64,000 nucleotides of DNA, taken from the NCBI GenBank assembly GCA_016213775.1, contig JACQZR010000130.1:1-64000 (forward strand), written 5' to 3'. The notes under the pieces were generated by a model. The model saw only the letters and a list, made by a program, of their open reading frames with translations. It made no database searches and was not told the DNA's origin. Source of the stretch: Acidobacteriota bacterium. Lineage in GTDB: Bacteria; Acidobacteriota; Terriglobia; Bryobacterales; Bryobacteraceae. Below are positions 1 through 64,000 of the stretch, piece by piece. Position 1 is the first letter of the stretch; each line of letters opens with the position of its first letter. A program made the translations under genes and the position numbers.

Positions 1-218
1 AGGTCCGCGATCCGGAACCGGGAACGTCCGTTCCCTAGGGCGACCACAGGGTCGGGCGTCATCAGGCTGGTGAAGGAGGCTGAGATTGAACGCAGACAGC
101 CACTTGTGTCCTGGTAACGGATCACATCCAGATTGCGGATCTTGTGCCAGTTCACTACTTCGAACTCCTGGCCAAGTTCCGGATGGAAGGGATGGGTGAT
201 GTGGAAACGTTGTGAAAC
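1..218 (-). pseudogene. DUF5372-like small protein, fragment at window edge
   Basis: On the minus strand one frame reads VSQRFHITHPFHPELGQEF, followed by a short beta-rich stretch with CLRSISASFTSL, and stays open to the window edge. The HPFHP signature followed by a G-x-x-F step and an LRS turn is what I remember of the small DUF5372 family, often found beside recombinase or transposase genes. No ATG, GTG or TTG lies in this frame between the upstream in-frame TGA (near 290) and the motif. An ATG at about 230 is in a neighbouring frame, which suggests a frameshift at the 5' end. The 3' end is outside the window. It is probably debris of a mobile region; the family call is from memory. Confidence 0.4.
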
Positions 219-254
219 AACCGCACCATCGGGTGTAGTTGCTCGGTTAGACTT

Positions 255-971
255 ATGCAGACCACACTGCTTCTCCTCTTCGCGATTGGGACGCTCTCAG
301 CCCAGCCGGACCGCTTCGGTCTCCCTGCCTGCGACGCTCCCGGGCAACACCTCGCCATCCGCTCCGCCTTCATCCTCTGCCACGACAGCAATCGCAAGGT
401 CGCCGCGTGGACAGCCTACGAACTCACTCCCGAGAACCTCAACACTCCCGCAGCCCCACGCCGGCACTTCCGCCGTGACCCTGAACTCGCCGCATCCGCC
501 TCCGACGCTGACTATCGCCACTCGGGTTTCCACCGTAGCCACTTGGTCCCCGCCCGTGACATGGCCTCCTCGCCCGACGCCCTCCGCGAATCCTACTTCC
601 TGTCCAACGCCGTCCCTCAGCTCCCCGAACTCAACCTCTCCGCCTGGCGCCGAATCGAAAACGACATCCGGAAACTCGCCGCCCATAGCGACTCCCTCTA
701 CATTCTCACCGGCACTCTCTTCGATTGCGACACCATCCAGCGCATCGGTCCCAACCAAGTCGCCGTTCCCTGCGCCATCTTTAAAATCGCAATCGCCCTC
801 AGCGGCGAGACCAAATCAGCCTACGCAGTCATCCTCCCCAACCATCCCGCCGCCGCTCGACAAACCGTCTCCATCCGTGAAGTCGAAACCCGCGCCGGCC
901 TGGACTTTCTCTCCTCTCTCCCCGCCACTGAACAGGACATTCTCGAATCCATCGTCATACCCCTGCACTAG
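255..971 (+). CDS. Secreted DNA/RNA non-specific endonuclease (NUC1/EndA-like)
   Basis: This 238-residue protein has an N-terminal signal sequence (about residues 1-17, ending LSAQ) and a beta-beta-alpha-metal nuclease core. The key segment is FHRSHLVPARDM, then a block ending YFLSNAVPQLPELN and W-x-x-I-E. In the family the core motif is DRGHLAPA with the His as general base, and the downstream Asn binds the metal. Here the DRGH is changed to HRSH, but His and Asn remain, so activity is plausible. It would degrade nucleic acid in the periplasm or outside the cell. It ends 66 bases before the FHA/motor operon, which appears to have its own promoter, so a functional link is uncertain. Confidence 0.82.
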   Translation: MQTTLLLLFAIGTLSAQPDRFGLPACDAPGQHLAIRSAFILCHDSNRKVAAWTAYELTPENLNTPAAPRRHFRRDPELAASASDADYRHSGFHRSHLVPARDMASSPDALRESYFLSNAVPQLPELNLSAWRRIENDIRKLAAHSDSLYILTGTLFDCDTIQRIGPNQVAVPCAIFKIAIALSGETKSAYAVILPNHPAAARQTVSIREVETRAGLDFLSSLPATEQDILESIVIPLH

Positions 972-973
972 GG

Positions 974-1002
974 TTGACTCGATCACTCGCCCTCCCTAAA
1001 CT
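974..1002 (+). promoter_or_regulatory. Candidate sigma70 promoter of the FHA/motor operon
   Basis: TTGACT at 974-979 and TAAACT at 997-1002 are separated by exactly 17 bases, 36 bases before the ATG at 1038. It begins just after the nuclease stop codon, so the operon would be transcribed independently. No experimental support. Confidence 0.45.
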
Positions 1003-1037
1003 GGAATCTCTAACCAACTGGGAACCTGGAGCAACGT

Positions 1038-1442
1038 ATGGGGCCGAAGAACCGTTTCACTATCGGACGCGACCGCACTTGCGACATCCCCATCGCCGAT
1101 GATTCCGTCAGCCGTCTGCACGCCGAACTAACCCTGCTCGATGGCGGCAAGTACTTCCTCACCGACTGCCATTCGAGCAATTCCACCTACCTCATCCGTG
1201 ATGGATCCACGAAGAAGATCACTCAGGAACTGGTGGCAGCGGGCGACCGCGTACAATTCGGCGACATCGTGTTGGGCATGTCCGACATCCTGGATGCCAT
1301 CCGGCCTCGATTAGTGGCCGCACCGCAAAACGCCTCGGCCCCCGTCCGCACAGGCCCCTTGCCTGATAGCGTTAAGCTGGTGCGATGCGAATGCGGAACC
1401 ATCCTCCCGCATGGAAAACGTTGTCCATCCTGCGGGGCTTAA
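1038..1442 (+). CDS. FHA domain protein with C-terminal zinc ribbon
   Basis: This 134-residue cytosolic protein opens directly with a forkhead-associated domain, a phosphothreonine-binding module. The signature is FTIGRDRTCDIP (GR at 10-11) with SRLHAE (S25, R26, H28) and a later SSNSTYL loop. The C-terminus holds four cysteines (117, 119, 129, 132) in a CxC...CPSCG pattern, a probable zinc ribbon. It stands first in the operon, 3 bases before the MotA-like gene, and probably links a phosphorylated partner, likely a substrate of the kinase at 7052, to the membrane channel. No signal or membrane segment is seen. Confidence 0.85.
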   Translation: MGPKNRFTIGRDRTCDIPIADDSVSRLHAELTLLDGGKYFLTDCHSSNSTYLIRDGSTKKITQELVAAGDRVQFGDIVLGMSDILDAIRPRLVAAPQNASAPVRTGPLPDSVKLVRCECGTILPHGKRCPSCGA

Positions 1443-1445
1443 GAA

Positions 1446-2225
1446 ATGAGTGATCGAACCAACTCTCCGAGTTTCTGGGATCTGCCCGACCGCTGGCAGG
1501 TGATGGCGCTCTCCTCCATCCTCGCCGTCGTCGTCATCGCCCTCCTCAGCGCCACACTGGGGGGCCGTTCCGCGCGGCTGATTCTCGACAAAGGCTCCGA
1601 CCATTTTCAGTACCCCTTCACCATCCAGAACCTGATGCACGTCTTCTTCTTCGTCGGCCTCGGCGAACTCTTCGTCCGCTGGCGCGTCGGCGTGCGCGAA
1701 AAAGCTTTCCTCCGACGCGGCTACCTTCCTGAAGACGACGCCACTGTCCTCCAGGCCCGCGACCTCGGTCCTATCCGTAAGCGCGTCATGAGCGCCTTCG
1801 ATGAGGAACACGGCTTCCTGCCCAGCCTCATCGACATCAGCGTTCTCCAGTTCCAATCCTCACGTTCCGTCGACCAGACGGTCGCTGTGATGAACGCCAG
1901 CCTCGAACTCCTTGCCCACCGCGTTGATCTCCGCTACAACACAGTCCGTTTCATCGCCTGGCTTGTCCCCACTCTCGGCTTCATCGGCACCGTGTTCGCA
2001 CTCGGAGCCTCGCTCTACGATGCCGGCCGCCAGCAAACCCTCGATGTCCAGAAGACCGCCATGACCCTCGGCGTCGGTTTCGATTGCACCATGGTCGCCC
2101 TCGTCCAAAGCGCGATTCTAGTCTTCATCCTTCACCTCACCCAGGAGACCGAGGAACTGGCCGTCAACCAGGTAGGCAACTACACTCTGCGCAATCTCAT
2201 CAACCGCCTCTACGAAGGCAAGTAG
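1446..2225 (+). CDS. MotA/TolQ/ExbB-like proton channel subunit
   Basis: A 259-residue membrane protein with four likely helices at about 18-39, 58-78, 166-190 and 203-231, and a cytosolic loop of about 85 residues between helices 2 and 3. This is the MotA/TolQ/ExbB/ZorA layout. The third and fourth helices hold the family-like stretches WLVPTLGFIGTVFALG and TLGVGFDCTMVALVQSAILV. In known members five such subunits surround two B subunits and use ion flow to drive rotation or force. The partner gene starts 2 bases downstream. It lacks the long cytosolic tail of ZorA. The role is inferred from family and context. Confidence 0.82.
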   Translation: MSDRTNSPSFWDLPDRWQVMALSSILAVVVIALLSATLGGRSARLILDKGSDHFQYPFTIQNLMHVFFFVGLGELFVRWRVGVREKAFLRRGYLPEDDATVLQARDLGPIRKRVMSAFDEEHGFLPSLIDISVLQFQSSRSVDQTVAVMNASLELLAHRVDLRYNTVRFIAWLVPTLGFIGTVFALGASLYDAGRQQTLDVQKTAMTLGVGFDCTMVALVQSAILVFILHLTQETEELAVNQVGNYTLRNLINRLYEGK

Positions 2226-2227
2226 GC

Positions 2228-3091
2228 ATGAAGCCCCGCAACAAAGAAGTCAACATATTCAACATGTCCCTGCTGGACATCCTCTGCGGGGCTCTCGGCG
2301 CGTTCTGCTTCATGATGCTCGTGCTCTTTCAGTACTGGAAGCCCGAAGGCCCGGAGACCACCAAAGTCAAAGTGGATACCGCGCAGATGGAACAGAAGAT
2401 TCAGGACCTGCTCAAGCAGATGAAAAACATGTCCAATCTGCCGCCGGAAGCGGCCGCGCGCATGAAACAGTTGGAAGAGGACTTCGCTCGCCTCCAACAG
2501 ATGACCAACCAGTTGAAAGCCCAACTACAGCAGGCGCAGGCGCAGACGCAGGCTTACAAACGCCAGGCCGACCAGGCCCGTGCCGAACTCGACGACTCAA
2601 AGAAGGAACTCCAGAAATTCAAAAACCGCAATCCTGTCACCGTCGTTCTCACCACCACCAGCGCCGCCCACGATGTCGATCTCTACGTACAGGATTCCAA
2701 AATGGACAAGCCGGACGTCGCCAAGGTGCAAGGCGTCAAATGGAACGGCGACGTTTTCTACAATGCGGTGCGCGGCCCCGCCTCCGATGTATGGATGATG
2801 CGCGATGCCCCCGCGGGCGAGTACAAGGTTTACTACAAATTCCTCGAAAAAGGAGGCAATCCAGGTCCCGCCCGCGTGGAGGGCTACTACCTCCACAACA
2901 GCAGCATCGTCCGCATGCCGGCCATTGAGATAGCCAACGACCATCAGGTGGCGAGCGTTGGTTCCATCATGGTCAAACCGGACATGTCGAGCGGCTTCAA
3001 GCCCACGCCCGAATACGCAGAAGCCTACCAGAGAATGATCGAACAGCTCGGGCGGCGCAATCAGGGCCCCGCCCCGCAGAAAAAGCAGTAG
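2228..3091 (+). CDS. MotB/ExbD/ZorB-like partner with coiled coil and C-terminal beta domain
   Basis: The ATG at 2228, two bases after the MotA-like stop, gives 287 residues; an upstream in-frame start would overlap the channel gene by over 140 bases. Residues 14-36 form one membrane helix, SLLDILCGALGAF onward, with Asp17 at its start, the position expected for the ion-carrying Asp of MotB/ExbD. A coiled coil follows (about 50-133, rich in Q, K and E), then a beta-rich domain (about 137-260) with DVDLYVQDS and GEYKVYYKF, which resembles the DUF2135 (YfaP-type) sandwich. No OmpA-like peptidoglycan-binding motif is visible, so the outer domain differs from MotB and ZorB. Confidence 0.72.
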   Translation: MKPRNKEVNIFNMSLLDILCGALGAFCFMMLVLFQYWKPEGPETTKVKVDTAQMEQKIQDLLKQMKNMSNLPPEAAARMKQLEEDFARLQQMTNQLKAQLQQAQAQTQAYKRQADQARAELDDSKKELQKFKNRNPVTVVLTTTSAAHDVDLYVQDSKMDKPDVAKVQGVKWNGDVFYNAVRGPASDVWMMRDAPAGEYKVYYKFLEKGGNPGPARVEGYYLHNSSIVRMPAIEIANDHQVASVGSIMVKPDMSSGFKPTPEYAEAYQRMIEQLGRRNQGPAPQKKQ

Positions 3092-3173
3092 CACCGTGAC
3101 AAACCAGTAAGGGGCGTGAAAGGAGGTACCCGTTCAGGCCATAATCGTGTGTGACAGGAGGCATCATCAAATC

Positions 3174-3743
3174 ATGGTTCGTTGCGCGGAAGGTCATTTT
3201 TACGATCCCGGAAAGCACTCTTCGTGCCCGTGGTGCGCAAAACCGTTGGACGTCGGCGGATCGGCCGCCGAGTCGAGCGAGTCAAAAACGCGGCCGGTTC
3301 AACAACCCCCGGCCGTAGCGGAAGCGCCAACTCCACCGGCGTCGCCCGCCACCCCCGCCGCCGCTCCCGGCGCCACCAAACGCGTGGCGCCCAAGGAATT
3401 GGGCATCGATCCCGTCGTCGGCTGGCTTGTCTGCATCGACGGCAAAGACAAAGGCCGGGATTTTCGCATTCATACCGAGCGTAACTTCCTTGGACGCTCC
3501 GCCAATCAGGATATCTGCATCACCGGCGACGATACGATTTCCCGCGAAAAACACGCCATCCTTTCCTTCGATCCGAAAAAGAACGAGTTCTGGATTCAGC
3601 CCGGAGAATCGAGCGGCCTGCTGTATATCAACGGTGATGCCGTCTACGTGCCCGCCAGGCTCAAGGATCGCGATACCATCGAAGTCGGCCAGACCAGGCT
3701 CGCGTTCCTGTCCTTCGTCAACGAGAATTTCCAGTGGCAATAG
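3174..3743 (+). CDS. Zinc-ribbon FHA domain protein
   Basis: The ATG at 3174 is preceded by AGGAGG (3156-3161) and gives 189 residues. An earlier GTG at 3147 adds nine residues but has worse context. The N-terminus is a small metal-binding motif (C4, C18, C21 with His8 nearby), followed by an Ala/Pro linker (about 30-75). The C-terminal FHA domain has NFLGRSANQDICI (GR at 107-108) and SREKHA (S123, R124, H127). It should bind phosphothreonine peptides in the cytosol. An 82-base gap to the MotB-like gene contains a second perfect AAAGGAGGT (3118-3126) with no start codon at a suitable distance. Confidence 0.85.
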   Translation: MVRCAEGHFYDPGKHSSCPWCAKPLDVGGSAAESSESKTRPVQQPPAVAEAPTPPASPATPAAAPGATKRVAPKELGIDPVVGWLVCIDGKDKGRDFRIHTERNFLGRSANQDICITGDDTISREKHAILSFDPKKNEFWIQPGESSGLLYINGDAVYVPARLKDRDTIEVGQTRLAFLSFVNENFQWQ

Positions 3744-3756
3744 TCGCCATCGCCGC

Positions 3757-4929
3757 ATGATACTCATTCCCGGCAACGCACAAAACATCGGTTCGCGGCA
3801 GCAGCAGCAGGACGCATTCGGCTTCTCCGATTTGAGCGACGCTGTCTTCCGCAAACACGGCGGAGTGCTTGCAGTGGTTGCCGACGGGATGGGCGGTATG
3901 GCCCACGGCGACGCCGCATCCCGCGAGGCCCTCCAGGCCTTCCTCCAATCGTACGCCCGCAAAACCGAAGCCGAACCCGTCCAGGAAGCCCTCCGCCGCA
4001 GCCTCTCCGAATCCAATTCCGCCGTCTTTCAGGAAGCGCTTGGCCTCGGCGCGGCCGAGGAGATGGGCACTACACTCGTCGCCGTTGCCATAAAAGAAGA
4101 TCAGATGCACTGGATTTCCGCCGGAGACTCAGGCATTTTCGTTCTTCGCGACGGCGAACTCACCGCCGTCAACGCGCCCCACATCTATGGCGCCGAACTC
4201 GACGAGCAGCTCGCGCAAGGCAACATCACGCCCGAACAGGCAGCCGCCCATCCCGAACGCGAAGCCCTCACCTCCTTCCTCGGTCTGGAGCGCGTGTCCA
4301 TCGTGGATCGCAGTGTTCGTCCATTTCGCATCCGTGAAGGCGACACCATCATCCTCGCCAGCGACGGCCTCTTCAAAACGCTCACCACTGAAGAGATAGT
4401 CTCCTCCGCCGACGCTGATCCGCAGACCATGTGCGAGGCGCTGCTCAAACGCACGCTCGACGCCAAACGCCCCTACCAGGACAACGTCACCATCGTCGCC
4501 ATCCATGCAGCCAAGGACCGGCCTTCGGTGGTAACGCCGCCTACGCCCGCCACCGTCCGGAACTCCGGCGCCCATGCCGTCTCTGATACGCAACCACTTC
4601 CCAGAGGCCGCCGGCGCAGTTGGCTTGCCGCGGTAATGATGGTGATTGCGCTTTGCGTGGTTGCCGGATACATCTTCTTTATGTTCTTTCGTGGTGGCGC
4701 AAACCCGGACCCCGCCGTCAAATCCGCGCCGGTTAAGAACCTCACGCCGGCGCGCGACGGCGATGCGTTCGAACCCGCCGCGATTCCTCCCGTCGACCGT
4801 CTCCCTGGCGCACAACCCCAGAATCCGCCCGAAACACCGCGGCAGGAGAGCCAGCCCGTCGAAGGAAAACCGGCCGAGCCAAAGAAGGGCGACGGCGCAA
4901 ACAAGCCAGCACCGGAGGGACAATGTTGA
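3757..4929 (+). CDS. Membrane-anchored PP2C-type Ser/Thr phosphatase
   Basis: The ATG at 3757, 13 bases after the FHA gene, gives 390 residues. The PP2C core (about 1-252) has the metal-binding signatures QQDAFGFSD (D19), VVADGMGG (D43), ISAGDSG, ILASDGLF (D203) and QDNVTIV (D242). It would remove phosphate from Ser/Thr proteins in the cytosol. A positively charged patch (RGRRR, 283-287) leads into one membrane helix (about 289-311), and the Pro/Lys-rich tail (312-390) should be periplasmic. The last seven bases overlap the protease gene, so translation is probably coupled. It may oppose the kinase at 7052 on FHA ligands in this operon. Confidence 0.87.
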   Translation: MILIPGNAQNIGSRQQQQDAFGFSDLSDAVFRKHGGVLAVVADGMGGMAHGDAASREALQAFLQSYARKTEAEPVQEALRRSLSESNSAVFQEALGLGAAEEMGTTLVAVAIKEDQMHWISAGDSGIFVLRDGELTAVNAPHIYGAELDEQLAQGNITPEQAAAHPEREALTSFLGLERVSIVDRSVRPFRIREGDTIILASDGLFKTLTTEEIVSSADADPQTMCEALLKRTLDAKRPYQDNVTIVAIHAAKDRPSVVTPPTPATVRNSGAHAVSDTQPLPRGRRRSWLAAVMMVIALCVVAGYIFFMFFRGGANPDPAVKSAPVKNLTPARDGDAFEPAAIPPVDRLPGAQPQNPPETPRQESQPVEGKPAEPKKGDGANKPAPEGQC

Positions 4930-6281
4930 CCCCGCTGCTTGTCCTGGTGCTTGCCGCTTCCCTTCCCGCAGCCGAACCCGACGTCTCCGCCATGAAGCGC
5001 GGCGTCGTCAAGATCGTTGTTCGCGCTCAAGTGCGCGATTCGGCCGGCCAGACCGGCGCCATGCGCTCCCAAGGCTCCGGCTACCTGGTGGGCGGACAAT
5101 ACGTTGTCACCAACAATCATGTCTGCTGCCGCGTGGAACGGGAAGGTCTCACCATCCTTGGTGTCGAACTCATGATTCATACTTCCCTTCAGGAAAAGTC
5201 CCCCGCCAGGGCAATCTGGAACAGCGCGCGCAAAGACCTCGCGGTGCTGCAACTGGAGCGCCCATTCCCCAACAAGCCCAGCGCCGTTTTCGCCAAAAGC
5301 GACGCGGTCAAAGACGGTATCCGCGTCTGGGCCGTGGGCTTCCCGGGCGCCGCCGAATCGCAGATCCACGCCACGGAGGAAAGCGACTTCGTCTCCACCG
5401 CCACAGCCGGCATAATCGGCAAATTTGTTCAGCAGGTCCTCGAAGAGAATGGACCCGTGGTCGATACCATCAGCCACTCCGCCGCCACCAACGCGGGCAA
5501 TTCCGGCGGCCCTCTCTTCAACTTCTGCGGACAGGTAGTGGCTACTAATTTCGCCAAGGCCCTCGCCACCATCCGCCAGCGCGTAGTCGTCAAGGACCCT
5601 GCTACAGGCCAGCCCGTCGAGCGAGTGATGCAACAGCGCGTCGTCGCCGCCGATGGCATCAACTGGTCGCTGCGTAACAGCGAGCTCCTTCCGGAACTCG
5701 ACAAACTCCGCGTCAAATACGAGGTCGCTCCCGAAGGCTGCCAGGAAATCGACAAGGACACAAAGTCGGAGATCAGCAGCGTCAGCGGACGCATGTCCAC
5801 CTTGATGATCACCCAGGTTGGATCCATCGCGATGGCCCTCGCCGCCATCGGACTTGCCATGAACAAGCGCGTACGCCAATCGGTCACCCGCCGTTTGTCC
5901 ACTCGCAAAAGCGAAGCGGGCCACGCCTCTTCGAGCGACCGCTTCGCTGCCGTACGCGCCCGCCCCACACTTCGTGGCGTCACCGGGTTCTACGCCGGCA
6001 CCTCTATCGCTTTTGAGGATCAGCCCTGGATTCTCGGCCGCGACCGCAACGTCGCCAATCTCGTCTTTCCAGCCGATCAACCCGGCATTTCCAAGCGCCA
6101 CTGCACACTCACATTCGTTCCCGGCTCCGGCGAAGTGAAACTGGAGGACACCTGGTCCACTCACGGAACGTTCCTCATGAACGGCACGAAACTGGAGCCG
6201 GGGAAACCATACACACTACGGCCAGGAGACCGGTTCTACCTCGCCGAGCGCAGCAACGTATTTGAGATCGGGGGGCAGTAG
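4923..6281 (+). CDS. Periplasmic trypsin-like serine protease fused across the membrane to an FHA domain
   Basis: A 452-residue protein with a signal sequence (1-17), a trypsin/DegP-like protease domain and a cytosolic FHA domain. The catalytic triad can be read as H66 (VVTNNHVCC), D105 (ARKDLAVLQL) and S194 (NAGNSGGPLF). No PDZ domain follows. One membrane helix (about 292-313) is trailed by positive residues (KRVRQSVTRR). The C-terminal FHA (367-449) has ILGRDRNVANLVF, SKRHC and STHGTFLMNG. The layout puts the protease outside and the phosphopeptide reader inside, so it could transmit a phosphorylation state to periplasmic proteolysis, or the reverse. Overlap with the phosphatase gene suggests co-regulation. 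Confidence 0.85.
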   Translation: MLTPLLVLVLAASLPAAEPDVSAMKRGVVKIVVRAQVRDSAGQTGAMRSQGSGYLVGGQYVVTNNHVCCRVEREGLTILGVELMIHTSLQEKSPARAIWNSARKDLAVLQLERPFPNKPSAVFAKSDAVKDGIRVWAVGFPGAAESQIHATEESDFVSTATAGIIGKFVQQVLEENGPVVDTISHSAATNAGNSGGPLFNFCGQVVATNFAKALATIRQRVVVKDPATGQPVERVMQQRVVAADGINWSLRNSELLPELDKLRVKYEVAPEGCQEIDKDTKSEISSVSGRMSTLMITQVGSIAMALAAIGLAMNKRVRQSVTRRLSTRKSEAGHASSSDRFAAVRARPTLRGVTGFYAGTSIAFEDQPWILGRDRNVANLVFPADQPGISKRHCTLTFVPGSGEVKLEDTWSTHGTFLMNGTKLEPGKPYTLRPGDRFYLAERSNVFEIGGQ

Positions 6282-6284
6282 GGC

Positions 6285-7016
6285 GTGCGATTTCTCACTC
6301 ATACTCTCACGCTGGGCGGCGGCAGGCAATACAACGAAGATGCCGTGCAATACTGCAGCACCGGCACGGTAGGCTGCTGGGCCCTCGCTGACGGGCTGGG
6401 TGGTCACGGCGGCGGTGACATTGCCTCCCGCCTGGCCACCGACGCCGTTATGCAGGCCTTCCAGGCCCACGCCGAATGCACCGCAGAAGCGCTCATGACG
6501 TATGTAGAACTGGCACGCGCCGCCGTGCTCCGCAAGCAGGAAGAGGACGTCTCTCTCTCCGCCATGCGCACTACTCTCGTCATCCTCATTGCCGGCGAGC
6601 AGCAGGCTCTCTGGGCTCACATCGGCGATTCGCGCCTCTACTACTTCCGCCAGGGTACCCTCCTGCTCCGCACTCTCGACCATAGCGTCCCGCAGGCCAT
6701 GGTGGAGGCCGGGCAGATCACGCCCGCGCAAATCCGTTTTCATGAGGATCGCAACCGCCTGCTGCGTAGTATCGGTGGCCGCGATGAAATCCGTGCGACC
6801 ATCGAAAGCAAACCACACAACATCGCACCGGGAGATGCGTTCCTCCTCGCCAGCGATGGATTCTGGGAGTTCGTAACGGAAACCGCGATGGAACTGGATT
6901 TGGCCAAGTCGTCCAATCCCGGCGAATGGATCAAACATATGGAACGGCGCATCCGGCTCGTCGCGCCACCCGACCAGGACAATCTCTCTGCCATTGCCGT
7001 TATCGTGACTGTATGA
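6285..7016 (+). CDS. Soluble PP2C-type Ser/Thr phosphatase
   Basis: Starts with GTG at 6285, three bases after the protease-FHA stop; 243 residues, the usual size for a minimal PP2C catalytic domain. Motifs in order: RQYNEDAV, LADGLGGHGGG, a short TTLVIL segment, HIGDSRLYYF, LLASDGFWE and PDQDNLSAIAV, which contain the expected metal-binding aspartates. It has no membrane segment, unlike the phosphatase at 3757, so the operon encodes one tethered and one free phosphatase. It is related to PppA/Stp enzymes paired with Ser/Thr kinases. The likely substrates are the kinase at 7052 and FHA-bound partners. Confidence 0.88.
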   Translation: MRFLTHTLTLGGGRQYNEDAVQYCSTGTVGCWALADGLGGHGGGDIASRLATDAVMQAFQAHAECTAEALMTYVELARAAVLRKQEEDVSLSAMRTTLVILIAGEQQALWAHIGDSRLYYFRQGTLLLRTLDHSVPQAMVEAGQITPAQIRFHEDRNRLLRSIGGRDEIRATIESKPHNIAPGDAFLLASDGFWEFVTETAMELDLAKSSNPGEWIKHMERRIRLVAPPDQDNLSAIAVIVTV

Positions 7017-7051
7017 AAGGATTCAAGTAGAGACGGCATCTTGAGGTCAAC

Positions 7052-9298
7052 ATGATCAACGCAGCGCATTTGTGCATGGGATGCATGGAGCCCAGAACGG
7101 GCGATGTAGCAGTCTGCCCGCTCTGCGGATACCGCGAAGGAACCGAACCCGAAAGCCCGTTGCATCTGCCCGCGCGTACCGAACTCCACGGCCAGTATCT
7201 GGTCGGGCGCGTCCTCGGTCATGGCGGTTTCGGCATCACTTACCTCGGCTGGGACCTCAACCTCGAACGCAAAGTCGCCATCAAGGAATATCTCCCGAGC
7301 GGCGTCGCTGTCCGCACCGTCCGGGATAGCGAAGTCATCCCCTTCTCCGGAGACATGCGCAAGGATTTCGAATACGGCCTCGAGCGCTACCTCGATGAGG
7401 CCCGTGTCGTCGCCAAGTTCCAGACTCACCCCTCCATCGTCACCGTCCTCAATTTCTTCCGCGACAACGGCACCGCCTACCTGGTGATGGAATACCTCGA
7501 AGGCACCACCTTCGAGCGCTATCTCGAAAAGCAGGGAGGCAAGACTTCCATCGACACCGTGATGACCGTCATGGTGCCGGTTCTCGAAGCGCTTGGTGCA
7601 GTCCACCAATCCGGTATCCTCCATCGCGACATCAGCCCCGACAACATTTACATCACGCGCAAGTGGCAGGTGAAGGTTCTCGACTTCGGCGCTGCCCGCT
7701 ACGCTCTCGGTCAGAAGAGCCGCAATCTTTCCGTGATCCTCAAGGAAGGTTACGCGCCCATGGAGCAGTACCAGAGCAAAGGCAACCAGGGCCCTTGGAC
7801 TGACTCCTATGCCTGTGGCGCTACCATCTACCGTGCGCTCACGGGAAAGATTCCACCCTCCTCGCTCGACCGCATGCAGACCGACGAACTGCAGCCGCCA
7901 TCCGAGCTCGGCGTCGAATTGAGCAAGGCCCAGGAAGCCGCCATCCTCAAATCGATGGCCGTGACGCCCGCCAACCGTTTTCAAACGATGGCTGACTTTC
8001 GTGACGCACTCACCGGCGTTGCCGCCCCCATTTCGCACCCCCCAATCCGTTTAGATCAGGACATATCCACGCCGCCGGCGAGTCAGGCCGAAGTGGTGAC
8101 GGTGCGTTCCGGTACTCCTCTCCAGCCGCCTTCGCCGACGCTCCCGGTGGGTCACGCGAACGTTGCCACTCACCAGACTCCTGTTTCGCAGCCCCCGCAA
8201 CCACAACCCGCCGAACGCGTCACCCGCCCTTCCGAAAAACCGCCGAAACCCTCCATGCCCAAATGGGTGTGGGCAGCCTCTGCCGGCGTATTGCTCGCCG
8301 TCTTCGCCATCGGCGGCTACAAGCAGTACGAGGAAAAACAGCGCCTCGCCGAACTCCAGCGCCAGGAAGAAATCAAGAAACGGCAGTTTGACGAGGAGTT
8401 GAAGAAGCAGAGAGCCCAGGCCGTAGAGGAAGAGCGCCGGCACGCCGAGAACGAAAAGCAACTCGCCATCCTCAAAGCTCAGCAGGACGAGATCGATCGC
8501 AAGCAGAAGGAGCTCGAAGAACAGCGTATCGCGCTCGAACGCTCCAAACAGCAAGGCTCCAATCGCCAGCAAGGCAACACCAAACAACAGTCGAGCCAGG
8601 GAAACACATCCCAGCAGCAGATCCTTCAACAGCAGCAAATTTACCAGCAGCAGCAGGAAGCCCTCCGCCGTGAGCTCGAGCGCAAGCAGCAGGAACAGGC
8701 ACAGGCCGAGGCTCAGCGAATTCGCCAGCAGCAACAGCAACAGCAGCAGGGTTCCAACACGAAACAGCAACAGCTCATACCGCCCGTGGGTTCCACCTTC
8801 GACGATGCCATGCGTCAGTCGCGCGCTGCCATGAATGCCCGTAACTATCCCGCCGCCACCCAGTTCGCGCAGCAGGCCATCAAGGCCAACCCCGCCCGCC
8901 CCGACGGCTACTCGCAGCTCGGCTGGATTGCTATCTATGGCATCGGGGATATGCAACTGGCTCAGCAGAGTTACAAGGACGCTATCGCCCGCGGGGGTGT
9001 CGTCTGGTTCCGTGTCAACCACGATCACGCCAACGGTTCCTATCAGTTTCGCTGCACCGGCGATCTCGGCATCGCCCGGGATCACGTCGAGTTTCAGGCC
9101 CAGGGCGGAGAGCACAACTTCCGCCTCGCCAACTCGGCCATCGCCGAGGCGAAGGGCAACAGCGCCCTCCGCCGGTTGGTGGGTGCCAGCAACGACTTCC
9201 ACATCCACTCCACCGATGGCCGTCGTTTCAACCTCGTCTCCGTCAGCAACCCCAAACCCATCCGCGAAATGATCCTCTCCCTCATGGGCGCAAAGTAG
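7052..9298 (+). CDS. Transmembrane Ser/Thr protein kinase with zinc ribbon, coiled coil, poly-Gln and TPR
   Basis: 748 residues. The N-terminus has a zinc-ribbon pattern (C8, C11, C22, C25). The kinase domain (about 47-322) shows GHGGFGITY, AIKEY (K78), E116, HRDISPDNI (D193) and DFGAAR (D211). Serine replaces the Lys usual two positions after the catalytic Asp, a variant I associate with some bacterial kinases. A Pro-rich linker, one membrane helix (404-424), a long coiled coil, Gln-rich runs, a TPR-like part (about 590-650) and a beta-rich end (VVWFRVNHD through FNLVSV) follow, probably in the periplasm. It closes the operon and should phosphorylate ligands of its FHA proteins. Confidence 0.87.
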   Translation: MINAAHLCMGCMEPRTGDVAVCPLCGYREGTEPESPLHLPARTELHGQYLVGRVLGHGGFGITYLGWDLNLERKVAIKEYLPSGVAVRTVRDSEVIPFSGDMRKDFEYGLERYLDEARVVAKFQTHPSIVTVLNFFRDNGTAYLVMEYLEGTTFERYLEKQGGKTSIDTVMTVMVPVLEALGAVHQSGILHRDISPDNIYITRKWQVKVLDFGAARYALGQKSRNLSVILKEGYAPMEQYQSKGNQGPWTDSYACGATIYRALTGKIPPSSLDRMQTDELQPPSELGVELSKAQEAAILKSMAVTPANRFQTMADFRDALTGVAAPISHPPIRLDQDISTPPASQAEVVTVRSGTPLQPPSPTLPVGHANVATHQTPVSQPPQPQPAERVTRPSEKPPKPSMPKWVWAASAGVLLAVFAIGGYKQYEEKQRLAELQRQEEIKKRQFDEELKKQRAQAVEEERRHAENEKQLAILKAQQDEIDRKQKELEEQRIALERSKQQGSNRQQGNTKQQSSQGNTSQQQILQQQQIYQQQQEALRRELERKQQEQAQAEAQRIRQQQQQQQQGSNTKQQQLIPPVGSTFDDAMRQSRAAMNARNYPAATQFAQQAIKANPARPDGYSQLGWIAIYGIGDMQLAQQSYKDAIARGGVVWFRVNHDHANGSYQFRCTGDLGIARDHVEFQAQGGEHNFRLANSAIAEAKGNSALRRLVGASNDFHIHSTDGRRFNLVSVSNPKPIREMILSLMGAK

Positions 9299-9486
9299 CC
9301 GTCGATACCACCCTTCAAACCTCACGGCCGACGCCTCCCCAGGCCTTCCCAAGAATCCTTCTCAAAAATAATGAGGCCGTGTCTTCCTTGCCTGAGATAG
9401 TTGGCAGGGCGTCGTCACCTTCCTGCTAGAGATGGCTGTTCCGGACTTGAGGGACACCACGAGAACAAGCGAAGGAGGATTGTTGT

Positions 9487-10122
9487 ATGTCTACACCGAG
9501 ATTGGCAACTGTAATACCAGCCAAACCGAATATTGGCCACGCCGGGCACACTGTTCACAAGTGGGTTGACCGGGCCCATTTTGCGTTGATGGCAGTGGAA
9601 ATGGCGCTTGCAGAGACTGAAGGCGCTATAGGCGTCGTAAGCGGTGTTACCGCGGGTTCAGGCGGCACTCTTGCGCAAATCGGATTTGCATCCGGCGCCG
9701 CCGGAGTAGTCCTGTTTGGCGCACTGAACGTGGGAACCTTCGGTGGTACGGCTCTTGGGTATGCCGAAGCGCGCCAGGAAAACGCAGCAGAAGCATTCAT
9801 GATGGGAGCCGCGATTGGAGTTGTGGTTGCCGCCCACGGCCGAAATCCGCACACACTCAAGGCCCTCTTCGGCAACCGTCACTTTGGCAACTATTTTGAC
9901 CAGGAGTCGGCGCGCATTTCCCGCAAGTCCTATTTGTTAGGCCTGATTCGCGGCTATCTCGAGGGAAGCGCGATGAACGCTGAGCAGCGCAAGTATGTCA
10001 TCCGCGATCTGGAGGTCCGCACCGGCCGTAAGTACGGCAAAACGGAGGCCACCAACGAACGTGCGATTACGGATTGGTATCACGCCCTGGCGATCGCTTT
10101 TCGCAGGTATTGGGCCAGCTAA
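9487..10122 (+). CDS. Hypothetical protein with glycine-rich membrane-like core
   Basis: A 211-residue protein of unknown family with a strong AAGGAGG just before the ATG. Residues about 45-120 are rich in Gly/Ala/Val with GxxxG-like spacing (for example TAGSGGTLAQIGFASGAAG), as in glycine-zipper or pore-forming segments. The C-terminal 80 residues are charged and helical. No signal peptide, metal motif or catalytic motif is visible. It follows the kinase gene by 188 bases of non-coding sequence and is transcribed in the same direction, so it may be an accessory of that operon, but the gap and its separate ribosome site argue for its own transcript. I do not assign a function. Confidence 0.6.
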   Translation: MSTPRLATVIPAKPNIGHAGHTVHKWVDRAHFALMAVEMALAETEGAIGVVSGVTAGSGGTLAQIGFASGAAGVVLFGALNVGTFGGTALGYAEARQENAAEAFMMGAAIGVVVAAHGRNPHTLKALFGNRHFGNYFDQESARISRKSYLLGLIRGYLEGSAMNAEQRKYVIRDLEVRTGRKYGKTEATNERAITDWYHALAIAFRRYWAS

Positions 10123-10146
10123 CGGTTTCCACTAGCCACGCCGGAA

Positions 10147-13107
10147 TCAACGCCATTCCCCCTGCAATGTGAAACCGGCCCAAAACCATGGAGCACTCCA
10201 CTTTCCGGACCGCAATGAGGCAAGCTGTGCCTCACGAAGCGCGGCCGCCGGGCGCTGCCCCTTTGTGATGAGAGCACGGTAGAAATCCTGCATGAGCTGC
10301 GACGTCGCTCGATCCGGCGCCTGCCACAGAGTGGCTACCACCCGCGGAGACCCGGCGTAGAGAAATGCTCGCGTCAGGGCAAGCAGCCCTTCCCCCTGTA
10401 TGTCCTTCCCCAGCGCCGAATGACACGCGCTGAGGACCACCAGTCCGGCATTTAACCGCAGGTTGAATAGCTCATGCATGGCCACCAGCCCGTTCTGGAG
10501 TTCGCCCCGCTCGTTCACCATGGAGAGCGCCAGTGAAGACAACTCGGGGTATTCGCTGTTGAGAATGCCATGTGTTGCCAGGTGCAGTATGCCGTATCGT
10601 GTCAGGTCGGTGCGAAGCAACGCCGGTTTGCTTGCCGCCAGTCCTGTAGCGATGAGGTTATCCGCACGTGACACGGTACGGGCGATTGCTTCCGCCTCCG
10701 ACCGCGTTCCCGGCAGCCGCTCGAAGGCTGTGCGCTTTGCAACTGCTCTTGTCATCGAAGCCAGCCGCCCATCGGATGGATCAAAAACCGGATCGGCAAA
10801 CACGGCAACCGGCCGGGCCGAGATAGGATGGCGGTTTGTGTGCGTGCGCATCTCCGCGAGTAGCGAAGCGGAAGGCAAGCTCACGACTTCGTGCTTGACA
10901 ATCAGTGGGTCGGAGCTGCCGGGCAGCGGCAGAGCGGCAAATGGAATTGTCTGCAGGATTCCCTCGGCCACGATCACAATTCGCTTGCCGGCGATCTGTG
11001 CATTCACCGGATGAAGAATTACGCGGCTGAGCGCTGCCAGGGATGCCTGCGCGCCGGGTTGATTCCCGCTCAGACGTTGATAAGCAAGCCGAGCCAGCCG
11101 GTCGATCTCCTGGCGCGGCGGCAGCTTGCGGACCAACAGCCCACGGGTTGTGACTGCAAAGAGGTAGCTCGCCGATTCCCCCAGTGAGTACTCGAGCAGA
11201 ACTGTATCCGCATCGAGCGCCTGACTTCGCAATTCAGCCAGAGTGAGAGGCTGCGGAGCTATTAGCCCGGCGTAGCGCGGATTGCGCCGGCGCAGGTCCG
11301 CTTCGAGTTGGTGATAGCGGGCCGTAAGGTCGCCTACGAGGATTTTCTGACCGGCAATTGCCTTGGGAGTCTGCTTCGTGGCAAGCAGACTCGTCAGTTT
11401 CTCTCCCTCGCGGGAAAGCAGTTGCTGCGTGTCATTCAGTTCGCGAAGCAGGCCGGGATCAGCCCCCTCACGAATCCGCGAACGCGATTCACGGATCATT
11501 TCCACCAGGCTCCGGCCGCGGCCGCTTTCCGCAGCTTCGAACGCCTTCACGTCGTAGCCCGACTGGGGATTCTTGCCGTGCAACTGCATCAACAGGTGCA
11601 CTCGCAACTGATAGAGCAACGCGGCATTGGAAGTGACGCTGTTTCGGCTGAACTCCCCGGCCAGTTGTGACCGTTGCCGTTCATGAAGCTCGATCCCTTG
11701 ATCCACATGCCGGCCGGCGTCCAGCAGACGGCCTTCACTGAGATGCGCCTGCGCCAGCCGGAGATGAGAATACGCTTCGTTGCGCTGATCGCCGATTCGC
11801 TGTTGCATCTCGATCGCGTGTGTCTGCGTTTGGATCGAGCCGGCCGCGTCTCGCATGGCGAGCTGAACGTCTCCCAGAATCGAAAGGGCAGTCGCTTCGC
11901 CCCGCACGTCACCGGACTTGCGCAGGATCTCCACCGACCGCTGGACCATCGGCAATGCCTCGCGGGGCCGTCCGAGCCTGTTCACAACGAATGCCGCGTT
12001 TTGCAGCGCAGTAGCTTCGCCCGGCTCGTCCCCCTGGGAGCGGTAAAGTTCCACCGCCTGGCGCGAGAACTCCAGCGCCTTGCTGCGCTCACCGGTCCGC
12101 CAATAGAGTGTCACGAGATTGCTCAGAATCTGCGCCTCCAGTTTGGGCTTCTTGGATTGCCGTGAGCAGGCGAGTCCGGACTGATACGCCTGAGCCGACT
12201 TCTCAACCTCACCAAGGCGCAGGTAAACGATCGCGATGTTGTTGTGTGCCGACGCCTCGCTCGCTATGTCCTCCACGGATCGCAGCAGTGGGGGCACCTC
12301 GAGCAGCGCTTCGAGGGCGGACTGCAGGTTCCCGCTTCGTACTAGCGCTGTACCCAGATTGTTCAAAGCCCTACCCAACTCCGTAATGCTGGCGATCTGG
12401 CGGGTGAGTTCGACGGCACGGCGGTGCAATGGGATTGCCTCCCCGGAGCGGCCTGTCGCTGCATACATCACGCCGAGATTGGAGGACGCGGTTGCTTCCA
12501 GGTGCCGGTCATCCGCGGACCGGGCCAGACGCAAGGCTCGTTCGGCGGGCTCGATTGCCTGCCGGCTATCCCTCTGCGAATAGTATGCCGAGGTGAGGAA
12601 CAGGGCTGCGGAAGCTTGCCATCGGACGAGGCCGGCGGCTCGAAACTCTTCTTCAGCCTCCTTGTAGAGTGCAATGGCGGCGCTAACCGACGCGGTGTCT
12701 CCTTTTTCGCTTAGCCGGCTTCCCTCGGCCAAGGCCCGCTCCCCGCGCAGCGTGTTTTCATCCGTTGGGATCCTGTCGCGAACGAAGTAAGTGACGCGGC
12801 AGAGAGCCAGTTTCGGCCGCGCGCCGTCCAATTCGAACCGGTGTTCTCCGTCCAGCGTTGTCACGGCCGAGAGTGGGAAATAGCCCGCGCTTTCCGAACG
12901 ATCCGATCGTTCCTGCAGAACGCTGCCGTCGGGCGAAAGTATGCGCGCCCGAAAGACAAAGCCGCCTTGTTCAATGGAAAAGGAGAGAAACTGCCCCGCG
13001 CGTGCCGCCACTCTCAGTGGCGCATGGCAATCGTGACTTGCCTCCGCCGCCGGCGTGAGCGTGGCCCACACCATCGCCAGTATTCCAGCCAGCCCCGGCT
13101 TCCCCAC
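10147..13107 (-). CDS. Secreted CHAT-domain protease with TPR repeats
   Basis: 986 residues from a GTG start. A signal-like helix (about 1-23) is followed by a beta domain, at least eight TPR-type repeats (about 120-500), a helical spacer and a C-terminal CHAT (caspase HetF-associated) domain. The catalytic pair is His846 in HLATHG and Cys895 in LSACHSALG. The end, WFWAGFTLQGEW, matches typical CHAT C-termini. CHAT enzymes are cysteine peptidases used in cell-fate and defence systems such as gasdermin and Craspase. The start lies only 29 bases from a divergent sigma-factor gene, so control by that sigma factor is likely. An internal ATG 11 codons down is an alternative start. Confidence 0.87.
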   Translation of the reverse strand: MGKPGLAGILAMVWATLTPAAEASHDCHAPLRVAARAGQFLSFSIEQGGFVFRARILSPDGSVLQERSDRSESAGYFPLSAVTTLDGEHRFELDGARPKLALCRVTYFVRDRIPTDENTLRGERALAEGSRLSEKGDTASVSAAIALYKEAEEEFRAAGLVRWQASAALFLTSAYYSQRDSRQAIEPAERALRLARSADDRHLEATASSNLGVMYAATGRSGEAIPLHRRAVELTRQIASITELGRALNNLGTALVRSGNLQSALEALLEVPPLLRSVEDIASEASAHNNIAIVYLRLGEVEKSAQAYQSGLACSRQSKKPKLEAQILSNLVTLYWRTGERSKALEFSRQAVELYRSQGDEPGEATALQNAAFVVNRLGRPREALPMVQRSVEILRKSGDVRGEATALSILGDVQLAMRDAAGSIQTQTHAIEMQQRIGDQRNEAYSHLRLAQAHLSEGRLLDAGRHVDQGIELHERQRSQLAGEFSRNSVTSNAALLYQLRVHLLMQLHGKNPQSGYDVKAFEAAESGRGRSLVEMIRESRSRIREGADPGLLRELNDTQQLLSREGEKLTSLLATKQTPKAIAGQKILVGDLTARYHQLEADLRRRNPRYAGLIAPQPLTLAELRSQALDADTVLLEYSLGESASYLFAVTTRGLLVRKLPPRQEIDRLARLAYQRLSGNQPGAQASLAALSRVILHPVNAQIAGKRIVIVAEGILQTIPFAALPLPGSSDPLIVKHEVVSLPSASLLAEMRTHTNRHPISARPVAVFADPVFDPSDGRLASMTRAVAKRTAFERLPGTRSEAEAIARTVSRADNLIATGLAASKPALLRTDLTRYGILHLATHGILNSEYPELSSLALSMVNERGELQNGLVAMHELFNLRLNAGLVVLSACHSALGKDIQGEGLLALTRAFLYAGSPRVVATLWQAPDRATSQLMQDFYRALITKGQRPAAALREAQLASLRSGKWSAPWFWAGFTLQGEWR

Positions 13108-13136
13108 AGCGGTAGAATACGTAATTTGAGTCTCGC

Positions 13137-13757
13137 GTGCAATCTTCCGGTACCGGTCAAAGCTTCGCCAGCCCTCGGCGCAGCCGGCAGGATCTGGTTT
13201 CCGCCATCGTCAGCGGCGACCGTTCCGCCGAAGCTGAGCTCGTGGACTGGTTCGCCCGTGGGCTGGCGATCATCCTCAGCCGCATCGTGAAGGATCACCA
13301 AACCGTCGAGGATCTGCGACAGGATTCGTTTCGCATCGCCATCGAGCGGCTGCGATCCGGAGCACTCCGCGACCCCGACGCCCTGCCCGGCTTCATGGCG
13401 ATGATCGCCCGTAACGTCGCCATCGAGCACCTCCGCCAGCGGACCCCCGGCGCCTTGTCCGCCACCGCCCCCGACCCCACCGGTGGACCGTCGCAATACC
13501 ACGATCTCGCCCGCAAACAGAATGCCGCCATCGTCCGCAAGATCCTCAACGAGTTGCCGCAGCCTCGTGACCGCGAGCTGCTCTACCGGTTCTACATCGC
13601 CGACGAAGAGAAGGAGACCATCTGCGAGCGCTTCGGTCTGAGCGCCTTACACTTCAACCGCGTTCTGCATCGGGCGCGGGAACGTTTTCGCGAGCTTTTT
13701 GAGAAACGTCGTTCCGGAGGTGGGATAGTCCCGCCCCTAGACGCACCTGATAGGTAG
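13137..13757 (+). CDS. ECF-like RNA polymerase sigma factor
   Basis: A 206-residue sigma70-family protein from a GTG start. Region 2 covers about 30-100, with QTVEDLRQDSFRIAIERL and FMAMIARNVAIEHLR. Region 4, with a helix-turn-helix, lies near the end (LPQPRDRELLYRFYIADEE, then ICERFGLSALHFNRVLHRAR). No region 1 or 3 is present. The next gene, 6 bases on, encodes a zinc-finger membrane protein that should be its anti-sigma factor. It is divergent from the CHAT protease with a 29-base gap, an arrangement that suggests the protease as a target. A TAGAAT at 13113-13118 could serve as a -10 element. Confidence 0.85.
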   Translation: MQSSGTGQSFASPRRSRQDLVSAIVSGDRSAEAELVDWFARGLAIILSRIVKDHQTVEDLRQDSFRIAIERLRSGALRDPDALPGFMAMIARNVAIEHLRQRTPGALSATAPDPTGGPSQYHDLARKQNAAIVRKILNELPQPRDRELLYRFYIADEEKETICERFGLSALHFNRVLHRARERFRELFEKRRSGGGIVPPLDAPDR

Positions 13758-13763
13758 ATTCCA

Positions 13764-14396
13764 ATGGATCACGGCCAAATCGAAGCCACAAACCTGATCG
13801 ACCGCTACCTCACTAACCGCGCAACCCCGGAAGAGTGCGCCCGCTTCGAGGAGCATTTCCTCGATTGCCCGGATTGCCTCAGCCGCCTCGAATCCACCCG
13901 TGGCCTCATCGATGGATTGAAACAGCAACCCCCGGACACGTTTCAGCGCCGCACCTGGGTTGGATTCATGGGCTGGATCGCCGCGGCAGCGGTTACCACC
14001 TTCGCCATTTTTCGCCCCCCTCCGGCAACTCCTCCACCCGTGACCATTCCGGGCCCCACGCTGACCGCTCGCGCCGGGCCGGTGTTCACGCTTGCTACCG
14101 TCCGGGGCGCTCAGGCTGACGCCCCTATCGTGACTGTTTCGGGAGAGTTTACCCTCGCTCTCGATTTCGAGCCCGCGCCCGGCATCAAGGGCTTCGCCGT
14201 CCAGGTCACTTCCGGCACGGGCGAACAGTTGATGAGCGAGGTGGAGCATCCACTCTCCGCCTCGGGCACCATCGGTATTGGCTTGCGTTCCCAGGATCTG
14301 AAACCGGGGCTATACCGCGCCGTAGTCGTCGGGAAATCAGTGGACGGCCGCGAATTGCAGCGCGTGATATTCCCCTTCCGTTTCCAGGTGCCGTAA
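13764..14396 (+). CDS. Zinc-finger anti-sigma factor, membrane-bound
   Basis: 210 residues. The N-terminal anti-sigma zinc finger reads EECARFEEHFLDCPDCLSRL and carries the HxxxCxxC motif of the zf-HC2 family, plus an earlier Cys. One membrane helix follows (about 69-87, GFMGWIAAAAVTTFAIF). The extracytoplasmic part (about 105-210) is beta-rich and ends in YRAVVVGKSVDGRELQRVIFPFRF, an immunoglobulin-like sensor fold by appearance. It should hold the sigma factor at 13137 inactive until a signal outside the membrane releases it. The spacing of 6 bases supports co-transcription. Confidence 0.8.
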   Translation: MDHGQIEATNLIDRYLTNRATPEECARFEEHFLDCPDCLSRLESTRGLIDGLKQQPPDTFQRRTWVGFMGWIAAAAVTTFAIFRPPPATPPPVTIPGPTLTARAGPVFTLATVRGAQADAPIVTVSGEFTLALDFEPAPGIKGFAVQVTSGTGEQLMSEVEHPLSASGTIGIGLRSQDLKPGLYRAVVVGKSVDGRELQRVIFPFRFQVP

Positions 14397-14450
14397 ACAG
14401 CCGTTCGTAGGAGCCAGGCTCGCTGGTCAACTGCGCTTCACCGGCGATGC

Positions 14451-14494
14451 TATATACCTTGACACGTATATACGTTCCCAGGTATATTAACAGG
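14451..14494 (+). promoter_or_regulatory. Promoter with embedded palindromic operator before arsR-like gene
   Basis: TTGACA (14459-14464) and TATATT (14483-14488) are spaced by 18 bases, close to sigma70 consensus. The spacer holds the perfect 12-bp palindrome ACGTATATACGT (14464-14475). A flanking imperfect repeat, TATATACC (14451-14458) and GGTATATT (14481-14488), surrounds it. The repressor encoded next is the natural ligand. Confidence 0.65.
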
Positions 14495-14836
14495 GTGGAG
14501 TCTGTGTTCGAAATCATTGCGGAACCGAACCGGCGCGCAATATTGAGCCTCCTGGTCTCTTCCCAACAGTCGGTTGGAGAGATCGAGCGTCAACTTCGCA
14601 TGCCGCAGCCAACCGTATCCAAGCACCTGCGAGTGCTGCGTGACGCCGGTTTCGTGGAATCCATTGTGGACGCACAGCGCCGTCTCTACCGGCTGAAGCC
14701 GGAACCACTTCAGGAGTTGGATGCCTGGCTCGCTCCGTTCCGCCGGTTCTGGTCCGCCCACGTCGATGCTCTCGAACGCCACCTCGACCGCATGGAACAA
14801 TCCACTTCAACGAAAAGGAAGACCAGGAGACGATGA
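14495..14836 (+). CDS. ArsR-family winged-helix repressor
   Basis: Starting at GTG 14495 gives 113 residues; the longer frame from 14447 would run through the promoter. The helix-turn-helix reads FEIIAEPNRRAILSLLV, SVGEIERQLRMPQPTVSKH and LRVLRDAGFV, typical of metalloregulator-type ArsR proteins that pair with SRPBCC genes; no metal-binding CxC is present. A -10 element ends six bases before this GTG, so the mRNA may be leaderless. The last four bases overlap the SRPBCC gene. It probably represses its own operon by binding the palindrome just upstream. Confidence 0.85.
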   Translation: MESVFEIIAEPNRRAILSLLVSSQQSVGEIERQLRMPQPTVSKHLRVLRDAGFVESIVDAQRRLYRLKPEPLQELDAWLAPFRRFWSAHVDALERHLDRMEQSTSTKRKTRRR

Positions 14837-15366
14837 CCAATCGCGATCAGTACACACCGGGTCCCGCCGGCGGGGCCCAGGTACGAAAGGACGGAGAGAA
14901 GTGGACGCTCATCGTCGTCCGGGAACTTCGTCATCCGCCGGCGATGGTATGGCAGGCGCTCACCGACCCTGCGCAACTGTCCGAATGGGCGCCGTTCGAC
15001 GCCGATCGGAACCTCGACGCCGTAGGCCCGGTGAAGCTCACGGCGATCGGGGCGCCGTCGCGGCAGGTCTCCGAGACCACGGTGACTCGGGCCGAGGCGC
15101 CGAAGCTGCTCGAGTACAGCTGGGGCGGCAACGACCTGCGGTGGGAGTTCGAGCCGCTCGGTAGCGGCACCCGACTCACGCTCTGGCACAACATCGACCG
15201 CCGCTACATTTCGTGGGGCGCCGCAGGCTGGCACATCTGTTTCGATGTCCTCGACCGGCTGCTCGCGGGTGAGCCGATTGGACGCATGGTCGGCGCTGAT
15301 GTTATTAAGTTCGGCGGCTGGCAGCGATTGAACACCGAATACGCAACGCTGTTCGGCGTTGAATGA
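14833..15366 (+). CDS. SRPBCC/AHSA1-like protein
   Basis: 177 residues with an ATGA overlap with the ArsR gene. It shows the START-like SRPBCC fold pattern: a first strand WTLIVVRELRHPPAMVWQAL, LTDPAQLSEWAPF, and later LLEYSWGGNDLRWEFEP and TRLTLWHNIDR before a C-terminal helix. AHSA1-type members bind small hydrophobic ligands. The ArsR-SRPBCC-DoxX order is common in bacteria and is usually taken as a small stress or xenobiotic-response operon, although no substrate is known. Cytosolic; no catalytic residue can be pointed to. Confidence 0.83.
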   Translation: MTNRDQYTPGPAGGAQVRKDGEKWTLIVVRELRHPPAMVWQALTDPAQLSEWAPFDADRNLDAVGPVKLTAIGAPSRQVSETTVTRAEAPKLLEYSWGGNDLRWEFEPLGSGTRLTLWHNIDRRYISWGAAGWHICFDVLDRLLAGEPIGRMVGADVIKFGGWQRLNTEYATLFGVE

Positions 15367-15386
15367 ACCGTTGGAGGAGGAACACT

Positions 15387-15788
15387 ATGGAATCGACCCT
15401 TCAGAAGCCGGCCATCGTCACCGGCAACACGACGCTTAGAGCCAAGACCATCATCTATTGGATCGTCACCGCGATCTTCTGCTTGCAGATGAGCTTCACC
15501 GCCTACGCGCAACTGCGCCTTCCGCAAGTGGCGGAGGCCTTCACCCACCTCGGCTTCCCCGCCTACTTCCGGGTGGAGCTCGCGTGCGCCAAGCTCATCG
15601 GCGTAGTGCTGCTGCTTGCGCCAGTGCCGACGCGGCTCAAGGAGTGGGCCTACGCCGGCTTCGCCATAAACCTCGCTTCGGCGCTCCTCGCACACCTTGC
15701 TGTGGGCGATGGCCCGGAGGCTTGGGGCTTTGCCGCAGCCACCGGCGTCCTTTGGGGACTCTCCTACCTCTTCTGGCGCCGCCTGTAG
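15387..15788 (+). CDS. DoxX-like integral membrane protein
   Basis: 133 residues from ATG 15387, chosen because GGAGGAGG lies just upstream; an earlier ATG at 15363 overlaps the SRPBCC stop and has no ribosome site. It has four hydrophobic segments: IIYWIVTAIFCLQMSFTAYA, FRVELACAKLIGVVLLLAPV, WAYAGFAINLASALLAHLA and WGFAAATGVLWGLSYLFW. The pattern LGFPAYFRVELACAKLIG is typical of the DoxX-like family of small membrane proteins. Probably co-transcribed with the two genes before it; the role is unknown. Confidence 0.8.
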   Translation: MESTLQKPAIVTGNTTLRAKTIIYWIVTAIFCLQMSFTAYAQLRLPQVAEAFTHLGFPAYFRVELACAKLIGVVLLLAPVPTRLKEWAYAGFAINLASALLAHLAVGDGPEAWGFAAATGVLWGLSYLFWRRL

Positions 15789-15795
15789 GCAGCAC

Positions 15796-16356
15796 ATGAA
15801 CACAAAAGACGCAACTGCAAACAACAAACATGTCAGACCACTCCCTGATGGTCGTGACTCGGAACCCGTTTCTGAGCCGCGCGCGTCAGCAAGCGGTTTT
15901 AAGGCCGCCAAACCGCGCAAGACGGCACCGAGGCCGCAAACCCGAAAGGGGGCGAAGCCAGCCCTTCTCGCAGGTGGCAATCCTCAGATTGCGAAAGCTG
16001 ACGGCGACGCACCCGTGCAGGCCTATATCGCGGCCATGCCGGGCTGGAAAAGCGAACTCGGGCGCCGCCTCGACGCGCTCATCACGCACACCGTCCCAGG
16101 CGTCCGCAAGGCAGTCAAATGGAACTCGCCCTTTTATGGTGTCGACGGCCAAGGCTGGTTCCTCAACTTTCATACCTTCACCAACTACGTCAAGGTGGCT
16201 TTCTTCCGCGGCTCGTCGCTACGTCCTGTCCCCCCCGGCGAGTCCAAACACAAGGAAGTCCGCTACCTCGACATCCACGAGCAGGACCAGCTCGACGAGT
16301 CGCTGTTGGCGGAGTGGATTCGGCAGGCGGCCTCCCTGCCCGGATGGATCCCCTAG
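15796..16356 (+). CDS. DUF1801 (YdhG-like) protein with repeat-derived N-terminal segment
   Basis: 186 residues from ATG 15796, 7 bases after the DoxX stop. The C-terminal domain (about 75-186) is DUF1801: VQAYIAAMPGWKSELGRRLD, AVKWNSPFYGVDGQGWF and YVKVAFFRGSSL. Members are small beta-rich proteins of unknown or iron-related role. Residues 15-34 (LPDGRDSEPVSEPRASASGF) are encoded by a 59-bp imperfect palindrome that resembles an intergenic repeat, and residues 35-60 are a basic low-complexity linker. So the DUF1801 core seems to have gained an N-terminal extension through repeat insertion, unless translation starts further in. No better start is visible. Confidence 0.75.
   Translation: MNTKDATANNKHVRPLPDGRDSEPVSEPRASASGFKAAKPRKTAPRPQTRKGAKPALLAGGNPQIAKADGDAPVQAYIAAMPGWKSELGRRLDALITHTVPGVRKAVKWNSPFYGVDGQGWFLNFHTFTNYVKVAFFRGSSLRPVPPGESKHKEVRYLDIHEQDQLDESLLAEWIRQAASLPGWIP
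15838..15896. repeat. 59-bp imperfect palindrome inside the DUF1801 gene
   Basis: The left arm, beginning CCACTCCCTGATGGTCGTGA, and the reverse complement of the right arm, beginning CCGCTTGCTGACGCGCGCGG, are clearly related over about 28 bases and meet at a short CC/GTTT centre. On the minus strand it would read as a LADARGSE-like peptide, which I recall as a recurrent spurious translation in Acidobacteria genomes. It lies fully inside the reading frame. Confidence 0.65.
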
Positions 16357-16377
16357 CGAAATGATTGGAGTCTCGCA

Positions 16378-16806
16378 ATGAAAACACCACTCCCGATGGA
16401 ATCTGCCTCTGCACGAATCGACGAGAGGATCAAGGAACTTGCGGACTGGCGCGGCAAGATGCTCGCGCGAGTGCGCGAAATCATACACGACGCAGACCCT
16501 GAGATCGTCGAAGAGTGGAAGTGGATGGGGACCCCCATCTGGTCCCATGCCGGCATCGTCTGCACCGGAGAGACGTACAAGAACGTCGTCAAGATGACCT
16601 TTGCCAAAGGAGCCGCGTTGCCGGACCCGTCAGGGCTGTTCAACTCGAGTCTCGAAGGAAATGTCCGGCGCGCCATTGACATTCGCGAGGACGACAAGGT
16701 CGATGAGGAGGCGTTGAAGAATCTCATCCGCGCCGCAGTGGCGCTGAACCTCGCGGGCAAAAGCAAGCCGAAGCCCCGGCGAGCGAGTAGCAAGCGGGCC
16801 GGCTAG
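16378..16806 (+). CDS. DUF1801 protein (second copy)
   Basis: 142 residues. The sequence ARIDERIKELADWRGKMLAR, VEEWKWMGTPIWSHAGIVCT and YKNVVKMTFAKGAALPDP matches the DUF1801 pattern of a helical lead, a strand with W-x-x-P-x-W and an aromatic strand. The end is a Lys/Arg-rich tail (KPKPRRASSKRAG). It follows the other DUF1801 gene by 21 bases and is likely in the same operon, though the two proteins are only distantly similar. It ends 8 bases before the convergent IclR gene. No catalytic function is claimed. Confidence 0.78.
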   Translation: MKTPLPMESASARIDERIKELADWRGKMLARVREIIHDADPEIVEEWKWMGTPIWSHAGIVCTGETYKNVVKMTFAKGAALPDPSGLFNSSLEGNVRRAIDIREDDKVDEEALKNLIRAAVALNLAGKSKPKPRRASSKRAG

Positions 16807-16814
16807 CTTCGTGT

Positions 16815-17633
16815 TTACGCTGCCGGAGGTTCCAGGTGCCCTGGCCGCACCAGTTCCTGCGCAATCGCCCGGACCGCGCCTACAAGCGCCTCCACAGCTT
16901 TCCGGTCACGTTTGGGATGGAAGCGCGAGCTCGGACCGGAAATGCTGATCGCCGCGACAGGGACCCCGTTAGGGTCAACGATGGGCGCCGCCACGCACGT
17001 GGCCATTAACATGTTTTCTTCCTCATCGAGCGCGTAGCCACGTTTGCGGACCCGGTCCAGTTCCAAGGCGAACTCATCCCGGTCGGTGATCGTGTGTTCC
17101 GTGAAGGGTTCAAAGGTGCACCTTGCGAGAAGGCTCTTCACCAACTCCGGCCGCGAAACCGCGAGGATCGCTTTTCCTAGCGCTGTCGCGTGCAGGGGAC
17201 AAGTGGCGCCCTGGCGCTCGCTGAGGCGCAGCGCGTACTCGCTGGGAACTACTTCCACGTAGACGATCTTGTCGATTTGTAAGTGCCCAAGGTTCACCGT
17301 CTCACCAAAGCTATCCCGCAGCATGATCATGTGAGGCAAGGCGATGTTGCGGATTTGCTCAATCCCCGCCCCCTCCGGAACCAGATCAGCCAGACTCGGG
17401 CTGACAAGGTAGGAACGGCGGTTGGGATCCCGCAGAACATAGCCCATCGAATGCAGAGTCGTCAAAACGCGGAACACGGTCGACTTCGAGACTCCCGTAC
17501 GAGCGCAGATTTCGTTCAGACCCAGCCCGCCGGAGCGGGACAGCTCCTCCAGAATCCGAAAAGTGCTGCGAACCACGGGTACCATGTAACGCTCGTCCGC
17601 TGTCTCAACCACTGCAGGCTTCGTGTCTTCCAT
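16815..17633 (-). CDS. IclR-family transcriptional regulator
   Basis: The ATG at 17633 (AAGGAA just upstream) gives 272 residues, normal for IclR; a longer frame begins inside the aminotransferase gene. Winged helix: STFRILEELSRSG, LNEICARTGVSKSTVFRVL and YVLRDPNRRSYLVS. The effector domain has the typical ALGKAILA, EEENMLMATCVAAPI and ISISGPSSRF segments. IclR proteins sense small metabolites and control catabolic genes. It lies 101 bases downstream of the aminotransferase and near a divergent TonB receptor locus, so it probably regulates both. Confidence 0.9.
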   Translation of the reverse strand: MEDTKPAVVETADERYMVPVVRSTFRILEELSRSGGLGLNEICARTGVSKSTVFRVLTTLHSMGYVLRDPNRRSYLVSPSLADLVPEGAGIEQIRNIALPHMIMLRDSFGETVNLGHLQIDKIVYVEVVPSEYALRLSERQGATCPLHATALGKAILAVSRPELVKSLLARCTFEPFTEHTITDRDEFALELDRVRKRGYALDEEENMLMATCVAAPIVDPNGVPVAAISISGPSSRFHPKRDRKAVEALVGAVRAIAQELVRPGHLEPPAA

Positions 17634-17734
17634 GTTCCTTCCATTCCGATGCGTCAACAGCTTGCCTATTGGCACGTTTGACTCTCCATTGACCAGTGTG
17701 ACAGCAATGCGCCCGCCATTCAAGTTGAGCCGCC

Positions 17735-19099
17735 TCATGCAATGACGCGTTGGACGGCTGCCAGCGTTTCGTTCACGTCCTGCTCGGAATGCGCCGTGGA
17801 AATGTACCAGCGGCCGTCAGGCAGGACAAGGATTCCCTCGTCCAACAGCGCCAGCGCAAAATCGCCATACAGACTCTGATCGGCGTGCAACGTATCGCGG
17901 TAGCTGAGGGCCGCTTGCGGCATGAAGGACAACTGGAACACCGATCCTACTCCGGAGGTCACCACGCGGTGACCGTTTTCGCAGAGGATACGTTCGATTC
18001 CGTTTCGCAGCTTCATGCCGAGGACATTCATGGTGGCGTACACGGCTCCGCCGTCCGCGGCCAGATAATCGAGCGCCGCCTCCGCCGCCGCCAGGCAGAG
18101 GGGATTCCCATTGAGCGTCCCGGCATGCACAACGCTGCCCCCGGCAATCAGCTTCATGTATTCCCCACGGCCTCCGAGGACGCTGAGCGGGGTACCGGCA
18201 CCGGCAGCTTTGGCGTAAGTAGCCAGGTCAGGAAGCACACCGAAAAGGCCCTGCGCGCCATTCAGATGGACCCTGAATCCGGTGATCACTTCATCGAAGA
18301 TGAGCAGAGTGCCGTTGGCCTCGGTGATCTCGCGCAGAAACTGCAGAAACCCCGGCTCGGGCATGATGCAGCCGCTGTTGCACAGGATCGGCTCGCAGAT
18401 CACCGCCGCTACCTGCCCGGCCCCTTCGCGGAAGGCCCGTTCCACGCTGCCGCGGTCGTTCCATTCGGCGATGAGGACGTTGCCGGCGAGCGATTGCCCT
18501 TGTCCTACCGGCACCGGGAGGCCGCCATAATGCTCCAACTCCTGCCGCGACGGATGATAGCTCTGGAGGACGGAGTCGCCCCAGCCATGGTAGTGCCCTT
18601 CGAACTTCAGGTGTCTGGTTCTGCCGGTGGCCGCCCGTGCCAGCCGTAACGCCAGTTGAACCACTTCGGTGCCGCTGTTGGCGAAGCAGACCAGGTCCGC
18701 GCAGGGAATCAACTGCGTTAACCGCTTGGCTACCGAGATTTCCAGTTCGTGCTGGGCACCGTAGGTGAGACCCCGTTCGAGCTGCCGGCTCACCGCATCC
18801 ACCACTACATCGGGGCGGTGCCCGAGGATTAAAGGGCCCCATCCGAGAGCGTAGTCGAGGAACGTGTTCTCGTCGACGTCAGTAAGCCGCGAACCGCTTC
18901 CACGGTCGTAGTAGAGTGGCCAGGGACGCGCCTTTCTGCGCAAACTGCTCGACACTCCACCGGCCAGGAATGCTTCCGCCTCGCCGAACCTCGCCAGTGA
19001 GCGGGCGGTCTTCTGCCGCAGCCGTGCTTCCCGCTGCTCGATGCGAGGAATTCCCGGCGCGCTGATCGATACGAATGGATTCTCCGTTTGAGCCGTCAT
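17735..19099 (-). CDS. Class III PLP aminotransferase, glutamate-1-semialdehyde mutase-like
   Basis: 454 residues from ATG 19099 (GGGAGT nearby). Motifs: LAGGVSSSLRR, GWGPLILGHRPDVV, FANSGTEVVQLALRLAR, FEGHYHGWGD, IFDEVITGFR and LATYAKAAGAGTPLSVLGG with Lys297 as the PLP lysine. The overall order matches HemL and its catabolic relatives. The surrounding regulator and transport genes make a transaminase or aminomutase of a catabolic pathway likelier than tetrapyrrole synthesis, since no hem genes are near. In HemL the motif around Lys is GGGLPVGA; here it is AGAGTPLSV, another difference. Confidence 0.85.
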   Translation of the reverse strand: MTAQTENPFVSISAPGIPRIEQREARLRQKTARSLARFGEAEAFLAGGVSSSLRRKARPWPLYYDRGSGSRLTDVDENTFLDYALGWGPLILGHRPDVVVDAVSRQLERGLTYGAQHELEISVAKRLTQLIPCADLVCFANSGTEVVQLALRLARAATGRTRHLKFEGHYHGWGDSVLQSYHPSRQELEHYGGLPVPVGQGQSLAGNVLIAEWNDRGSVERAFREGAGQVAAVICEPILCNSGCIMPEPGFLQFLREITEANGTLLIFDEVITGFRVHLNGAQGLFGVLPDLATYAKAAGAGTPLSVLGGRGEYMKLIAGGSVVHAGTLNGNPLCLAAAEAALDYLAADGGAVYATMNVLGMKLRNGIERILCENGHRVVTSGVGSVFQLSFMPQAALSYRDTLHADQSLYGDFALALLDEGILVLPDGRWYISTAHSEQDVNETLAAVQRVIA

Positions 19100-19243
19100 C
19101 TGACTCCCTATTGAAATAGACTTGCTTCTATTGATAACACACTCTGCAGTCAGAATGTGCCACCAGGCGTGACTTGTCAAGCAGAAAGGCGATTCGAAAA
19201 GAGAATCCACCCTAAATTTAGTGCCAATACAGAGATTCCTATA

Positions 19244-19272
19244 TTGACAGACAAACTGATGGATGCTATGTT
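19244..19272 (+). promoter_or_regulatory. Candidate sigma70 promoter of the TonB receptor gene
   Basis: TTGACA (19244-19249) and TATGTT (19267-19272) are spaced by 17 bases, 31 bases before the ATG at 19304. On the opposite strand another TTGACA (around 19174) could belong to the aminotransferase but lacks a clear -10. Confidence 0.55.
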
Positions 19273-19303
19273 AACCCTAGTTCGCTCTGTGGGAGGTTCC
19301 AAC

Positions 19304-22300
19304 ATGAAATCCACTTCCGTTCAAGTGCCCCTCGTCATTCGGGGAGTTCTAGCCGCTTTCATCCTTATGCTGGCGAGCCTCGTCTCGCCCGCTCAATCGC
19401 CGCTCGGCACCATCACCGGCACGGTCTCAGACAGCCAGGACGCTCGTATTCCGGAGGTGGAAGTCATCGCCACCAACGTCGGCACGGGAATCGTATTTCG
19501 CGCCAGGACATCGGCGGAGGGTGTCTACGCCATTCCAAACCTCCCAATCGGCAAATATGAAGTTTCCGCCGTTGCCCAAGGCTTCAAGACGTACCGTCGC
19601 ACGGATGTCGTACTGGAAGTGGCACAGCGCCTTCGGATTGCGATCACACTCGAGTTGGGTGCTGTGGCGGAGTCCGTGACGATATCCGGCGAGATTCCGC
19701 GCGTCCAGACCGAGGAGTCGAGTCTGGGAACGGTCGTAGAGAGGCAGCGCATCGAGGAACTTCCTCTCAATGGCAGGAACGCCTTCAGTCTCGTTCGCCT
19801 GGTTGCCGGTGTGCGACCCGCCAACCGCAACCTGGACGGCTTTGCCGATGTCGCCAACCAGGGCTTCTCCCAGATGGTGATCAATGGCGGCCCCGTCTAC
19901 GCCAACCAGATCTATGTGGATGGCGGCATGAACACCGTCCCCGTACACAACGAGATCTCGGTGGTTCCCATGGCGGATTCCGTGGAGGAGTTCAAGGTGG
20001 ATACCAACGTACCCAAGGCGGAGTATGGCCAGACCAGCGGCGGCGTCATCAACCTGGCCACGAAAGCGGGCACCAACCAGTTCCACGGCTCACTCTACGA
20101 GTTCTTCCGCAACGATTCGCTCGACGCCCGCAACGCCTTCGCCACGCAGCGCGATGCCGTCACCGGCCGCATTAAGCCTGTCCTGCGCTACAACCAGTAC
20201 GGCGGAACGGTCGGCGGACCCGTTTTGCTGCCAAGAATCTACAACGGCAGGAACCGCACGTTTTTCTTTGCCGGTTACGAACAATGGAAGCATCGCACCT
20301 CGGGCGTGGGACTGGCGACTGTGCCCTCAGTGGCCCAGCGGGGCGGTGATCTCACCAGCACGTTCGACGGCCGGGGCAACCTGATCCCGGTCTTCGATCC
20401 GGCCACGACGCGCGCCAATCCGGCCGGCAGCGGATTCATTCGCGATCCGTTGGCAGGCAACGTCGTCCCAAGGAGCCGCATGGATCCACTTTCGCTGAAG
20501 ATACTGGGATACATTCCCGCACCCAACACGACTCCGGCGGACAGCTTCACGAATTCATTGAATTACCTCGCACTCCCGGTGAGCTCTGTTGACACTGGCG
20601 TGTCCACCATCCGCGTCGATCACCGCTTCAGTGACTCCGACAGCATGTTCGTGCGGTATTCGCGGACACGCGCCAGCGTAGTGGGTCCGGGCCTCGCTAT
20701 GGGCGTGCTCGACCGCAACGCGCGGACCGATCAGCGCGACAACCACAACCTGGTTTTGACCGAAACCCGCACCCTGACGCCGCGGCTCATCAATGAGTTC
20801 AAAGCAGCCTTTACCCGCCAGAATCTCAGATACCTCCATCCAAGCTTCGGCGGCGACTGGCCCTCAAAGCTGGGCATGCCCGCCATCTTCCCGCAAGACC
20901 TGTTCCCCGTCGTGAACATCACCAGCATCAACACCGTCGGGCCGAACGTCTTCTCCACGGGGATTCGCGCTCAGCACACCGTTCAACTCGCCGACAGCGC
21001 GACGCTGATCACTGGCCGGCACCAGATCAAGATGGGCGTCGATCAGCGCATTGTTCGCCAGAACCCATACCGCTACGGCAGCAAGTCCGGTTCCTTCGAT
21101 TTCTCCAACACCCTCACCGGAAACCCGCTGCAGCCGGCCGGGACCGGCATCGGGATGGCCACTTTTCTCCTCGGCGAGGTCTCCAGCGGTAGCCAGGAAT
21201 TCCTCCCTGCCTACTCGTTCCACTCCTGGTCCACCGGTCTGTACTTCCAGGACGATTTCAAGTTGAACCGCAGACTCACCCTCAATCTCGGTCTTCGCTA
21301 TGATCTGGCGTCGGAGCCGGTGGAGCGTTGGAACAAACATTCGAATTTCGATCCCTACGTGATCAACCAGGAAACGAAGCTGCCCGGTGTGCTGACGTAC
21401 TCCGGCGCAACCGCTCCGCGGCACTTTGTGGACCGCGACAAGAACAACTTCGGTCCGCGATTCGGATTCGCCTGGGACGTCACGGGCAAAGGCAGGACAG
21501 TGGTCCGCGGCGGATACGGGCTGGTGTACCTTCTCGTCGACTCCTACGACACGCAGGGAGACAATTCCAACTCGCTCGGGTTCTCGGCGACGACGCCTTT
21601 CACCGCCGCCAGCGGGATTCCCGCCAAAGCGTTTCCATTCAGTCAGGGCCCGGCCTCGTTGATCACGCCTCTGGGCGCTGCCGGCGGGCCGTCGGCATTC
21701 CGCGGCCTCGGTGTGAACTACCAGGACCGTAACGCCCCCACGCCTTATCTCCAGCAGTGGAACTTCACCATCCAGCAGCAGCTTCCGGCCAGGTGGACCA
21801 TCACTGCCGCCTATGCCGGCAACAAAGGAACAAAACTGCCAGGCGCCAACTTCAACCTCAACCAGTTGGACCCGTCCTACTTCTCGCTACAACTTCGGTT
21901 GCAGGACGTCGTGCCCAACCCGTTCTTCGGACAGATCAAGACCGGAGGCCTTTCCGGGCCCACCATGTCGCGGTCGCAGAGCCTGGTTCCGTTTCCCGAC
22001 TACACTTCGATCAACACCCTCGCCAACCACGGATCGTCCAGTATCTACCATTCGCTTCAGGTTTCCATCGAGCGCCGGTTCTCCAACGGCTTGAGCGCGC
22101 TCCTCTCCTATACCGACAGCAAGCTGATCAACGATTCGTGGTCGTGCGCGGGAAGCTGCCAGGGAGGAGACTATCGTCTGGGCCGCTTCAACCGTGATCT
22201 GGATCGGGCCGTGGACCAGAACGACGTGACCCATCGGATGGTGGCCAGCGCGGTTTACGAGTTGCCATTCGGGAAAGGGAAACCGTTTCTCCCTGCGCCA

Positions 22301-22783
22301 GGCGCGGTGCTCCAACACTTGGCTGGCGGCTGGCAGGTCAATTCCATAATGACGCTCGAAGGGGGAACACCATTGATGGTGCGCGGTTCCAATAACTTCA
22401 CTGGTATCGGATATCCGGACGTGGTTCGCAATCCCGCCCTATCCGGCTCCGAGCGCAACGTTCTTCGGTGGTTCGACACGGACGCGTTCCGCAACCCGGC
22501 CGACTGGGTCATTGGCAACGCACCTCGCACATTGTCTTATGTTCGCGGTCCCGGCCAGTTCGATGTCGCCTTGTCGGCGGCCAAAGACTTCAGACTCAAG
22601 GAAGGCCTCCGGCTGAAGTTTCGCGCCGAAGCTTTCAACGCTCTGAACCATGTCAACTTCAATAACCCGAACGTCGGCTTCTCTCCCAACCGTCAGGGAG
22701 TAAACACAAATGCCCTGTTCGGCCGCATCACGAGCGCGATGGATGCGCGCCGCATCCAACTGGGTCTGCGGCTGACGTTTTAA
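19304..22783 (+). CDS. Oar-type TonB-dependent outer-membrane receptor
   Basis: 1159 residues from ATG 19304 (GGGAGG at 19291). A signal sequence (about 1-31, ending SPAQ) is followed by a carboxypeptidase-regulatory-like domain (GTITGTVSDSQDARIPEVEV, GVYAIPNLPIGKYEVSA), a plug-like part (PLNGRNAFSLVRLVAGVRPA, NQIYVDGGMNTV) and a long beta-barrel ending in RIQLGLRLTF with a terminal Phe. These large SusC/Oar-like proteins import oligosaccharides or peptides in Acidobacteria and Bacteroidota. It leads the hydrolase genes downstream, with nine bases between its stop and the next start, so it probably imports the products they release. Confidence 0.9.
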   Translation: MKSTSVQVPLVIRGVLAAFILMLASLVSPAQSPLGTITGTVSDSQDARIPEVEVIATNVGTGIVFRARTSAEGVYAIPNLPIGKYEVSAVAQGFKTYRRTDVVLEVAQRLRIAITLELGAVAESVTISGEIPRVQTEESSLGTVVERQRIEELPLNGRNAFSLVRLVAGVRPANRNLDGFADVANQGFSQMVINGGPVYANQIYVDGGMNTVPVHNEISVVPMADSVEEFKVDTNVPKAEYGQTSGGVINLATKAGTNQFHGSLYEFFRNDSLDARNAFATQRDAVTGRIKPVLRYNQYGGTVGGPVLLPRIYNGRNRTFFFAGYEQWKHRTSGVGLATVPSVAQRGGDLTSTFDGRGNLIPVFDPATTRANPAGSGFIRDPLAGNVVPRSRMDPLSLKILGYIPAPNTTPADSFTNSLNYLALPVSSVDTGVSTIRVDHRFSDSDSMFVRYSRTRASVVGPGLAMGVLDRNARTDQRDNHNLVLTETRTLTPRLINEFKAAFTRQNLRYLHPSFGGDWPSKLGMPAIFPQDLFPVVNITSINTVGPNVFSTGIRAQHTVQLADSATLITGRHQIKMGVDQRIVRQNPYRYGSKSGSFDFSNTLTGNPLQPAGTGIGMATFLLGEVSSGSQEFLPAYSFHSWSTGLYFQDDFKLNRRLTLNLGLRYDLASEPVERWNKHSNFDPYVINQETKLPGVLTYSGATAPRHFVDRDKNNFGPRFGFAWDVTGKGRTVVRGGYGLVYLLVDSYDTQGDNSNSLGFSATTPFTAASGIPAKAFPFSQGPASLITPLGAAGGPSAFRGLGVNYQDRNAPTPYLQQWNFTIQQQLPARWTITAAYAGNKGTKLPGANFNLNQLDPSYFSLQLRLQDVVPNPFFGQIKTGGLSGPTMSRSQSLVPFPDYTSINTLANHGSSSIYHSLQVSIERRFSNGLSALLSYTDSKLINDSWSCAGSCQGGDYRLGRFNRDLDRAVDQNDVTHRMVASAVYELPFGKGKPFLPAPGAVLQHLAGGWQVNSIMTLEGGTPLMVRGSNNFTGIGYPDVVRNPALSGSERNVLRWFDTDAFRNPADWVIGNAPRTLSYVRGPGQFDVALSAAKDFRLKEGLRLKFRAEAFNALNHVNFNNPNVGFSPNRQGVNTNALFGRITSAMDARRIQLGLRLTF

Positions 22784-22791
22784 GGAGAGCA

Positions 22792-24435
22792 ATGAACGTG
22801 ACGACTCTACCCCGCTCCGCAACTGAGCCGCAAACAACTTGCGAGACTGAAGTCTCGCGCTGGCTAAAGCCAGCCCCACGTGGGGCAGGATTCATCCTGC
22901 GCCGGGCTTCAGCCCGGCCCTGGAGTTTGTACATTCCGCCGTCATGTAGGGCGGCCAATACTGCCCGCGGCTGGCCTTTCCAGGCCAGCCTGCGCCGGGC
23001 TTCAGCCCGGCCTTCCGCCGCCGCGAACTTCTGCAACTCGATGCTAGCCGTGGCGCTGGCAATGCTCTGGGCAGTGCCGGCGCAGGCGCAAGGCCCGATT
23101 CGCGCAGGCGCATTCGCGGCCGACATCACGCCGCAGGCTCACATGTGGCCGATCTCGCGGGTCGGCAACTTCGAGCCTAGTCCGGCAACCGGTGCTCATG
23201 ATCCCTTGTCTGCGCGCGCCCTCGTGCTCGAGGCAGGCCGCACCAAACTGGCGATCGTCATCATCGACAGCGTAGGAGTGTCGGCGCCCATCCTCGACGA
23301 AGCCAAACGCCTGGCGAGTGCAGCGACAGGTATCCCCGTGGAACGTATCCTGATGGCGGCCACGCATACCCATTCTGCGCCCGCGGCCGGGAACGACGTT
23401 TACCGGCCATTCCTGATCGCGCGAATCGCCGATGCGGTGAAACAGGCCGCCTCCCGCCTCCAGCCCGCGGAGATTGGATGGGGATCAGCGCAAGTCCCCG
23501 AGCATCTCTTCAACCGCCGCTGGTTGATGAAAGAGGGCTCCATCCCCCCGAATCCTTTCGGCGAGCGCGGCGAAAAGGCGCGGATGAATCCACCGCGCGG
23601 CAGCCCGGACTTGATTGGCCCCGCCGGCCCGACCGATCCGGAGGTGTCCATCGTATCCGTACGATCAGCCGCCGGCCGGCCACTCGCGCTGTTAGCCAAT
23701 TATTCCTTGCACTACGTCGGATACATCCCGGCCGGCCAGGTGTCCGCGGACTATTTCGGCGAATTCGCGCGCCAGATTCGCGATCGCGTGGCGCCTGGCG
23801 AAGCCGGCTCCGATTTTGTCGGCATCCTCTCCAACGGCACCAGCGGCGACGTCAACAACACAAACTGGAAGGTCCAGGATAAGGAACTGCCACCCTTTGT
23901 GAAGGTACGCCAGGTGGCCGCTCGCGTGGCCGACGCCGTCTTTGCGTCCTACCAGACCATCAAGCACCAGAGCAAAGCCGATCTCGCGATGGCGGAGAAA
24001 GAACTGACTCTCCGGCTGCGCAAGCCCACCGAAGCACAACTCAAGTTCGCCCGCGCCGCCCTGGAACCAAAGGACGGCAAAGCCCTGCCCGCCCGTGACA
24101 GATTCTATGTCAACAGCGCCATTCGCATGGCGGAGGGGCCCGATACCATCGCCGTCAAGTTGCAGGCTCTTCGCGTGGGGAATTTCGGTTTGGTCGCCAT
24201 CCCGTTCGAGGTGTTCACCGAAATCGGCCTCGAAATCAAGAAGAGAAGCCCGATCAAACCCGTCTTCACCATCGAGCTGGCAAACGGCGCGAACGGATAC
24301 TTGCCCACTCCCGAGCAGCACGCTCTGGGCGGCTACGAAACCTGGCTTGGCACCAACCGCGTGGAAATCGAAGCGTCACGCAAAATCACGGAAACGCTGC
24401 TGGACCTGCTACGCGCAGTGTCGCCGCGGCAGTAG
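22792..24435 (+). CDS. Neutral-ceramidase-like hydrolase with repeat-coded N-terminus
   Basis: The ATG at 22792 follows TAAGGAGAGCA, a good coupled ribosome site, and gives 547 residues. The hydrolase part starts near residue 100 (IRAGAFAADITPQAHMWPIS), with AATHTHSAPAAGND, LLANYSLHYVGY and GILSNGTSGDVNNTNWK, as in the neutral/alkaline ceramidase family, zinc amidases that cut N-acyl sphingosines; related bacterial proteins have other substrates. Residues about 17-74 are coded by seven stem-loop repeats. A normal signal peptide (MLAVALAMLWAVPAQAQ) begins only at residue 84, ATG 23041, which has no visible ribosome site. So the insertion seems to have separated ribosome site and signal peptide. 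Confidence 0.78.
   Translation: MNVTTLPRSATEPQTTCETEVSRWLKPAPRGAGFILRRASARPWSLYIPPSCRAANTARGWPFQASLRRASARPSAAANFCNSMLAVALAMLWAVPAQAQGPIRAGAFAADITPQAHMWPISRVGNFEPSPATGAHDPLSARALVLEAGRTKLAIVIIDSVGVSAPILDEAKRLASAATGIPVERILMAATHTHSAPAAGNDVYRPFLIARIADAVKQAASRLQPAEIGWGSAQVPEHLFNRRWLMKEGSIPPNPFGERGEKARMNPPRGSPDLIGPAGPTDPEVSIVSVRSAAGRPLALLANYSLHYVGYIPAGQVSADYFGEFARQIRDRVAPGEAGSDFVGILSNGTSGDVNNTNWKVQDKELPPFVKVRQVAARVADAVFASYQTIKHQSKADLAMAEKELTLRLRKPTEAQLKFARAALEPKDGKALPARDRFYVNSAIRMAEGPDTIAVKLQALRVGNFGLVAIPFEVFTEIGLEIKKRSPIKPVFTIELANGANGYLPTPEQHALGGYETWLGTNRVEIEASRKITETLLDLLRAVSPRQ
22841..23011. repeat. Array of seven short stem-loops at the 5' end of the ceramidase-like gene
   Basis: Successive near-perfect palindromes: GCGAGACTGAAGTCTCGC (22841-22858), GCTGGCTAAAGCCAGC (22859-22874), CCCCACGTGGGG (22874-22885), GCAGGATTCATCCTGC (22885-22900), GCCGGGCTTCAGCCCGGC (22901-22918), a 22-base stem-loop at 22969-22990 with nine-base arms and loop TTCC, and a second copy of GCCGGGCTTCAGCCCGGC (22994-23011). 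Loops TTCA or TAAA recur. The 22945 segment TGTAGGGCGGCCAAT recurs near 59571. Confidence 0.85.
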
Positions 24436-24451
24436 CACCCCACCACTCACG

Positions 24452-26398
24452 ATGTCTTTCGAGATTCGCCCGCTGATTCTGGCCGCGGCACTGTCACTGC
24501 CGGCCTTGGCCGTCGACCTGGTTCGCAACGGACAACCGGCCGCGACGATTGTCCTTCCAGCCCGTCCACTGCCAGTCGAATCATACGCCGCCGCCGAGCT
24601 GCAGTATCACATCGAAGCCGCCACAGGAGTCCGGCTGGCGATTGTCGCCGAGGATCGGCCGATCCCACACCGGGCCCGCTTGTACCTGGGCCGAACCCAT
24701 GCCGCCATCGCAGCAAAAGCCGATCCATCCACCCTCCCGGGCAACTCCTACCTCATCAAGACCGAGGGCTCGCGCCTCTTCCTCGCAGGCAAGGACTCGG
24801 ATGGCGATCCCCTCGGTTTGGATGTTCATGCGGGCACCCTGTTTGCTGTCTACGACATCCTCGAAAACCACCTCGGCGTCCGGTGGCTCTGGCCTGGAAA
24901 ACTGGGAGAGTCGATTCCCGTCCGAAGGAGCCTGTCGCTACCACTGCTCAACGCGAGCGTTACGCCACGGCTTTGGTTCAAGGAGTGGCGCGGCGGACTT
25001 CCAGGTGGTGGCTGGGGGCGTCCTGGCGCTGTAGACGACTTCTCGCGGGAACAAGCCAAGTGGCTGCGCCGGCACCGATTCGGGCGCAGCATCCGGCCGG
25101 ACTACCGCCACGCATTCGGCGAGTACTGGGATCGATTCTCCGTGTCACATCCGGAGTACTTCAGCATGGCGCCCGACGGAACACGGGGACCGGACTCGCT
25201 CCAGTCGAAACGGTCTCCGATAGGTCCGTGGGTTCATACCTGTGTGTCGGAACCGGGGCTGACCCGGCAGGTGATGGAAGACTGGAAGGCCAAGGGGATG
25301 CCGGAATTTCTCAATGTCTGCGAGAACGACGGCTATCCGTCGTGCACCTGTCCCCGCTGTCTTTCCTGGGATGCGCCCGAGCCGGAAGCGGCAGTCCCCT
25401 TTGAGCACCGGCTGGCCGCCGCGAAGAAATCCTTTGCGGACAAAGACCGGCTATGGATGCTGCAACTCGGCTCTCTGTCGGACAGGTACGCCAGGTTCTG
25501 GAGAACCGTTTCCGACGAGGCGCGCCGGTTCAGGCCTGACGTCAAAGTCACAGCGTATGCGTATTCCAACTACAAGAACCCGCCGGTTACCCCGATGGCC
25601 TTGAACGAAAACGTTCTCGTGGGATTCGTCCCGAAGACTCCATTCCCCTACGACAAGCTGGCGTCCGAGCGCATTCAGAAGGAGTGGAGCGGGTGGTCAC
25701 AGACCGGCGCCATGCTCTTTCTCAGGCCCAACTACACGCTTCACTTTCATAACTTCCCGGTATTCTACGCTCGGCACATGGGCGAGGATCTGAAGTACGC
25801 CATGGCGCACGCCATGAAGGGGGCCGATTTCGACAGCCTCACCGGCCAGTACTCAACGCAAGGTCCGACACTCTACATGCTTGCCAAGATCCTCAATTAT
25901 CCGGACATGTCCGTCGATGCAGTGCTCGGCGAATTCTATGGCGCATTCGGCGCGGCCAGATCCTCCATCCAGGAGTACTTCGCGCATTGGGAGACGGTCA
26001 CTCAGAAATTCTCCACCGAAGGTAGGATGGAAATCACAACGGTGAAGCGCAAATACGGGTCCTCCCTCCTGGTGGGCGTTTTGGAAGGCCCCGAGCTCTG
26101 TACGCCAGCCGCGATGAATCTGGGCCGGGCGATTCTCGCGAAAGCCCGGAAGCAGGCCGCGGGGGATCCGTCCGCTGCTGCCAGGGTCGAATGGCTCGCC
26201 CTGGGCCTCGATCATGTCGAGCTTGTCCTCGCCGCGGAGAAGGCCCATGAACGGGCCGTCGATACCGGAGACCGCACCCACTTCAGGAATGCCTACAAAG
26301 TGCTGCGCGACTTCCGCGCAAACAACGCAAATCGTTATCTCTCCAACTTCCGCTGGTTGACGCGGCAGGAGCAGGGAGTTTGGAAGGAGCTGCCATGA
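24452..26398 (+). CDS. DUF4838 secreted glycosidase-like protein
   Basis: ATG 24452 gives 648 residues with a signal sequence (about 1-20). The N-terminal domain (about 25-140; AAELQYHIEAATGVRL, YLIKTEG, GTLFAVYDILENHLGVRWLWPG) is the alpha-glucuronidase/hexosaminidase N-terminal fold seen in DUF4838 proteins. The middle TIM-barrel-like part has EYFSMAPDG, FLNVCENDGYPSCTCPRC and TAYAYSNYKNPP. The cluster NVCENDG...CTCPRC with acidic and Cys residues is typical of DUF4838. Probably an exported glycan hydrolase of unknown specificity. It lies 16 bases after the ceramidase-like gene and overlaps the GH20-like gene by 4 bases. Confidence 0.78.
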   Translation: MSFEIRPLILAAALSLPALAVDLVRNGQPAATIVLPARPLPVESYAAAELQYHIEAATGVRLAIVAEDRPIPHRARLYLGRTHAAIAAKADPSTLPGNSYLIKTEGSRLFLAGKDSDGDPLGLDVHAGTLFAVYDILENHLGVRWLWPGKLGESIPVRRSLSLPLLNASVTPRLWFKEWRGGLPGGGWGRPGAVDDFSREQAKWLRRHRFGRSIRPDYRHAFGEYWDRFSVSHPEYFSMAPDGTRGPDSLQSKRSPIGPWVHTCVSEPGLTRQVMEDWKAKGMPEFLNVCENDGYPSCTCPRCLSWDAPEPEAAVPFEHRLAAAKKSFADKDRLWMLQLGSLSDRYARFWRTVSDEARRFRPDVKVTAYAYSNYKNPPVTPMALNENVLVGFVPKTPFPYDKLASERIQKEWSGWSQTGAMLFLRPNYTLHFHNFPVFYARHMGEDLKYAMAHAMKGADFDSLTGQYSTQGPTLYMLAKILNYPDMSVDAVLGEFYGAFGAARSSIQEYFAHWETVTQKFSTEGRMEITTVKRKYGSSLLVGVLEGPELCTPAAMNLGRAILAKARKQAAGDPSAAARVEWLALGLDHVELVLAAEKAHERAVDTGDRTHFRNAYKVLRDFRANNANRYLSNFRWLTRQEQGVWKELP

Positions 26399-28644
26399 GA
26401 GTCCCGGTTGGTGCTTTGTTCTCGTTGCTGGCCCTGCCGTGGGCCGCCTCCGGGGAACTGGTCTTTCCAGCGCCCAGGGAGATCCAACTCTCTGCAAGGG
26501 ACTTCGATGTGGACGGAGGGGCGGCCCTGCTCCTGCCCATGCAGCCATCCGCGGCCGACCTCCGTCTGGGGAATCTCATAACTGCCGAACTGGGTGATCG
26601 CCATGGAGTGGCGCTGCGGCGTGAGTTCGCCAGCCGGCTGCCTGCACGTCGGTTCATCCTGGCCGGAAGTATCGCCAATCCCCTGATCAGGGAATATTGC
26701 CTCAAAAACAACCTGAAACTGAGCCCGGCCGATCCGGGACCCGAAGGATACATCCTGATTGCCGGCCCCGATGCAGTGGTTGTCGCAGGCAGCGACGACG
26801 CCGGCGCTTTCTACGGCGTCCAGTCGCTTCGTCAATTGTTGCGATCCGGCCCCGGCGGAGTGAAAGTCGCGGGAGTCCGTATCCGCGACTGGCCCTACAT
26901 GAAGGTCCGCGCCGCCAGAACGTTTCTCCCTGGAAGGGACAACATTGCGTTCTTCAAACGGTTCGTGCGCGACTACCTGGCCCTTTACAAATACAACCGG
27001 ATTTTTCTCGAAGTGAATGCCACGATGCGCCTCGACCGGCATCCGGAACTAAACACTGGCTCGGTGGAATTCGCCCGCGACATGACACTGCGCCGGCTGA
27101 ACAATCCCCTCGGACTCTGGTCACACCACACCAACGCCAGTCATTACGACGCCGCGGACGGCGGCATTCTGGAGAAACAGGAAGTCACGGAGATCATCCG
27201 CTGGCTGGAAGCGAATCACATCGAGGCCGTTCCTGAAATCTCTTCCCTCTCCCACAGCTACTACCTGTTGACCCGCCATCGCGAACTGGCGGAGGTACCG
27301 GACGAGGAATGGCCGGACACCTACTGCCCCTCACTCCCCGCGGTGTACAAGCTCCTGTTCGACGTCTATGACGAGTACCTCGACGTGTTCAAGCCAAAGA
27401 TGGTGCTCATCGGACACGACGAATGGCAGATGCCTTGGGGCGTTTGCCCGCGCTGCCGCGACAAAGACCCGCGGCAGCTCTTTGTCCAGGACATACAGAA
27501 GATCCACAGCCACCTCAAGAGCAAGGGTATCCGCGCCGCCATGTGGTCCGACCATCTGTTCGAGAATGTCCGTGGCGCCGGGCTCTCCAAGCCCTGGTGG
27601 GATTCGAAGACCGAATACCGCATCCCCGGCGCATTGTCACTCGAGCAGGCCAAGAGCCTCCCGAAAGACATTCTCATGGCCAACTGGACATGGGAGGAAA
27701 CGCGAGATCCCCGGTTCCCGGCGGTCAGCAACGAAGAGCGCACCAGTGATTGGGGTTTCGAGCAGATCTACGGGAACTTCAAGCCCCATATCCAGAACTT
27801 CGTCGCCCGCACCAAACGCTCGAAGATCGTTGGCGGCGCCGTGTCGTGCTGGGCGAGCGTCAGCGAATTCGTCATTGCCAAGGATCTTCTCGCCGAGTTC
27901 ACCGGGGTCGCTGAATTGCTTTGGTCGGGCAAGGAACGTACGGCGGCAGAGCGTTCGCAGGTGTTGCGTTCCTTAATGCCCACCATTCGCAGGAACCTGA
28001 GTGGGCACCCGGAGCCGAGTACGACCGAGGGCATCAAGACGATCAGCATTGGACGCTACTTCAATGCAGCGGTCCAGGGCCGGCGGGTTGTGGAGTTGGC
28101 GGACGCTGCCTCTCACGACGGGCGCTTCGCGCTGGTTGCCGGCAGTCAGGGCGAGGGCCCAAACCCCTTCCCGCAACACTCCCCACAGATCCCGATTGGC
28201 GAGGACGTATCCAGTCTTGTCTTTCTCCACGCACTCGCAAAACCCGGTACACACGGCAATCTCACCAGGAGCTATCGGCGCACGTTCAATCACGCGGACA
28301 CGGGCGATCTGGTGGGTTGGTACGAAGTGGAATACGAGGACGGCCTTGTGGTGACTGTCCCGCTGCGCTACTCATGGAACATTCTCGACCTCAGAAACGA
28401 GACGGGAGTAGTCGCCTATCAAGCCGACGCTGTCGACGGGCCGGATGGCTCCACACTGTACGCTTTCGAATGGACCAATCCACGGTTGGGTATGGTGATT
28501 AAGAACGTCCGGTTGCACGGTTCAACTAGCTTCAAAACCTGGCAGGGCAAGACGATTCCCAGCAATGCGGTGATCCTCGTGGCTCTCAGCGCAGTGCCCA
28601 GCCGGGTGAAAGCGAATCGACCGGATCCGCCGTTTCCGAAGTGA
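26395..28644 (+). CDS. GH20-like beta-N-acetylhexosaminidase family protein
   Basis: 749 residues, ATG overlapping the previous stop (ATGA). Signal sequence 1-20; GH20b N-terminal domain (about 21-160, YILIAGPDAVVVAGSDDAGAFYGVQSLRQLL); then a TIM barrel from about 165 with the catalytic-type pair H341-D342-E343 in VLIGHDEWQMPWG (GH20 enzymes carry an HxGGDE-like motif with adjacent Asp and Glu). A C-terminal beta domain (about 540-740) is extra. GH20 enzymes release N-acetylhexosamines by substrate-assisted catalysis. The one-residue-shifted motif means the exact substrate is uncertain, but the DE pair is intact. It is the last gene in the receptor operon. Confidence 0.78.
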   Translation: MRVPVGALFSLLALPWAASGELVFPAPREIQLSARDFDVDGGAALLLPMQPSAADLRLGNLITAELGDRHGVALRREFASRLPARRFILAGSIANPLIREYCLKNNLKLSPADPGPEGYILIAGPDAVVVAGSDDAGAFYGVQSLRQLLRSGPGGVKVAGVRIRDWPYMKVRAARTFLPGRDNIAFFKRFVRDYLALYKYNRIFLEVNATMRLDRHPELNTGSVEFARDMTLRRLNNPLGLWSHHTNASHYDAADGGILEKQEVTEIIRWLEANHIEAVPEISSLSHSYYLLTRHRELAEVPDEEWPDTYCPSLPAVYKLLFDVYDEYLDVFKPKMVLIGHDEWQMPWGVCPRCRDKDPRQLFVQDIQKIHSHLKSKGIRAAMWSDHLFENVRGAGLSKPWWDSKTEYRIPGALSLEQAKSLPKDILMANWTWEETRDPRFPAVSNEERTSDWGFEQIYGNFKPHIQNFVARTKRSKIVGGAVSCWASVSEFVIAKDLLAEFTGVAELLWSGKERTAAERSQVLRSLMPTIRRNLSGHPEPSTTEGIKTISIGRYFNAAVQGRRVVELADAASHDGRFALVAGSQGEGPNPFPQHSPQIPIGEDVSSLVFLHALAKPGTHGNLTRSYRRTFNHADTGDLVGWYEVEYEDGLVVTVPLRYSWNILDLRNETGVVAYQADAVDGPDGSTLYAFEWTNPRLGMVIKNVRLHGSTSFKTWQGKTIPSNAVILVALSAVPSRVKANRPDPPFPK

Positions 28645-28675
28645 CACTAGTCCTCGATGAGTCGATTGGACTTTC

Positions 28676-28795
28676 TGCCGCCCTGTGGGGCGGGCTTCAG
28701 CCTGCGCGGAACTTCAGTTCCGCCTGGGGACGGGGTGGGTTTCTGGAGAGCCTGCGCGGCACTTCAGACCCGCCCCGGCGAGTCCATTCAAACCC
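28676..28795. repeat. Palindromic repeat cluster between convergent genes
   Basis: Contains the perfect stem-loop GCGGAACTTCAGTTCCGC (28706-28723), an imperfect one around CGGGCTTCAGCCTG (28691-28704) and a degenerate unit with GGCACTTCAGACC at about 28765. The TTCA loop and the leading TGTGGGGCGG match the array at 22841. It sits between the convergent GH20-like and FAD oxidoreductase genes and may act as their bidirectional terminator. Confidence 0.75.
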
Positions 28796-28803
28796 GCGAC
28801 GGC

Positions 28804-30471
28804 TCAATTCTTGCGTTCCTTCCGGTCCCACGGCGACGGCCCGCGCCGCGCCGGCGCCTGGAACTTCGCGCGGATCACCCCAATCGCCCGCGTCTGGAAC
28901 TGCCCTCCGTACTCAAACACCCCGCCCTCCGCCAGCAGTGTTTTCTGCAGATCCGCAACGTTCACGTCCTGCACTGCCGTATTCCCCCGAATCGCCATCG
29001 CCGCCGCCACTCCCGACGCGTGCCCGATGATCATATACTGCGGCTCCATGCGCAAACTGGAATAGGCGATATGGCTGGCCGAAAAACATACCGGCACTAA
29101 AACGTTTGTGGCGTCTTCCTTCTTCGGCAGCACGATGCGGTACGGAATCTGATACGGCTGTACAGGTACCTGTACGTCGCCCTCGTTCAGGACAATGCGC
29201 CCCTCAGCCACGTGGCGTTGCACATTGTGCGAGTCGCTGTTGTAACTGCCCATCCCAACCGCATCCGGCTTGGTGCGCTCGGTCTGCAGGTCTTTCTGCG
29301 TGGCCACAAAACCGCCCACCATGCGCCGCGCCTCGCGAACATACAGTTGATTCGGCCAGTTCCGCGTATCGGTGAATTCATCCTTCGCCAGACCCCAACC
29401 CCTCACCTCTTCCCGCAACGAGGCGGGCACGCGCGGATCATTCGCCAGGAAGTAGTACAGCCCCATCTGGTAGTCGATATGCTCCTGCCACAGCTTGGCC
29501 CGCACCGCATACGACCCTTCCGGATACTCGTAATTCTTCCCAATGTAATCCGAGGAAAAAGGTCCGCGATTGTTGATGTCCGCCTTCCCATTGGGGATCA
29601 CGCGGAACAGACTCACCTCATTGAACACCGGCGGGCGGCCGAGGTACTTTGTGGCTTCTTTCAAGTACCGGGCGAGCAATTCGTAGCGCTTGACATCGTA
29701 GTTTGCGGGCTTCCACCAGGGGATGCGGTTCGATTCCACCTGCGTGGCAATCACACGGAAGTTGTAGGCCTGGATCCGCTTGTCGCCCGCGCCCGGTTCG
29801 CCGCGCGGCTCCGGGGAAATCTCCGGTAGCAGCTTGCCCTGTTCGTCGTAGGCGGAAATGTCCATCGGAAACTGATGGCTCGACGTGTGAGCGCGCACAC
29901 CGGCGAGCGACTCGCCATACTGCGCCGTGGATTCGCGGCCGTAGGTGTAGCTGATCTTCGCCTGCGCCATCAGGTCGCCTTCATAGCTCGAATCGGCGAA
30001 GACCTTCGCGCGCACGCGTGCGCCATTCTCCATGACTACCTCGCGCACGCGCGTTCCCTCTTTGATGACGCCGCGTTTCTCCACCAGCCGGTGGCCGGTG
30101 AGCAGCGTCACCTTCGCATCGGCGAGCATGGCGCGCATGATCTTTTCCGCCGCGCCGGGCTCGGGCATCCAGGCGATGTACTGCAAGTGGCGGTCGAGCC
30201 CGTAGTGCAGCGCGGAGCGCCAGTAGAACTCCAGCGCCATGCCGCCGATCACTTCGCTCTTGCCGACATCGGTGCCCGACAAGCCGCCGCTTACCATGCC
30301 GCCGACATGATTGCCGGGCTCGAGCAACGCTGTCTTCAAGCCGTGCCGCGCGCCCGCAACGGCAGTCGTGACGCCGCCGGCGGTCGCCCCGTAGACCACA
30401 AGGTCGTACTCCGCCGCGCCTTGGGCAATCAGGCCGCCGGCGGTCATTAGTAGAAGTGCAACGAGTCTCAT
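28804..30471 (-). CDS. Secreted FAD-dependent oxidoreductase (FAD_oxidored family)
   Basis: 555 residues with a short signal sequence (about 1-19). The dinucleotide-binding motif is YDLVVYGATAGGVTTAVAGARHG, with ALLEPGNHVGGMVSGGLSGTD after it, typical of the FAD_oxidored (PF12831) family, sometimes annotated as xanthan lyase-like. A glycine-rich C-terminal FAD contact (YMIIGHASGVAAAMAI) is present. It probably oxidises a sugar or related compound outside the cytoplasm. It is convergent with the GH20-like gene and divergent from the sigma factor at 30535. A basic tail (RRGPSPWDRKERKN) ends the protein. Substrate unknown. Confidence 0.83.
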   Translation of the reverse strand: MRLVALLLMTAGGLIAQGAAEYDLVVYGATAGGVTTAVAGARHGLKTALLEPGNHVGGMVSGGLSGTDVGKSEVIGGMALEFYWRSALHYGLDRHLQYIAWMPEPGAAEKIMRAMLADAKVTLLTGHRLVEKRGVIKEGTRVREVVMENGARVRAKVFADSSYEGDLMAQAKISYTYGRESTAQYGESLAGVRAHTSSHQFPMDISAYDEQGKLLPEISPEPRGEPGAGDKRIQAYNFRVIATQVESNRIPWWKPANYDVKRYELLARYLKEATKYLGRPPVFNEVSLFRVIPNGKADINNRGPFSSDYIGKNYEYPEGSYAVRAKLWQEHIDYQMGLYYFLANDPRVPASLREEVRGWGLAKDEFTDTRNWPNQLYVREARRMVGGFVATQKDLQTERTKPDAVGMGSYNSDSHNVQRHVAEGRIVLNEGDVQVPVQPYQIPYRIVLPKKEDATNVLVPVCFSASHIAYSSLRMEPQYMIIGHASGVAAAMAIRGNTAVQDVNVADLQKTLLAEGGVFEYGGQFQTRAIGVIRAKFQAPARRGPSPWDRKERKN

Positions 30472-30534
30472 AGGATGACCTCAACGTATCACGCCGTGCT
30501 CCGGGCGTACAATGAGATTCACAAAGGAGACAAA

Positions 30535-31086
30535 TTGCCCGACGAGAGTACCCGCTTGTCTGCGTGGCTCACCATCCCCCATGCGGAACCAGTCACGCAG
30601 AATAGCGAACCGCTGGCGAGCGAGGTCACCGCGCTCTTCCACGAAATGCGTGTGCCGCTGCTTCGCTACACACTCTCGCTCGGACTCGCTTCATCGGATG
30701 CCGAAGACATCGTCCAGGAGGTTTTTCTCGCGCTCTTCCGGCACTTGCGCGACGGCAAACCGCGCGGCAACCTGCGCGGGTGGATCTTTCGCGTGGGCCA
30801 CAACCTGGCGCTGAAGCGGCGTGAGCAAACGGGGACTGCAGCGGAGATCGCACTGCCTGATCCTGCGCCTAACCCTGAACAGCAACTCATCCAACAACGC
30901 ACGCAGGCGCGGCTGCAGGCGGTGGTGCGGTCGCTGCCGGAGCGCGACCGGTGGTGTCTTCTGCTTCGCTCCGAAGGTCTGCGTTATCGCGACATCGCGG
31001 CCACGCTCGGCATCTCATTGGGCAGTGTTGCCATGTCGATCAGCCGTTCGCTCCATCGAATCCACGCGGCGCGGGAGCGGTTTTGA
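30535..31086 (+). CDS. ECF RNA polymerase sigma factor
   Basis: The TTG at 30535 with AAAGGAG (30523-30529) gives 183 residues. An ATG at 30475 would add 20 residues that look non-coding and abut the divergent gene start. Region 2: LLRYTLSLGLASSDAEDIVQEVFLALFRHL and LRGWIFRVGHNLALKRRE. Region 4: LPERDRWCLLLRSEGLRYRDIAATLGISLGSVAMSISRSLHRI. The stop TGA shares its last base with the ATG of the anti-sigma gene, so the pair is translationally coupled. It is independent of the pair at 13137. Confidence 0.87.
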   Translation: MPDESTRLSAWLTIPHAEPVTQNSEPLASEVTALFHEMRVPLLRYTLSLGLASSDAEDIVQEVFLALFRHLRDGKPRGNLRGWIFRVGHNLALKRREQTGTAAEIALPDPAPNPEQQLIQQRTQARLQAVVRSLPERDRWCLLLRSEGLRYRDIAATLGISLGSVAMSISRSLHRIHAARERF

Positions 31087-31895
31087 TGCACACGTCGATG
31101 CACATTCCCGATCACGAACTGGTGCAGTGGCTAGACGGCGAACTCGCCGCCGTGCGCGCCCGTCAAGTGCGTGCGCATCTTGCAGAGTGTCCGCAGTGCG
31201 CTAACCGGCTGTCTGAAATGCAGGCTGCTGCCGAGGCCTTCACTCACCTTCACCACGACGCCATGGATCCACGCATCGACATGTCCGCGGGGCCCGCCGC
31301 CAAACTACGCGCGGCGATGGCGGAGATCCAATCCACTGAGCGCGGGGACTTCTGGCGTTCCCATCGCTATGCCGTGCCCACCGTTGCCGCTGCCCTGCTC
31401 ATCGCCGCCACCGTCTACTGGACCGCCGCCAAGCCTGCTCCCAACCCGGCGTTGCCCAATGCCAGTCTCACGCCCGGCGCCACGCGCATGATGTCGCGGC
31501 AGCAGGTGTGCGCCGCCAACATTCGCGATGACGATCATGTGATGCCCGCGCATCTGGCACCGGTTGTATTTCGCTCCTACGGGATTCAGCCAAAACCCGG
31601 CGACTACGAAGTGGACTACCTCATCAATCCCGCGCTCGGCGGCGCCGATGACACGCGCAATCTGTGGCCGCAGCCTTATGGCGAAACCATCTGGACCGCG
31701 CGTGTGAAGGACGCGCTGGAAGAACACCTGCGCGAGCTCGTCTGCAACGGAACGCTCGATCTCGCCACCGCGCAGCACGACATTGCCTCGAATTGGATTA
31801 CGGCGTATCGCAAATACTTCCGCACCGCCGTGCCACTGCCCGCGCACGCGCTCTTCATGAAGGACAAGCCCTGGATTACCCCAACAGCGGAATGA
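31086..31895 (+). CDS. Anti-sigma factor fused to a degenerate HNH-like domain
   Basis: 269 residues from ATG 31086. The N-terminal zinc finger reads HELVQWLDGELAAVRARQV then RAHLAECPQCANRL (HxxxCxxC). A membrane helix (about 97-113) separates it from an outer domain that resembles a secreted HNH-like module: CAANIRDDDHVMP, then GDYEVDYLINPALGGADDTR, NLWPQPYGE, and a helical end VKDALEEHLRELVCNGTLD. In relatives I recall, the pattern is YEVDHLIPLELGG, so the catalytic His is Tyr here and the domain is probably a binding or sensor part. The C-terminus overlaps the convergent ICMT-like gene by 20 bases. Confidence 0.75.
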   Translation: MHTSMHIPDHELVQWLDGELAAVRARQVRAHLAECPQCANRLSEMQAAAEAFTHLHHDAMDPRIDMSAGPAAKLRAAMAEIQSTERGDFWRSHRYAVPTVAAALLIAATVYWTAAKPAPNPALPNASLTPGATRMMSRQQVCAANIRDDDHVMPAHLAPVVFRSYGIQPKPGDYEVDYLINPALGGADDTRNLWPQPYGETIWTARVKDALEEHLRELVCNGTLDLATAQHDIASNWITAYRKYFRTAVPLPAHALFMKDKPWITPTAE

Positions 31896-32472
31896 ACCTT
31901 GGTGTCGTGCGCATATACTCGCGATAGCCATCGCCAAAACGCGCGATAAGGTTCCGTTCCTCCATCGGCAGCCGCACGCACATCATCGCGAACACGCTCG
32001 CCCCGAGCGTGAAAAACAGCCAGTTCGCCGCGGCCAGGGCGAGAAACATAGAGAGCATCAGCACCCCCGCATACATAGGATGACGTACCAGGCGGTATGG
32101 GCCGTTGGTCACCAGATAAGCGTCCTTCCGAGTGACTACTGTGTCGGTGAGGTTGCGACCCAGGGACCGAAACATCCACACCAGCCACACGACCGCGCCA
32201 ATGCCAATCGCGAGACCCAGCCACCGTACTGCCGTGGGCAAGTCGATTCGTGCCCAAGCGAATCGCGTGGGATCCCACAGCCACATTCCCACCCCGACAC
32301 TCGCCAGTAGCCCGCAGAGCCGTAGCGATACAAGCACGACCCAGCCCTCCTGTCGCCGGTCGAGCGACTCCCCACTGTGTGACCGCGCGCGGAACACCGC
32401 GCCAAACACGAAGAAAACGGCCAACAGCAACGTCATCGCGTTGCGAAAGAACAAATCGTCAGAGTGTGTCAT
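31876..32472 (-). CDS. Isoprenylcysteine carboxyl methyltransferase-like membrane protein
   Basis: 198 residues with about five hydrophobic segments. The C-terminal motif GPYRLVRHPMYAGVLM followed by EERNLIARFGDGYREYMRTTPRFIP is the SAM-binding signature of the ICMT/PEMT family of membrane methyltransferases. Bacterial members act on unknown small molecules or lipids. Starts at ATG 32472. An AT-rich promoter region with a perfect 14-bp palindrome lies just upstream. Converges on the anti-sigma gene and overlaps its end. Confidence 0.83.
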   Translation of the reverse strand: MTHSDDLFFRNAMTLLLAVFFVFGAVFRARSHSGESLDRRQEGWVVLVSLRLCGLLASVGVGMWLWDPTRFAWARIDLPTAVRWLGLAIGIGAVVWLVWMFRSLGRNLTDTVVTRKDAYLVTNGPYRLVRHPMYAGVLMLSMFLALAAANWLFFTLGASVFAMMCVRLPMEERNLIARFGDGYREYMRTTPRFIPLLG

Positions 32473-32497
32473 ATGTTTACCAAACCATCCTGATTTT

Positions 32498-32526
32498 AGT
32501 TAACTATAGTTAAGTATGATTGTCAA
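32498..32526 (-). promoter_or_regulatory. Promoter with 14-bp palindrome before the ICMT-like gene
   Basis: On the minus strand TTGACA (32526-32521) is followed after 17 bases by TTAACT (32503-32498), a weak -10. The perfect palindrome TTAACTATAGTTAA (32500-32513) overlaps the -10 and spacer, as an operator would. It is an AT-rich island in a GC-rich region. Confidence 0.5.
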
Positions 32527-32540
32527 GGACTTTCTTCTGA

Positions 32541-33032
32541 CTCCGCCCCGAGCCCTTCGATCCATACGCCCTCATTCGCGACTACCTCGGCCTGACGACA
32601 AACCAGCAATCCGCCATCCTCGCCAACGTCGGTGAACAGGAACGGACGGACCGCGAGCGTCAGGTCCGCATCCAACAGCTTCGTCGCGAGATTGAGTTGG
32701 AAACGGCCGCGGAATCGCCAGACTCCGGGGCGATTGGAACCCGCGAGGTGGAAATCGAACTGATCTGCCGCATCATCGACAGCGAGGCCAAAGCGCTTGG
32801 AGAAAAGAACGTGGCTTTGCTCACCGAGGCCCAAAAGGCCAAGTTGAAGGTGCTTGAAGACGCGATGAAACTGGCGCCGACGATCGTTAATGCGCAACGG
32901 GTGAAACTACTGCCTGTGTTGATTCTTCCGGGCACAGCTCTGCGGCTCGGCGATTTTTCTAACCTGATACCTTGGGCAGCGCCGTTTATCACTTACAACC
33001 CAAACTCCTGTGCCGCGGCACCTGCGAGGTGA
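32541..33032 (+). pseudogene. 5'-truncated LTxxQ-type exported protein
   Basis: The open stretch reads EPFDPYALIRDYLGLTTNQQ through LTEAQKAKLKVLEDAMKLAP and ends at TGA 33030-33032. It is very close to the intact gene at 33640 from just after the signal-peptide cleavage point onwards. An in-frame TGA (32538-32540) directly precedes it, and no start codon lies before residue 53 (a TTG). The promoter and signal peptide are missing, with the ICMT-like promoter now occupying the upstream region. It is best read as a copy that lost its 5' end. Confidence 0.78.
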
Positions 33033-33034
33033 CT

Positions 33035-33616
33035 ATGCGATACCTGTTACTGGCTCTCGTCCCCTTGGTAATCTCCGCCGTCGACTTCCCTAATCCGCGC
33101 GCGGAAATCTTCCAGTACCTCGCGCTGTCCGCCGAACAACGCACCGCCGTCGACAAGAACTCCGCCGATGTTGCGGCCTTTGCCGGCAAGTCCTATTACC
33201 GCATCGCCATTCTTCGCGAGGAAATCGACAAGGAGATCGTACGCGACTCTCCCGATCCAGCCGAAGTCGGCGTACGCCGCGTGGAAATCGAAAACACGTG
33301 CAGGGCAATCCTCAAGGAGCAGGGCTCGCTTTACGAGAGGAACCTCGCCGTCCTCACTCCCGCGCAGAAGGACAAGCTCAAGACCCTTCAGGCCGGCATG
33401 GCAACAGTGCAGACCATTGTGAGCGCGCAGTCCGCCGGGTTGATGCAAACCCCGCCTTATGTGCAGGTGTTGCCGGAGGTGCAACTGACCGTCGACCTCT
33501 GGTATACCGCCGGCACGACGGCGTTCCCGTCTATCTTTGTTAATGGCATAGCGGCCTGTGGCGGCAAAGGAGGTAATGTCCTTGTGGGCGTTCTGACTAC
33601 TCCCTCCCGCCCCTGA
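33035..33616 (+). CDS. Small exported LTxxQ-motif protein (Spy/CpxP-like)
   Basis: ATG 33035 gives 193 residues, 2 bases after the truncated copy. A signal sequence (1-15, MRYLLLALVPLVISA) precedes a helical domain: LALSAEQRTAVDKNSADVAA, REEIDKEIVRDS, and LTPAQKDKLKTLQAGM, with the LTxxQ motif of Spy/CpxP periplasmic chaperones or metal sensors. The C-terminal 45 residues (VQVLPEVQLTVDLWYTAGTT onward) are unlike the family and Gly-rich. It is a divergent paralog of the genes on both sides. A stress-related periplasmic role is an inference. Confidence 0.65.
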   Translation: MRYLLLALVPLVISAVDFPNPRAEIFQYLALSAEQRTAVDKNSADVAAFAGKSYYRIAILREEIDKEIVRDSPDPAEVGVRRVEIENTCRAILKEQGSLYERNLAVLTPAQKDKLKTLQAGMATVQTIVSAQSAGLMQTPPYVQVLPEVQLTVDLWYTAGTTAFPSIFVNGIAACGGKGGNVLVGVLTTPSRP

Positions 33617-33639
33617 AACGGCGCTTGTACAATGAAGCC

Positions 33640-34173
33640 ATGCGCTTCCTGTTATATCTGTTCATACCCGTTGCTTTGTGGGCACAATCGGATCCATTCC
33701 GGCCCTACGCACAGATCCGCGATTACCTTGGCCTCACCGCCAGCCAGCAAGCCGTCATCCTCGCCAACATTCGCGAGCAGGAAAAGACGGATCTCGAACG
33801 CCAAGTCCGCATTCAGCAATTGCGCTATGAAATCGTCATCGAGACAGCCGTCCAATCGCCGGACCCGACCGCAATCGGCACCCGCGAAGTGGAGATTGAG
33901 CTCACCTGCCGCATCATCGACAGCGAAGCGAAAGCCCTCGCTGACAAGAACCTCGCCGTCCTCACTGACGCACAAAAGACGAAGCTGAAAGCCCTGGAGG
34001 AGGCAATGAAACTCGCCCCCACCATCTCAGGCGCGCAGCAGCTCAAACTGCTCCCCGTTGCCCCCGTTGTTTCCGGGAATATCATCCCTGCCTCCAGGTT
34101 CTCGCCCGGTACCGGAACGATTACTCCGTTTCTTAATTTCTCGTCGTCCTGTGCCGTCGGCCCGTCCAACTGA
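33640..34173 (+). CDS. Small exported LTxxQ-motif protein (Spy/CpxP-like), paralog
   Basis: ATG 33640 gives 177 residues with signal sequence MRFLLYLFIPVALWAQ. The helical core reads LGLTASQQAVILANIREQEK, QIRDYLG before it, and LTDAQKTKLKALEEAMKLAP: two LTxxQ motifs around an acidic/basic helix, as in Spy/CpxP proteins. It nearly duplicates the truncated copy at 32541 (for example GTREVEIEL and CRIIDSEAKAL in both). It is the best preserved of three tandem members. Its stop lies 11 bases from the convergent SMP-30 gene. Confidence 0.68.
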   Translation: MRFLLYLFIPVALWAQSDPFRPYAQIRDYLGLTASQQAVILANIREQEKTDLERQVRIQQLRYEIVIETAVQSPDPTAIGTREVEIELTCRIIDSEAKALADKNLAVLTDAQKTKLKALEEAMKLAPTISGAQQLKLLPVAPVVSGNIIPASRFSPGTGTITPFLNFSSSCAVGPSN

Positions 34174-34184
34174 CACCAGGCCCA

Positions 34185-35162
34185 TCACCGCCGCGTCCCC
34201 TCGACATCGTTCTGGAACTTGTACAGCCCTTTGCCCGCGGTGACGTACAGCGTCTTCAAGTCCGGTCCACCAAAAGTGCAATTGGTCACCGTATCCTCGG
34301 GCACCACGATGAACTTCACCAACTTCCCGTCCGGCGCAAACACGTGGACTCCCGCTTTGGTGTCCAACGTCTCATGCGTGCCGCGCCGCTGATGCAGTCC
34401 CGCCACCGCGTAAAGATTGCCCTTGCTGTCCATGCACATTCCGTCAGCGCTGCGGCCCGGGTAGAAATTATGGAACACGCGCATGTTGCTCACGCTGCCG
34501 TCTGCCCCCAAGTCGTACGCCCGCAGCATGCGCGCGCCATTCTCCTGATTGTTCGCCTCCACCAGGTAAAGCGTCTTGTCGTCAGGCGAAATCATGATGC
34601 CGTTCGGCCGCTGAATCTCCGGCTTGGCCAGCAGCCGCGTGAGCTTCTTATCGGGATCAATGCGGTACGCCGCGCCGCCGGTCATATCGGTGAAGTACAG
34701 CCGGCCTTTGGAATCCATGGTCACGTCGTTTGGTCCGGAGAACGGCGCGCCCTCATAGCCATCCGCGAGCACCTCCACCTTGCCGGTCTTCATGTCCGTG
34801 CGCGTGACGCGCGGCTTCATCGCAACGGCGGCGTGCGGCGATCCGCCAAACTGAACGCCCTTCAACGACGCGCCCTCGCAGGCCACCAACCTCCCCTCGT
34901 TATCGAAGAGGAGGCCGTTCGCAGTGTTGCTGTTCTCGCGAAACACAGTCAGCTTGCCGTCCACAGAAAACTTCATGATCCGCTGCGTGATGATTTCGGT
35001 GAAATAGACGTTCCCATCGGGGTCCACTGTGGGGCCTTCCGTGAACGCGGTGATGGTGGCGGGCGTCGCTTCAAGCGCGGGCTCCACTTTCACCGCGGCC
35101 TTCTCCTGTGTGCCGCTGCAGCCGGTCAGCGCCAGCAACGCGATGCAGATCATCATTCTCAT
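34185..35162 (-). CDS. SMP-30/gluconolactonase-like lipoprotein
   Basis: Start at ATG 35162 gives 325 residues with a lipoprotein signal: MRMMICIALLALTGC and SG after the Cys. The six-bladed propeller shows repeated PDGNVYFT, NEGRLVACEG, GPNDVTMDSKGRLYFTD, RPNGIMISPDDKTLYLVE and DSKGNLYAV, characteristic of the SMP-30/gluconolactonase/LRE family, calcium-dependent lactonases. A 40-base gap to the divergent esterase-SMP-30 gene suggests a shared control region. Earlier in-frame starts would run into that gene. Confidence 0.87.
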   Translation of the reverse strand: MRMMICIALLALTGCSGTQEKAAVKVEPALEATPATITAFTEGPTVDPDGNVYFTEIITQRIMKFSVDGKLTVFRENSNTANGLLFDNEGRLVACEGASLKGVQFGGSPHAAVAMKPRVTRTDMKTGKVEVLADGYEGAPFSGPNDVTMDSKGRLYFTDMTGGAAYRIDPDKKLTRLLAKPEIQRPNGIMISPDDKTLYLVEANNQENGARMLRAYDLGADGSVSNMRVFHNFYPGRSADGMCMDSKGNLYAVAGLHQRRGTHETLDTKAGVHVFAPDGKLVKFIVVPEDTVTNCTFGGPDLKTLYVTAGKGLYKFQNDVEGTRR

Positions 35163-35202
35163 AGCCGCCGATTGTATCGCACGCACGCGATACCATGTCT
35201 CA

Positions 35203-36936
35203 ATGCGCACACGCCTCGCCATCCTCGCTCTCACCGCCGCGCTCTGCTCAGCGGAAGACTACGTTCCCGGCCCCGATTCGCACCGCCAGCCCGGCGTCCC
35301 GCAAGGCAAAGTCACCAGGCACGAATGGACCAGCAGCATCTACCCCGGCACTGTGCGCGACTACTGGATCTACGTCCCCGCCCAATACAAACCGGAAAAG
35401 CCGGCCTGCACCATGGTCTTTCAGGATGGGGCCACGTTCGTCAATGAAACCGGTGCGTTCCGCGCCACCATTGTCTTCGACAACCTGATCCACAAGGGCG
35501 ACATGCCGGTCACCATCGGCGTCTTTATCACGCCTGGCGTAGTGCCCGGCAAAACCGCCAACGCCCAGTCTCGCTTCAACCGCAGCGCCGAGTATGATGC
35601 CGTCGGGCCGCGCTTTCCCACTTTCCTGATTGAGGAGGTGCTCGCCGAGGTGGGCAAGCACTACAACCTCTCCAACAACCCCGATGACCGCGCCATCAGC
35701 GGTTCGTCCTCCGGCGGCAATGCTTCGATGAACGCGGCCTGGACACGCCCCGACGTCTTCCACCGCGTCCTCAGTTTCATCGGCGGATTCACCAATCTTC
35801 GCGGCGATCACATCTATCCCTCGCTCGTCCGCAAAATGGAAACCAAACCGCTGCGCATCTTCCTTCAGGACGGGCTGCAGGACGTCTACGTCTATAGCAA
35901 CTACGAGCTCGGGCTCGCGCTCCAGCACGCCAACTACGACTACAAACTCGTCATCGGAACGGAAGCGCACAACAGCAAACACAGCTCGGCAATTCTGCCC
36001 GACGCGCTGCGCTGGCTGTGGCGCGACTACGGCAAGCCAATCGCAAAACCCACCGGCGGCTCGCGCCATTTCCTCACCAACAACGTGGTACTGGATAACG
36101 ACCCCGGCTGGCAACTGGTGAGTGATGGGCACAAGTTCACCGAAGGTCCCGCGGTGGACCCGCAGGGCAACGTCTACTTCAGCGACATCCCCAACAGCCG
36201 CATCCACAAGATCGACGCCGCCGGCAAGGTGTCGCTGTTCAAGGACAACACCGGCGAAGCCAACGGACTCATGTTTGGTCCCGACGGCCGCCTCTACGCC
36301 TGTCAGAACGGCCGCAACCGCATCGTCGCCTACTCGATGGATGGCAGGGAATCGGTCATCGCCGAAGACGTCAACTCCAACGACCTCGCCATCAACCCGC
36401 GCGGTGAAATCTACTTCACGGATCCCGCCAACAAACGCATCTGGCTCGTCGATACCAAGGGCAGCAAGCGCGTGGTCCATCAATCCACCGCCAACGGAAT
36501 GCTCCTTCCCAACGGTATCCGTTTCTCCCCCGACCACGGCTTTATACAGGTGGCCGATACGCTCAGCCGTTGGATCTGGTCCTTCTCCGTCCAGCCCGAT
36601 GGCTCGCTCACCAACGGCGTCCCCTTCCACCGCCTCGAACTCCCCGACGAAGTGGAAAACGGCCCGCTCCGCAGCGGCGCTGATGGCATGACCGTCGACA
36701 CCGAAGGTTTCCTTTACGTCGCTACAAAACTCGGCATTCAGATCGCTGACCCTGCCGGCCGCACCGTCGGCATCCTCAATAAACCCGATACCTCCGACCC
36801 CTCCAACGTCGTCTTCGCCGGCCCCGAACTGCAAGCCCTCTACGTCACCGCCGGCCCCAAAGTCTACCGCCGCCCCATCAAACGCAAAGGCATGTTCCCC
36901 TGGGTTGCCGTGACTCCCCCCCGCCCGCGGTTGTGA
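35203..36936 (+). CDS. Secreted esterase fused to SMP-30 propeller
   Basis: 577 residues from ATG 35203; signal sequence about 1-17. The first half is an esterase-D-like alpha/beta hydrolase with the nucleophile motif AISGSSSGGNAS, WIYVPAQYKPEKPACTMVF before it and a His late in the domain (TEAHNSKHSSAILP). The second half (from about 300, VSDGHKFTEGPAVDPQGNVY) is an SMP-30 propeller with blades GEIYFTDPANKRIWLVDT and GFLYVATKLGIQIAD. The combination would hydrolyse an ester and a lactone. The last 87 bases (36850-36936) recur almost unchanged at 43785-43871. Confidence 0.87.
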   Translation: MRTRLAILALTAALCSAEDYVPGPDSHRQPGVPQGKVTRHEWTSSIYPGTVRDYWIYVPAQYKPEKPACTMVFQDGATFVNETGAFRATIVFDNLIHKGDMPVTIGVFITPGVVPGKTANAQSRFNRSAEYDAVGPRFPTFLIEEVLAEVGKHYNLSNNPDDRAISGSSSGGNASMNAAWTRPDVFHRVLSFIGGFTNLRGDHIYPSLVRKMETKPLRIFLQDGLQDVYVYSNYELGLALQHANYDYKLVIGTEAHNSKHSSAILPDALRWLWRDYGKPIAKPTGGSRHFLTNNVVLDNDPGWQLVSDGHKFTEGPAVDPQGNVYFSDIPNSRIHKIDAAGKVSLFKDNTGEANGLMFGPDGRLYACQNGRNRIVAYSMDGRESVIAEDVNSNDLAINPRGEIYFTDPANKRIWLVDTKGSKRVVHQSTANGMLLPNGIRFSPDHGFIQVADTLSRWIWSFSVQPDGSLTNGVPFHRLELPDEVENGPLRSGADGMTVDTEGFLYVATKLGIQIADPAGRTVGILNKPDTSDPSNVVFAGPELQALYVTAGPKVYRRPIKRKGMFPWVAVTPPRPRL

Positions 36937-36959
36937 AATAATCCAGGAGGACTATAGAT

Positions 36960-37376
36960 ATGACGTCGATTACGAGTGTGGCGGAAGCCTTCTTCCAGGC
37001 ATGCGAAGCCGGCAAGGGGTGGGACGTGTGCCGCCAATACTGCACGCCGGATGCCACCTTCTCGGCCCAAGCTGAGCCGCTACTCGAGGTGAAGACCCTC
37101 GCGCAGTACACCGACTGGATGAAAGCCATGATGACCATCCTCCCGGATGGCCGCTACGAGTTGAAGTCCTTCGCCACTGACGAGCAGCGCAACAACGTTG
37201 CGGCTTACGGCGTCTTTCACGCCACGCATACCGGCGAAGGCGGCCCCATGCCGCCCACCGGCCGGTCCACCTCGACCGACTACGTCTACGTCATGCAGTT
37301 TGCAGACGGCAAAATCGTACATATGACAAAGATCTGGCATTCCTGGCTCGCAATGAAAGAGCTGGGGTGGGCCTAA
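36960..37376 (+). CDS. SnoaL/NTF2-like small protein
   Basis: 138 residues, ATG 36960 with a good CCAGGAGG site (36943-36950). The pattern VAEAFFQACEAGKGWDVCRQ, YCTPDATFSAQ, VAAYGVFHATHTGEGG and FADGKIVHMTKIWHSWLAMK is the SnoaL-like NTF2 fold: an N-terminal helix pair then a curved sheet with a hydrophobic pocket. Members include polyketide cyclases and ketosteroid isomerase-like proteins, but many lack known activity. It follows the esterase gene by 23 bases and probably shares its transcript. Confidence 0.82.
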   Translation: MTSITSVAEAFFQACEAGKGWDVCRQYCTPDATFSAQAEPLLEVKTLAQYTDWMKAMMTILPDGRYELKSFATDEQRNNVAAYGVFHATHTGEGGPMPPTGRSTSTDYVYVMQFADGKIVHMTKIWHSWLAMKELGWA

Positions 37377-37405
37377 GCTAGAGTCCTGTGGCGCAGGCTC
37401 GCAGT

Positions 37406-37593
37406 CCAATGCCACTTAGTTTCTGACAACTCGAACATTTTGAGGCAGTTATGTTTCAGGTCGTATGTGGGGCAGCTTTTAAGCTGCGGCCGATTTTAAT
37501 CGGCCTTCCGGCGGTTGCCAACTGCCGTGCCATTCTGCCCCACAATGCAAACAGTGCACTTATGCGGGTCATCGGAAAACTAAGTGGCATTGG
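37406..37593. mobile_element. 188-bp MITE-like element with nested palindromic repeat
   Basis: The ends are a perfect 17-bp inverted repeat: CCAATGCCACTTAGTTT (37406-37422) and its reverse complement (37577-37593). Inside is a structured repeat (about 37466-37550): an outer stem GTGGGGCAG/CTGCCCCAC enclosing the hairpins GCAGCTTTTAAGCTGC and GGCCGATTTTAATCGGCC and a third, weaker one. There is no coding capacity. No clear target-site duplication is visible, though a GGCTCG occurs near both ends. The rest of the gap (37594-37761) holds nothing I can identify. Confidence 0.7.
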
Positions 37594-37761
37594 CTCGACA
37601 CGCTCTCAACGCGCGGCCCCTCTGTTCAGCTAATCGCCGTTCCGTTTCACCGCGACGTACGAGCAGGGTACAGCTCCGCAAACTCCACCTTCATCAACTC
37701 CGCCACCCCCGTCGAACCGGCCGCGGGCACCAGTGATATTTTGGGCACTGTAAGCCGCCCG

Positions 37762-38433
37762 CTATTTGGCCGCCGGGACGAGATTCCTGGCCACCCACAG
37801 ATGGCGGTTCCACTGCTCGTCGGCGAACACGAGTTGCGCGCCATCAGGGTGAACGTTGAGGTGGTACAAGTCGTGCATGTCAACGTTGAGTGATTCCGCT
37901 TCGCCTCCCTCCGACGGGACGCTCATGAGGTTCCCCTTTCCATGGCCTCCCAGGAAGAAGATACGGCGTCCGTCGGCGCTCCACATGGGGCAGTGGAGAT
38001 AGCCGCCCGGTACGGCCGGTGCGCTATGAATCCGCTTGAGTTCGCCTCCGGACGTGGGGAGCGTGACGAGCACCGTTTCGGGCGGTGCCGGGTACTGGAT
38101 GACGAGGCGGGACCCGTCGCGTGATATAGCCAGACTCCCAATGTCGCTGGAATTGATCCGTGCCAGTTCCTGTTCGGCACCTCCCGCAAGGGCGCGTTTC
38201 AAAATGCGGCAGAAATTGGGGTTCGTGTCGCGCGCGGCGTAATAGAGCGTGCGGCCATCCGGAGCGACCAGGGCATGGGAGCGGTAACCGACGTTTCCCA
38301 CACGCGAGAAGACCGGCACGTCCCCCGCTTCCAGCGCTTTTAACTCCCCGGTTTCGGTGTCGAACCGGTTGAGCTTTCCATTCCACATGTGCAGGAAGAG
38401 GGAGCGGTTGTCCGGGAACCACTGCGGTCTCAT
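37762..38433 (-). pseudogene. C-terminal fragment of a TolB-like propeller protein
   Basis: The 223-residue stretch (MRPQWFPDNRSLFLHMWNGK to HLWVARNLVPAAK) aligns end to end with the last third of the neighbouring gene at 38513: shared marks include QWFPDSRSL, SPDGNTIYY, ISRDGTRL, WSADGR and HPDGKQF. It lacks the signal sequence, TPR part and first propeller blades. It starts at an internal ATG with no visible ribosome site. It is a decayed tandem duplicate, or less likely a recently truncated gene still expressed. Confidence 0.7.
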
Positions 38434-38512
38434 CGAATGAGGCCGGATGTCGCTATTCAGTGGGATGTCGCGATCTTGTTATTTCCACGCCTGCCTCATT
38501 GCCGTGCGAATC

Positions 38513-40573
38513 TTACTGCGCCGCTTTCATCTCTCCGAACAGGTTCTTCATGACCCAGAGCTGGCGCCCCCCGTCCTCATCGGTCAACAGGAACTGCTTC
38601 CCGTCGGGGTGCATCCTCGTGACGTAGGGCCAAGCCATCTTCCCGATGCCGAGCGCCTGCGGTTCCCCTCCTTCGGCGGGCAGGCTATACACGTCGCCGC
38701 GCTGTCGGCTGAAAAGCACCCAACGCCCGTCGGCGCTCCAGATTACAAACTTAATGGCGGGCCCGGTAGTGCGGTACAACTCCTTTGGCTCGCCGCCGCC
38801 CACTGCCACGGTCATGATCGCGAACGAATGCTCCCCCGAGGCGGAACTGGTAGTCACAGCCGGAAACAGCAACCGGGTGCCGTCACGTGAAATCGAAAGA
38901 GGCCCCCCGATCTCACGGCTCAGCCGGCAGATTTCCCTCGGTTCGCCGCCTTGCAGATCGCGCTGGAGCACCATTGTATCCTGGGCCTTCGCTTCGCGTT
39001 CCCAATAGTAGATCGTATTGCCGTCGGGCGACAGGGCCGCCGTGCGCGTTGCGCCATTGCCTGATGGAAGCACGATCTGGCCTCCCAACAGCGGCCGGGC
39101 CTCGAATGTCCTGACATCCACCCGGTACAATCCCCCCTCAAGAGTTCCCAGTAACAAAGACCTGCTGTCGGGGAACCATTGCAGTCCCCATCCCCACCAA
39201 TACGGCAGCAGGCCCTTGACAGCCTCTCTGGCAGTCCACCTCCGCTCCTCTCCGGTTTTGGTGGATCGAACCACGAGCTTCATCTCGATCTTCGGCAAAA
39301 CGCCGACTTGGGAGCTGTATGCCAGGTATTGGCCATCGGGGGACCACGCCCCGCCTATATTGGCATAGCTTTCGGTGATCGGCTTGGGGCGTGCTGACAG
39401 CTTTCCGGTCTGTGTGTCGAAGCCCGCGGCGTACAGGGTGAAATCGATAAACGAGGTGGTGTAGTAGCAGTCGCCTGCGTCGCTGAGGCCCAGGAGCGTG
39501 TGAAGTTGCTGCTTCCTGAGCACAGGCGTTCCACTGGGCTTCCCGCTCACCAGTGGGACTGACCAGAGATCCTGGCTACTGGCGCGGTCGCTCAGGAGCA
39601 GAAGGTGCTTTCCGTCCGGGGAGAACACTGGCGAAGTGGCGAGGCCCGCATTTTCCACCACGGGGACCTCAGGGCCGCCCTTGACCGCCTGCATGTAGAT
39701 GTCACTGGCAGTCCAGTCCTCGCCACGCCACTTCGCAAAGGCGATGCGCTCGCCGTCGGGCGAGAAGCGCCCTGCCTCCAGGGCGCCGCTCCCGAATACC
39801 ACAGGCTCGCCTCCGCTGACCGGAAGCAGCGCCCTCTCAGGTCCCTTGCCCCGCCGTATGACAGCGAGCAGGTTCTTGCCGTCAGGAGACCATGCATGGG
39901 CAGCGCCAGACGAGAGAAACCGGGGTGCGGAGCCGTCTGTCCCGACGACATGAATCTCGTGCCGGCTTTGGCCTTGGGGCGACTTCCCGTAAGCAATGAG
40001 CTTGCCATCGGGTGAAATGATCGGCGAATCCAGTCTCCCCTCGCTCGCGCTACAAGTGACGACGTTCCGCACCTCTCCGGTTTTCAGATCGTGCAATCGA
40101 ATGCGGGACTCCTCATCGCTCATCCCGGGCAGGATGCTCGCGAGGTACCGTCCGTCACGGGAAACGGCCGCCCCGTAGCGGACACCCTTCTCAGAGGCGA
40201 GCAGTCGCGACACGACACCGCTCTCCTCCGAACCGCCCTTTGCCAGATGCCGCCGCGCCTCCGCCACCGCCTCCTGCTGATCGCCGAATTCCCGCACTAC
40301 GCGCTCATAGGCCTTGCGCGACTCAGCGTCGCCCAACTTCTCGTAGCACTGGCCCATGCGGACCAGCGCTCTGGCGGCCACGGAACGGTCGCTCTTGCCA
40401 AACTTCGAGACGATGGCGTTGTACTGTTTGATGGCGCCATTCAGGTCGCCGTGAACTGTTTCCGTACGGATGGCCGCCTGCAAATCAATTTCCTGCCGCT
40501 TGGCTGTTTGCGCGAGCGCGGCGCCAGCCACCACCATGACCGCCGCGAGGATTGTTGTTCCGATTCGTTTCAC
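38513..40573 (-). CDS. Secreted TPR plus TolB-like beta-propeller protein
   Basis: Start at GTG 40573 (AGGAAGGAA just upstream) gives 686 residues with signal sequence VKRIGTTILAAVMVVAGAALAQ. The N-terminal part has a TPR-like repeat (GDLNGAIKQYNAIVSKFGKS, ARALVRMGQCYEKLGDAES). The rest is a WD40/PD40-type propeller with many SPDGK, SPDGQ, SRDGTR and SADGR motifs, as in TolB and in acidobacterial secreted proteins. Such proteins may scaffold envelope complexes. It follows a two-component system (40654-43221), spaced 80 bases from the response regulator, and may be its target. Confidence 0.82.
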   Translation of the reverse strand: MKRIGTTILAAVMVVAGAALAQTAKRQEIDLQAAIRTETVHGDLNGAIKQYNAIVSKFGKSDRSVAARALVRMGQCYEKLGDAESRKAYERVVREFGDQQEAVAEARRHLAKGGSEESGVVSRLLASEKGVRYGAAVSRDGRYLASILPGMSDEESRIRLHDLKTGEVRNVVTCSASEGRLDSPIISPDGKLIAYGKSPQGQSRHEIHVVGTDGSAPRFLSSGAAHAWSPDGKNLLAVIRRGKGPERALLPVSGGEPVVFGSGALEAGRFSPDGERIAFAKWRGEDWTASDIYMQAVKGGPEVPVVENAGLATSPVFSPDGKHLLLLSDRASSQDLWSVPLVSGKPSGTPVLRKQQLHTLLGLSDAGDCYYTTSFIDFTLYAAGFDTQTGKLSARPKPITESYANIGGAWSPDGQYLAYSSQVGVLPKIEMKLVVRSTKTGEERRWTAREAVKGLLPYWWGWGLQWFPDSRSLLLGTLEGGLYRVDVRTFEARPLLGGQIVLPSGNGATRTAALSPDGNTIYYWEREAKAQDTMVLQRDLQGGEPREICRLSREIGGPLSISRDGTRLLFPAVTTSSASGEHSFAIMTVAVGGGEPKELYRTTGPAIKFVIWSADGRWVLFSRQRGDVYSLPAEGGEPQALGIGKMAWPYVTRMHPDGKQFLLTDEDGGRQLWVMKNLFGEMKAAQ

Positions 40574-40653
40574 TGTAATTTCCTTCCTGGCAGCAATCCT
40601 AGCGAGCCAGTGTGATATGCCGTCGTGGAGATCGTGACGTTTCTGTGTCGTTT

Positions 40654-41328
40654 TCATGTCTCGAAGCGGTATCCGATTCCACGAACACTGACGATGTGCC
40701 GCGGTGTGGCTGGGTCAAGTTCCAGCATTCTGCGCAGCTTCACCACGTGCGTGTCCACGACGCGGTCCGTGATGGCCACATCGCGGCCCCACACTTCGTC
40801 GATCACCTGCGCTCGCGTGAGAACGCGGCCGGGGTTGCGCACAAAGAACTGGATCATTTTGAGCTCGATTGCGGTGAGATCCATGCGCTCGCCGTTGCGT
40901 CGCAATTCCGCGCGCGGGAAATCCACTTCGCACACCCCGATGCGATGGACGGGTTCGTCATCCTGCGCTACCCGGCGCAATAGCGCGCGGATGCGGGCGC
41001 GCAGCTCGCGCGGGCTGAAGGGCTTGGTTACGTAATCGTCCGCCCCGATGTCCAAACCCATCACCTTCTCGGCTTCCTGCGCTTTCGCGGTGAGCATCAA
41101 CACTGGCGTCCGTACCTTGGCCCGCCGCAGCTCGCGGCAGATTTCAAAGCCGTCTTTGCCCTGCAGCATGACATCGAGCAGGATCAGATCCCAACCCGGT
41201 TCCCGTGCGCGGCGGCTGGCCTCCTCACCGTTTGTTGCCACCTCCGCCTCATATCCTTCATCTCGCAAGTCGAGCTGAAGCCCTAAGGCGATGTCCGCTT
41301 CATCCTCCACCACGAGAATCCTCGCCAT
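40654..41328 (-). CDS. OmpR/PhoB-type response regulator
   Basis: 224 residues. The receiver domain has LVVEDEADIA (acidic pair), phosphoacceptor Asp52 in LILLDVML, LMLTAKAQ and the Lys of VTKPFSPREL. The winged-helix output domain shows LTAIELKMIQFFVRNPGRVL, DEVWGRDVAITDRVVDTHV and KLRRMLELDP, then IVSVRGIGYRFE. It is the partner of the histidine kinase whose gene ends 3 bases upstream. It likely controls the adjacent envelope genes. All conserved residues are present. Confidence 0.93.
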   Translation of the reverse strand: MARILVVEDEADIALGLQLDLRDEGYEAEVATNGEEASRRAREPGWDLILLDVMLQGKDGFEICRELRRAKVRTPVLMLTAKAQEAEKVMGLDIGADDYVTKPFSPRELRARIRALLRRVAQDDEPVHRIGVCEVDFPRAELRRNGERMDLTAIELKMIQFFVRNPGRVLTRAQVIDEVWGRDVAITDRVVDTHVVKLRRMLELDPATPRHIVSVRGIGYRFET

Positions 41329-41331
41329 TGC

Positions 41332-43221
41332 TCAGTCCTTTGCCGGAAGAATAATCGTAAACGTGCTTCCTTGTCCGGGCTCACTCTCCACCTGGAGGCG
41401 GCCGTGATGGGCCCTGACAATCTGCTCGGCTATGGAGAGGCCGATCCCGGTGCCTTTGATGCCGCGCGTGCGCGCTTCCTCGCCACGATGAAAACGTGAG
41501 AAGATTGCGGAGCGCTCGGACACTGGGATACCGATGCCGTGATCGCGCACGGAGATAGCCACGGTCTGGCCCTGCCGGTGCTGGCCTACTTCGATGGTCC
41601 GGTCATCAGGGGAGTATTTGACCGCGTTGTCCAACAGGTTCCAGAGCGCGCGAGAGAGCGCCTCGTCATCGGCCTCAATGAGCGCCGATCCGTTGCCGTT
41701 GGACCGGATCTCGTATCCGGACGTCTGCATCTCGCCGCGGAAGTCGTCCACCACCCGCTGGACGAAGCCGGAGCAGTCGTGCGGCGCCAACCGGTACTTG
41801 CGCGCCCCCGCTTCCATGCGGCCGAAATCGAGCAGAGACTCCACCAGCCGGGTGAGCCGCTCGGTGGCACGCGACTGGGCGTCGTAACAGACGCGCCGCA
41901 CGTCATCACCCAAGTCCGGATGCTCGCGCAGCCGGTCCGTAAACTGCCGCATGGCCGTCAGAGGCGTGCGGAATTCATGCGAAACGGCGGCCACGAACTC
42001 GGACTTCAATCGAGCCACCGCGAGCTCTCGGCTCACTGCGCGGAAGATCAGATAGCTTGCCAGCAGGACCATGAACACCAAAACGAAGAACCCCGCCACC
42101 AGGAGGCGGCGTCGCTGCGCAAATGCACTCGACTGCGCACTCGCAGAGGAGCTTCCCACCCAGACGTCCCAGGGCAAAGCCGTATCCATCGTGCGGCGCG
42201 TGGCTGAGGGCGCATCGCCTGTAGCCCGAGCTCCGAGCGTGACGGTTACGTCCTGCTGTTGGAGGACGGGTGCGGCGGCGGCCAGCCATTGTGATTCGAC
42301 AAAGCGTTGGCCGGCAATCAAGCCGCGGAACGAGTCCCCTGAGGATTGCCATAGCGCGGCGACGGGCTGGCCTTGCACGGAAAGGGAGGCCTGTCCGGAG
42401 GAAGGCAGAGAACCTCGCTTTTGCCACAAGTTGTCGATGGCTTCCGCGAAGACCTCCCCCTCCGAGTGGCGATTCTGCTCTCCGCTCCAGCGGGCGGCAT
42501 CCGCGCTGTAGAGCCAGTAAATAGGTCCGGTGAGAGCCCATTGGCCTGTGCGCAGTTGCGTATCAAGCCGTTGGGCTTCGACACGAAGCGCCGTGGTTTG
42601 GCGTTGCGCCTCCAGCAACCGGCAACGTGCGTAAATCGCAGCCAATTCAACCGGGACGCCTTCCAGCGAAATTCCGTCGATTTCCGCAAGCCGCTGATAG
42701 CGTGCGAGCGCGTCCCCAAACCGGCCGAGTGCCTGGAGATTCCTCGCGCTCCGTAGCAGTGCGCCGGCACGGATGGCCGCATCGGAGGATTGCGCGAGTC
42801 CTTCGAATACCCGGAGTGCTTCCGCGTGGTCGCCGCGGCGAAACTCCAACTCCTCGCCACTTGAGAAGGCGGCCGCCGGGGGCTCCCGCAACGGCCGCAC
42901 CATGGGCAGATAGGCAACGCGGACGCTCGGATAGGCCGTCATTGTTCCGTCGCGGAAAACGAAAGAGACAGCGCCGTCCGGCCATCGTGGATTGCCCGCT
43001 GCCAGGCGCTGCCCATCTAAAGCGAGGGCCCGTTGCAGGGCCGCCACGACGAGGTCGGCGGCACGTTCCACCCGTTGCTGGACTTGTTGGCTTTCGAGCA
43101 GCCGGTCCTGTTCCAGCAAACGCCATCCCAACCAGGACAGCACAGTAAGAGCCACAAGTGTGATGAACGCGATCAACGCCACCAATGGGCGCGGAGGAAT
43201 GGCCAGTTCTTTGGTGAACAT
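41332..43221 (-). CDS. Membrane sensor histidine kinase
   Basis: Start at ATG 43221 gives 629 residues. Two membrane helices (about 12-34 and 375-400) bracket a large sensor region with helical TPR-like content (EALRVFEGLAQSS, ALGRFGDALARYQRLAE). The cytosolic part has the HisKA box with His415 in VSHEFRTPLTAM, then N-box NLLDNAVKYS, G1 DHGIGIP and G2 GTGIGLSIAEQIV. It is coupled with the response regulator (3 bases apart). No HAMP domain is obvious. A longer frame upstream would overlap a repeated gene-tail fragment, so the ATG is preferred. Confidence 0.88.
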   Translation of the reverse strand: MFTKELAIPPRPLVALIAFITLVALTVLSWLGWRLLEQDRLLESQQVQQRVERAADLVVAALQRALALDGQRLAAGNPRWPDGAVSFVFRDGTMTAYPSVRVAYLPMVRPLREPPAAAFSSGEELEFRRGDHAEALRVFEGLAQSSDAAIRAGALLRSARNLQALGRFGDALARYQRLAEIDGISLEGVPVELAAIYARCRLLEAQRQTTALRVEAQRLDTQLRTGQWALTGPIYWLYSADAARWSGEQNRHSEGEVFAEAIDNLWQKRGSLPSSGQASLSVQGQPVAALWQSSGDSFRGLIAGQRFVESQWLAAAAPVLQQQDVTVTLGARATGDAPSATRRTMDTALPWDVWVGSSSASAQSSAFAQRRRLLVAGFFVLVFMVLLASYLIFRAVSRELAVARLKSEFVAAVSHEFRTPLTAMRQFTDRLREHPDLGDDVRRVCYDAQSRATERLTRLVESLLDFGRMEAGARKYRLAPHDCSGFVQRVVDDFRGEMQTSGYEIRSNGNGSALIEADDEALSRALWNLLDNAVKYSPDDRTIEVGQHRQGQTVAISVRDHGIGIPVSERSAIFSRFHRGEEARTRGIKGTGIGLSIAEQIVRAHHGRLQVESEPGQGSTFTIILPAKD

Positions 43222-43320
43222 ACGTGCCAGCGACCTTAGTGTACCTTCGCCCTGTGTCGAGAGTGTGCGGCGTTTGTGCTGATTCCGTGAAACTCGCCTC
43301 CTCTCCAGTACTCGTCGCGC

Positions 43321-43362
43321 CGTGAAACGCAAAGGGACGTTACGCGCCCCGCCCGCGGTTGT
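43321..43362. repeat. Remnant of an SMP-30 gene tail
   Basis: GTGAAACGCAAAGG (43322-43335) matches the tail copy at 43785-43871, and CCCCGCCCGCGGTTGT (43347-43362) matches the very end of the esterase-SMP-30 gene at 36936. About 30 internal bases are missing. It lies just upstream of the DUF433 gene; the full-length tail copy lies just downstream of that locus. Confidence 0.6.
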
Positions 43363-43397
43363 AGCAAGCGATCCCTGCGTTCGATGATAATCAAGGT

Positions 43398-43622
43398 ATG
43401 ACCATTGGCGATTCGCGCATCACCATCGAGGCGGACAAGCGTGACGGTCAACCCTGCGTGCGTGGCATGAGAATCACCGTCTCAGACGTCCTGGGTTGGC
43501 TGGCTCATGGAATGACCGAAGAAACAATTCTGGAAGAGCATCCCGGGCTGGAGAAGGAGGACTTCGCCGCGGTGTATGCGTTCGCCGCGGAGATGGCCGA
43601 ATCCAAATACGGACAGCGTTAG
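43398..43622 (+). CDS. DUF433 antitoxin-like protein
   Basis: 74 residues: RITIEADKRDGQPCVRGMRI, VSDVLGWLAHGMTEETILEEH and PGLEKEDFAAVYAFAAEMAE. DUF433 proteins carry a winged or helix-turn-helix fold and typically stand directly before a DUF5615 PIN-like toxin gene, as antitoxins. The toxin-like frame starts at the GTG right after this stop. It closely resembles the second DUF433 gene at 51037, so the two loci derive from one ancestor. It is intact, unlike its partner. Confidence 0.85.
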   Translation: MTIGDSRITIEADKRDGQPCVRGMRITVSDVLGWLAHGMTEETILEEHPGLEKEDFAAVYAFAAEMAESKYGQR

Positions 43623-43871
43623 GTGCGGATTCTTCTGGACCAAAACCTCTCCCCGAAGTTGATCAGAAGACTTGCTGACGTGCTCCCCGGTTTGGAAACC
43701 GTTTATGACCATGGGCTCACCGGAGCTTCGGACCCGGCGATCTTCGAATGGGCGCGGCGATCCCGTTTTTCCGCAGTAGTGAGTGCCGGCCCCAAAGTCT
43801 ACCGCCGCACGGTGAAACGCAAAGGCACCTTCCCGTGGGTTGCCGTGACGCCACCGCGTCCGAGGCTGTGA
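43623..43871 (+). pseudogene. DUF5615 PIN-like toxin truncated and fused to an SMP-30 tail
   Basis: From GTG 43623, the first 54 residues (RILLDQNLSPKLIRRLADVL, TGASDPAIFEWARRSRFSAVV) are a DUF5615 PIN-like toxin N-terminus with the first catalytic-type Asp. At the point where the family continues SADRDF, the sequence switches to AGPKVYRR followed by KRKGTFPWVAVTPPRPRL, which is the C-terminal tail of an SMP-30/esterase protein. The second half of the PIN fold, with another acidic residue, is lost. The chimera is open for 82 codons but should be inactive. Confidence 0.8.
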
Positions 43872-44295
43872 GGTGCCTTCCGCGCAGCTACCTTCAGCTT
43901 CCCAACTCGCCCTGTAGAAACGGGACTCATCCCGCCTGCGGTTGCATTGGGCCTTCGGTCAGAGTTCATGCCGAACAAATGGACTGCTCAGGAAGATCCA
44001 CGCTGGATCTCCGAGAACCGCGAGCGCTCGCTAGCGAAGGGCGGCGATGCCATCGTAGGCAGTAATCAGAACGTCGCTGTCGATTGAAAGTTGGTGCCAG
44101 CCGCGTCGCCACTTCACGAGTGCCGCCTCGCCGCTCGGCAACTTCCCGTTCCAACTCCCGTCTGTCGAGGAGCTTCGCCCCCAAGGCTGCATGCTTCTCG
44201 GCCGGTTTCCTCAGGATACGCCCCAACTCGGACACTTCCTGTTTCTGTCCGGTCTCTGGCCGGCTGGAAGTCTCTGCCGGCTCCGATCCCTCTGA
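43872..44295. other. 424-base stretch with no identifiable gene
   Basis: Contains the small stem-loop CGGGACTCATCCCG (43921-43934) preceded by CCTGTAGAAA, related to the other repeats. Open frames occur on both strands, but none has a recognisable motif or a ribosome site. The minus-strand frame across it is opposite the DksA remnant at 44296-44499. It looks like degraded sequence. Confidence 0.5.
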
Positions 44296-44499
44296 CGCCT
44301 CACCCAGCGGGACATGGACTCGCGAGGCATCAGCCACATGACGAGCAGGTTGCACTCTCTGGAAGACGCTCTGCGGGCCATTGAGGAGGGAACTTTCGGA
44401 CGCTGTTCGTCCTGTGATGACGAGATCCCGCTGAGACGGCTCGAGGCGCCCAAATCGGCCCCATCCCCAAAAACCCTTATGCACCCGATCTTCTCTTGA
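44296..44499 (+). pseudogene. TraR/DksA-type zinc-finger protein, remnant
   Basis: The frame reads MTSRLHSLEDALRAIEEGTF then GRCSSCDDEIPLRRLEAP, the end of the DksA coiled coil and the first CxxC of its zinc finger. The second Cys pair expected about 17 residues later is absent, and the protein ends in unrelated KSAPSPKTLMHPIFS. The N-terminal coiled coil is interrupted by a stop in frame upstream. Both ends are therefore lost. In intact form this family binds RNA polymerase near the secondary channel. Confidence 0.7.
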
Positions 44500-44595
44500 C
44501 ACCCGCGTTGGTCTGGCCTATGTTCGGATCAGAGATAGTGCAATTCAGTTTCGCACTTAGATTGCCTGAGCCAAAAATGGCAAAGGAGGTATGTC

Positions 44596-45033
44596 ATGTT
44601 GCGAGCGTCGCACTGGTTGGCACTGAGTCTGTTCGCGGCAGTTGTAGCCTGCGAATCCGGACGCCATTCGCCCACGGGATTCCGCTTGCCCGCTACTGGC
44701 AATGCCGAGCGCGGTAAGACGGTTTTCCTCGATCTTCAATGCAATGCCTGCCACGATGTGGCGGATACCAATCTGCCGAAGCCGGCGGCACGAATCTTAA
44801 GTGTGGGTCTCGGCGGCGAAACCATGCGCGTCATGACCGACGGTCATCTGGTGGCCTCGATCATCAACCCATCCTTCCAGATTGCATCACGCCATGTGGA
44901 CGTGAAGACGGCCGACGGGAAATCACGCATGCCCGATTATTCCGATCGCCTGACGGTACGGCAGCTCACGGATCTCGTGGCTTTCCTCCAGAAGCACTAT
45001 ACGCTGCGCACCAGCGATCCGCCGATGTTCTGA
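44596..45033 (+). CDS. Exported c-type cytochrome
   Basis: 145 residues with a strong AAAGGAGGT before ATG 44596. A lipoprotein-like signal (ALSLFAAVVAC, Cys19) is followed by one haem-binding motif CNACH in GKTVFLDLQCNACHDV. A Met in GKSRMPDYSDRLT is the likely distal axial ligand, and the end RQLTDLVAFLQKHY is the usual C-terminal helix of class I cytochrome c. It probably carries electrons at the outside of the inner membrane. It is convergent with the RND efflux operon; no partner oxidase is in view. Confidence 0.88.
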   Translation: MLRASHWLALSLFAAVVACESGRHSPTGFRLPATGNAERGKTVFLDLQCNACHDVADTNLPKPAARILSVGLGGETMRVMTDGHLVASIINPSFQIASRHVDVKTADGKSRMPDYSDRLTVRQLTDLVAFLQKHYTLRTSDPPMF

Positions 45034-45092
45034 TTGGCGAGGTCTGGCGGCCGTCAGGGTGCATGCTTGAACTGTGTCTCTTGTCTGCCGGA

Positions 45093-48000
45093 TCAACGCG
45101 TAGTGGGGAGTTTCGGACCTTCGACGCTCAATTGTTCCTCCTCCCACGTTTGCGGTGTTCCTTTCTTCCAATGGCGCACCATGACGGCGCCCAGATCGTC
45201 CAGGTAGGTGTAGGCAACGGGAACAACGATCAGTGTCAACAGCGTCGATGTGATCAGGCCGCCCACCACGGCGCGAGCCATGGGGGCGCGGAATTCCGCT
45301 CCCGCTCCCCACTCAAATGCCAGTGGCAACATGCCAAAGATCATCGCCAGTGTGGTCATCAAAATCGGGCGCAGACGGACCCGCACCGCCGATACCACGG
45401 CCTCATTTCGCGCAACGCCCGCGCGGCGCTGCTGATTGCTGAAGTCCACCACCAGAATGGCATTCTTGGTCACCAGACCCATGAGCAGAATCAGTCCGAT
45501 CATCGACATGATGTTGAGGGTGTCCTTCACCAGGTACAACATGCCGGCCACTCCGATCAGCGAGAGCGGCAGCGACAGCATGAGGGCCAGCGGCTGGAGA
45601 AAACTGCGGAATTGCGAGGCAAGGATGGCGTAGATCAGGACTACGGCGAGCACCAGGGACTGCGAGACGTATCCGAAACTCTCCATCATGTCCTCATACT
45701 CGCCGGTGAATCCCACCGTGTAGCCTGCGGGCAGCCGCAACTGGGGCAGCCGCGCTTTGATGTCCTGCACCACTTCCCCGAGCGAGCGCCCCTGCGTGTT
45801 AGCGCTGACGCGGATCTCGCGGACCAGGTCCCTGTGGCGGATCTTGGACGGAGCTTTTCCGCTTTCCAGCGCCGCCACCTGGCGCAGCGGCACCAGCGCC
45901 GTGCCTCCCCTTCCGGGCAGGTCCAACCCGAGCAGATGCCCTTCTTCGCCGCGATGCGCCGCTTCCACGCGCAGCCGCACGTCGTAGCTGTCCCCGTCCG
46001 GATCCTCGAACTGCGAGACGACTTCGCCGGCAATGAGTCCACGCACGGTGGAGGCCACGGTGCCGAGGTCCAGCCCGAGATCGCCTGCCGCTCGGCGGTC
46101 GATGGCAATGCGCACTTCCGGCCGCGGGGCTTCCTCGCTGGTGTCGATGTCGGTGGCCCCAGGAATCTGTTTCACCATCTCCTGCACGGAAGTGGCCAGG
46201 GGCGCGAGCCGCGTCAACTCAGGGCCGCGGATAACAATCTGAATGGGCCGCGATTCGGCTTCCATCTGATCGGCTTCCACCACCGCTGTGCGGATGGCGC
46301 CGAAACGTTTCAGCCGCTCGCGCATCTCCTCTTTGAGCAGAGTGTAATGCGGACGCTCCGCACGCTCTTTCAGGCGAACGAAGATACCTCCTTCGTTGAC
46401 GGGTTGCCCGTTGACGCCGCCGATGGAGGCATAGGTGTAAGCCACCGCGGGGTTGCGCCGGACCTCCTCGTCGATCTGCCGCGCGATCTCCGCCGACCGC
46501 TCGAGGCTGATGCCCGGATTCGCCTTGTAGCTCACCTGATACTGGCCGGGATCGGCCTGCGGCATGAATGCCGACCCCAGCCGCCCGAAAAGGGAAAAGC
46601 TCGAGTAAATGGCCGCCGCCGCGATCAGAACCACGGCCCAGCGATGCGCCAGTGACCAGCCAAGCACCGTGGCGAGTCCTTCCTTCAACTGGTCCACCCG
46701 ATCGTTGAGACGCCCGAGCCCACGCCCGAACCACGAACGCTTCACACGCGGATCGGCGGCCGGATCGTACCAGCGCGAAGACAACATCGGATCGAGTGTG
46801 AAACTGACGTAGAGCGAGACCAGCACCGCAAACCCCACAGTGATCCCGAACTGGTAGAAGAAGCGGCCCATGATGCCACCCATGAACGCCACCGGTACGA
46901 ACACCGCCAGGATAGTAAACGTGGTCGCCATGACAGCGAGTCCGATTTCCGAGGTGGCCTCGCGCGCGGCCGTCATATGATTGGCCCCTCCGTGCAGGTG
47001 GCGTACGATGTTTTCCCGCACCACGATCGCATCGTCAATCAGCAGTCCAATGGCGAGCGAGAGACCCATCAACGTGAGGATGTTGAGCGTGAAGCCGAGC
47101 ATGCGCATGACGATAAACGTGCTGATCACCGACACGGGCAGCGCAAGCCCCGTGATGATGGTGCTGCGCCAACTGTTGAGGAAGAGGAACACGATCATGA
47201 CCGTAAGCAAGCCGCCGACGACGAGAGTGGTTTGCACATCTTCTACTGACTCGCGGATGAAGAGCGAACGATCGACAACCTCGCGCAGACGGATGTGCCG
47301 CGGCAGTTCCGCATTCAGCTTGGCCACGGCCAGCTTGATCCCGTCCGCCACCTCCACAGTATTCGCTCCGGACTGCTTCACCGCGTCGAGAGCGATAGCC
47401 GGCTTGCCGTCAATGAGGCAGGCGCTGAGCCGTTCCTCCACTCCGTCGACGATCCGCGCCACTTCAGGTAGAAACACCGGGCGGTCCTTGCGTTGCGCCA
47501 CGATGAGATTGCGCAGCGAATCGACGGTGCGGAACTTGCCCGCCACGCGCACCAGTAATTCGTTGTGACCCTGCTCGAGTTTGCCGGCGGGCACGTCGAG
47601 GTTCTCGCGCCGCAGGGCGCCGGCCACTTCGGCATAGGTCAGGCGCAATGCGGCGAGTTTCTCGCGATCCACCTGAATTTGGACTTCCCTACGGGCTTCT
47701 CCCACGATGTTCACCTGGCCCACGCCGGGAACGTTCTCGAGCCGCTTCTTAATCACCTTCTCGGCAATCGACGAGAGGGTCCGTATATCTGCCGTCTGGC
47801 TTTCCACGGCCACCGATACCACCGGCATCGCATTGAAGTCGATGCGCTGCACGACGGGCTCATCGATCTCGCGCGGCAGTTGCGGACGAATGGAGTTGAT
47901 CTTGGCTTGCGCGTCCTGCTGCGCGGTGAAGATCTTCGTTCCCAGATGGAACTCGACGACGATGACCGAGCGGCCCTCCGTGGTGGTGGACTGGATATGG

Positions 48001-48233
48001 CGCACGCCGGCGATGGTGTTCAGCACCTCTTCAATGCGCTTGGTCACTTCGCGCTCCGCGGTGTCGGGAGAGGCGCCCTGATAGACGGTCTGGACGGTAA
48101 GGACCGGGAGTTCGACGTCGGGAAAAAGGTCGACGCTCAACTCGCGGTAGGAGTAGAGACCCAGGGTAACCAGCGAGACCGCGGTCATGGTGGCGAGCAC
48201 CGGCTGCCTGATGGAAAGATCGCTCAGAAGCAT
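45093..48233 (-). CDS. RND (AcrB/HAE1-type) inner-membrane efflux pump
   Basis: 1046 residues. Typical markers: MLLSDLSIRQPVLATMTAVS start, EEVLNTIAGVRHIQSTT, VQRIDFNAMPVVSVAV, two sets of membrane helices, the conserved Asp pair in GLSLAIGLLIDDAIVVRENI and GLVTKNAILVVDF late on. The length and layout fit multidrug RND pumps driven by proton influx. It is the third gene of a minus-strand operon with the membrane fusion protein (3-base gap) and TolC-like channel. Substrate not predictable. The Asp pair means it should be active. Confidence 0.93.
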   Translation of the reverse strand: MLLSDLSIRQPVLATMTAVSLVTLGLYSYRELSVDLFPDVELPVLTVQTVYQGASPDTAEREVTKRIEEVLNTIAGVRHIQSTTTEGRSVIVVEFHLGTKIFTAQQDAQAKINSIRPQLPREIDEPVVQRIDFNAMPVVSVAVESQTADIRTLSSIAEKVIKKRLENVPGVGQVNIVGEARREVQIQVDREKLAALRLTYAEVAGALRRENLDVPAGKLEQGHNELLVRVAGKFRTVDSLRNLIVAQRKDRPVFLPEVARIVDGVEERLSACLIDGKPAIALDAVKQSGANTVEVADGIKLAVAKLNAELPRHIRLREVVDRSLFIRESVEDVQTTLVVGGLLTVMIVFLFLNSWRSTIITGLALPVSVISTFIVMRMLGFTLNILTLMGLSLAIGLLIDDAIVVRENIVRHLHGGANHMTAAREATSEIGLAVMATTFTILAVFVPVAFMGGIMGRFFYQFGITVGFAVLVSLYVSFTLDPMLSSRWYDPAADPRVKRSWFGRGLGRLNDRVDQLKEGLATVLGWSLAHRWAVVLIAAAAIYSSFSLFGRLGSAFMPQADPGQYQVSYKANPGISLERSAEIARQIDEEVRRNPAVAYTYASIGGVNGQPVNEGGIFVRLKERAERPHYTLLKEEMRERLKRFGAIRTAVVEADQMEAESRPIQIVIRGPELTRLAPLATSVQEMVKQIPGATDIDTSEEAPRPEVRIAIDRRAAGDLGLDLGTVASTVRGLIAGEVVSQFEDPDGDSYDVRLRVEAAHRGEEGHLLGLDLPGRGGTALVPLRQVAALESGKAPSKIRHRDLVREIRVSANTQGRSLGEVVQDIKARLPQLRLPAGYTVGFTGEYEDMMESFGYVSQSLVLAVVLIYAILASQFRSFLQPLALMLSLPLSLIGVAGMLYLVKDTLNIMSMIGLILLMGLVTKNAILVVDFSNQQRRAGVARNEAVVSAVRVRLRPILMTTLAMIFGMLPLAFEWGAGAEFRAPMARAVVGGLITSTLLTLIVVPVAYTYLDDLGAVMVRHWKKGTPQTWEEEQLSVEGPKLPTTR

Positions 48234-48236
48234 GGT

Positions 48237-49466
48237 TCACTTCACCTCGATGCGGACCCCATCGGCGACTTCGATGCTTTGTTCGGCCACCACGACTTCG
48301 CCGGCCTGCAACCCCTCCAGCACCTGCAGCAGGTTGTCCTTCTCGGCACCGATGCGGATCGCGCGGCGAAACGCTTTCGCGGGCTCTCCCTTGTTCTGCA
48401 TCACCACAAACAGGTAAGCCTGCTTGGAGGACCGGTCATCGCGGTAGACCGCAGCGATCGGGACGAGGATTGCGTTCGCCGCGCTGCCGGTGAGAATCTC
48501 GCCTTCGGCGAACAGGCCTGCGCGCAGTTTGCCTCCGGAGGCGTCCACGGCGATGCGGACTTTCGCCGTCCGCGCTTCGGCATCCACCGCCGGACTGACC
48601 TCAATCACGCTCCCGCGAAAGCGCATGCCGGAATAGCTGTTGACGGTGAAGGTGACACTCTGCCTGGCGCGGATAGATGCGAGGTCCGACGTCGGCACCA
48701 GTGCTTCCAATTCCAGCCGGCCGTTGTCCACCAGCGTGAAGACCGCCGTTGGCGCTTCCACATAGGAGCCGACGCTAACGTGGCGGCGGGCCACCTGTCC
48801 GCCCACGGGCGCGGGAATCACGGTATCGCGCACATGCTTGCGGGCCGTTTCGGCGGACACGCGGGCTTGCGCCAGTTGCGCTTGTGCCAGTTCCACCTGC
48901 GCTCGTCCCTCCTGGCCGGCCACCTGGGCCGACTTCAGGTCCTTGTCCGTGATGCCGCCGGAGCGCAACAGATTCCTTGCCCGCTCCAACTCGGAAGCCG
49001 CATGCCGCTCGGCCACCTCCGCCTTGGCGAGCGCGGCTTCGGCCACTTTGACGGCGGAGTTCGCCTGCGCTACCGCCAGCTCGTAATTGACAGGGTCAAG
49101 CCATACGATGGGTTCGCCGGCCGCCACCGAATCGCCTTCCTCTTTGGCCACCTTCACCACGCGTCCGATTGTTTCGGCTTTCACCTCAACGCGGGTGGGA
49201 GAAACGAGCGTGCCGGTGACCGGGACCGTCGAGGCGAAGGTCCGCGGCTCGATGCGCAGTGTCTGGACTCGGACCGGTGCGGATTCCGCCGGCGGGCTGG
49301 CAGTGTTTACGCTGCGGCAGGCTGTCAGCGCCGAGAGACAGCAGGCGGCGATTGACAGTCGCAAAACGCCCGCTGTAGGGCAGACGCCCCCGTCTGCGCG
49401 CGACCCCCTGGTCGCGCTTCGGCCGCCCGCCTGCGCGCCAAAGGTCAGTATTGTACTGATGTTCAT
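48237..49466 (-). CDS. RND periplasmic adaptor (membrane fusion protein)
   Basis: 409 residues. The lipoyl/barrel parts read RVEVKAETIGRVVKVAKEEG and GEPIVWLDP, the hairpin coiled coil spans about residues 125-215 (ALAKAEVAERHAASELERAR, LAQARVSAETARKH), then VIPAPVGGQVARRHVSVGSY. A lipobox-like LSALTAC precedes the mature part. Residues about 9-33 (FGAQAGGRSATRGSRADGGV onward) are encoded by a palindromic repeat, so the signal region is longer than usual and the hydrophobic segment starts near residue 35. The start could instead be an internal codon near it. Co-transcribed with the pump and channel genes. Confidence 0.88.
   Translation of the reverse strand: MNISTILTFGAQAGGRSATRGSRADGGVCPTAGVLRLSIAACCLSALTACRSVNTASPPAESAPVRVQTLRIEPRTFASTVPVTGTLVSPTRVEVKAETIGRVVKVAKEEGDSVAAGEPIVWLDPVNYELAVAQANSAVKVAEAALAKAEVAERHAASELERARNLLRSGGITDKDLKSAQVAGQEGRAQVELAQAQLAQARVSAETARKHVRDTVIPAPVGGQVARRHVSVGSYVEAPTAVFTLVDNGRLELEALVPTSDLASIRARQSVTFTVNSYSGMRFRGSVIEVSPAVDAEARTAKVRIAVDASGGKLRAGLFAEGEILTGSAANAILVPIAAVYRDDRSSKQAYLFVVMQNKGEPAKAFRRAIRIGAEKDNLLQVLEGLQAGEVVVAEQSIEVADGVRIEVK
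49380..49417. repeat. Two stem-loops within the 5' end of the adaptor gene
   Basis: GCAGACGCCCCCGTCTGC (49380-49397, loop CCCC) and GCGCGACCCCCTGGTCGCGC (49398-49417, loop CCCT), preceded by TGTAGGGCA and followed by a CGCCTGCGCGCC. They lie in frame inside the N-terminal coding part of the adaptor. Confidence 0.75.
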
Positions 49467-49471
49467 TTGAG

Positions 49472-50788
49472 TTACTCCGATGGATTGCGGCCCAGGGCCC
49501 AGAGCAGGTTCGCGCGCGCCACCGAATAATCGTGGCGGCCGCGCAGCAGGTTGACTCGCGCCACCGAGAGCGCCGTTTGCGCATCGACAATGTCCAGCGT
49601 GGTGGCCGCCCCGTACTTGTAGTTGTTCTGCGTCATGTCGAGCACACGCGAGGCTTGTCCCTCAGTGGCACGCGCGGCGAGGATTGTTTCGTTCGTGGCC
49701 CGAAGCTCGTCGACGGCCTGCTGGAGGTTGAGGCGGATCTCCTGTTCGGCGCGCTCGCGTTCCAACCGCGCGGAACGCTCGTTGGCCGTGGCTTGGGCCA
49801 CCATGCCGCTACGCCGGAATCCGTCGAACACAGGCAGCGAAAGGTTCACCCCGAGGGTCCATCTTGCGAAACGCGAGTTGCCGAGATTGGACGGCAGCCG
49901 CGCCATCACACCGTATTCGCTGTTCAGGTCGGCACGAAACCGGCCTTCGGCCTGCGCCAACTGGTGAAGCACCGCGGCGCTGCGCTCGGCAATGCGCAGG
50001 CGCGACATTTCCGGCCGGCGGCGCACCGCTTCGAGCACCAGTTTCTCCTGGTCGGGCTCTTCCCAAGGCTTGTCCTGGAAGTCTCCACTGATCAGAACCG
50101 CGGTGTCGATGGGCCGCACCATGTAGTAGTTCAGCAGCGACCGTGCCTGGCGGATGGCCGCTCCGGCGCGCACCACGTCCGGAGCGATGTTGGCCAGCGC
50201 CACTTCCGAACGGAGCACGTCCACCTCAGTGGCCACGCCATGCTGGAAACGTGAGCGGGCCATCTCCACGTGGCGCTGGCGCTGCACCTGAGTTTCCAAC
50301 ACCACCATGCGGTAGCGATCCGCCCAGAGCAATCCGTACCATGCCTTAACCACCGCCAACGCGAGATCCTGACTGGCGCGGTCGATTTCCGCGCCGGCTC
50401 CTTCGGCCTGCACCGCTGCCAGCCGCAGGGCGCTCCCCACTTTGCCCGCCGTGTAAAGCGGCTGCTTCAGCGAGACCCCGTAGTGGAACAGGTTCGCGCC
50501 CACGGGATTGAGAGCATCGAGCAGGTCTTTGGGGAACTTGTCGAGGCCGGAGGAATTCAGCAGGCTGGGGTCGCGCGTGCGCAAGCCACCTCCGAAAATG
50601 CTGATGGCGGGCAACGCGTCGGCACGCACTTCGCGGACCTTGCCTTGTAGGGCCTCGGCCGAGGCGCGCGCTTTGGCCACATCCGGATGGCGATCGAGTG
50701 CGGCCCGCACGGCGTCGGACAGCGTGAGTGGTGTCTGCGCCGGCAGAAGCCGCGCCGCAACCCACAAGAATAATAAAAGACGTCGCAT
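49472..50788 (-). CDS. TolC-family outer-membrane channel
   Basis: ATG 50788 gives 438 residues with signal sequence MRRLLLFLWVAARLLPAQ; a TTG five codons earlier is possible. Features: LTLSDAVRAALDRHPDVAKA, repeated long helices with LAQAEGRFRADL, VNLSLPVFDGFRR and YKYGAATTLDIVDAQTAL. Two related OEP repeats are visible. It should form the trimeric outer-membrane duct of the tripartite pump. First gene of the operon, 5 bases before the adaptor. Confidence 0.92.
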   Translation of the reverse strand: MRRLLLFLWVAARLLPAQTPLTLSDAVRAALDRHPDVAKARASAEALQGKVREVRADALPAISIFGGGLRTRDPSLLNSSGLDKFPKDLLDALNPVGANLFHYGVSLKQPLYTAGKVGSALRLAAVQAEGAGAEIDRASQDLALAVVKAWYGLLWADRYRMVVLETQVQRQRHVEMARSRFQHGVATEVDVLRSEVALANIAPDVVRAGAAIRQARSLLNYYMVRPIDTAVLISGDFQDKPWEEPDQEKLVLEAVRRRPEMSRLRIAERSAAVLHQLAQAEGRFRADLNSEYGVMARLPSNLGNSRFARWTLGVNLSLPVFDGFRRSGMVAQATANERSARLERERAEQEIRLNLQQAVDELRATNETILAARATEGQASRVLDMTQNNYKYGAATTLDIVDAQTALSVARVNLLRGRHDYSVARANLLWALGRNPSE

Positions 50789-51036
50789 TTTGACACCTGG
50801 CAATCTTCACCACAGACTCCAGGCATCCTCAGCAGCGTACTTGCTTCGAAACTGTCTTCATCGTAACGTGGCCTGATGCCAAGCTCAAGCCGCGGACTAT
50901 CCAGCAGCACGCCCCGACACGTCACCGCCCAAATCGCTGCCCCACCATCCAACTCGCCTTCGGGGATCCAGCCGGCAACAACGCCATTGTGCATGCCGCC
51001 GTCGCTGTCCGATTGTGGTTGGTAGATAATTGGGCT

Positions 51037-51261
51037 ATGACCTCTTCGCATTCACGCATCACAGTCGAGGCCGGCAAACGGGATGGCCAACCCTGCATTT
51101 GCGGAATGCGCATCACCGTGTTGGACATCCTGGGGTGGTTGGCGCACGGCATGACCGAAGACGAAATATTGGATGAACATCCGGGCCTGGAAAAGCAGGA
51201 CTTTGCCGCGGTATATGCCTTTGCCGCCGAGATGACGGAAGCCAGATACGGACACCGCTAG
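51037..51261 (+). CDS. DUF433 antitoxin-like protein (second copy)
   Basis: 74 residues from ATG 51037: RITVEAGKRDGQPCICGMRI, LDILGWLAHGMTEDEILDEH and PGLEKQDFAAVYAFAAEMTE. Nearly identical to the DUF433 protein at 43398. A longer frame from 50989 has no supporting ribosome site. It is followed at once by a decayed DUF5615 toxin. The region between it and the TolC gene (50789-51036) holds nothing recognisable. Confidence 0.82.
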   Translation: MTSSHSRITVEAGKRDGQPCICGMRITVLDILGWLAHGMTEDEILDEHPGLEKQDFAAVYAFAAEMTEARYGHR

Positions 51262-51548
51262 GTGCGCGGACATCATTCCAGGTCTGGAGACCGTTTATGA
51301 TCACCGTCTCACCGGGGCATCCGACGCACTCATCTTCGAATGGGCCCGGCAGTCCGCCTTCTCAGCGATTGTTAGCGCCGACCGCGACTTTGTACGGCTT
51401 GTTGAAAGACTGGGTCCGCCCCTAAGATCATCCGAATCGAACGATGCGATTACCCCTCGCCAGAATTGAACAGCTACTGCGCCGTGAGGTGATCCGAATT
51501 CTGGATTTCCTTGGCTCTGACCGCGCCGTACTTCTCCTGAAACCTTGA
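51262..51548 (+). pseudogene. DUF5615 PIN-like toxin with N-terminal deletion and two frameshifts
   Basis: Compared with 43623, the first 17 or so codons (including the first acidic residue) are deleted right after GTGCG. The body then reads IPGLETVYDHRLTGASD and FSAIVSADRDFVRLVERLGPP in one frame, PKIIRIERCDYP in the next and ARIEQLLRREVIRILDFLGS in the third, ending LLLKP and TGA at 51546-51548. Together these give a complete DUF5615 C-terminus. Both shifts occur at runs of four C where five would keep frame. Confidence 0.82.
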
Positions 51549-51791
51549 ACCCTCGGCGCTCTCGGGAAATTGACCACTATTTGACCACTTGTGCTCGGAT
51601 AGAGTTGACCACATTCGAAGCATGCCGTGCCACGTGGCACGCGCATGGAGCGTGGCGTCATCATCCGCGCCGAAGGCGTGTAAGTGCTTCCTCCCGCGTA
51701 AACAAGGCTTGGTGCGATGCACGGCGGTGCGGCGACCTTGAACGCTTCGTCGCAGCGTGTCTTACGCAATACGATTTAGTATGATCGGATC

Positions 51792-52058
51792 ATGAGAACC
51801 ACCGCGCCGCTCTCCATCACTTTGCCCCCCGAAATGCTCGATCGCGCCAGGCTACTCGCGCGCAAGGAAAACCGTACCATGAGCGAATTAATGCGCGAAG
51901 CCTACCGCCAATATGAACGCAAACGGCGCTGGGATGAAATCAACGAGTATGGCCGTGAACGCGCCGCCAAACTCGGAATCAGTGAAAAGGATGTTCCTGA
52001 CATCGTGAAGGAGCACCGTCGCACTGCATCATCCAAGTCAAGTAGCCGCGCCAAATGA
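51792..52058 (+). CDS. Ribbon-helix-helix antitoxin (CopG-like)
   Basis: 88 residues: the strand-helix-helix PLSITLPPEMLDRARLLARK then NRTMSELMREAYRQYERKR, and a flexible tail. This is the usual RHH antitoxin that precedes PIN-family toxins. A TATGAT (51780-51785) ends six bases before the ATG, so the transcript may be leaderless. The last codons precede the PIN toxin in the same frame. It should bind its own operator DNA as a dimer. Confidence 0.82.
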   Translation: MRTTAPLSITLPPEMLDRARLLARKENRTMSELMREAYRQYERKRRWDEINEYGRERAAKLGISEKDVPDIVKEHRRTASSKSSSRAK

Positions 52059-52454
52059 GCGGTCCTCGATACCAACGTCTACATCTCCGCATTCGTCTTC
52101 GGCGGGTTGCCGCGCGTGCTACTGGAACTCGCCGAAGACGGAGCCTTCACCCTCATCATCTCCACTGACATCCGGAGCGAGATCAAGGCTGTGCTGCTCC
52201 GCAAGTTCGCCTGGCAGGTTGCATGGGTCGATATCGCGCTCGAACCTCTACTTGCCCTTGCTCTCCCGGTCGTTCCTAACTGCCGGATCGACGCCTGCCG
52301 CGATGAGGCCGACAATCGAATCCTCGAGTGCGCAGTCGAGGGTCAAGCCGATGTGATCGTCACCAACGACAAGGATCTCCTCTCCCTCAGCCCGTTTCAG
52401 AACGTCCAGATCCCCCGCGTACGCGAGTTTCTCGAACTGCTCCCTCCTTCCTAA
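52059..52454 (+). pseudogene. PIN-domain toxin lacking an in-frame start codon
   Basis: The reading AVLDTNVYISAFVFGGLPRV, DIRSEIKAVLLRKF, DACRDEADNRILECAVEGQA and DVIVTNDKDLLSL is a PIN-family toxin with its acidic residues (LDTN, SEI, RDEADNRIL, TNDKDL), complete up to the stop. But the codon before Ala is the antitoxin TGA (52056-52058), and the overlapping ATG at 52055 is out of frame. Only TTG 52107 or GTG 52119 start in frame, after the first catalytic Asp. A loss of two bases from an ATGAGAGCG junction would explain it. Readthrough of the TGA is an alternative. Confidence 0.72.
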
Positions 52455-52616
52455 TCTGCGTACTTCCGTGAGGAGCAAGTTGCGCCGCCCGGATCTCAAC
52501 AGAATTGCCGGTATCGCGGACCAACTCTGCGCGCAAAAAATAATTCAACTTTTTTCGCCCAATCATGAGAATTTTTCCGCCCTCAAGTGACTATTACTAT
52601 GACAGGCGAATGTCAT

Positions 52617-53342
52617 ATGCCAATCTCCCAAGCCCATTCCGACGCCGCTCGCCGCAACGGCTCCCTCTCCACCGGCCCTGCCACCCCGGAAGGCCATGAA
52701 CGCTCCTCCCAAAACGCCCGCAAACACAACCTCTTCGGCTCCACCCAACTCCTCCCCACTGAGGATGCAGCCCTCTTCGCCGTCCTCGCCGAAGAAATTA
52801 CCGCCGAATTCAAACCCACCACTTTCCTCGAAATCCGCTGCGTACGCGAGATGATTGACGCCGAATGGCGTCTCCAGCGCGTCCGCGAACATGCCGCTAT
52901 CATTCAGGCACGCCACATGTTCGATCTCAATCTCCGCGCCAACAACGAAACCGCCGCCGACGCTTTCGAAAAAATAGCGAAAGAAGGCCCCTGTCTCCAA
53001 CTCCTGCTCCGTTATGAAGCCCAATTCCGCCGCCAATTCGATAAAGCCCTCCAACAACTCACCGAATATCGCCGCGCCAACCAAGCCGAGCAGGAACGAA
53101 TTCTTCGCGAGCAGCAGGCCGAACAAATCCGCATGCTGAACGCCTTCATCAACGCTCCAACCCCTGGCGAGCGGAACCCCGCACACATGAAGGCCGCAAT
53201 GGCCGCCCAGGCAGCCGCCATTGCCGCCCGCGCCGCCGCCGCGAAATTACAAAACGAACCCAGCAACCCTACCCGCATGCCGCCGCAACCAGCCTGCGCC
53301 GCAGACGTTCGCAAGCCGGCAGCCGCCGCCACGGGAGCCTGA
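52617..53342 (+). CDS. Hypothetical protein of an abundant acidobacterial family
   Basis: 241 residues from ATG 52617; starts at 52599 or GTG 52587 are possible and none has a clear ribosome site. The N-terminus AARRNGSLSTGPATPEGHER then SSQNARKHNLFGSTQLLP is a signature I recall from many paralogous hypothetical proteins in Acidobacteria. The middle is a helical region (FLEIRCVREMIDAEWRLQRV, LLRYEAQFRRQFDKALQQL), then an Ala-rich tail (AAMAAQAAAIAARAAAAKL). No membrane part. The 160 bases upstream are unusually AT-rich with A and T tracts. Function unknown. Confidence 0.65.
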   Translation: MPISQAHSDAARRNGSLSTGPATPEGHERSSQNARKHNLFGSTQLLPTEDAALFAVLAEEITAEFKPTTFLEIRCVREMIDAEWRLQRVREHAAIIQARHMFDLNLRANNETAADAFEKIAKEGPCLQLLLRYEAQFRRQFDKALQQLTEYRRANQAEQERILREQQAEQIRMLNAFINAPTPGERNPAHMKAAMAAQAAAIAARAAAAKLQNEPSNPTRMPPQPACAADVRKPAAAATGA

Positions 53343-53362
53343 AACTGCGATAAACTCACCCT

Positions 53363-55057
53363 ATGTACGCGTACTGGGCCGCCCTGGGCTTGCTCTCCCT
53401 TGCCGCATCCGCCCAGACGCGTGTCGACCCGCGCGCGCTTTCCATCCATCCGTTCACGGGCCAGCGCGGCACCACCTTCACAGCCAAGCTTCGTGGCACT
53501 AACCTCGCCGGTGCCTCCGCCGTCGCGCCCAATAATGCGCCGTTCCAAATCACGATCGAAGGCATTGAGCCTGAGCCTCTCGAACCTGGCATCACGCGCC
53601 GCACACCCGTTGACCTCGTCAAACTCCGCGTCACCATCAATCCCGACGCCAAACCGGGCCGCTATCCCATCCGCCTCATCACGCGCAACGGCATCTCCAA
53701 TGCGCTCCCCATCCACGTGAGCGAGCACGCGCAAAACATCGAACCCGAAGGCCCCCACGAATCGCGCGACAACGCCGTCCGGATCCCATCCATTCCCGCA
53801 GTGTTCACCGGCAAGATCGCGCGCCGTGGCGAGGCCGACTACTACTCCTTCCACGTCGCCGCCGGCCAGACGCTCACCTTTGAACTACTCTCCGGCCTTC
53901 CGCAAACCGCCGCCGGTGGCTCCGCCGCAACCATCCCCAACTTCGATCCCGCCATCACCGTCTACGAGCCCGCGGGCAGTTGGTTCGACCCCGCGCGCCT
54001 CAAGCGCATCGCCTACAACGACGAGCCCGTGTGGGTCATCGGCAAACCCACCGACGCCCATCTCGTGCACACGTTCGACAAGGCCGGCGACTACCTCGTG
54101 CGCATCGAATCCTTCGCCGGGCAGGGCGGCCCCGACTATTCCTACGCCCTCAAAATCGCCTCAGGCGCGCAGCCGCCCTCCTGGCACGACACACCCGGCA
54201 TTGATGATCGCAGTTGGTCTCGCCGCATCGAATCCACTCGCCTCACCAAACTCGCCGAACGCGGAGGCAAGCAGGACAAACACCCGTCGATAGAAACCTA
54301 TCGCGCGACGCCCGAGCCCACTCCCGTGAAACTCCCAGCCACCATTGAGGGAACCATCGCGCAACCCACCGAAAAGCATCGCACCACCTTCCGCATCGAC
54401 AAGCCTGCCGACATCGCTTTCGAGTTCGAAAGCCCCAACGCCGCCCCGCCATTCTTCAATCCGCTCTTCCGGCTGATCGGGCCCGCGGGCGATGAAGTGG
54501 CAAGCAACGTCTTCGCAGGTCGCGGCGCGTGCAGCGGCGCAATGACGAAATCGCTTCAAGCCAAGACCATTCTCCCGTTGCGCGAACTCGGCGAATACAC
54601 CGTCGAGATCCGCGAAGCGACCGCCGATCTCGCATCCCCTGACTTCCGTTACCGCCTCCTCATCCGTCCGCAGGTTCCGCATGTGGGCCGTGTGCAATTC
54701 GAGATCGATGCGCTGAATCTTCCACAAGGCCAAGGGAAATCCATTCGCGTCAATTTCGATCGCGAGGAGGATTACCGCGGCGCAGTCATCGTCGCCGCCG
54801 AGGGGCTGCCCCCTGGTGTTTCCGCCGTCGCGGCCGCTGACTACGAACCTGACAGAGACCCGCCGCAGAACCTCGGCAAACGCGAGCGCTACACCGCGCG
54901 CAGCGAACGCGTCGTTCTCGTGATCACCGCCGCCGCCGATGCCCCCGCATCCACGCAACCGCACGAAATCAAACTCGTCGCCAGGTCCCTGGTTGATGGC
55001 AAGCCAGGCGCTGTCCTGGCCGCGAAAACATTCCCCTTGATGGTTCTCGGCAAATGA
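53363..55057 (+). CDS. Secreted pre-peptidase C-terminal (PPC)-domain protein
   Basis: 564 residues, signal sequence about 1-17 (MYAYWAALGLLSLAASA). It contains an IPT/TIG-like first part (LSIHPFTGQRGTTFTAKLRG), then PPC-type domains: KIARRGEADYYSFHVAAGQT followed by HTFDKAGDYLVRIESFAGQG, and a second TIEGTIAQPTEKHRTTFRID with LGEYTVEIREATAD. These beta domains are common before DUF1549/DUF1553 genes in Acidobacteria and Planctomycetes. It overlaps the next gene by four bases, so the three genes to 58838 form one operon. Confidence 0.82.
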   Translation: MYAYWAALGLLSLAASAQTRVDPRALSIHPFTGQRGTTFTAKLRGTNLAGASAVAPNNAPFQITIEGIEPEPLEPGITRRTPVDLVKLRVTINPDAKPGRYPIRLITRNGISNALPIHVSEHAQNIEPEGPHESRDNAVRIPSIPAVFTGKIARRGEADYYSFHVAAGQTLTFELLSGLPQTAAGGSAATIPNFDPAITVYEPAGSWFDPARLKRIAYNDEPVWVIGKPTDAHLVHTFDKAGDYLVRIESFAGQGGPDYSYALKIASGAQPPSWHDTPGIDDRSWSRRIESTRLTKLAERGGKQDKHPSIETYRATPEPTPVKLPATIEGTIAQPTEKHRTTFRIDKPADIAFEFESPNAAPPFFNPLFRLIGPAGDEVASNVFAGRGACSGAMTKSLQAKTILPLRELGEYTVEIREATADLASPDFRYRLLIRPQVPHVGRVQFEIDALNLPQGQGKSIRVNFDREEDYRGAVIVAAEGLPPGVSAVAAADYEPDRDPPQNLGKRERYTARSERVVLVITAAADAPASTQPHEIKLVARSLVDGKPGAVLAAKTFPLMVLGK

Positions 55058-57540
55058 AACTGATCCTCCTACTCTGCGCGCTCCCCACCATCGCATGGCC
55101 CGCGGCCAAAGTGATTTCTCTGCGCACCGTACCCGCGCAGGCGACGATCCAAGGCGCGCGCGCCACCCAGCAATTCCTCGCCATCGCCAAATTCTCCGAT
55201 GGCGCCGAGCGCGATGTCACCGCGCAGGCCGAATGGCGCATCGACAAACCCATCGCCAAGCTCACCGGAACAGCACGCGTCGCCCCACTTGCTGATGGCA
55301 CAGCTACGCTCCAAGCCACACTCGCCGGCGCGCAAGCCCGCTCCCTTATCAAAATCACCAACGCAACCGCCAGCCAGCCCGTGAGCTTCCGTCGCGAGAT
55401 CGCCGGCATCCTCACCACGCGCGGCTGCAACAACGCCATCTGCCACGGCGGAGTCAAAGGACAGGGCGGCTTCAAGCTCTCCGCCAACGCGCTCTATCCC
55501 GCCGATGATTACGATTGGATACTCAAAGGCGGCGGCTATCAGGTGCTCACCAGCGAGGTGAAGGGTGAGCGCATCCCCCGCGTCGATCTCAAGAATCCCC
55601 AGCAAAGCCTGCTCCTCTCCAAAGCCACCAACACCAAGCCGCACGCTGGCGGCAAGCGCTTGGAACTCGACGGTGACGATTACAAAACCATCCTCGCCTG
55701 GCTCCAGAACGGCGCCCCGTTTGGCGACAAGAACGCGGCGTCGCTCACCCGGCTCGACATCTTCCCGTCGATGGCGGTGATGCCGCTGGAAGGCCAGCAC
55801 CGCCTGCTCGTCACGGCGCACTTCAGCGACAACCACACTGAAGACTACACGCATCAGGCGCTCTACACCATCAACGATGGCGAAGTGGCTTCGGTCTCCG
55901 CCGCCGGCGTCATCACAGCGAAACGCCGCGGCGAAACGGCCATCCTCGTTCGCGCCGCCGGGCAGTTGGCGAGCGCGGGCGTCGGCGTCACCGGCGCTCC
56001 CCTGACGAATTACCCCAAGCTCACCTCCAACAACTTCATCGACGATCACATCAACGACAAGCTGCGCCGCTTCCAGATCCTCCCTTCTGACCCCGCCACC
56101 GATTCCGAATTCCTCCGCCGCATCTGCCTCGATCTCACCGGCACTCTCCCACCTCCCGCGCGCGTTCGCGAATTCCTCGCCAGCCGCGATCCCAGCAAGC
56201 GCAGCAAGCTCATCGACGCCTTAATCGGTTCCCCCGAGTTCGTCGATTACTGGACCTTCCGCTACGCCGATCTCTTCCGCGTCTCCATCTTCGCCAACGC
56301 GCTTTCCGCCAAAGGCATGGCCGAGTATTGGGAATGGATCCGCAACAACATCGACACCAACCGTCCTTACGACGAAGTGGCCCGTGAGCGCATCGCCATT
56401 GAAGGTTATAAGCCGCCGTCGCGGCACTTCCTTCCATACGCCGTGATTGCGACGCCGCAGGAGGCGATGGGCGAGCAGGTCCGCGTCTTCTTTGGCCGCC
56501 GGATGGATTGCGCGCAGTGCCACAACCACCCTTACGAGAACTGGAGCCAGGATCAATTCTGGGGTATGGCGGCGTTCTTCTCGCGCATGTTCCGCATGGG
56601 CTCCATCGTGATGGATCACCCCACCAACATGGACCTCGGCACCAAGGACGTCGGCGGCTCCATGGACCTGCTCCACCCGCGCACCAAAGCGGCGGTGAAG
56701 CCCGCTGTTCTCGACAACGCGAAACTGGCGATCACGCCGGAGGGCAACCCGCGCCGGGAGCTCGCCCGCTGGATGACGTCGCATCCTTACTTCGCCGAAT
56801 CCACTGTCAACCGCATCTGGGGACACTTCTTCGCGCGCGGTATCGTCGATCCAGTGGATGACTTCCGGTCCACCAACCCGCCCACTCACCCTGAGCTGTT
56901 GGCGGCTCTCGGGGCGGACTTTGTGAAACACCGTTACGATCTCCGCCACCTCATGCGGACCATCGCCAACTCACGCACGTATCAGACCTCGCACAAGCCC
57001 AACTCCACCAACCGCGACGATGTCGTCAACTACTCGCGCGCCCTGCCCAGAGGCATCGATGCCGAGGTCCTGCTAGATGCCGTCACCGATGTCACCGGAC
57101 TGCCCGAGGCGTTCTCCACAGCCATCACCGATGGGGCAACCGTAGGTCAGGCGCCTACTGGAACGCGTGCCATTCAACTGCGCGATCCCGACACGTTCTA
57201 CTCGCGCTTCCTGGAACTCTACGGCCGTGCCAATCGCGGCGCAGTGCCGGAGCGCAGCAACAAGCCGAACCTCAGCCAGGCCCTGCATCTGCTCGCGGGC
57301 TCCACCTACACCGACCGTCTGAGCCGTCCCAATGGCCGCCTTGCGAAGCTGCTCGCGGCAGGCGCCCCTGATGAGACCATCTTCACCGAGTTCTATCTCG
57401 CCGCCCTCACGCGCGCTCCCGATGCCGCCGAGTTAAGCGAATTGAAATCCGTCCTCGCCCAGCGCACCGATCGCGAAGCCGCTCTGCGCGAATTCGTCTG
57501 GGCCCTGATCAGTTCAAGGGAATTTGCGGAGAATCACTAA
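55054..57540 (+). CDS. DUF1549/DUF1553 protein with Ig-like and cytochrome-like domains
   Basis: 828 residues, signal sequence about 1-16. Two Big2-like Ig domains (VPAQATIQGARATQQFLAIA; FPSMAVMPLEGQHRLLVTAH) flank a haem-like CNNAICHGGVKGQGGFKL segment with a CxxxxCH pattern. DUF1549 follows (DSEFLRRICLDLTGTLPPPA), a second motif DCAQCHNHPYENW (CxxCH), and DUF1553 (NPRRELARWMTSHPYFAEST, VNRIWGHFFARGIVDPVDDF). This family (PSD1-like) is secreted and often coupled with DUF1501 proteins, in polymer degradation in Planctomycetes. Function unproven. Confidence 0.88.
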   Translation: MKLILLLCALPTIAWPAAKVISLRTVPAQATIQGARATQQFLAIAKFSDGAERDVTAQAEWRIDKPIAKLTGTARVAPLADGTATLQATLAGAQARSLIKITNATASQPVSFRREIAGILTTRGCNNAICHGGVKGQGGFKLSANALYPADDYDWILKGGGYQVLTSEVKGERIPRVDLKNPQQSLLLSKATNTKPHAGGKRLELDGDDYKTILAWLQNGAPFGDKNAASLTRLDIFPSMAVMPLEGQHRLLVTAHFSDNHTEDYTHQALYTINDGEVASVSAAGVITAKRRGETAILVRAAGQLASAGVGVTGAPLTNYPKLTSNNFIDDHINDKLRRFQILPSDPATDSEFLRRICLDLTGTLPPPARVREFLASRDPSKRSKLIDALIGSPEFVDYWTFRYADLFRVSIFANALSAKGMAEYWEWIRNNIDTNRPYDEVARERIAIEGYKPPSRHFLPYAVIATPQEAMGEQVRVFFGRRMDCAQCHNHPYENWSQDQFWGMAAFFSRMFRMGSIVMDHPTNMDLGTKDVGGSMDLLHPRTKAAVKPAVLDNAKLAITPEGNPRRELARWMTSHPYFAESTVNRIWGHFFARGIVDPVDDFRSTNPPTHPELLAALGADFVKHRYDLRHLMRTIANSRTYQTSHKPNSTNRDDVVNYSRALPRGIDAEVLLDAVTDVTGLPEAFSTAITDGATVGQAPTGTRAIQLRDPDTFYSRFLELYGRANRGAVPERSNKPNLSQALHLLAGSTYTDRLSRPNGRLAKLLAAGAPDETIFTEFYLAALTRAPDAAELSELKSVLAQRTDREAALREFVWALISSREFAENH

Positions 57541-57542
57541 TC

Positions 57543-58838
57543 ATGCGCCATCCAGCCTCACGCCGGTCGTTCATCAGCGCGGGATCACTCGGCTTTCTCG
57601 GTCTCTCGCTGCGCAACTCACTCGCCGCCGATGCCGTCAACCCGAACCCCAAAGCCAAGTCGGTGATCCTCTTCTGGCTCGAGGGAGGCCCATCCCACAT
57701 CGACACCTGGGACCCGAAATCGAACTCGAACTTCAAGCCCATCTCCACCAACGTCCCCGGCATCCGGGTGTCCGAGCTTCTCCCCAAAATGGCCAAACGC
57801 ATGGACAAGTTCGCCCTCGTGCGCTCCATGCACACCCGCGGTACTGACCATCCGCAGGCGACCCATTACGCGATCACCGGACACGAGATCAACCCCGCGA
57901 TGCAGTTCCCTAGCGTGGGCTCCATCGTCACCAAGGAACTGGGTCCGCGCAACGCCGTCCCCGCTCACATCCTCGTCCCCAAGTGGGATCGCACCCGCCA
58001 ATACGAAGAGTATTTCCGCGCGGCGTTCCTCGGCGGTGACTACGACCCGATGTGCATCCCCGACCCCGCCAAGCCCGGTTTCCAAGTAACGGACCTCAGC
58101 CTCCCTAAAACAATTTCGCAGGCTTCTGTCGATAGCCGGTCCGCGTTCCTCAAAGCCGTCGATCGCCGCTACCGCGAGCTCAACGACACTGCCGATCACA
58201 CCAACATGGATGCCTTCACCGCGCAGGCGATGAAGATGATCACCACGCCAGCCGTGCGGGACGCGTTCGACCTCGCCAAGGAATCCGACAAGATGAAAGA
58301 GCGCTACGGCAAGGACTCCATCGGACAATCGTGTCTGCTGGCGCGACGCCTCGTGGAGGCAGGTAGCCGCTTTGTTACCGCCGCCGGCTATCACGGCACC
58401 TCATGGGACACGCACAGCGACAACGATAAGGGCCATCGCGATCGTCTCGCCCCCACTCTCGATCGCACACTCACAGCACTCGTCGAGGATTTGGAAGAAC
58501 GCGGTCTGCTCGAATCGACGCTCGTTATCGCGATGGGCGAATTCGGCCGCACCCCGCACATCAACCCCGCCCTCGGCCGCGATCATTGGCCCAACTGCTG
58601 GTCACTCGCCCTCGCCGGCGGCGGCATCAAACCGGGGCAGGCGATTGGCAAAAGCGACGAGCGCGGCGCCAATGTCATCGACCGTGTGGTCACCATGGGC
58701 GACCTCTTTGCGACCATTTATCACGCGCTGGGGATCGATTGGAAGAAGGAGTATATGAGCCCGATCGGCCGGCCAATCAAAATCGCCAACTCGCTGGACG
58801 ACCGTACGGGCTCACCTGTTATGGAACTGCTTGGCTGA
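57543..58838 (+). CDS. DUF1501 protein with Tat-like signal
   Basis: 431 residues, ATG two bases after the DUF1553 gene. The N-terminus RRSFISAGSLGFLGLSLR is a twin-arginine signal. Core markers: SVILFWLEGGPSHIDTWDPK, LVRSMHTRGTDHPQATHYAI, FVTAAGYHGTSWDTHSDN and IAMGEFGRTPHINPALGRDH, with His and Asp residues reminiscent of sulfatase/phosphatase folds. DUF1501 proteins always travel with DUF1549/1553 partners; their enzyme activity is unknown. Convergent, with no gap, with the next minus-strand gene. Confidence 0.9.
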   Translation: MRHPASRRSFISAGSLGFLGLSLRNSLAADAVNPNPKAKSVILFWLEGGPSHIDTWDPKSNSNFKPISTNVPGIRVSELLPKMAKRMDKFALVRSMHTRGTDHPQATHYAITGHEINPAMQFPSVGSIVTKELGPRNAVPAHILVPKWDRTRQYEEYFRAAFLGGDYDPMCIPDPAKPGFQVTDLSLPKTISQASVDSRSAFLKAVDRRYRELNDTADHTNMDAFTAQAMKMITTPAVRDAFDLAKESDKMKERYGKDSIGQSCLLARRLVEAGSRFVTAAGYHGTSWDTHSDNDKGHRDRLAPTLDRTLTALVEDLEERGLLESTLVIAMGEFGRTPHINPALGRDHWPNCWSLALAGGGIKPGQAIGKSDERGANVIDRVVTMGDLFATIYHALGIDWKKEYMSPIGRPIKIANSLDDRTGSPVMELLG

Positions 58839-59237
58839 TCAACGTGGCAGCATCAGGAAGCCCACCCAGACGAGTGACCACGCACCCAGCGTATAGATAA
58901 ACGCTGCCACGAGATCGAGCCCCGTTTCCACGGAGCGTGCAAATGCGTTCGCAGTACCTGGCATCCGCAGCGGCTGCGGGCTGTCGACTTCCGCGCTGGT
59001 GATAAGCGTTTGTTCCGGAACCGCAAGGATTCCGGCACTCTTCGCCGCCTTCGTCAAATCGGGATCGGGATCAACCTCCAAGTCCAAACGCGCCTCGATA
59101 CCAATTCCATGCATATCGACCGGGTTTGCATGCGCCACCAACGAATCCATCGGTACACCGTTCTGCATCACTACGCTCGCACGGCATTCGAACCCAAATG
59201 CTACAACCAGGACCAGACACACTTCTAGTATCTTCAT
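58839..59237 (-). CDS. Hypothetical exported protein
   Basis: The ATG 59237 with AAAGGAG nearby gives 132 residues; an earlier in-frame start is less well placed. A signal sequence (MKILEVCLVLVVAFGFECRA) precedes a short unknown domain (SVVMQNGVPMDSLVAHANPV, GIEARLDLEVDPDPDLTKAA) and ends with a membrane helix (LDLVAAFIYTLGAWSLVWVG) and a short positively charged tail. No family recognised. The 200 bases upstream to the tRNA are AT-rich and hold no clear gene. Confidence 0.55.
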   Translation of the reverse strand: MKILEVCLVLVVAFGFECRASVVMQNGVPMDSLVAHANPVDMHGIGIEARLDLEVDPDPDLTKAAKSAGILAVPEQTLITSAEVDSPQPLRMPGTANAFARSVETGLDLVAAFIYTLGAWSLVWVGFLMLPR

Positions 59238-59437
59238 GAAACACTCCTTTGGGAAATGCAAATCGCCACCCAGAACAACGACTTGGTTTCAAGGGAGAAG
59301 GAGAGAATGATCTTGTATTTTTTACAGGCTTAGGAAGAAACTGCCGGGTGAGGCCTTGCTTAACTTCCCAGTTTACCCTTTATGAGGGGTGATTTTTGCC
59401 TTTTCAATTGATTGTAGCAAATAGAGACCCAGAGCGA

Positions 59438-59527
59438 TGGCGGAGGGTAAGGGATTCGAACCCCTGAGCGAGTTTCCCCGCTAACGGTTTTCAAGACCGC
59501 CGCCTTCAACCGCTCGGCCAACCCTCC
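59438..59527 (-). tRNA. tRNA-Ser (UGA anticodon)
   Basis: On the minus strand the acceptor arms GGAGGGT and ACCCTCC pair, with D-arm GGCCGAGCGGTTGAAGGC, anticodon loop CTTGAAA (anticodon TGA), a long variable arm of the type II class and T-arm GGGGTTCGAATCCC. Discriminator G and a genome-encoded CCA (59438-59440) follow. The anticodon reads UCA serine codons. TAGAAT about 10 bases upstream may be a -10 element. Confidence 0.95.
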
Positions 59528-59565
59528 ACACTTTATTCTAGCAAGTGGCGCATCGATTCATCCAC

Positions 59566-59600
59566 GCCCTTGTAGGGCGGACAATCCTGGCCGCGCGATC
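59566..59600. repeat. Palindromic repeat fragment near the second receptor gene
   Basis: GCCCTTGTAGGGC (59566-59578) begins a segment TGTAGGGCGGACAATCCTGG (59571-59590) that matches the one near 22945 with few changes (TGTAGGGCGGCCAATACTGC). It lies directly downstream of the receptor stop and may act as its 3' stem-loop. Confidence 0.6.
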
Positions 59601-62600
59601 CTACCAGCCGAGTCGGAGTCCGAAACGGAATTGCCGTTCGTCGATGCCGTCGCGGCCAATGTTCTGGACGCCCGTGATCTCGCCGTAGCCGTTGTAGCGG
59701 CGCAGCGGATCGGTTTGCGTGGGCTGATAGTTCTGCACACCGCTGCCGGGGTTGGCAAAGTGCGGAGTGTTGGTGAAGTTGAACGACTCCATGCGGAACG
59801 AGAGCCGGAACCGCTCGGTAATCTGGAAATGGCGGAACAGGCCGAAGTCCCAGTTCACCAGGCCGGGGCCCCGCAGGATGTTGAACCCGGTATTGCCAAA
59901 GCGCTCCTGTCCACGTGCGGTGGAGAGGTTGGCAAAGGCGTCGGGATCAAACCACGGGGTGCCCCTTCCGGTACCGCGCGGATAGGCGACATCCTGCTTC
60001 ACCTGATCGGCGGTCTGCGAAGATCCGGGCATGCGCAGTGAGTTTCCATCCGCGCCAATCGAGAACGGAGTGCCGCTATAGAAGCTCAGCAGGTTGTTGA
60101 TCTGCCAGCCGCCGAGCAATTTCGCAGCCACCCCCTCGGAGGCCCAACGGTGGCCCTTGCCGAACGGCGCTTCCAGCATGTTGGAGATCTGGAGATTGTG
60201 TGTCCGGTCGTAGCTGAGCAGTGCGCGGTTGCGGTCGAAGTAGAGCAGCGAATGCGTGCCGCGCGGTCCCTCGTCACTGTTGTTGTTGAACCCGATGCCC
60301 TTGCCCCAGGTGTAAGCCACGGCCATCGAGGAGCCGCGCGCGAACCGCCGCTCCAACTGCATCTGGAGCGAATCATACGTAGTTGTCCCCATGCCGGTGG
60401 CCATGATGGTATCGGTCAGCCGGCCAAAGCGCTGGAATAGCGGCCGTCCGTTGTTTTCCGTACCGATGGTCTGGCCGGCGTTGATGTTGAGATAACCGAG
60501 TTGCCGCACGCTCCGCGTGGCCACATAGCCCGCCTGCCCGGTGAAACCCCACTTGAGCTGCTTCTGCATAGTGAAATTCCACGACTGGATGTAACCGCGT
60601 TTGAAATCCTTCGGCGTGGTGATCACCGCATAGGTGCCGGGCACGTCGATGATCCCGTTGCCTTGTTCGGGGATCACGGCCTTCGGGATGCCTTCCTCGA
60701 TGCGGCTCACCCACGAGAAAGAGTTCGGCGAGGGGATGTTCTGGATCAGCAGCACCGGATAGTTGGTGCGCAGCGGGCGCTGCAGCGAGAACGGGTCGTA
60801 GGTGATGCCATAACCCGAGCGGATGACAAAGCTGTCGCTAACCCGATAGGCAAAGCCCGCGCGCGGAGCGAAATTGGTCTTGCTGAGATTGACGCCGCAG
60901 CCGTCGGGCACCTGCCCGACGCCACAGAGATACATTTTGTTGGTCTCGGGGTTGTACCACTCCATGCCGCGGTCCGTACGCGTCGGGAACGGATAATATT
61001 CCCAGCGCAGACCGTAGCTGAGCGTGAGCTTGCGGTTCACGTTCCAGCGGTCGCGGACATAGGTGGCGAAGTTTTTTTGCCGCGTGCGGTAGATGTCCGG
61101 CACCTGGGTGATCTTGCCGACGTTGGTGGCCAGCCCAAGCAGGAATGTCGCATAACTGTTGAATTGATTTCCCGCGGCGCCGCCGGACAGTTGCGTCGGG
61201 CCGCCGCCAAAGGTGAAGCCCCCCGCAGCCCCGTGGCTGGCGCCGGTGGCCTCCGGTTGCAGGTGATTCATGCCGGTGAAATAGACGTCTACACCAAAGC
61301 GGACCTCGTGTTTGCCTTTGGTGTAATTGAGGTTTGCGACGTACTGGTGCTGCGGATCGCTGCGATCATAGGGCATGAACGCATTGGGCATGCCGAGCGT
61401 CGTGTAGCCGCTGCCGAAGACGAACGCGGGCCAGCCGCCCTCAAAGCGTCGCGTACCATTGGTACCCGGGATGCCGAGGAAGTCGGTGCCCAGTTTCTCA
61501 TCCAGCCGCGCCTGCTCCACGGTGGTGTTTGCGAGCGTGAACCCATAGTAGGCGTCAACGATCAGGTTCGGCGTCAGGATGTAGGTGACTGCGCCGGTAA
61601 AGCTGTGTGTTCTTCCGAACGCGCTACCCGGGTTGCCTCCGGCGCTCGATACCTCAGGGCCGCCGAGGCTGCCGAACATCTGCAGGTTCTCCATCGAGTA
61701 GTTCAGCAGGCTGTAGCGTCCGAACATGCTGAGTTTGCTCGTAGGATTCCAGTTCACTTTCGAATCGACGCGATGGCGGTCGAAGATGTACGATCCGCCT
61801 GCAAAGTAGTTATTGGTGAACGCGGTGGTGGCGACGTTGGGATTGGGAGTCAGATCCACCAGCTTCTTGGTGATCGCGGAGAAGCGGCTGGCCGGGATGA
61901 TCTTTCCGGGGAAGGCGAGCCGTCCGGAGCCGTCGGGGCTGCCGGTGGCCGGGTCGAAAACGTCCGTCAGCGACTCACTGAAGTTGCCCGCCTTTTGCAG
62001 CGGCGTCGGCACCGTCCCCAGACGCGAGGCGAACTCGCGGTTGGGAGTGCCTTCATAGCTGACAAAGAAGAAAGCCTTGTCGTGCTTGATCGGGCCTCCC
62101 AGCGTGCCGCCGAACTCGTTGTTCACCAGTTTCGGCATGCGCGTGCCGGCCGGCAGAATCCACGGCTTGGCTTTCAGCTTGTTGTTGGTATGGTATTCAA
62201 ACACCGATCCGTGCAGCGCATTCGTGCCGCTGCGGATTTGCACGTTCACCGCCGCACCGCCCGCAAGTCCCTGCTCGGCGTCGAAGTTGCTGGTGACGAC
62301 GTTGACCGTATCGATGGCTTCCAGCGTGGGCACGAACGAAGTGATATGCGGCAGCCAAGGCGAGTTGGAGCTGGCGCCGTCAATGCGCACGTTGTTGATG
62401 CTCTGGCTGACACCATTCACATTGTAGGTGAGGGCGCGCGACGGGTTTGTGGGAACCGAGTGGGCGTTGGCCGGCGGGCGGAACCCAGGCAGCACCCGCA
62501 TCAGGTTCTGATAGTTACGTCCTACAGGCACCGGCAGGTTCTGGAAGGTGCGGCTCGATACCTCGGAGCGGACTTCGCTGCGATCGGTTTGCAGGACCGA

Positions 62601-62990
62601 CGACGTGGCGGTGACTTCCACCGCTTCGGCCACCGCGCCGATCTGCAACGTCAGGTCCGCTCGCGTCAACGTATTGATGCTCACCACGACCTCAGTCGTC
62701 GTGGTCCGGAACCCTTCCTTCTGCACGCGGACCACGTAGGTTCCGGGAGTGAGAGTCGGAACGGTGAAGCCGCCGGAATCGTTCGTTTTCGTCTCGCGGC
62801 TCTGGGCGGTTTGCTTGTCGGTGATGGCAACGTGTGCGCCTGCAATCGCGGCGTCTGAAGGGTCCTTGATGTTGCCCACCACGGAGCCATAGAGAATTTG
62901 CGTCCAGGCCGGAGGCGCCCAGAGGGCGGCAACGCAAATGAGGGCGAGCGCAAGCACGCCGGTGCTTCGTTGACTGAATCTGGTTTTCAC
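59601..62990 (-). CDS. Oar-type TonB-dependent outer-membrane receptor (second)
   Basis: 1129 residues from GTG 62990. Signal sequence about 1-30 (ending PPAWTQ), then a carboxypeptidase-regulatory-like domain (LYGSVVGNIKDPSDAAIAGA, GGFTVPTLTPGTYVVRVQKE), plug-like part with LPVPVGRNYQNLMRVLPGFR and VRIDGASSNSP, and a barrel ending RQFRFGLRLGW. It differs from the receptor at 19304 in sequence, so likely has another ligand. It lies upstream of no hydrolase; the gene beyond it on the same strand (63083-64000) is a glycosidase-like protein and probably its partner. Confidence 0.9.
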   Translation of the reverse strand: MKTRFSQRSTGVLALALICVAALWAPPAWTQILYGSVVGNIKDPSDAAIAGAHVAITDKQTAQSRETKTNDSGGFTVPTLTPGTYVVRVQKEGFRTTTTEVVVSINTLTRADLTLQIGAVAEAVEVTATSSVLQTDRSEVRSEVSSRTFQNLPVPVGRNYQNLMRVLPGFRPPANAHSVPTNPSRALTYNVNGVSQSINNVRIDGASSNSPWLPHITSFVPTLEAIDTVNVVTSNFDAEQGLAGGAAVNVQIRSGTNALHGSVFEYHTNNKLKAKPWILPAGTRMPKLVNNEFGGTLGGPIKHDKAFFFVSYEGTPNREFASRLGTVPTPLQKAGNFSESLTDVFDPATGSPDGSGRLAFPGKIIPASRFSAITKKLVDLTPNPNVATTAFTNNYFAGGSYIFDRHRVDSKVNWNPTSKLSMFGRYSLLNYSMENLQMFGSLGGPEVSSAGGNPGSAFGRTHSFTGAVTYILTPNLIVDAYYGFTLANTTVEQARLDEKLGTDFLGIPGTNGTRRFEGGWPAFVFGSGYTTLGMPNAFMPYDRSDPQHQYVANLNYTKGKHEVRFGVDVYFTGMNHLQPEATGASHGAAGGFTFGGGPTQLSGGAAGNQFNSYATFLLGLATNVGKITQVPDIYRTRQKNFATYVRDRWNVNRKLTLSYGLRWEYYPFPTRTDRGMEWYNPETNKMYLCGVGQVPDGCGVNLSKTNFAPRAGFAYRVSDSFVIRSGYGITYDPFSLQRPLRTNYPVLLIQNIPSPNSFSWVSRIEEGIPKAVIPEQGNGIIDVPGTYAVITTPKDFKRGYIQSWNFTMQKQLKWGFTGQAGYVATRSVRQLGYLNINAGQTIGTENNGRPLFQRFGRLTDTIMATGMGTTTYDSLQMQLERRFARGSSMAVAYTWGKGIGFNNNSDEGPRGTHSLLYFDRNRALLSYDRTHNLQISNMLEAPFGKGHRWASEGVAAKLLGGWQINNLLSFYSGTPFSIGADGNSLRMPGSSQTADQVKQDVAYPRGTGRGTPWFDPDAFANLSTARGQERFGNTGFNILRGPGLVNWDFGLFRHFQITERFRLSFRMESFNFTNTPHFANPGSGVQNYQPTQTDPLRRYNGYGEITGVQNIGRDGIDERQFRFGLRLGW

Positions 62991-63048
62991 GCGGAACCTC
63001 GTTACTTAGGTTGTGGGATCAAGCGAGACAACAATCCCAGTTCCGGAT

Positions 63049-63077
63049 ATTATATACGCCAGCGCCGTGCTGAGCAA
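63049..63077 (-). promoter_or_regulatory. Sigma70 promoter of the second receptor gene
   Basis: On the minus strand TTGCTC (63077-63072) and a perfect TATAAT (63054-63049) are spaced by 17 bases, about 58 bases before the GTG. It separates this receptor from the upstream partial gene. Confidence 0.6.
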
Positions 63078-63082
63078 CCGGT

Positions 63083-64000
63083 TCACGGCTCATCGATCAG
63101 AACCGGTTCGAACGGTGCAATTGTTACCACGCGCCCACCGGCGAGTTTCACGCTTGCGGTCTTGCCGCTGAAGTTGAGCAGTGCGAGTTTGCCGTTGTCG
63201 AGCACACTCCAATAAACGCGTTCGGGCTTTTCCATGGCGAGGGCTGCTTTGTAGCGCGGGTGGACCGCCGGGGTTTTGACGGCGAGATTGCGCAGGAACT
63301 CGGCGTAGTCCTCTCCTGGGACGAGGTCGCCGTGGTAGACCACGACGCTCCCCTTCCCGGTATCGCCGGCGATCCATTTCGCACTGATGCTGCCGTCGCC
63401 TTCTACCGTCACGGGATTGCCGCGGGGACGCTGCGCGAACACCAACACTCCGCCATTCCGCACCCACGCATCGAGCCTCTCAAGCACGGGCTTCTCCATC
63501 ACTGCGCCCCATAGGAAGACGAGAATCCTGTAGCGATCGAGGGCGCCGTCGAGAATCATCTGCTCGCTGGCGTAATCGAAATCCATCTCCGCACGAAGAG
63601 CGCGGCCGGCGGTGAAGAACGTCGATGCCCAGCGGTAGCGCAACACTTCGTCATCCAGTTTCAATGCAGTGTCGGGATAGAACGCCGCGACATCAATGAC
63701 CGGCTTGGCGCGAGCATCGAGCATCTTCGCGTTGCGCAGCCAGGCGTCGCTCGCCTGATCATTGGAGGTGAGGTTTCCGAGGTAATAGAAAAGGTGCACG
63801 GCGCCGTTGGTGACCGCGTTGTACAGGCGGGCCATGACACCGCGCTTGCTGCCGAAGCCGCCCGGTTCATAGCCCAACGCCGCACCATAGAAGCGGGCAG
63901 CGGAAGAGGCCATTCGCGTGATAGTGAAGTTGTCCGGAAAGTCGTCCCCCTCGTTCGTCAAGCGGATGCCGCCCTGGACGCGCGCCATGCTTCTCGCCTG
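63083..64000 (-). CDS. Glycosidase-like protein with GATase/trimerisation-like domain, partial
   Basis: The frame is open from the window edge; an internal ATG at 63988 is preceded by in-frame codons, so the 5' part is outside. The visible 305 residues have an N-terminal part with RMASSAARFYGAALGYEPGG, a Rossmann-like middle (LDRYRILVFLWGAVMEKPVL then AWVRNGGVLVFAQRPRGN), which resembles the trimerisation/GATase-like domain of GH42 beta-galactosidases, and a beta end (VYWSVLDNGKLALLNFSGKT). The catalytic barrel, if present, would be in the missing part. Probably in the same operon as the receptor. Confidence 0.6.
   Translation of the reverse strand, partial: QARSMARVQGGIRLTNEGDDFPDNFTITRMASSAARFYGAALGYEPGGFGSKRGVMARLYNAVTNGAVHLFYYLGNLTSNDQASDAWLRNAKMLDARAKPVIDVAAFYPDTALKLDDEVLRYRWASTFFTAGRALRAEMDFDYASEQMILDGALDRYRILVFLWGAVMEKPVLERLDAWVRNGGVLVFAQRPRGNPVTVEGDGSISAKWIAGDTGKGSVVVYHGDLVPGEDYAEFLRNLAVKTPAVHPRYKAALAMEKPERVYWSVLDNGKLALLNFSGKTASVKLAGGRVVTIAPFEPVLIDEP

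What the first reader, a model, noticed from the sequence alone, without database searches (positions are those of the whole stretch)
1038..9298. Kinase-phosphatase-FHA circuit wired to a MotA/MotB-like motor and a trans-membrane protease
Eight consecutive genes, four with gaps of 3 bases or less and one overlap, encode two zinc-ribbon FHA readers, a four-helix MotA/TolQ-like channel, a one-helix MotB-like partner with Asp17, a membrane PP2C, a protease-helix-FHA fusion, a soluble PP2C and a Ser/Thr kinase. All domains are read from the sequence. Known systems have parts of this: T6SS posttranslational control (PpkA/PppA/Fha), Zorya (ZorA/ZorB motor), Tol-Pal. The mix of reader, eraser, writer, ion motor and periplasmic protease is not one I recognise. 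The protease puts its triad outside and its FHA inside, so a cytosolic phosphorylation could gate periplasmic cleavage or motor force. A role in envelope control or phage defence is inference.
Basis: partly seen in the sequence, partly recalled or inferred. Interest (0 to 1): 0.85.

Follow-up and report, generated by a model that had tools for sequence, protein, structure and literature searches.

The report
Phospho-controlled Tol-like membrane motor operon
A recurring bacterial gene cluster joins a probable ion-driven membrane motor to a protein kinase, phosphatases, phosphate-reading proteins and a membrane-spanning protease; the set recurs in many bacterial groups, I found no name for it, and what it does is unknown.

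The parts
1038..1442 (+). A: FHA domain with C-terminal zinc ribbon
   Evidence: Pfam FHA 59.9 bits; key residues R,S,H,N; zinc ribbon read from sequence
1446..2225 (+). B: TolQ/ExbB-fold channel subunit with an extra N-terminal helix
2228..3091 (+). C: axle, TM helix with Asp17, coiled coil, TerD-like beta-sandwich outside
   Evidence: Asp in 65 of 71 relatives; model pLDDT 84.6; TerD rows first
2276..2278 (+). Asp17 codon of C, the likely ion site
   Evidence: D in 55 of 55 phospho-type copies
3174..3743 (+). D: zinc ribbon, linker, FHA
   Evidence: Pfam FHA 37.1 bits; zinc ribbon signature
3288..3290 (+). Thr39 codon of D in the motif SKTRPV, candidate phospho-site
   Evidence: Motif enrichment in D-like linkers; position counted by hand
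3757..4929 (+). E: PP2C with one TM and a Pro-rich tail
   Evidence: Pfam PP2C_2 67.8 bits (given from 12 bases upstream); metal residues 70 of 70 in relatives
4923..6281 (+). F: signal peptide, trypsin-like protease with His66/Asp105/Ser194, TM, FHA
   Evidence: Pfam Trypsin_2 71.8 and FHA 53.2 bits; triad; topology
6285..7016 (+). G: soluble PP2C
   Evidence: Pfam PP2C_2 62.5 bits
7052..9298 (+). H: zinc ribbon, Ser/Thr kinase, TM, coiled coil, weak TPR-like part
   Evidence: Pfam Pkinase 113.8 bits; catalytic residues; TM

Best explanation
The operon encodes an ion-driven 5:2-type envelope motor (B pentamer around a C dimer, of the TolQR/ExbBD fold class) whose assembly or coupling is switched by Ser/Thr phosphorylation. 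Kinase H, with its C-terminal part outside the membrane, senses the envelope and phosphorylates the linker of the zinc-ribbon-FHA protein D at the recurring Thr-Arg site. FHA domains of A and F (in relatives also of vWA-TM-FHA or M4-protease-TM-FHA proteins) then dock on D, bringing the periplasmic protease to the motor. Proton flow past Asp17 turns or pulls C, whose TerD-like or vWA head engages a partner in the periplasm; the PP2Cs E and G reset the switch. Shown: gene content, order, co-occurrence, intact active-site residues, predicted fold class of B, Asp conservation, Thr-motif enrichment. Inferred: 5:2 assembly, ion flow, phosphorylation of Thr39, docking partners, protease substrate, biological role.
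For: Order kept in five other genomes of the genus as far as the DNA held goes. In 80 loci, within 8 kb of B: FHA in 56, PP2C in 50, kinase in 49, protease-like in 36, axle in 67; 156 of 156 FHA and 70 of 70 PP2C genes on the strand of B. TolQ is the best fold match of B. Asp in 55 of 55 phospho-type C copies. PP2C metal residues in 70 of 70; kinase Lys-Asp-Asp in 51 of 72, or 51 of 53 with letters at all three places. Thr-Arg motif in D-like linkers 37 against 9.0 expected, beyond all shuffles; in eight other protein classes it does not pass the shuffle maximum, and Ser-Arg is not enriched. Protease replacement: five loci with a dead trypsin fold carry an HExxH-FHA protein, Pfam M4 in the four contigs scanned.
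Against: No experiment; only monomers were predicted. 13 of 41 well-flanked loci have B without any FHA, PP2C, kinase or protease gene, and 6 of 16 minimal-type C copies have Ala for Asp: the pair does not need the phospho-module. The acidic form of the Thr motif sits mainly in one clade; the window clade has KTRPV and one member KTTPV. D of the window has Gly and F has His at the fourth FHA key position. Linkers of related proteins are not independent, and the D-like set of 50 includes a few over-long ORFs. Kinase linkers show a Thr-Val motif above all shuffles (29 against 16.8), so D may not be the only target. Kinase genes do not thin out with distance from B (0.09 per kb at 2 kb and at 9 kb).
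Confidence: 0.55

Rival explanations
1. Phage defence: a Zorya-like motor that senses envelope damage during infection and triggers a kinase and protease response.
For: Patchy presence in the genus, 6 of 12 genomes; 21 phylum changes on the B tree; weak ZorA2 model hits in 45 of 57 B members, best 6.9e-9, and a ZorB1 model hit on C at 5e-4; FRG and OLD-type genes in the operon region of L032 and L033; PADLOC candidate model PDC-M21C hits both PP2Cs.
Against: Window B itself has no ZorA hit; no Zorya effector in the rows shown; the ZorA fold match is below TolQ/ExbB; few defence-type genes among 115 flanking genes, without a matched control; one plasmid and no phage match.
Confidence: 0.18
2. 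Surface motility, secretion or adhesion machine: the motor moves or exposes an outer partner, as in Agl-Glt gliding, with the kinase set deciding when.
For: vWA and TerD-like heads on the axle; FHA plus zinc-ribbon proteins beside a motor recall GltG (recalled; GltG model 25.5 bits on A).
Against: 25.5 bits is far under the GltG cut-off of 650; no outer-membrane partner recurs among unlabelled operon genes (largest shared set is the zinc-ribbon protein of minimal loci).
Confidence: 0.15
3. A sensor or regulated channel rather than a force generator: B and C only signal envelope state to the kinase and protease.
For: Minimal-type relatives with Ala at the ion site show that the fold can persist without it.
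Against: Asp is never lost in the phospho-type loci, 55 of 55.
Confidence: 0.1
4. T6SS accessory or chance neighbours.
For: The genome has two VipB genes; kinase-PP2C-FHA sets regulate T6SS (recalled).
Against: VipB is in 10 of 11 other genus genomes, with or without the cluster, and in none of six distant genomes with a B gene; co-occurrence and strand agreement exclude chance neighbours.
Confidence: 0.02

Closest known systems
TolQR and ExbBD motors
   Different: Extra N-terminal helix in B; C carries a coiled coil and a TerD-like or vWA head; no TolA/TolB/Pal in the cluster; kinase, phosphatase, FHA and protease genes added
Zorya ZorAB
   Same: Ion-motor-like membrane pair; weak ZorA2 model hits in 45 of 57 B members
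T6SS PpkA-PppA-Fha
   Same: Kinase, PP2C and FHA logic (recalled)
   Different: No T6SS gene in the cluster; VipB does not follow it in 17 genomes
TerD and the kinase-PP2C-vWA sets (TerY-P, name recalled)
   Same: Zinc-ribbon kinase, PP2C, vWA; linkage of such genes is described in a passage of PMC7159879; TerD rows lead the fold match of the C head
   Different: Membrane-bound and motor-coupled here; the TerD match is structural only and not significant by profile
Agl-Glt gliding motor
   Same: Motor plus a zinc-ribbon/FHA protein (recalled)
   Different: GltG model far below its cut-off

Membership tests
TolQR/ExbBD-class 5:2 motors | Channel subunit of the TolQ/ExbB fold | tested here: met
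TolQR/ExbBD-class 5:2 motors | Axle subunit with a TM Asp | tested here: met
   Asp in 65 of 71 C sequences, 55 of 55 in phospho-type loci
TolQR/ExbBD-class 5:2 motors | Five-to-two assembly and ion flow | not testable with these tools
   Only single chains can be predicted here
Tol-Pal | TolA, TolB and Pal beside the motor genes | tested here: not met
   None among the eight genes by Pfam over cut-off
Zorya | ZorC/ZorD, ZorE or ZorF/ZorG genes | tested here: not met
   None in the rows shown for the eight window proteins; lists for C and H were capped at 25 of 34
Zorya | Peptidoglycan-binding domain of ZorB | tested here: not met
   No such Pfam hit in window C; not among the 25 of 143 families shown for 63 C members
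Zorya | Long cytosolic tail of ZorA | tested here: not met
   B is 259 residues; last helix 201-250
T6SS phospho-regulation | Linkage to T6SS core genes | tested here: not met
   VipB on other contigs only; presence independent of the cluster
TerD family | TerD fold of the axle head | tested here: inconclusive
Agl-Glt gliding | GltG equivalog | tested here: not met
   A scores 25.5 bits against a cut-off of 650

The most novel reading that the evidence does not exclude
A new class of envelope machine: a proton-driven TolQR-fold motor clutched by reversible Ser/Thr phosphorylation, with a zinc-ribbon-FHA hub that carries the phospho-Thr, interchangeable axle heads (TerD-like sandwich or integrin-like vWA) and interchangeable FHA-tethered periplasmic proteases (trypsin or thermolysin type). 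To my knowledge it would be the first phosphorylation-gated 5:2 motor, and a route by which a cytosolic phosphate steers cleavage outside the membrane through one membrane-spanning protein.
Probability: 0.42. Interest if true: 0.92.

Novelty: new variant of a known kind. Interest (0 to 1): 0.77.

Why it matters
Known 5:2 motors drive flagella, nutrient uptake, outer-membrane upkeep, gliding and phage defence. A class found in 11 phyla by record titles, with its own kinase, phosphatases, phospho-readers and tethered protease, would show that such motors can be switched by Ser/Thr phosphorylation and would give a testable route from a cytosolic phosphate to cleavage outside the membrane. It also yields a family signature for the axle (about R-x-x-E-I-N-I-F-x-x-S-x-L-D-x4-A-x-G-A-F); no Pfam or NCBIfam model reached its cut-off on window C in the rows shown.

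Tried and rejected
DUF2135 for the axle head: one member at 0.004, one at 0.11, both under the cut-off; six of eight without it. TerD by profile comparison: not significant, though the one aligned stretch sets DVDL on DLDA. Defence islands: a few hits among 115 flanking genes (HEC-01A/OLD type, one AbiE pair, one type II methylase, one FRG; first 25 of 52 families shown), no matched control, so no claim. PDC-M21C hits both PP2Cs (3.4e-15; 7.8e-9), but no paper holds that name. Nuclease at 255-971 as a ninth gene: the gene above the cluster differs in G002. Dead protease with vWA head: 11 dead-only loci with vWA and 0 with sandwich, against 3 active with vWA and 18 with sandwich (Fisher 2.8e-6); the lists were entered by hand with L076 added by reading, one of the 18 (L094) has its protease on the other strand, L099 is partial, and head type changes only about twice on the tree, so the value overstates it. 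Viral-library fold search was never run.

Literature: ten searches listed no paper that describes the set. Passages were read of PMC12505986, PMC12204202, PMC7159879 and PMC11890865; the rest as listings. The library holds open-access papers only and no preprints.

Full report
What is there. The window is the first 64,000 bases of a 65.9-kb contig in a 10.96-Mb genome; the closest named records are Bryobacterales/Acidobacteria MAGs. Eight genes run in one direction from 1038 to 9298 with spacings of 3, 2, 82, 13, -7, 3 and 35 bases. Pfam finds FHA in A, D and F, MotA_ExbB in B, PP2C in E and G, a trypsin-like domain in F and a protein kinase in H, all over cut-off; TPR in H is under cut-off. 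Zinc ribbons in A, D and H and Asp17 of C are read from the sequence. Hydropathy and charge place kinase, phosphatase and FHA domains inside, and the protease, the end of H and most of C outside (no dedicated topology program was used).

Is it a system? In the genus, 6 of 12 genomes examined (own included) have C, and one genome of another family of the order has a distant copy. G002, G008 and G011 keep A to H in order, with an FHA gene of about 475-490 residues between D and E and a second kinase after H; the one scanned is vWA + FHA (L024, the same contig as L017 by length). G003 keeps A to G and the start of H. The G001 contig begins at B and keeps B, C, D, E, a short F without the protease part, an 872-residue gene and G. 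A scan of one genome per species with an alignment of B gave 79 loci; it starts from two short peptide patterns, so it is not exhaustive, it includes the five genus contigs, and near copies were kept. With the window that makes 80. Within 8 kb of B: FHA in 56, PP2C in 50, kinase in 49, protease-like in 36, axle motif in 67. Among the 41 with at least 6 kb on both sides: 24, 24, 25, 22 and 40; FHA, PP2C and kinase together in 22, with the protease as well in 19; none of the four in 13. On the strand of B lie 156 of 156 FHA, 70 of 70 PP2C, 55 of 62 kinase and 39 of 40 protease-like genes. FHA density falls from 0.50 per kb in the first kb to 0.01 at 9 kb, PP2C from 0.23 at 1 kb to 0.00 at 9 kb; kinase density does not fall clearly (0.09 at 2 kb, 0.09 at 9 kb). 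Record titles put the 79 loci in 15 named phyla and the phospho-type ones in 11 (some may be binning errors, such as a Mycobacterium MAG). On a 57-row tree of B the phylum label needs 21 changes, phospho-type against minimal type 5, head type 2: frequent transfer, module kept together.

The protease. Of 42 protease-like sequences, 40 have letters at the three triad columns and 23 keep His, Asp, Ser. Four loci pair an active and a dead copy (L057, L059, L073, L092). Five loci with a dead copy (L076, L080, L084, L086, L088) carry an 845-863-residue FHA protein with HExxH, and no other large FHA protein has that motif; the four contigs scanned are thermolysin-type M4 peptidase plus FHA (L022 and L076 are one contig by length). 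The other loci with only a dead copy (L056, L063, L077, L082, L083, L087, L089, L090, L099) show no such protein in the DNA held.

The switch. D-like proteins (50 ORFs in 46 loci, chosen by length and FHA position, a few of them over-long or doubtful ORFs) have a short N-terminal part, often a zinc ribbon, a variable linker and an FHA domain. Thr-Arg-[PVLIMF] occurs in 31 of 50 linkers against 7.2 in shuffles (maximum 14 of 200); Ser-Arg in 4 against 6.3. By occurrences it is 37 against 9.0, and with D, E or P two before the Thr 26 against 2.3. In eight other classes from the loci, 19 zinc-ribbon proteins without FHA among them, and in 453 other ORFs it does not pass the shuffle maximum; big FHA proteins are slightly high (21 against 14.9), A-like ones reach the maximum for the acidic form (2 against 0.4), and kinase linkers exceed shuffles for Thr-Val (29 against 16.8). 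The acidic form sits mainly in one cluster of 20 related proteins and a smaller gammaproteobacterial one; the window clade has [GS]KTRPV, with KTTPV in L023. The rows are related, so shuffles overstate significance; the Thr over Ser contrast is the stronger point, since FHA domains read phospho-Thr (recalled). FHA key residues R, S, H, N are all present in 32 of 40 protease-FHA, 19 of 36 A-like, 16 of 32 large and 21 of 52 D-like domains; the window's A has all four, D has Gly and F has His at the fourth.

A smaller relative. Of 18 loci without any of the four phospho-module genes, 13 hold a zinc-ribbon protein with the signature of D; the one scanned has weak Sel1 repeats. The core may be B, C and a zinc-ribbon adaptor, with the phosphorylation set as an added layer.

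What it is not. T6SS: VipB is in 10 of 11 other genus genomes, in all five with the cluster and five of six without, and in none of six distant genomes with a B gene (the neighbourhood of B was read for G043, not for the five others under those handles). Zorya and Tol-Pal: see the membership table. Phages: no match in 50,697 phage records or in viral contigs; one plasmid of 72,556.

Verdict. A real, widespread motor-plus-phosphorylation system that I could not find described. The mechanism is the one that best fits; its central steps are untested.

Noticed in passing
window 10147-13107, - strand: A 986-residue TPR-CHAT protein (caspase-like CHAT domain, Pfam 5.4e-68) beside the cluster.
   Followed up: partly
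window 13137-14396, + strand: A sigma-70-type factor (region 2 hit) followed by a zf-HC2 putative anti-sigma protein.
   Followed up: partly
window 255-971, + strand: A DNA/RNA non-specific endonuclease with a signal-like start (Pfam 1.2e-43) 66 bases before gene A; a different gene stands there in G002.
   Followed up: partly
L021 1764-4382, - strand: In G001 F is reduced to TM + FHA and an 872-residue gene with an HExxH stretch stands next in the operon: perhaps another protease swap.
   Followed up: no
L029:2250-3474, L036:1885-3106, L093:3094-4640: Two axle genes in tandem, which suggests a heterodimeric axle.
   Followed up: no
L049, L054, L060, L064, L065, L071: Minimal-type axle proteins with Ala in place of the ion-site Asp.
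   Followed up: no
L032:8573-9628 and L033:5428-6945: FRG-domain and OLD/AAA_21-type genes, both similar to candidate defence models, inside the operon region.
   Followed up: partly
L139 (Rhizobium leguminosarum plasmid pRlBT01d): The only plasmid match of B among 72,556 records, on a 1.33-Mb conjugative plasmid without annotation.
   Followed up: no
G111, nine places (L140-L148): One genome of 60 of the phylum holds nine TerD domains.
   Followed up: no
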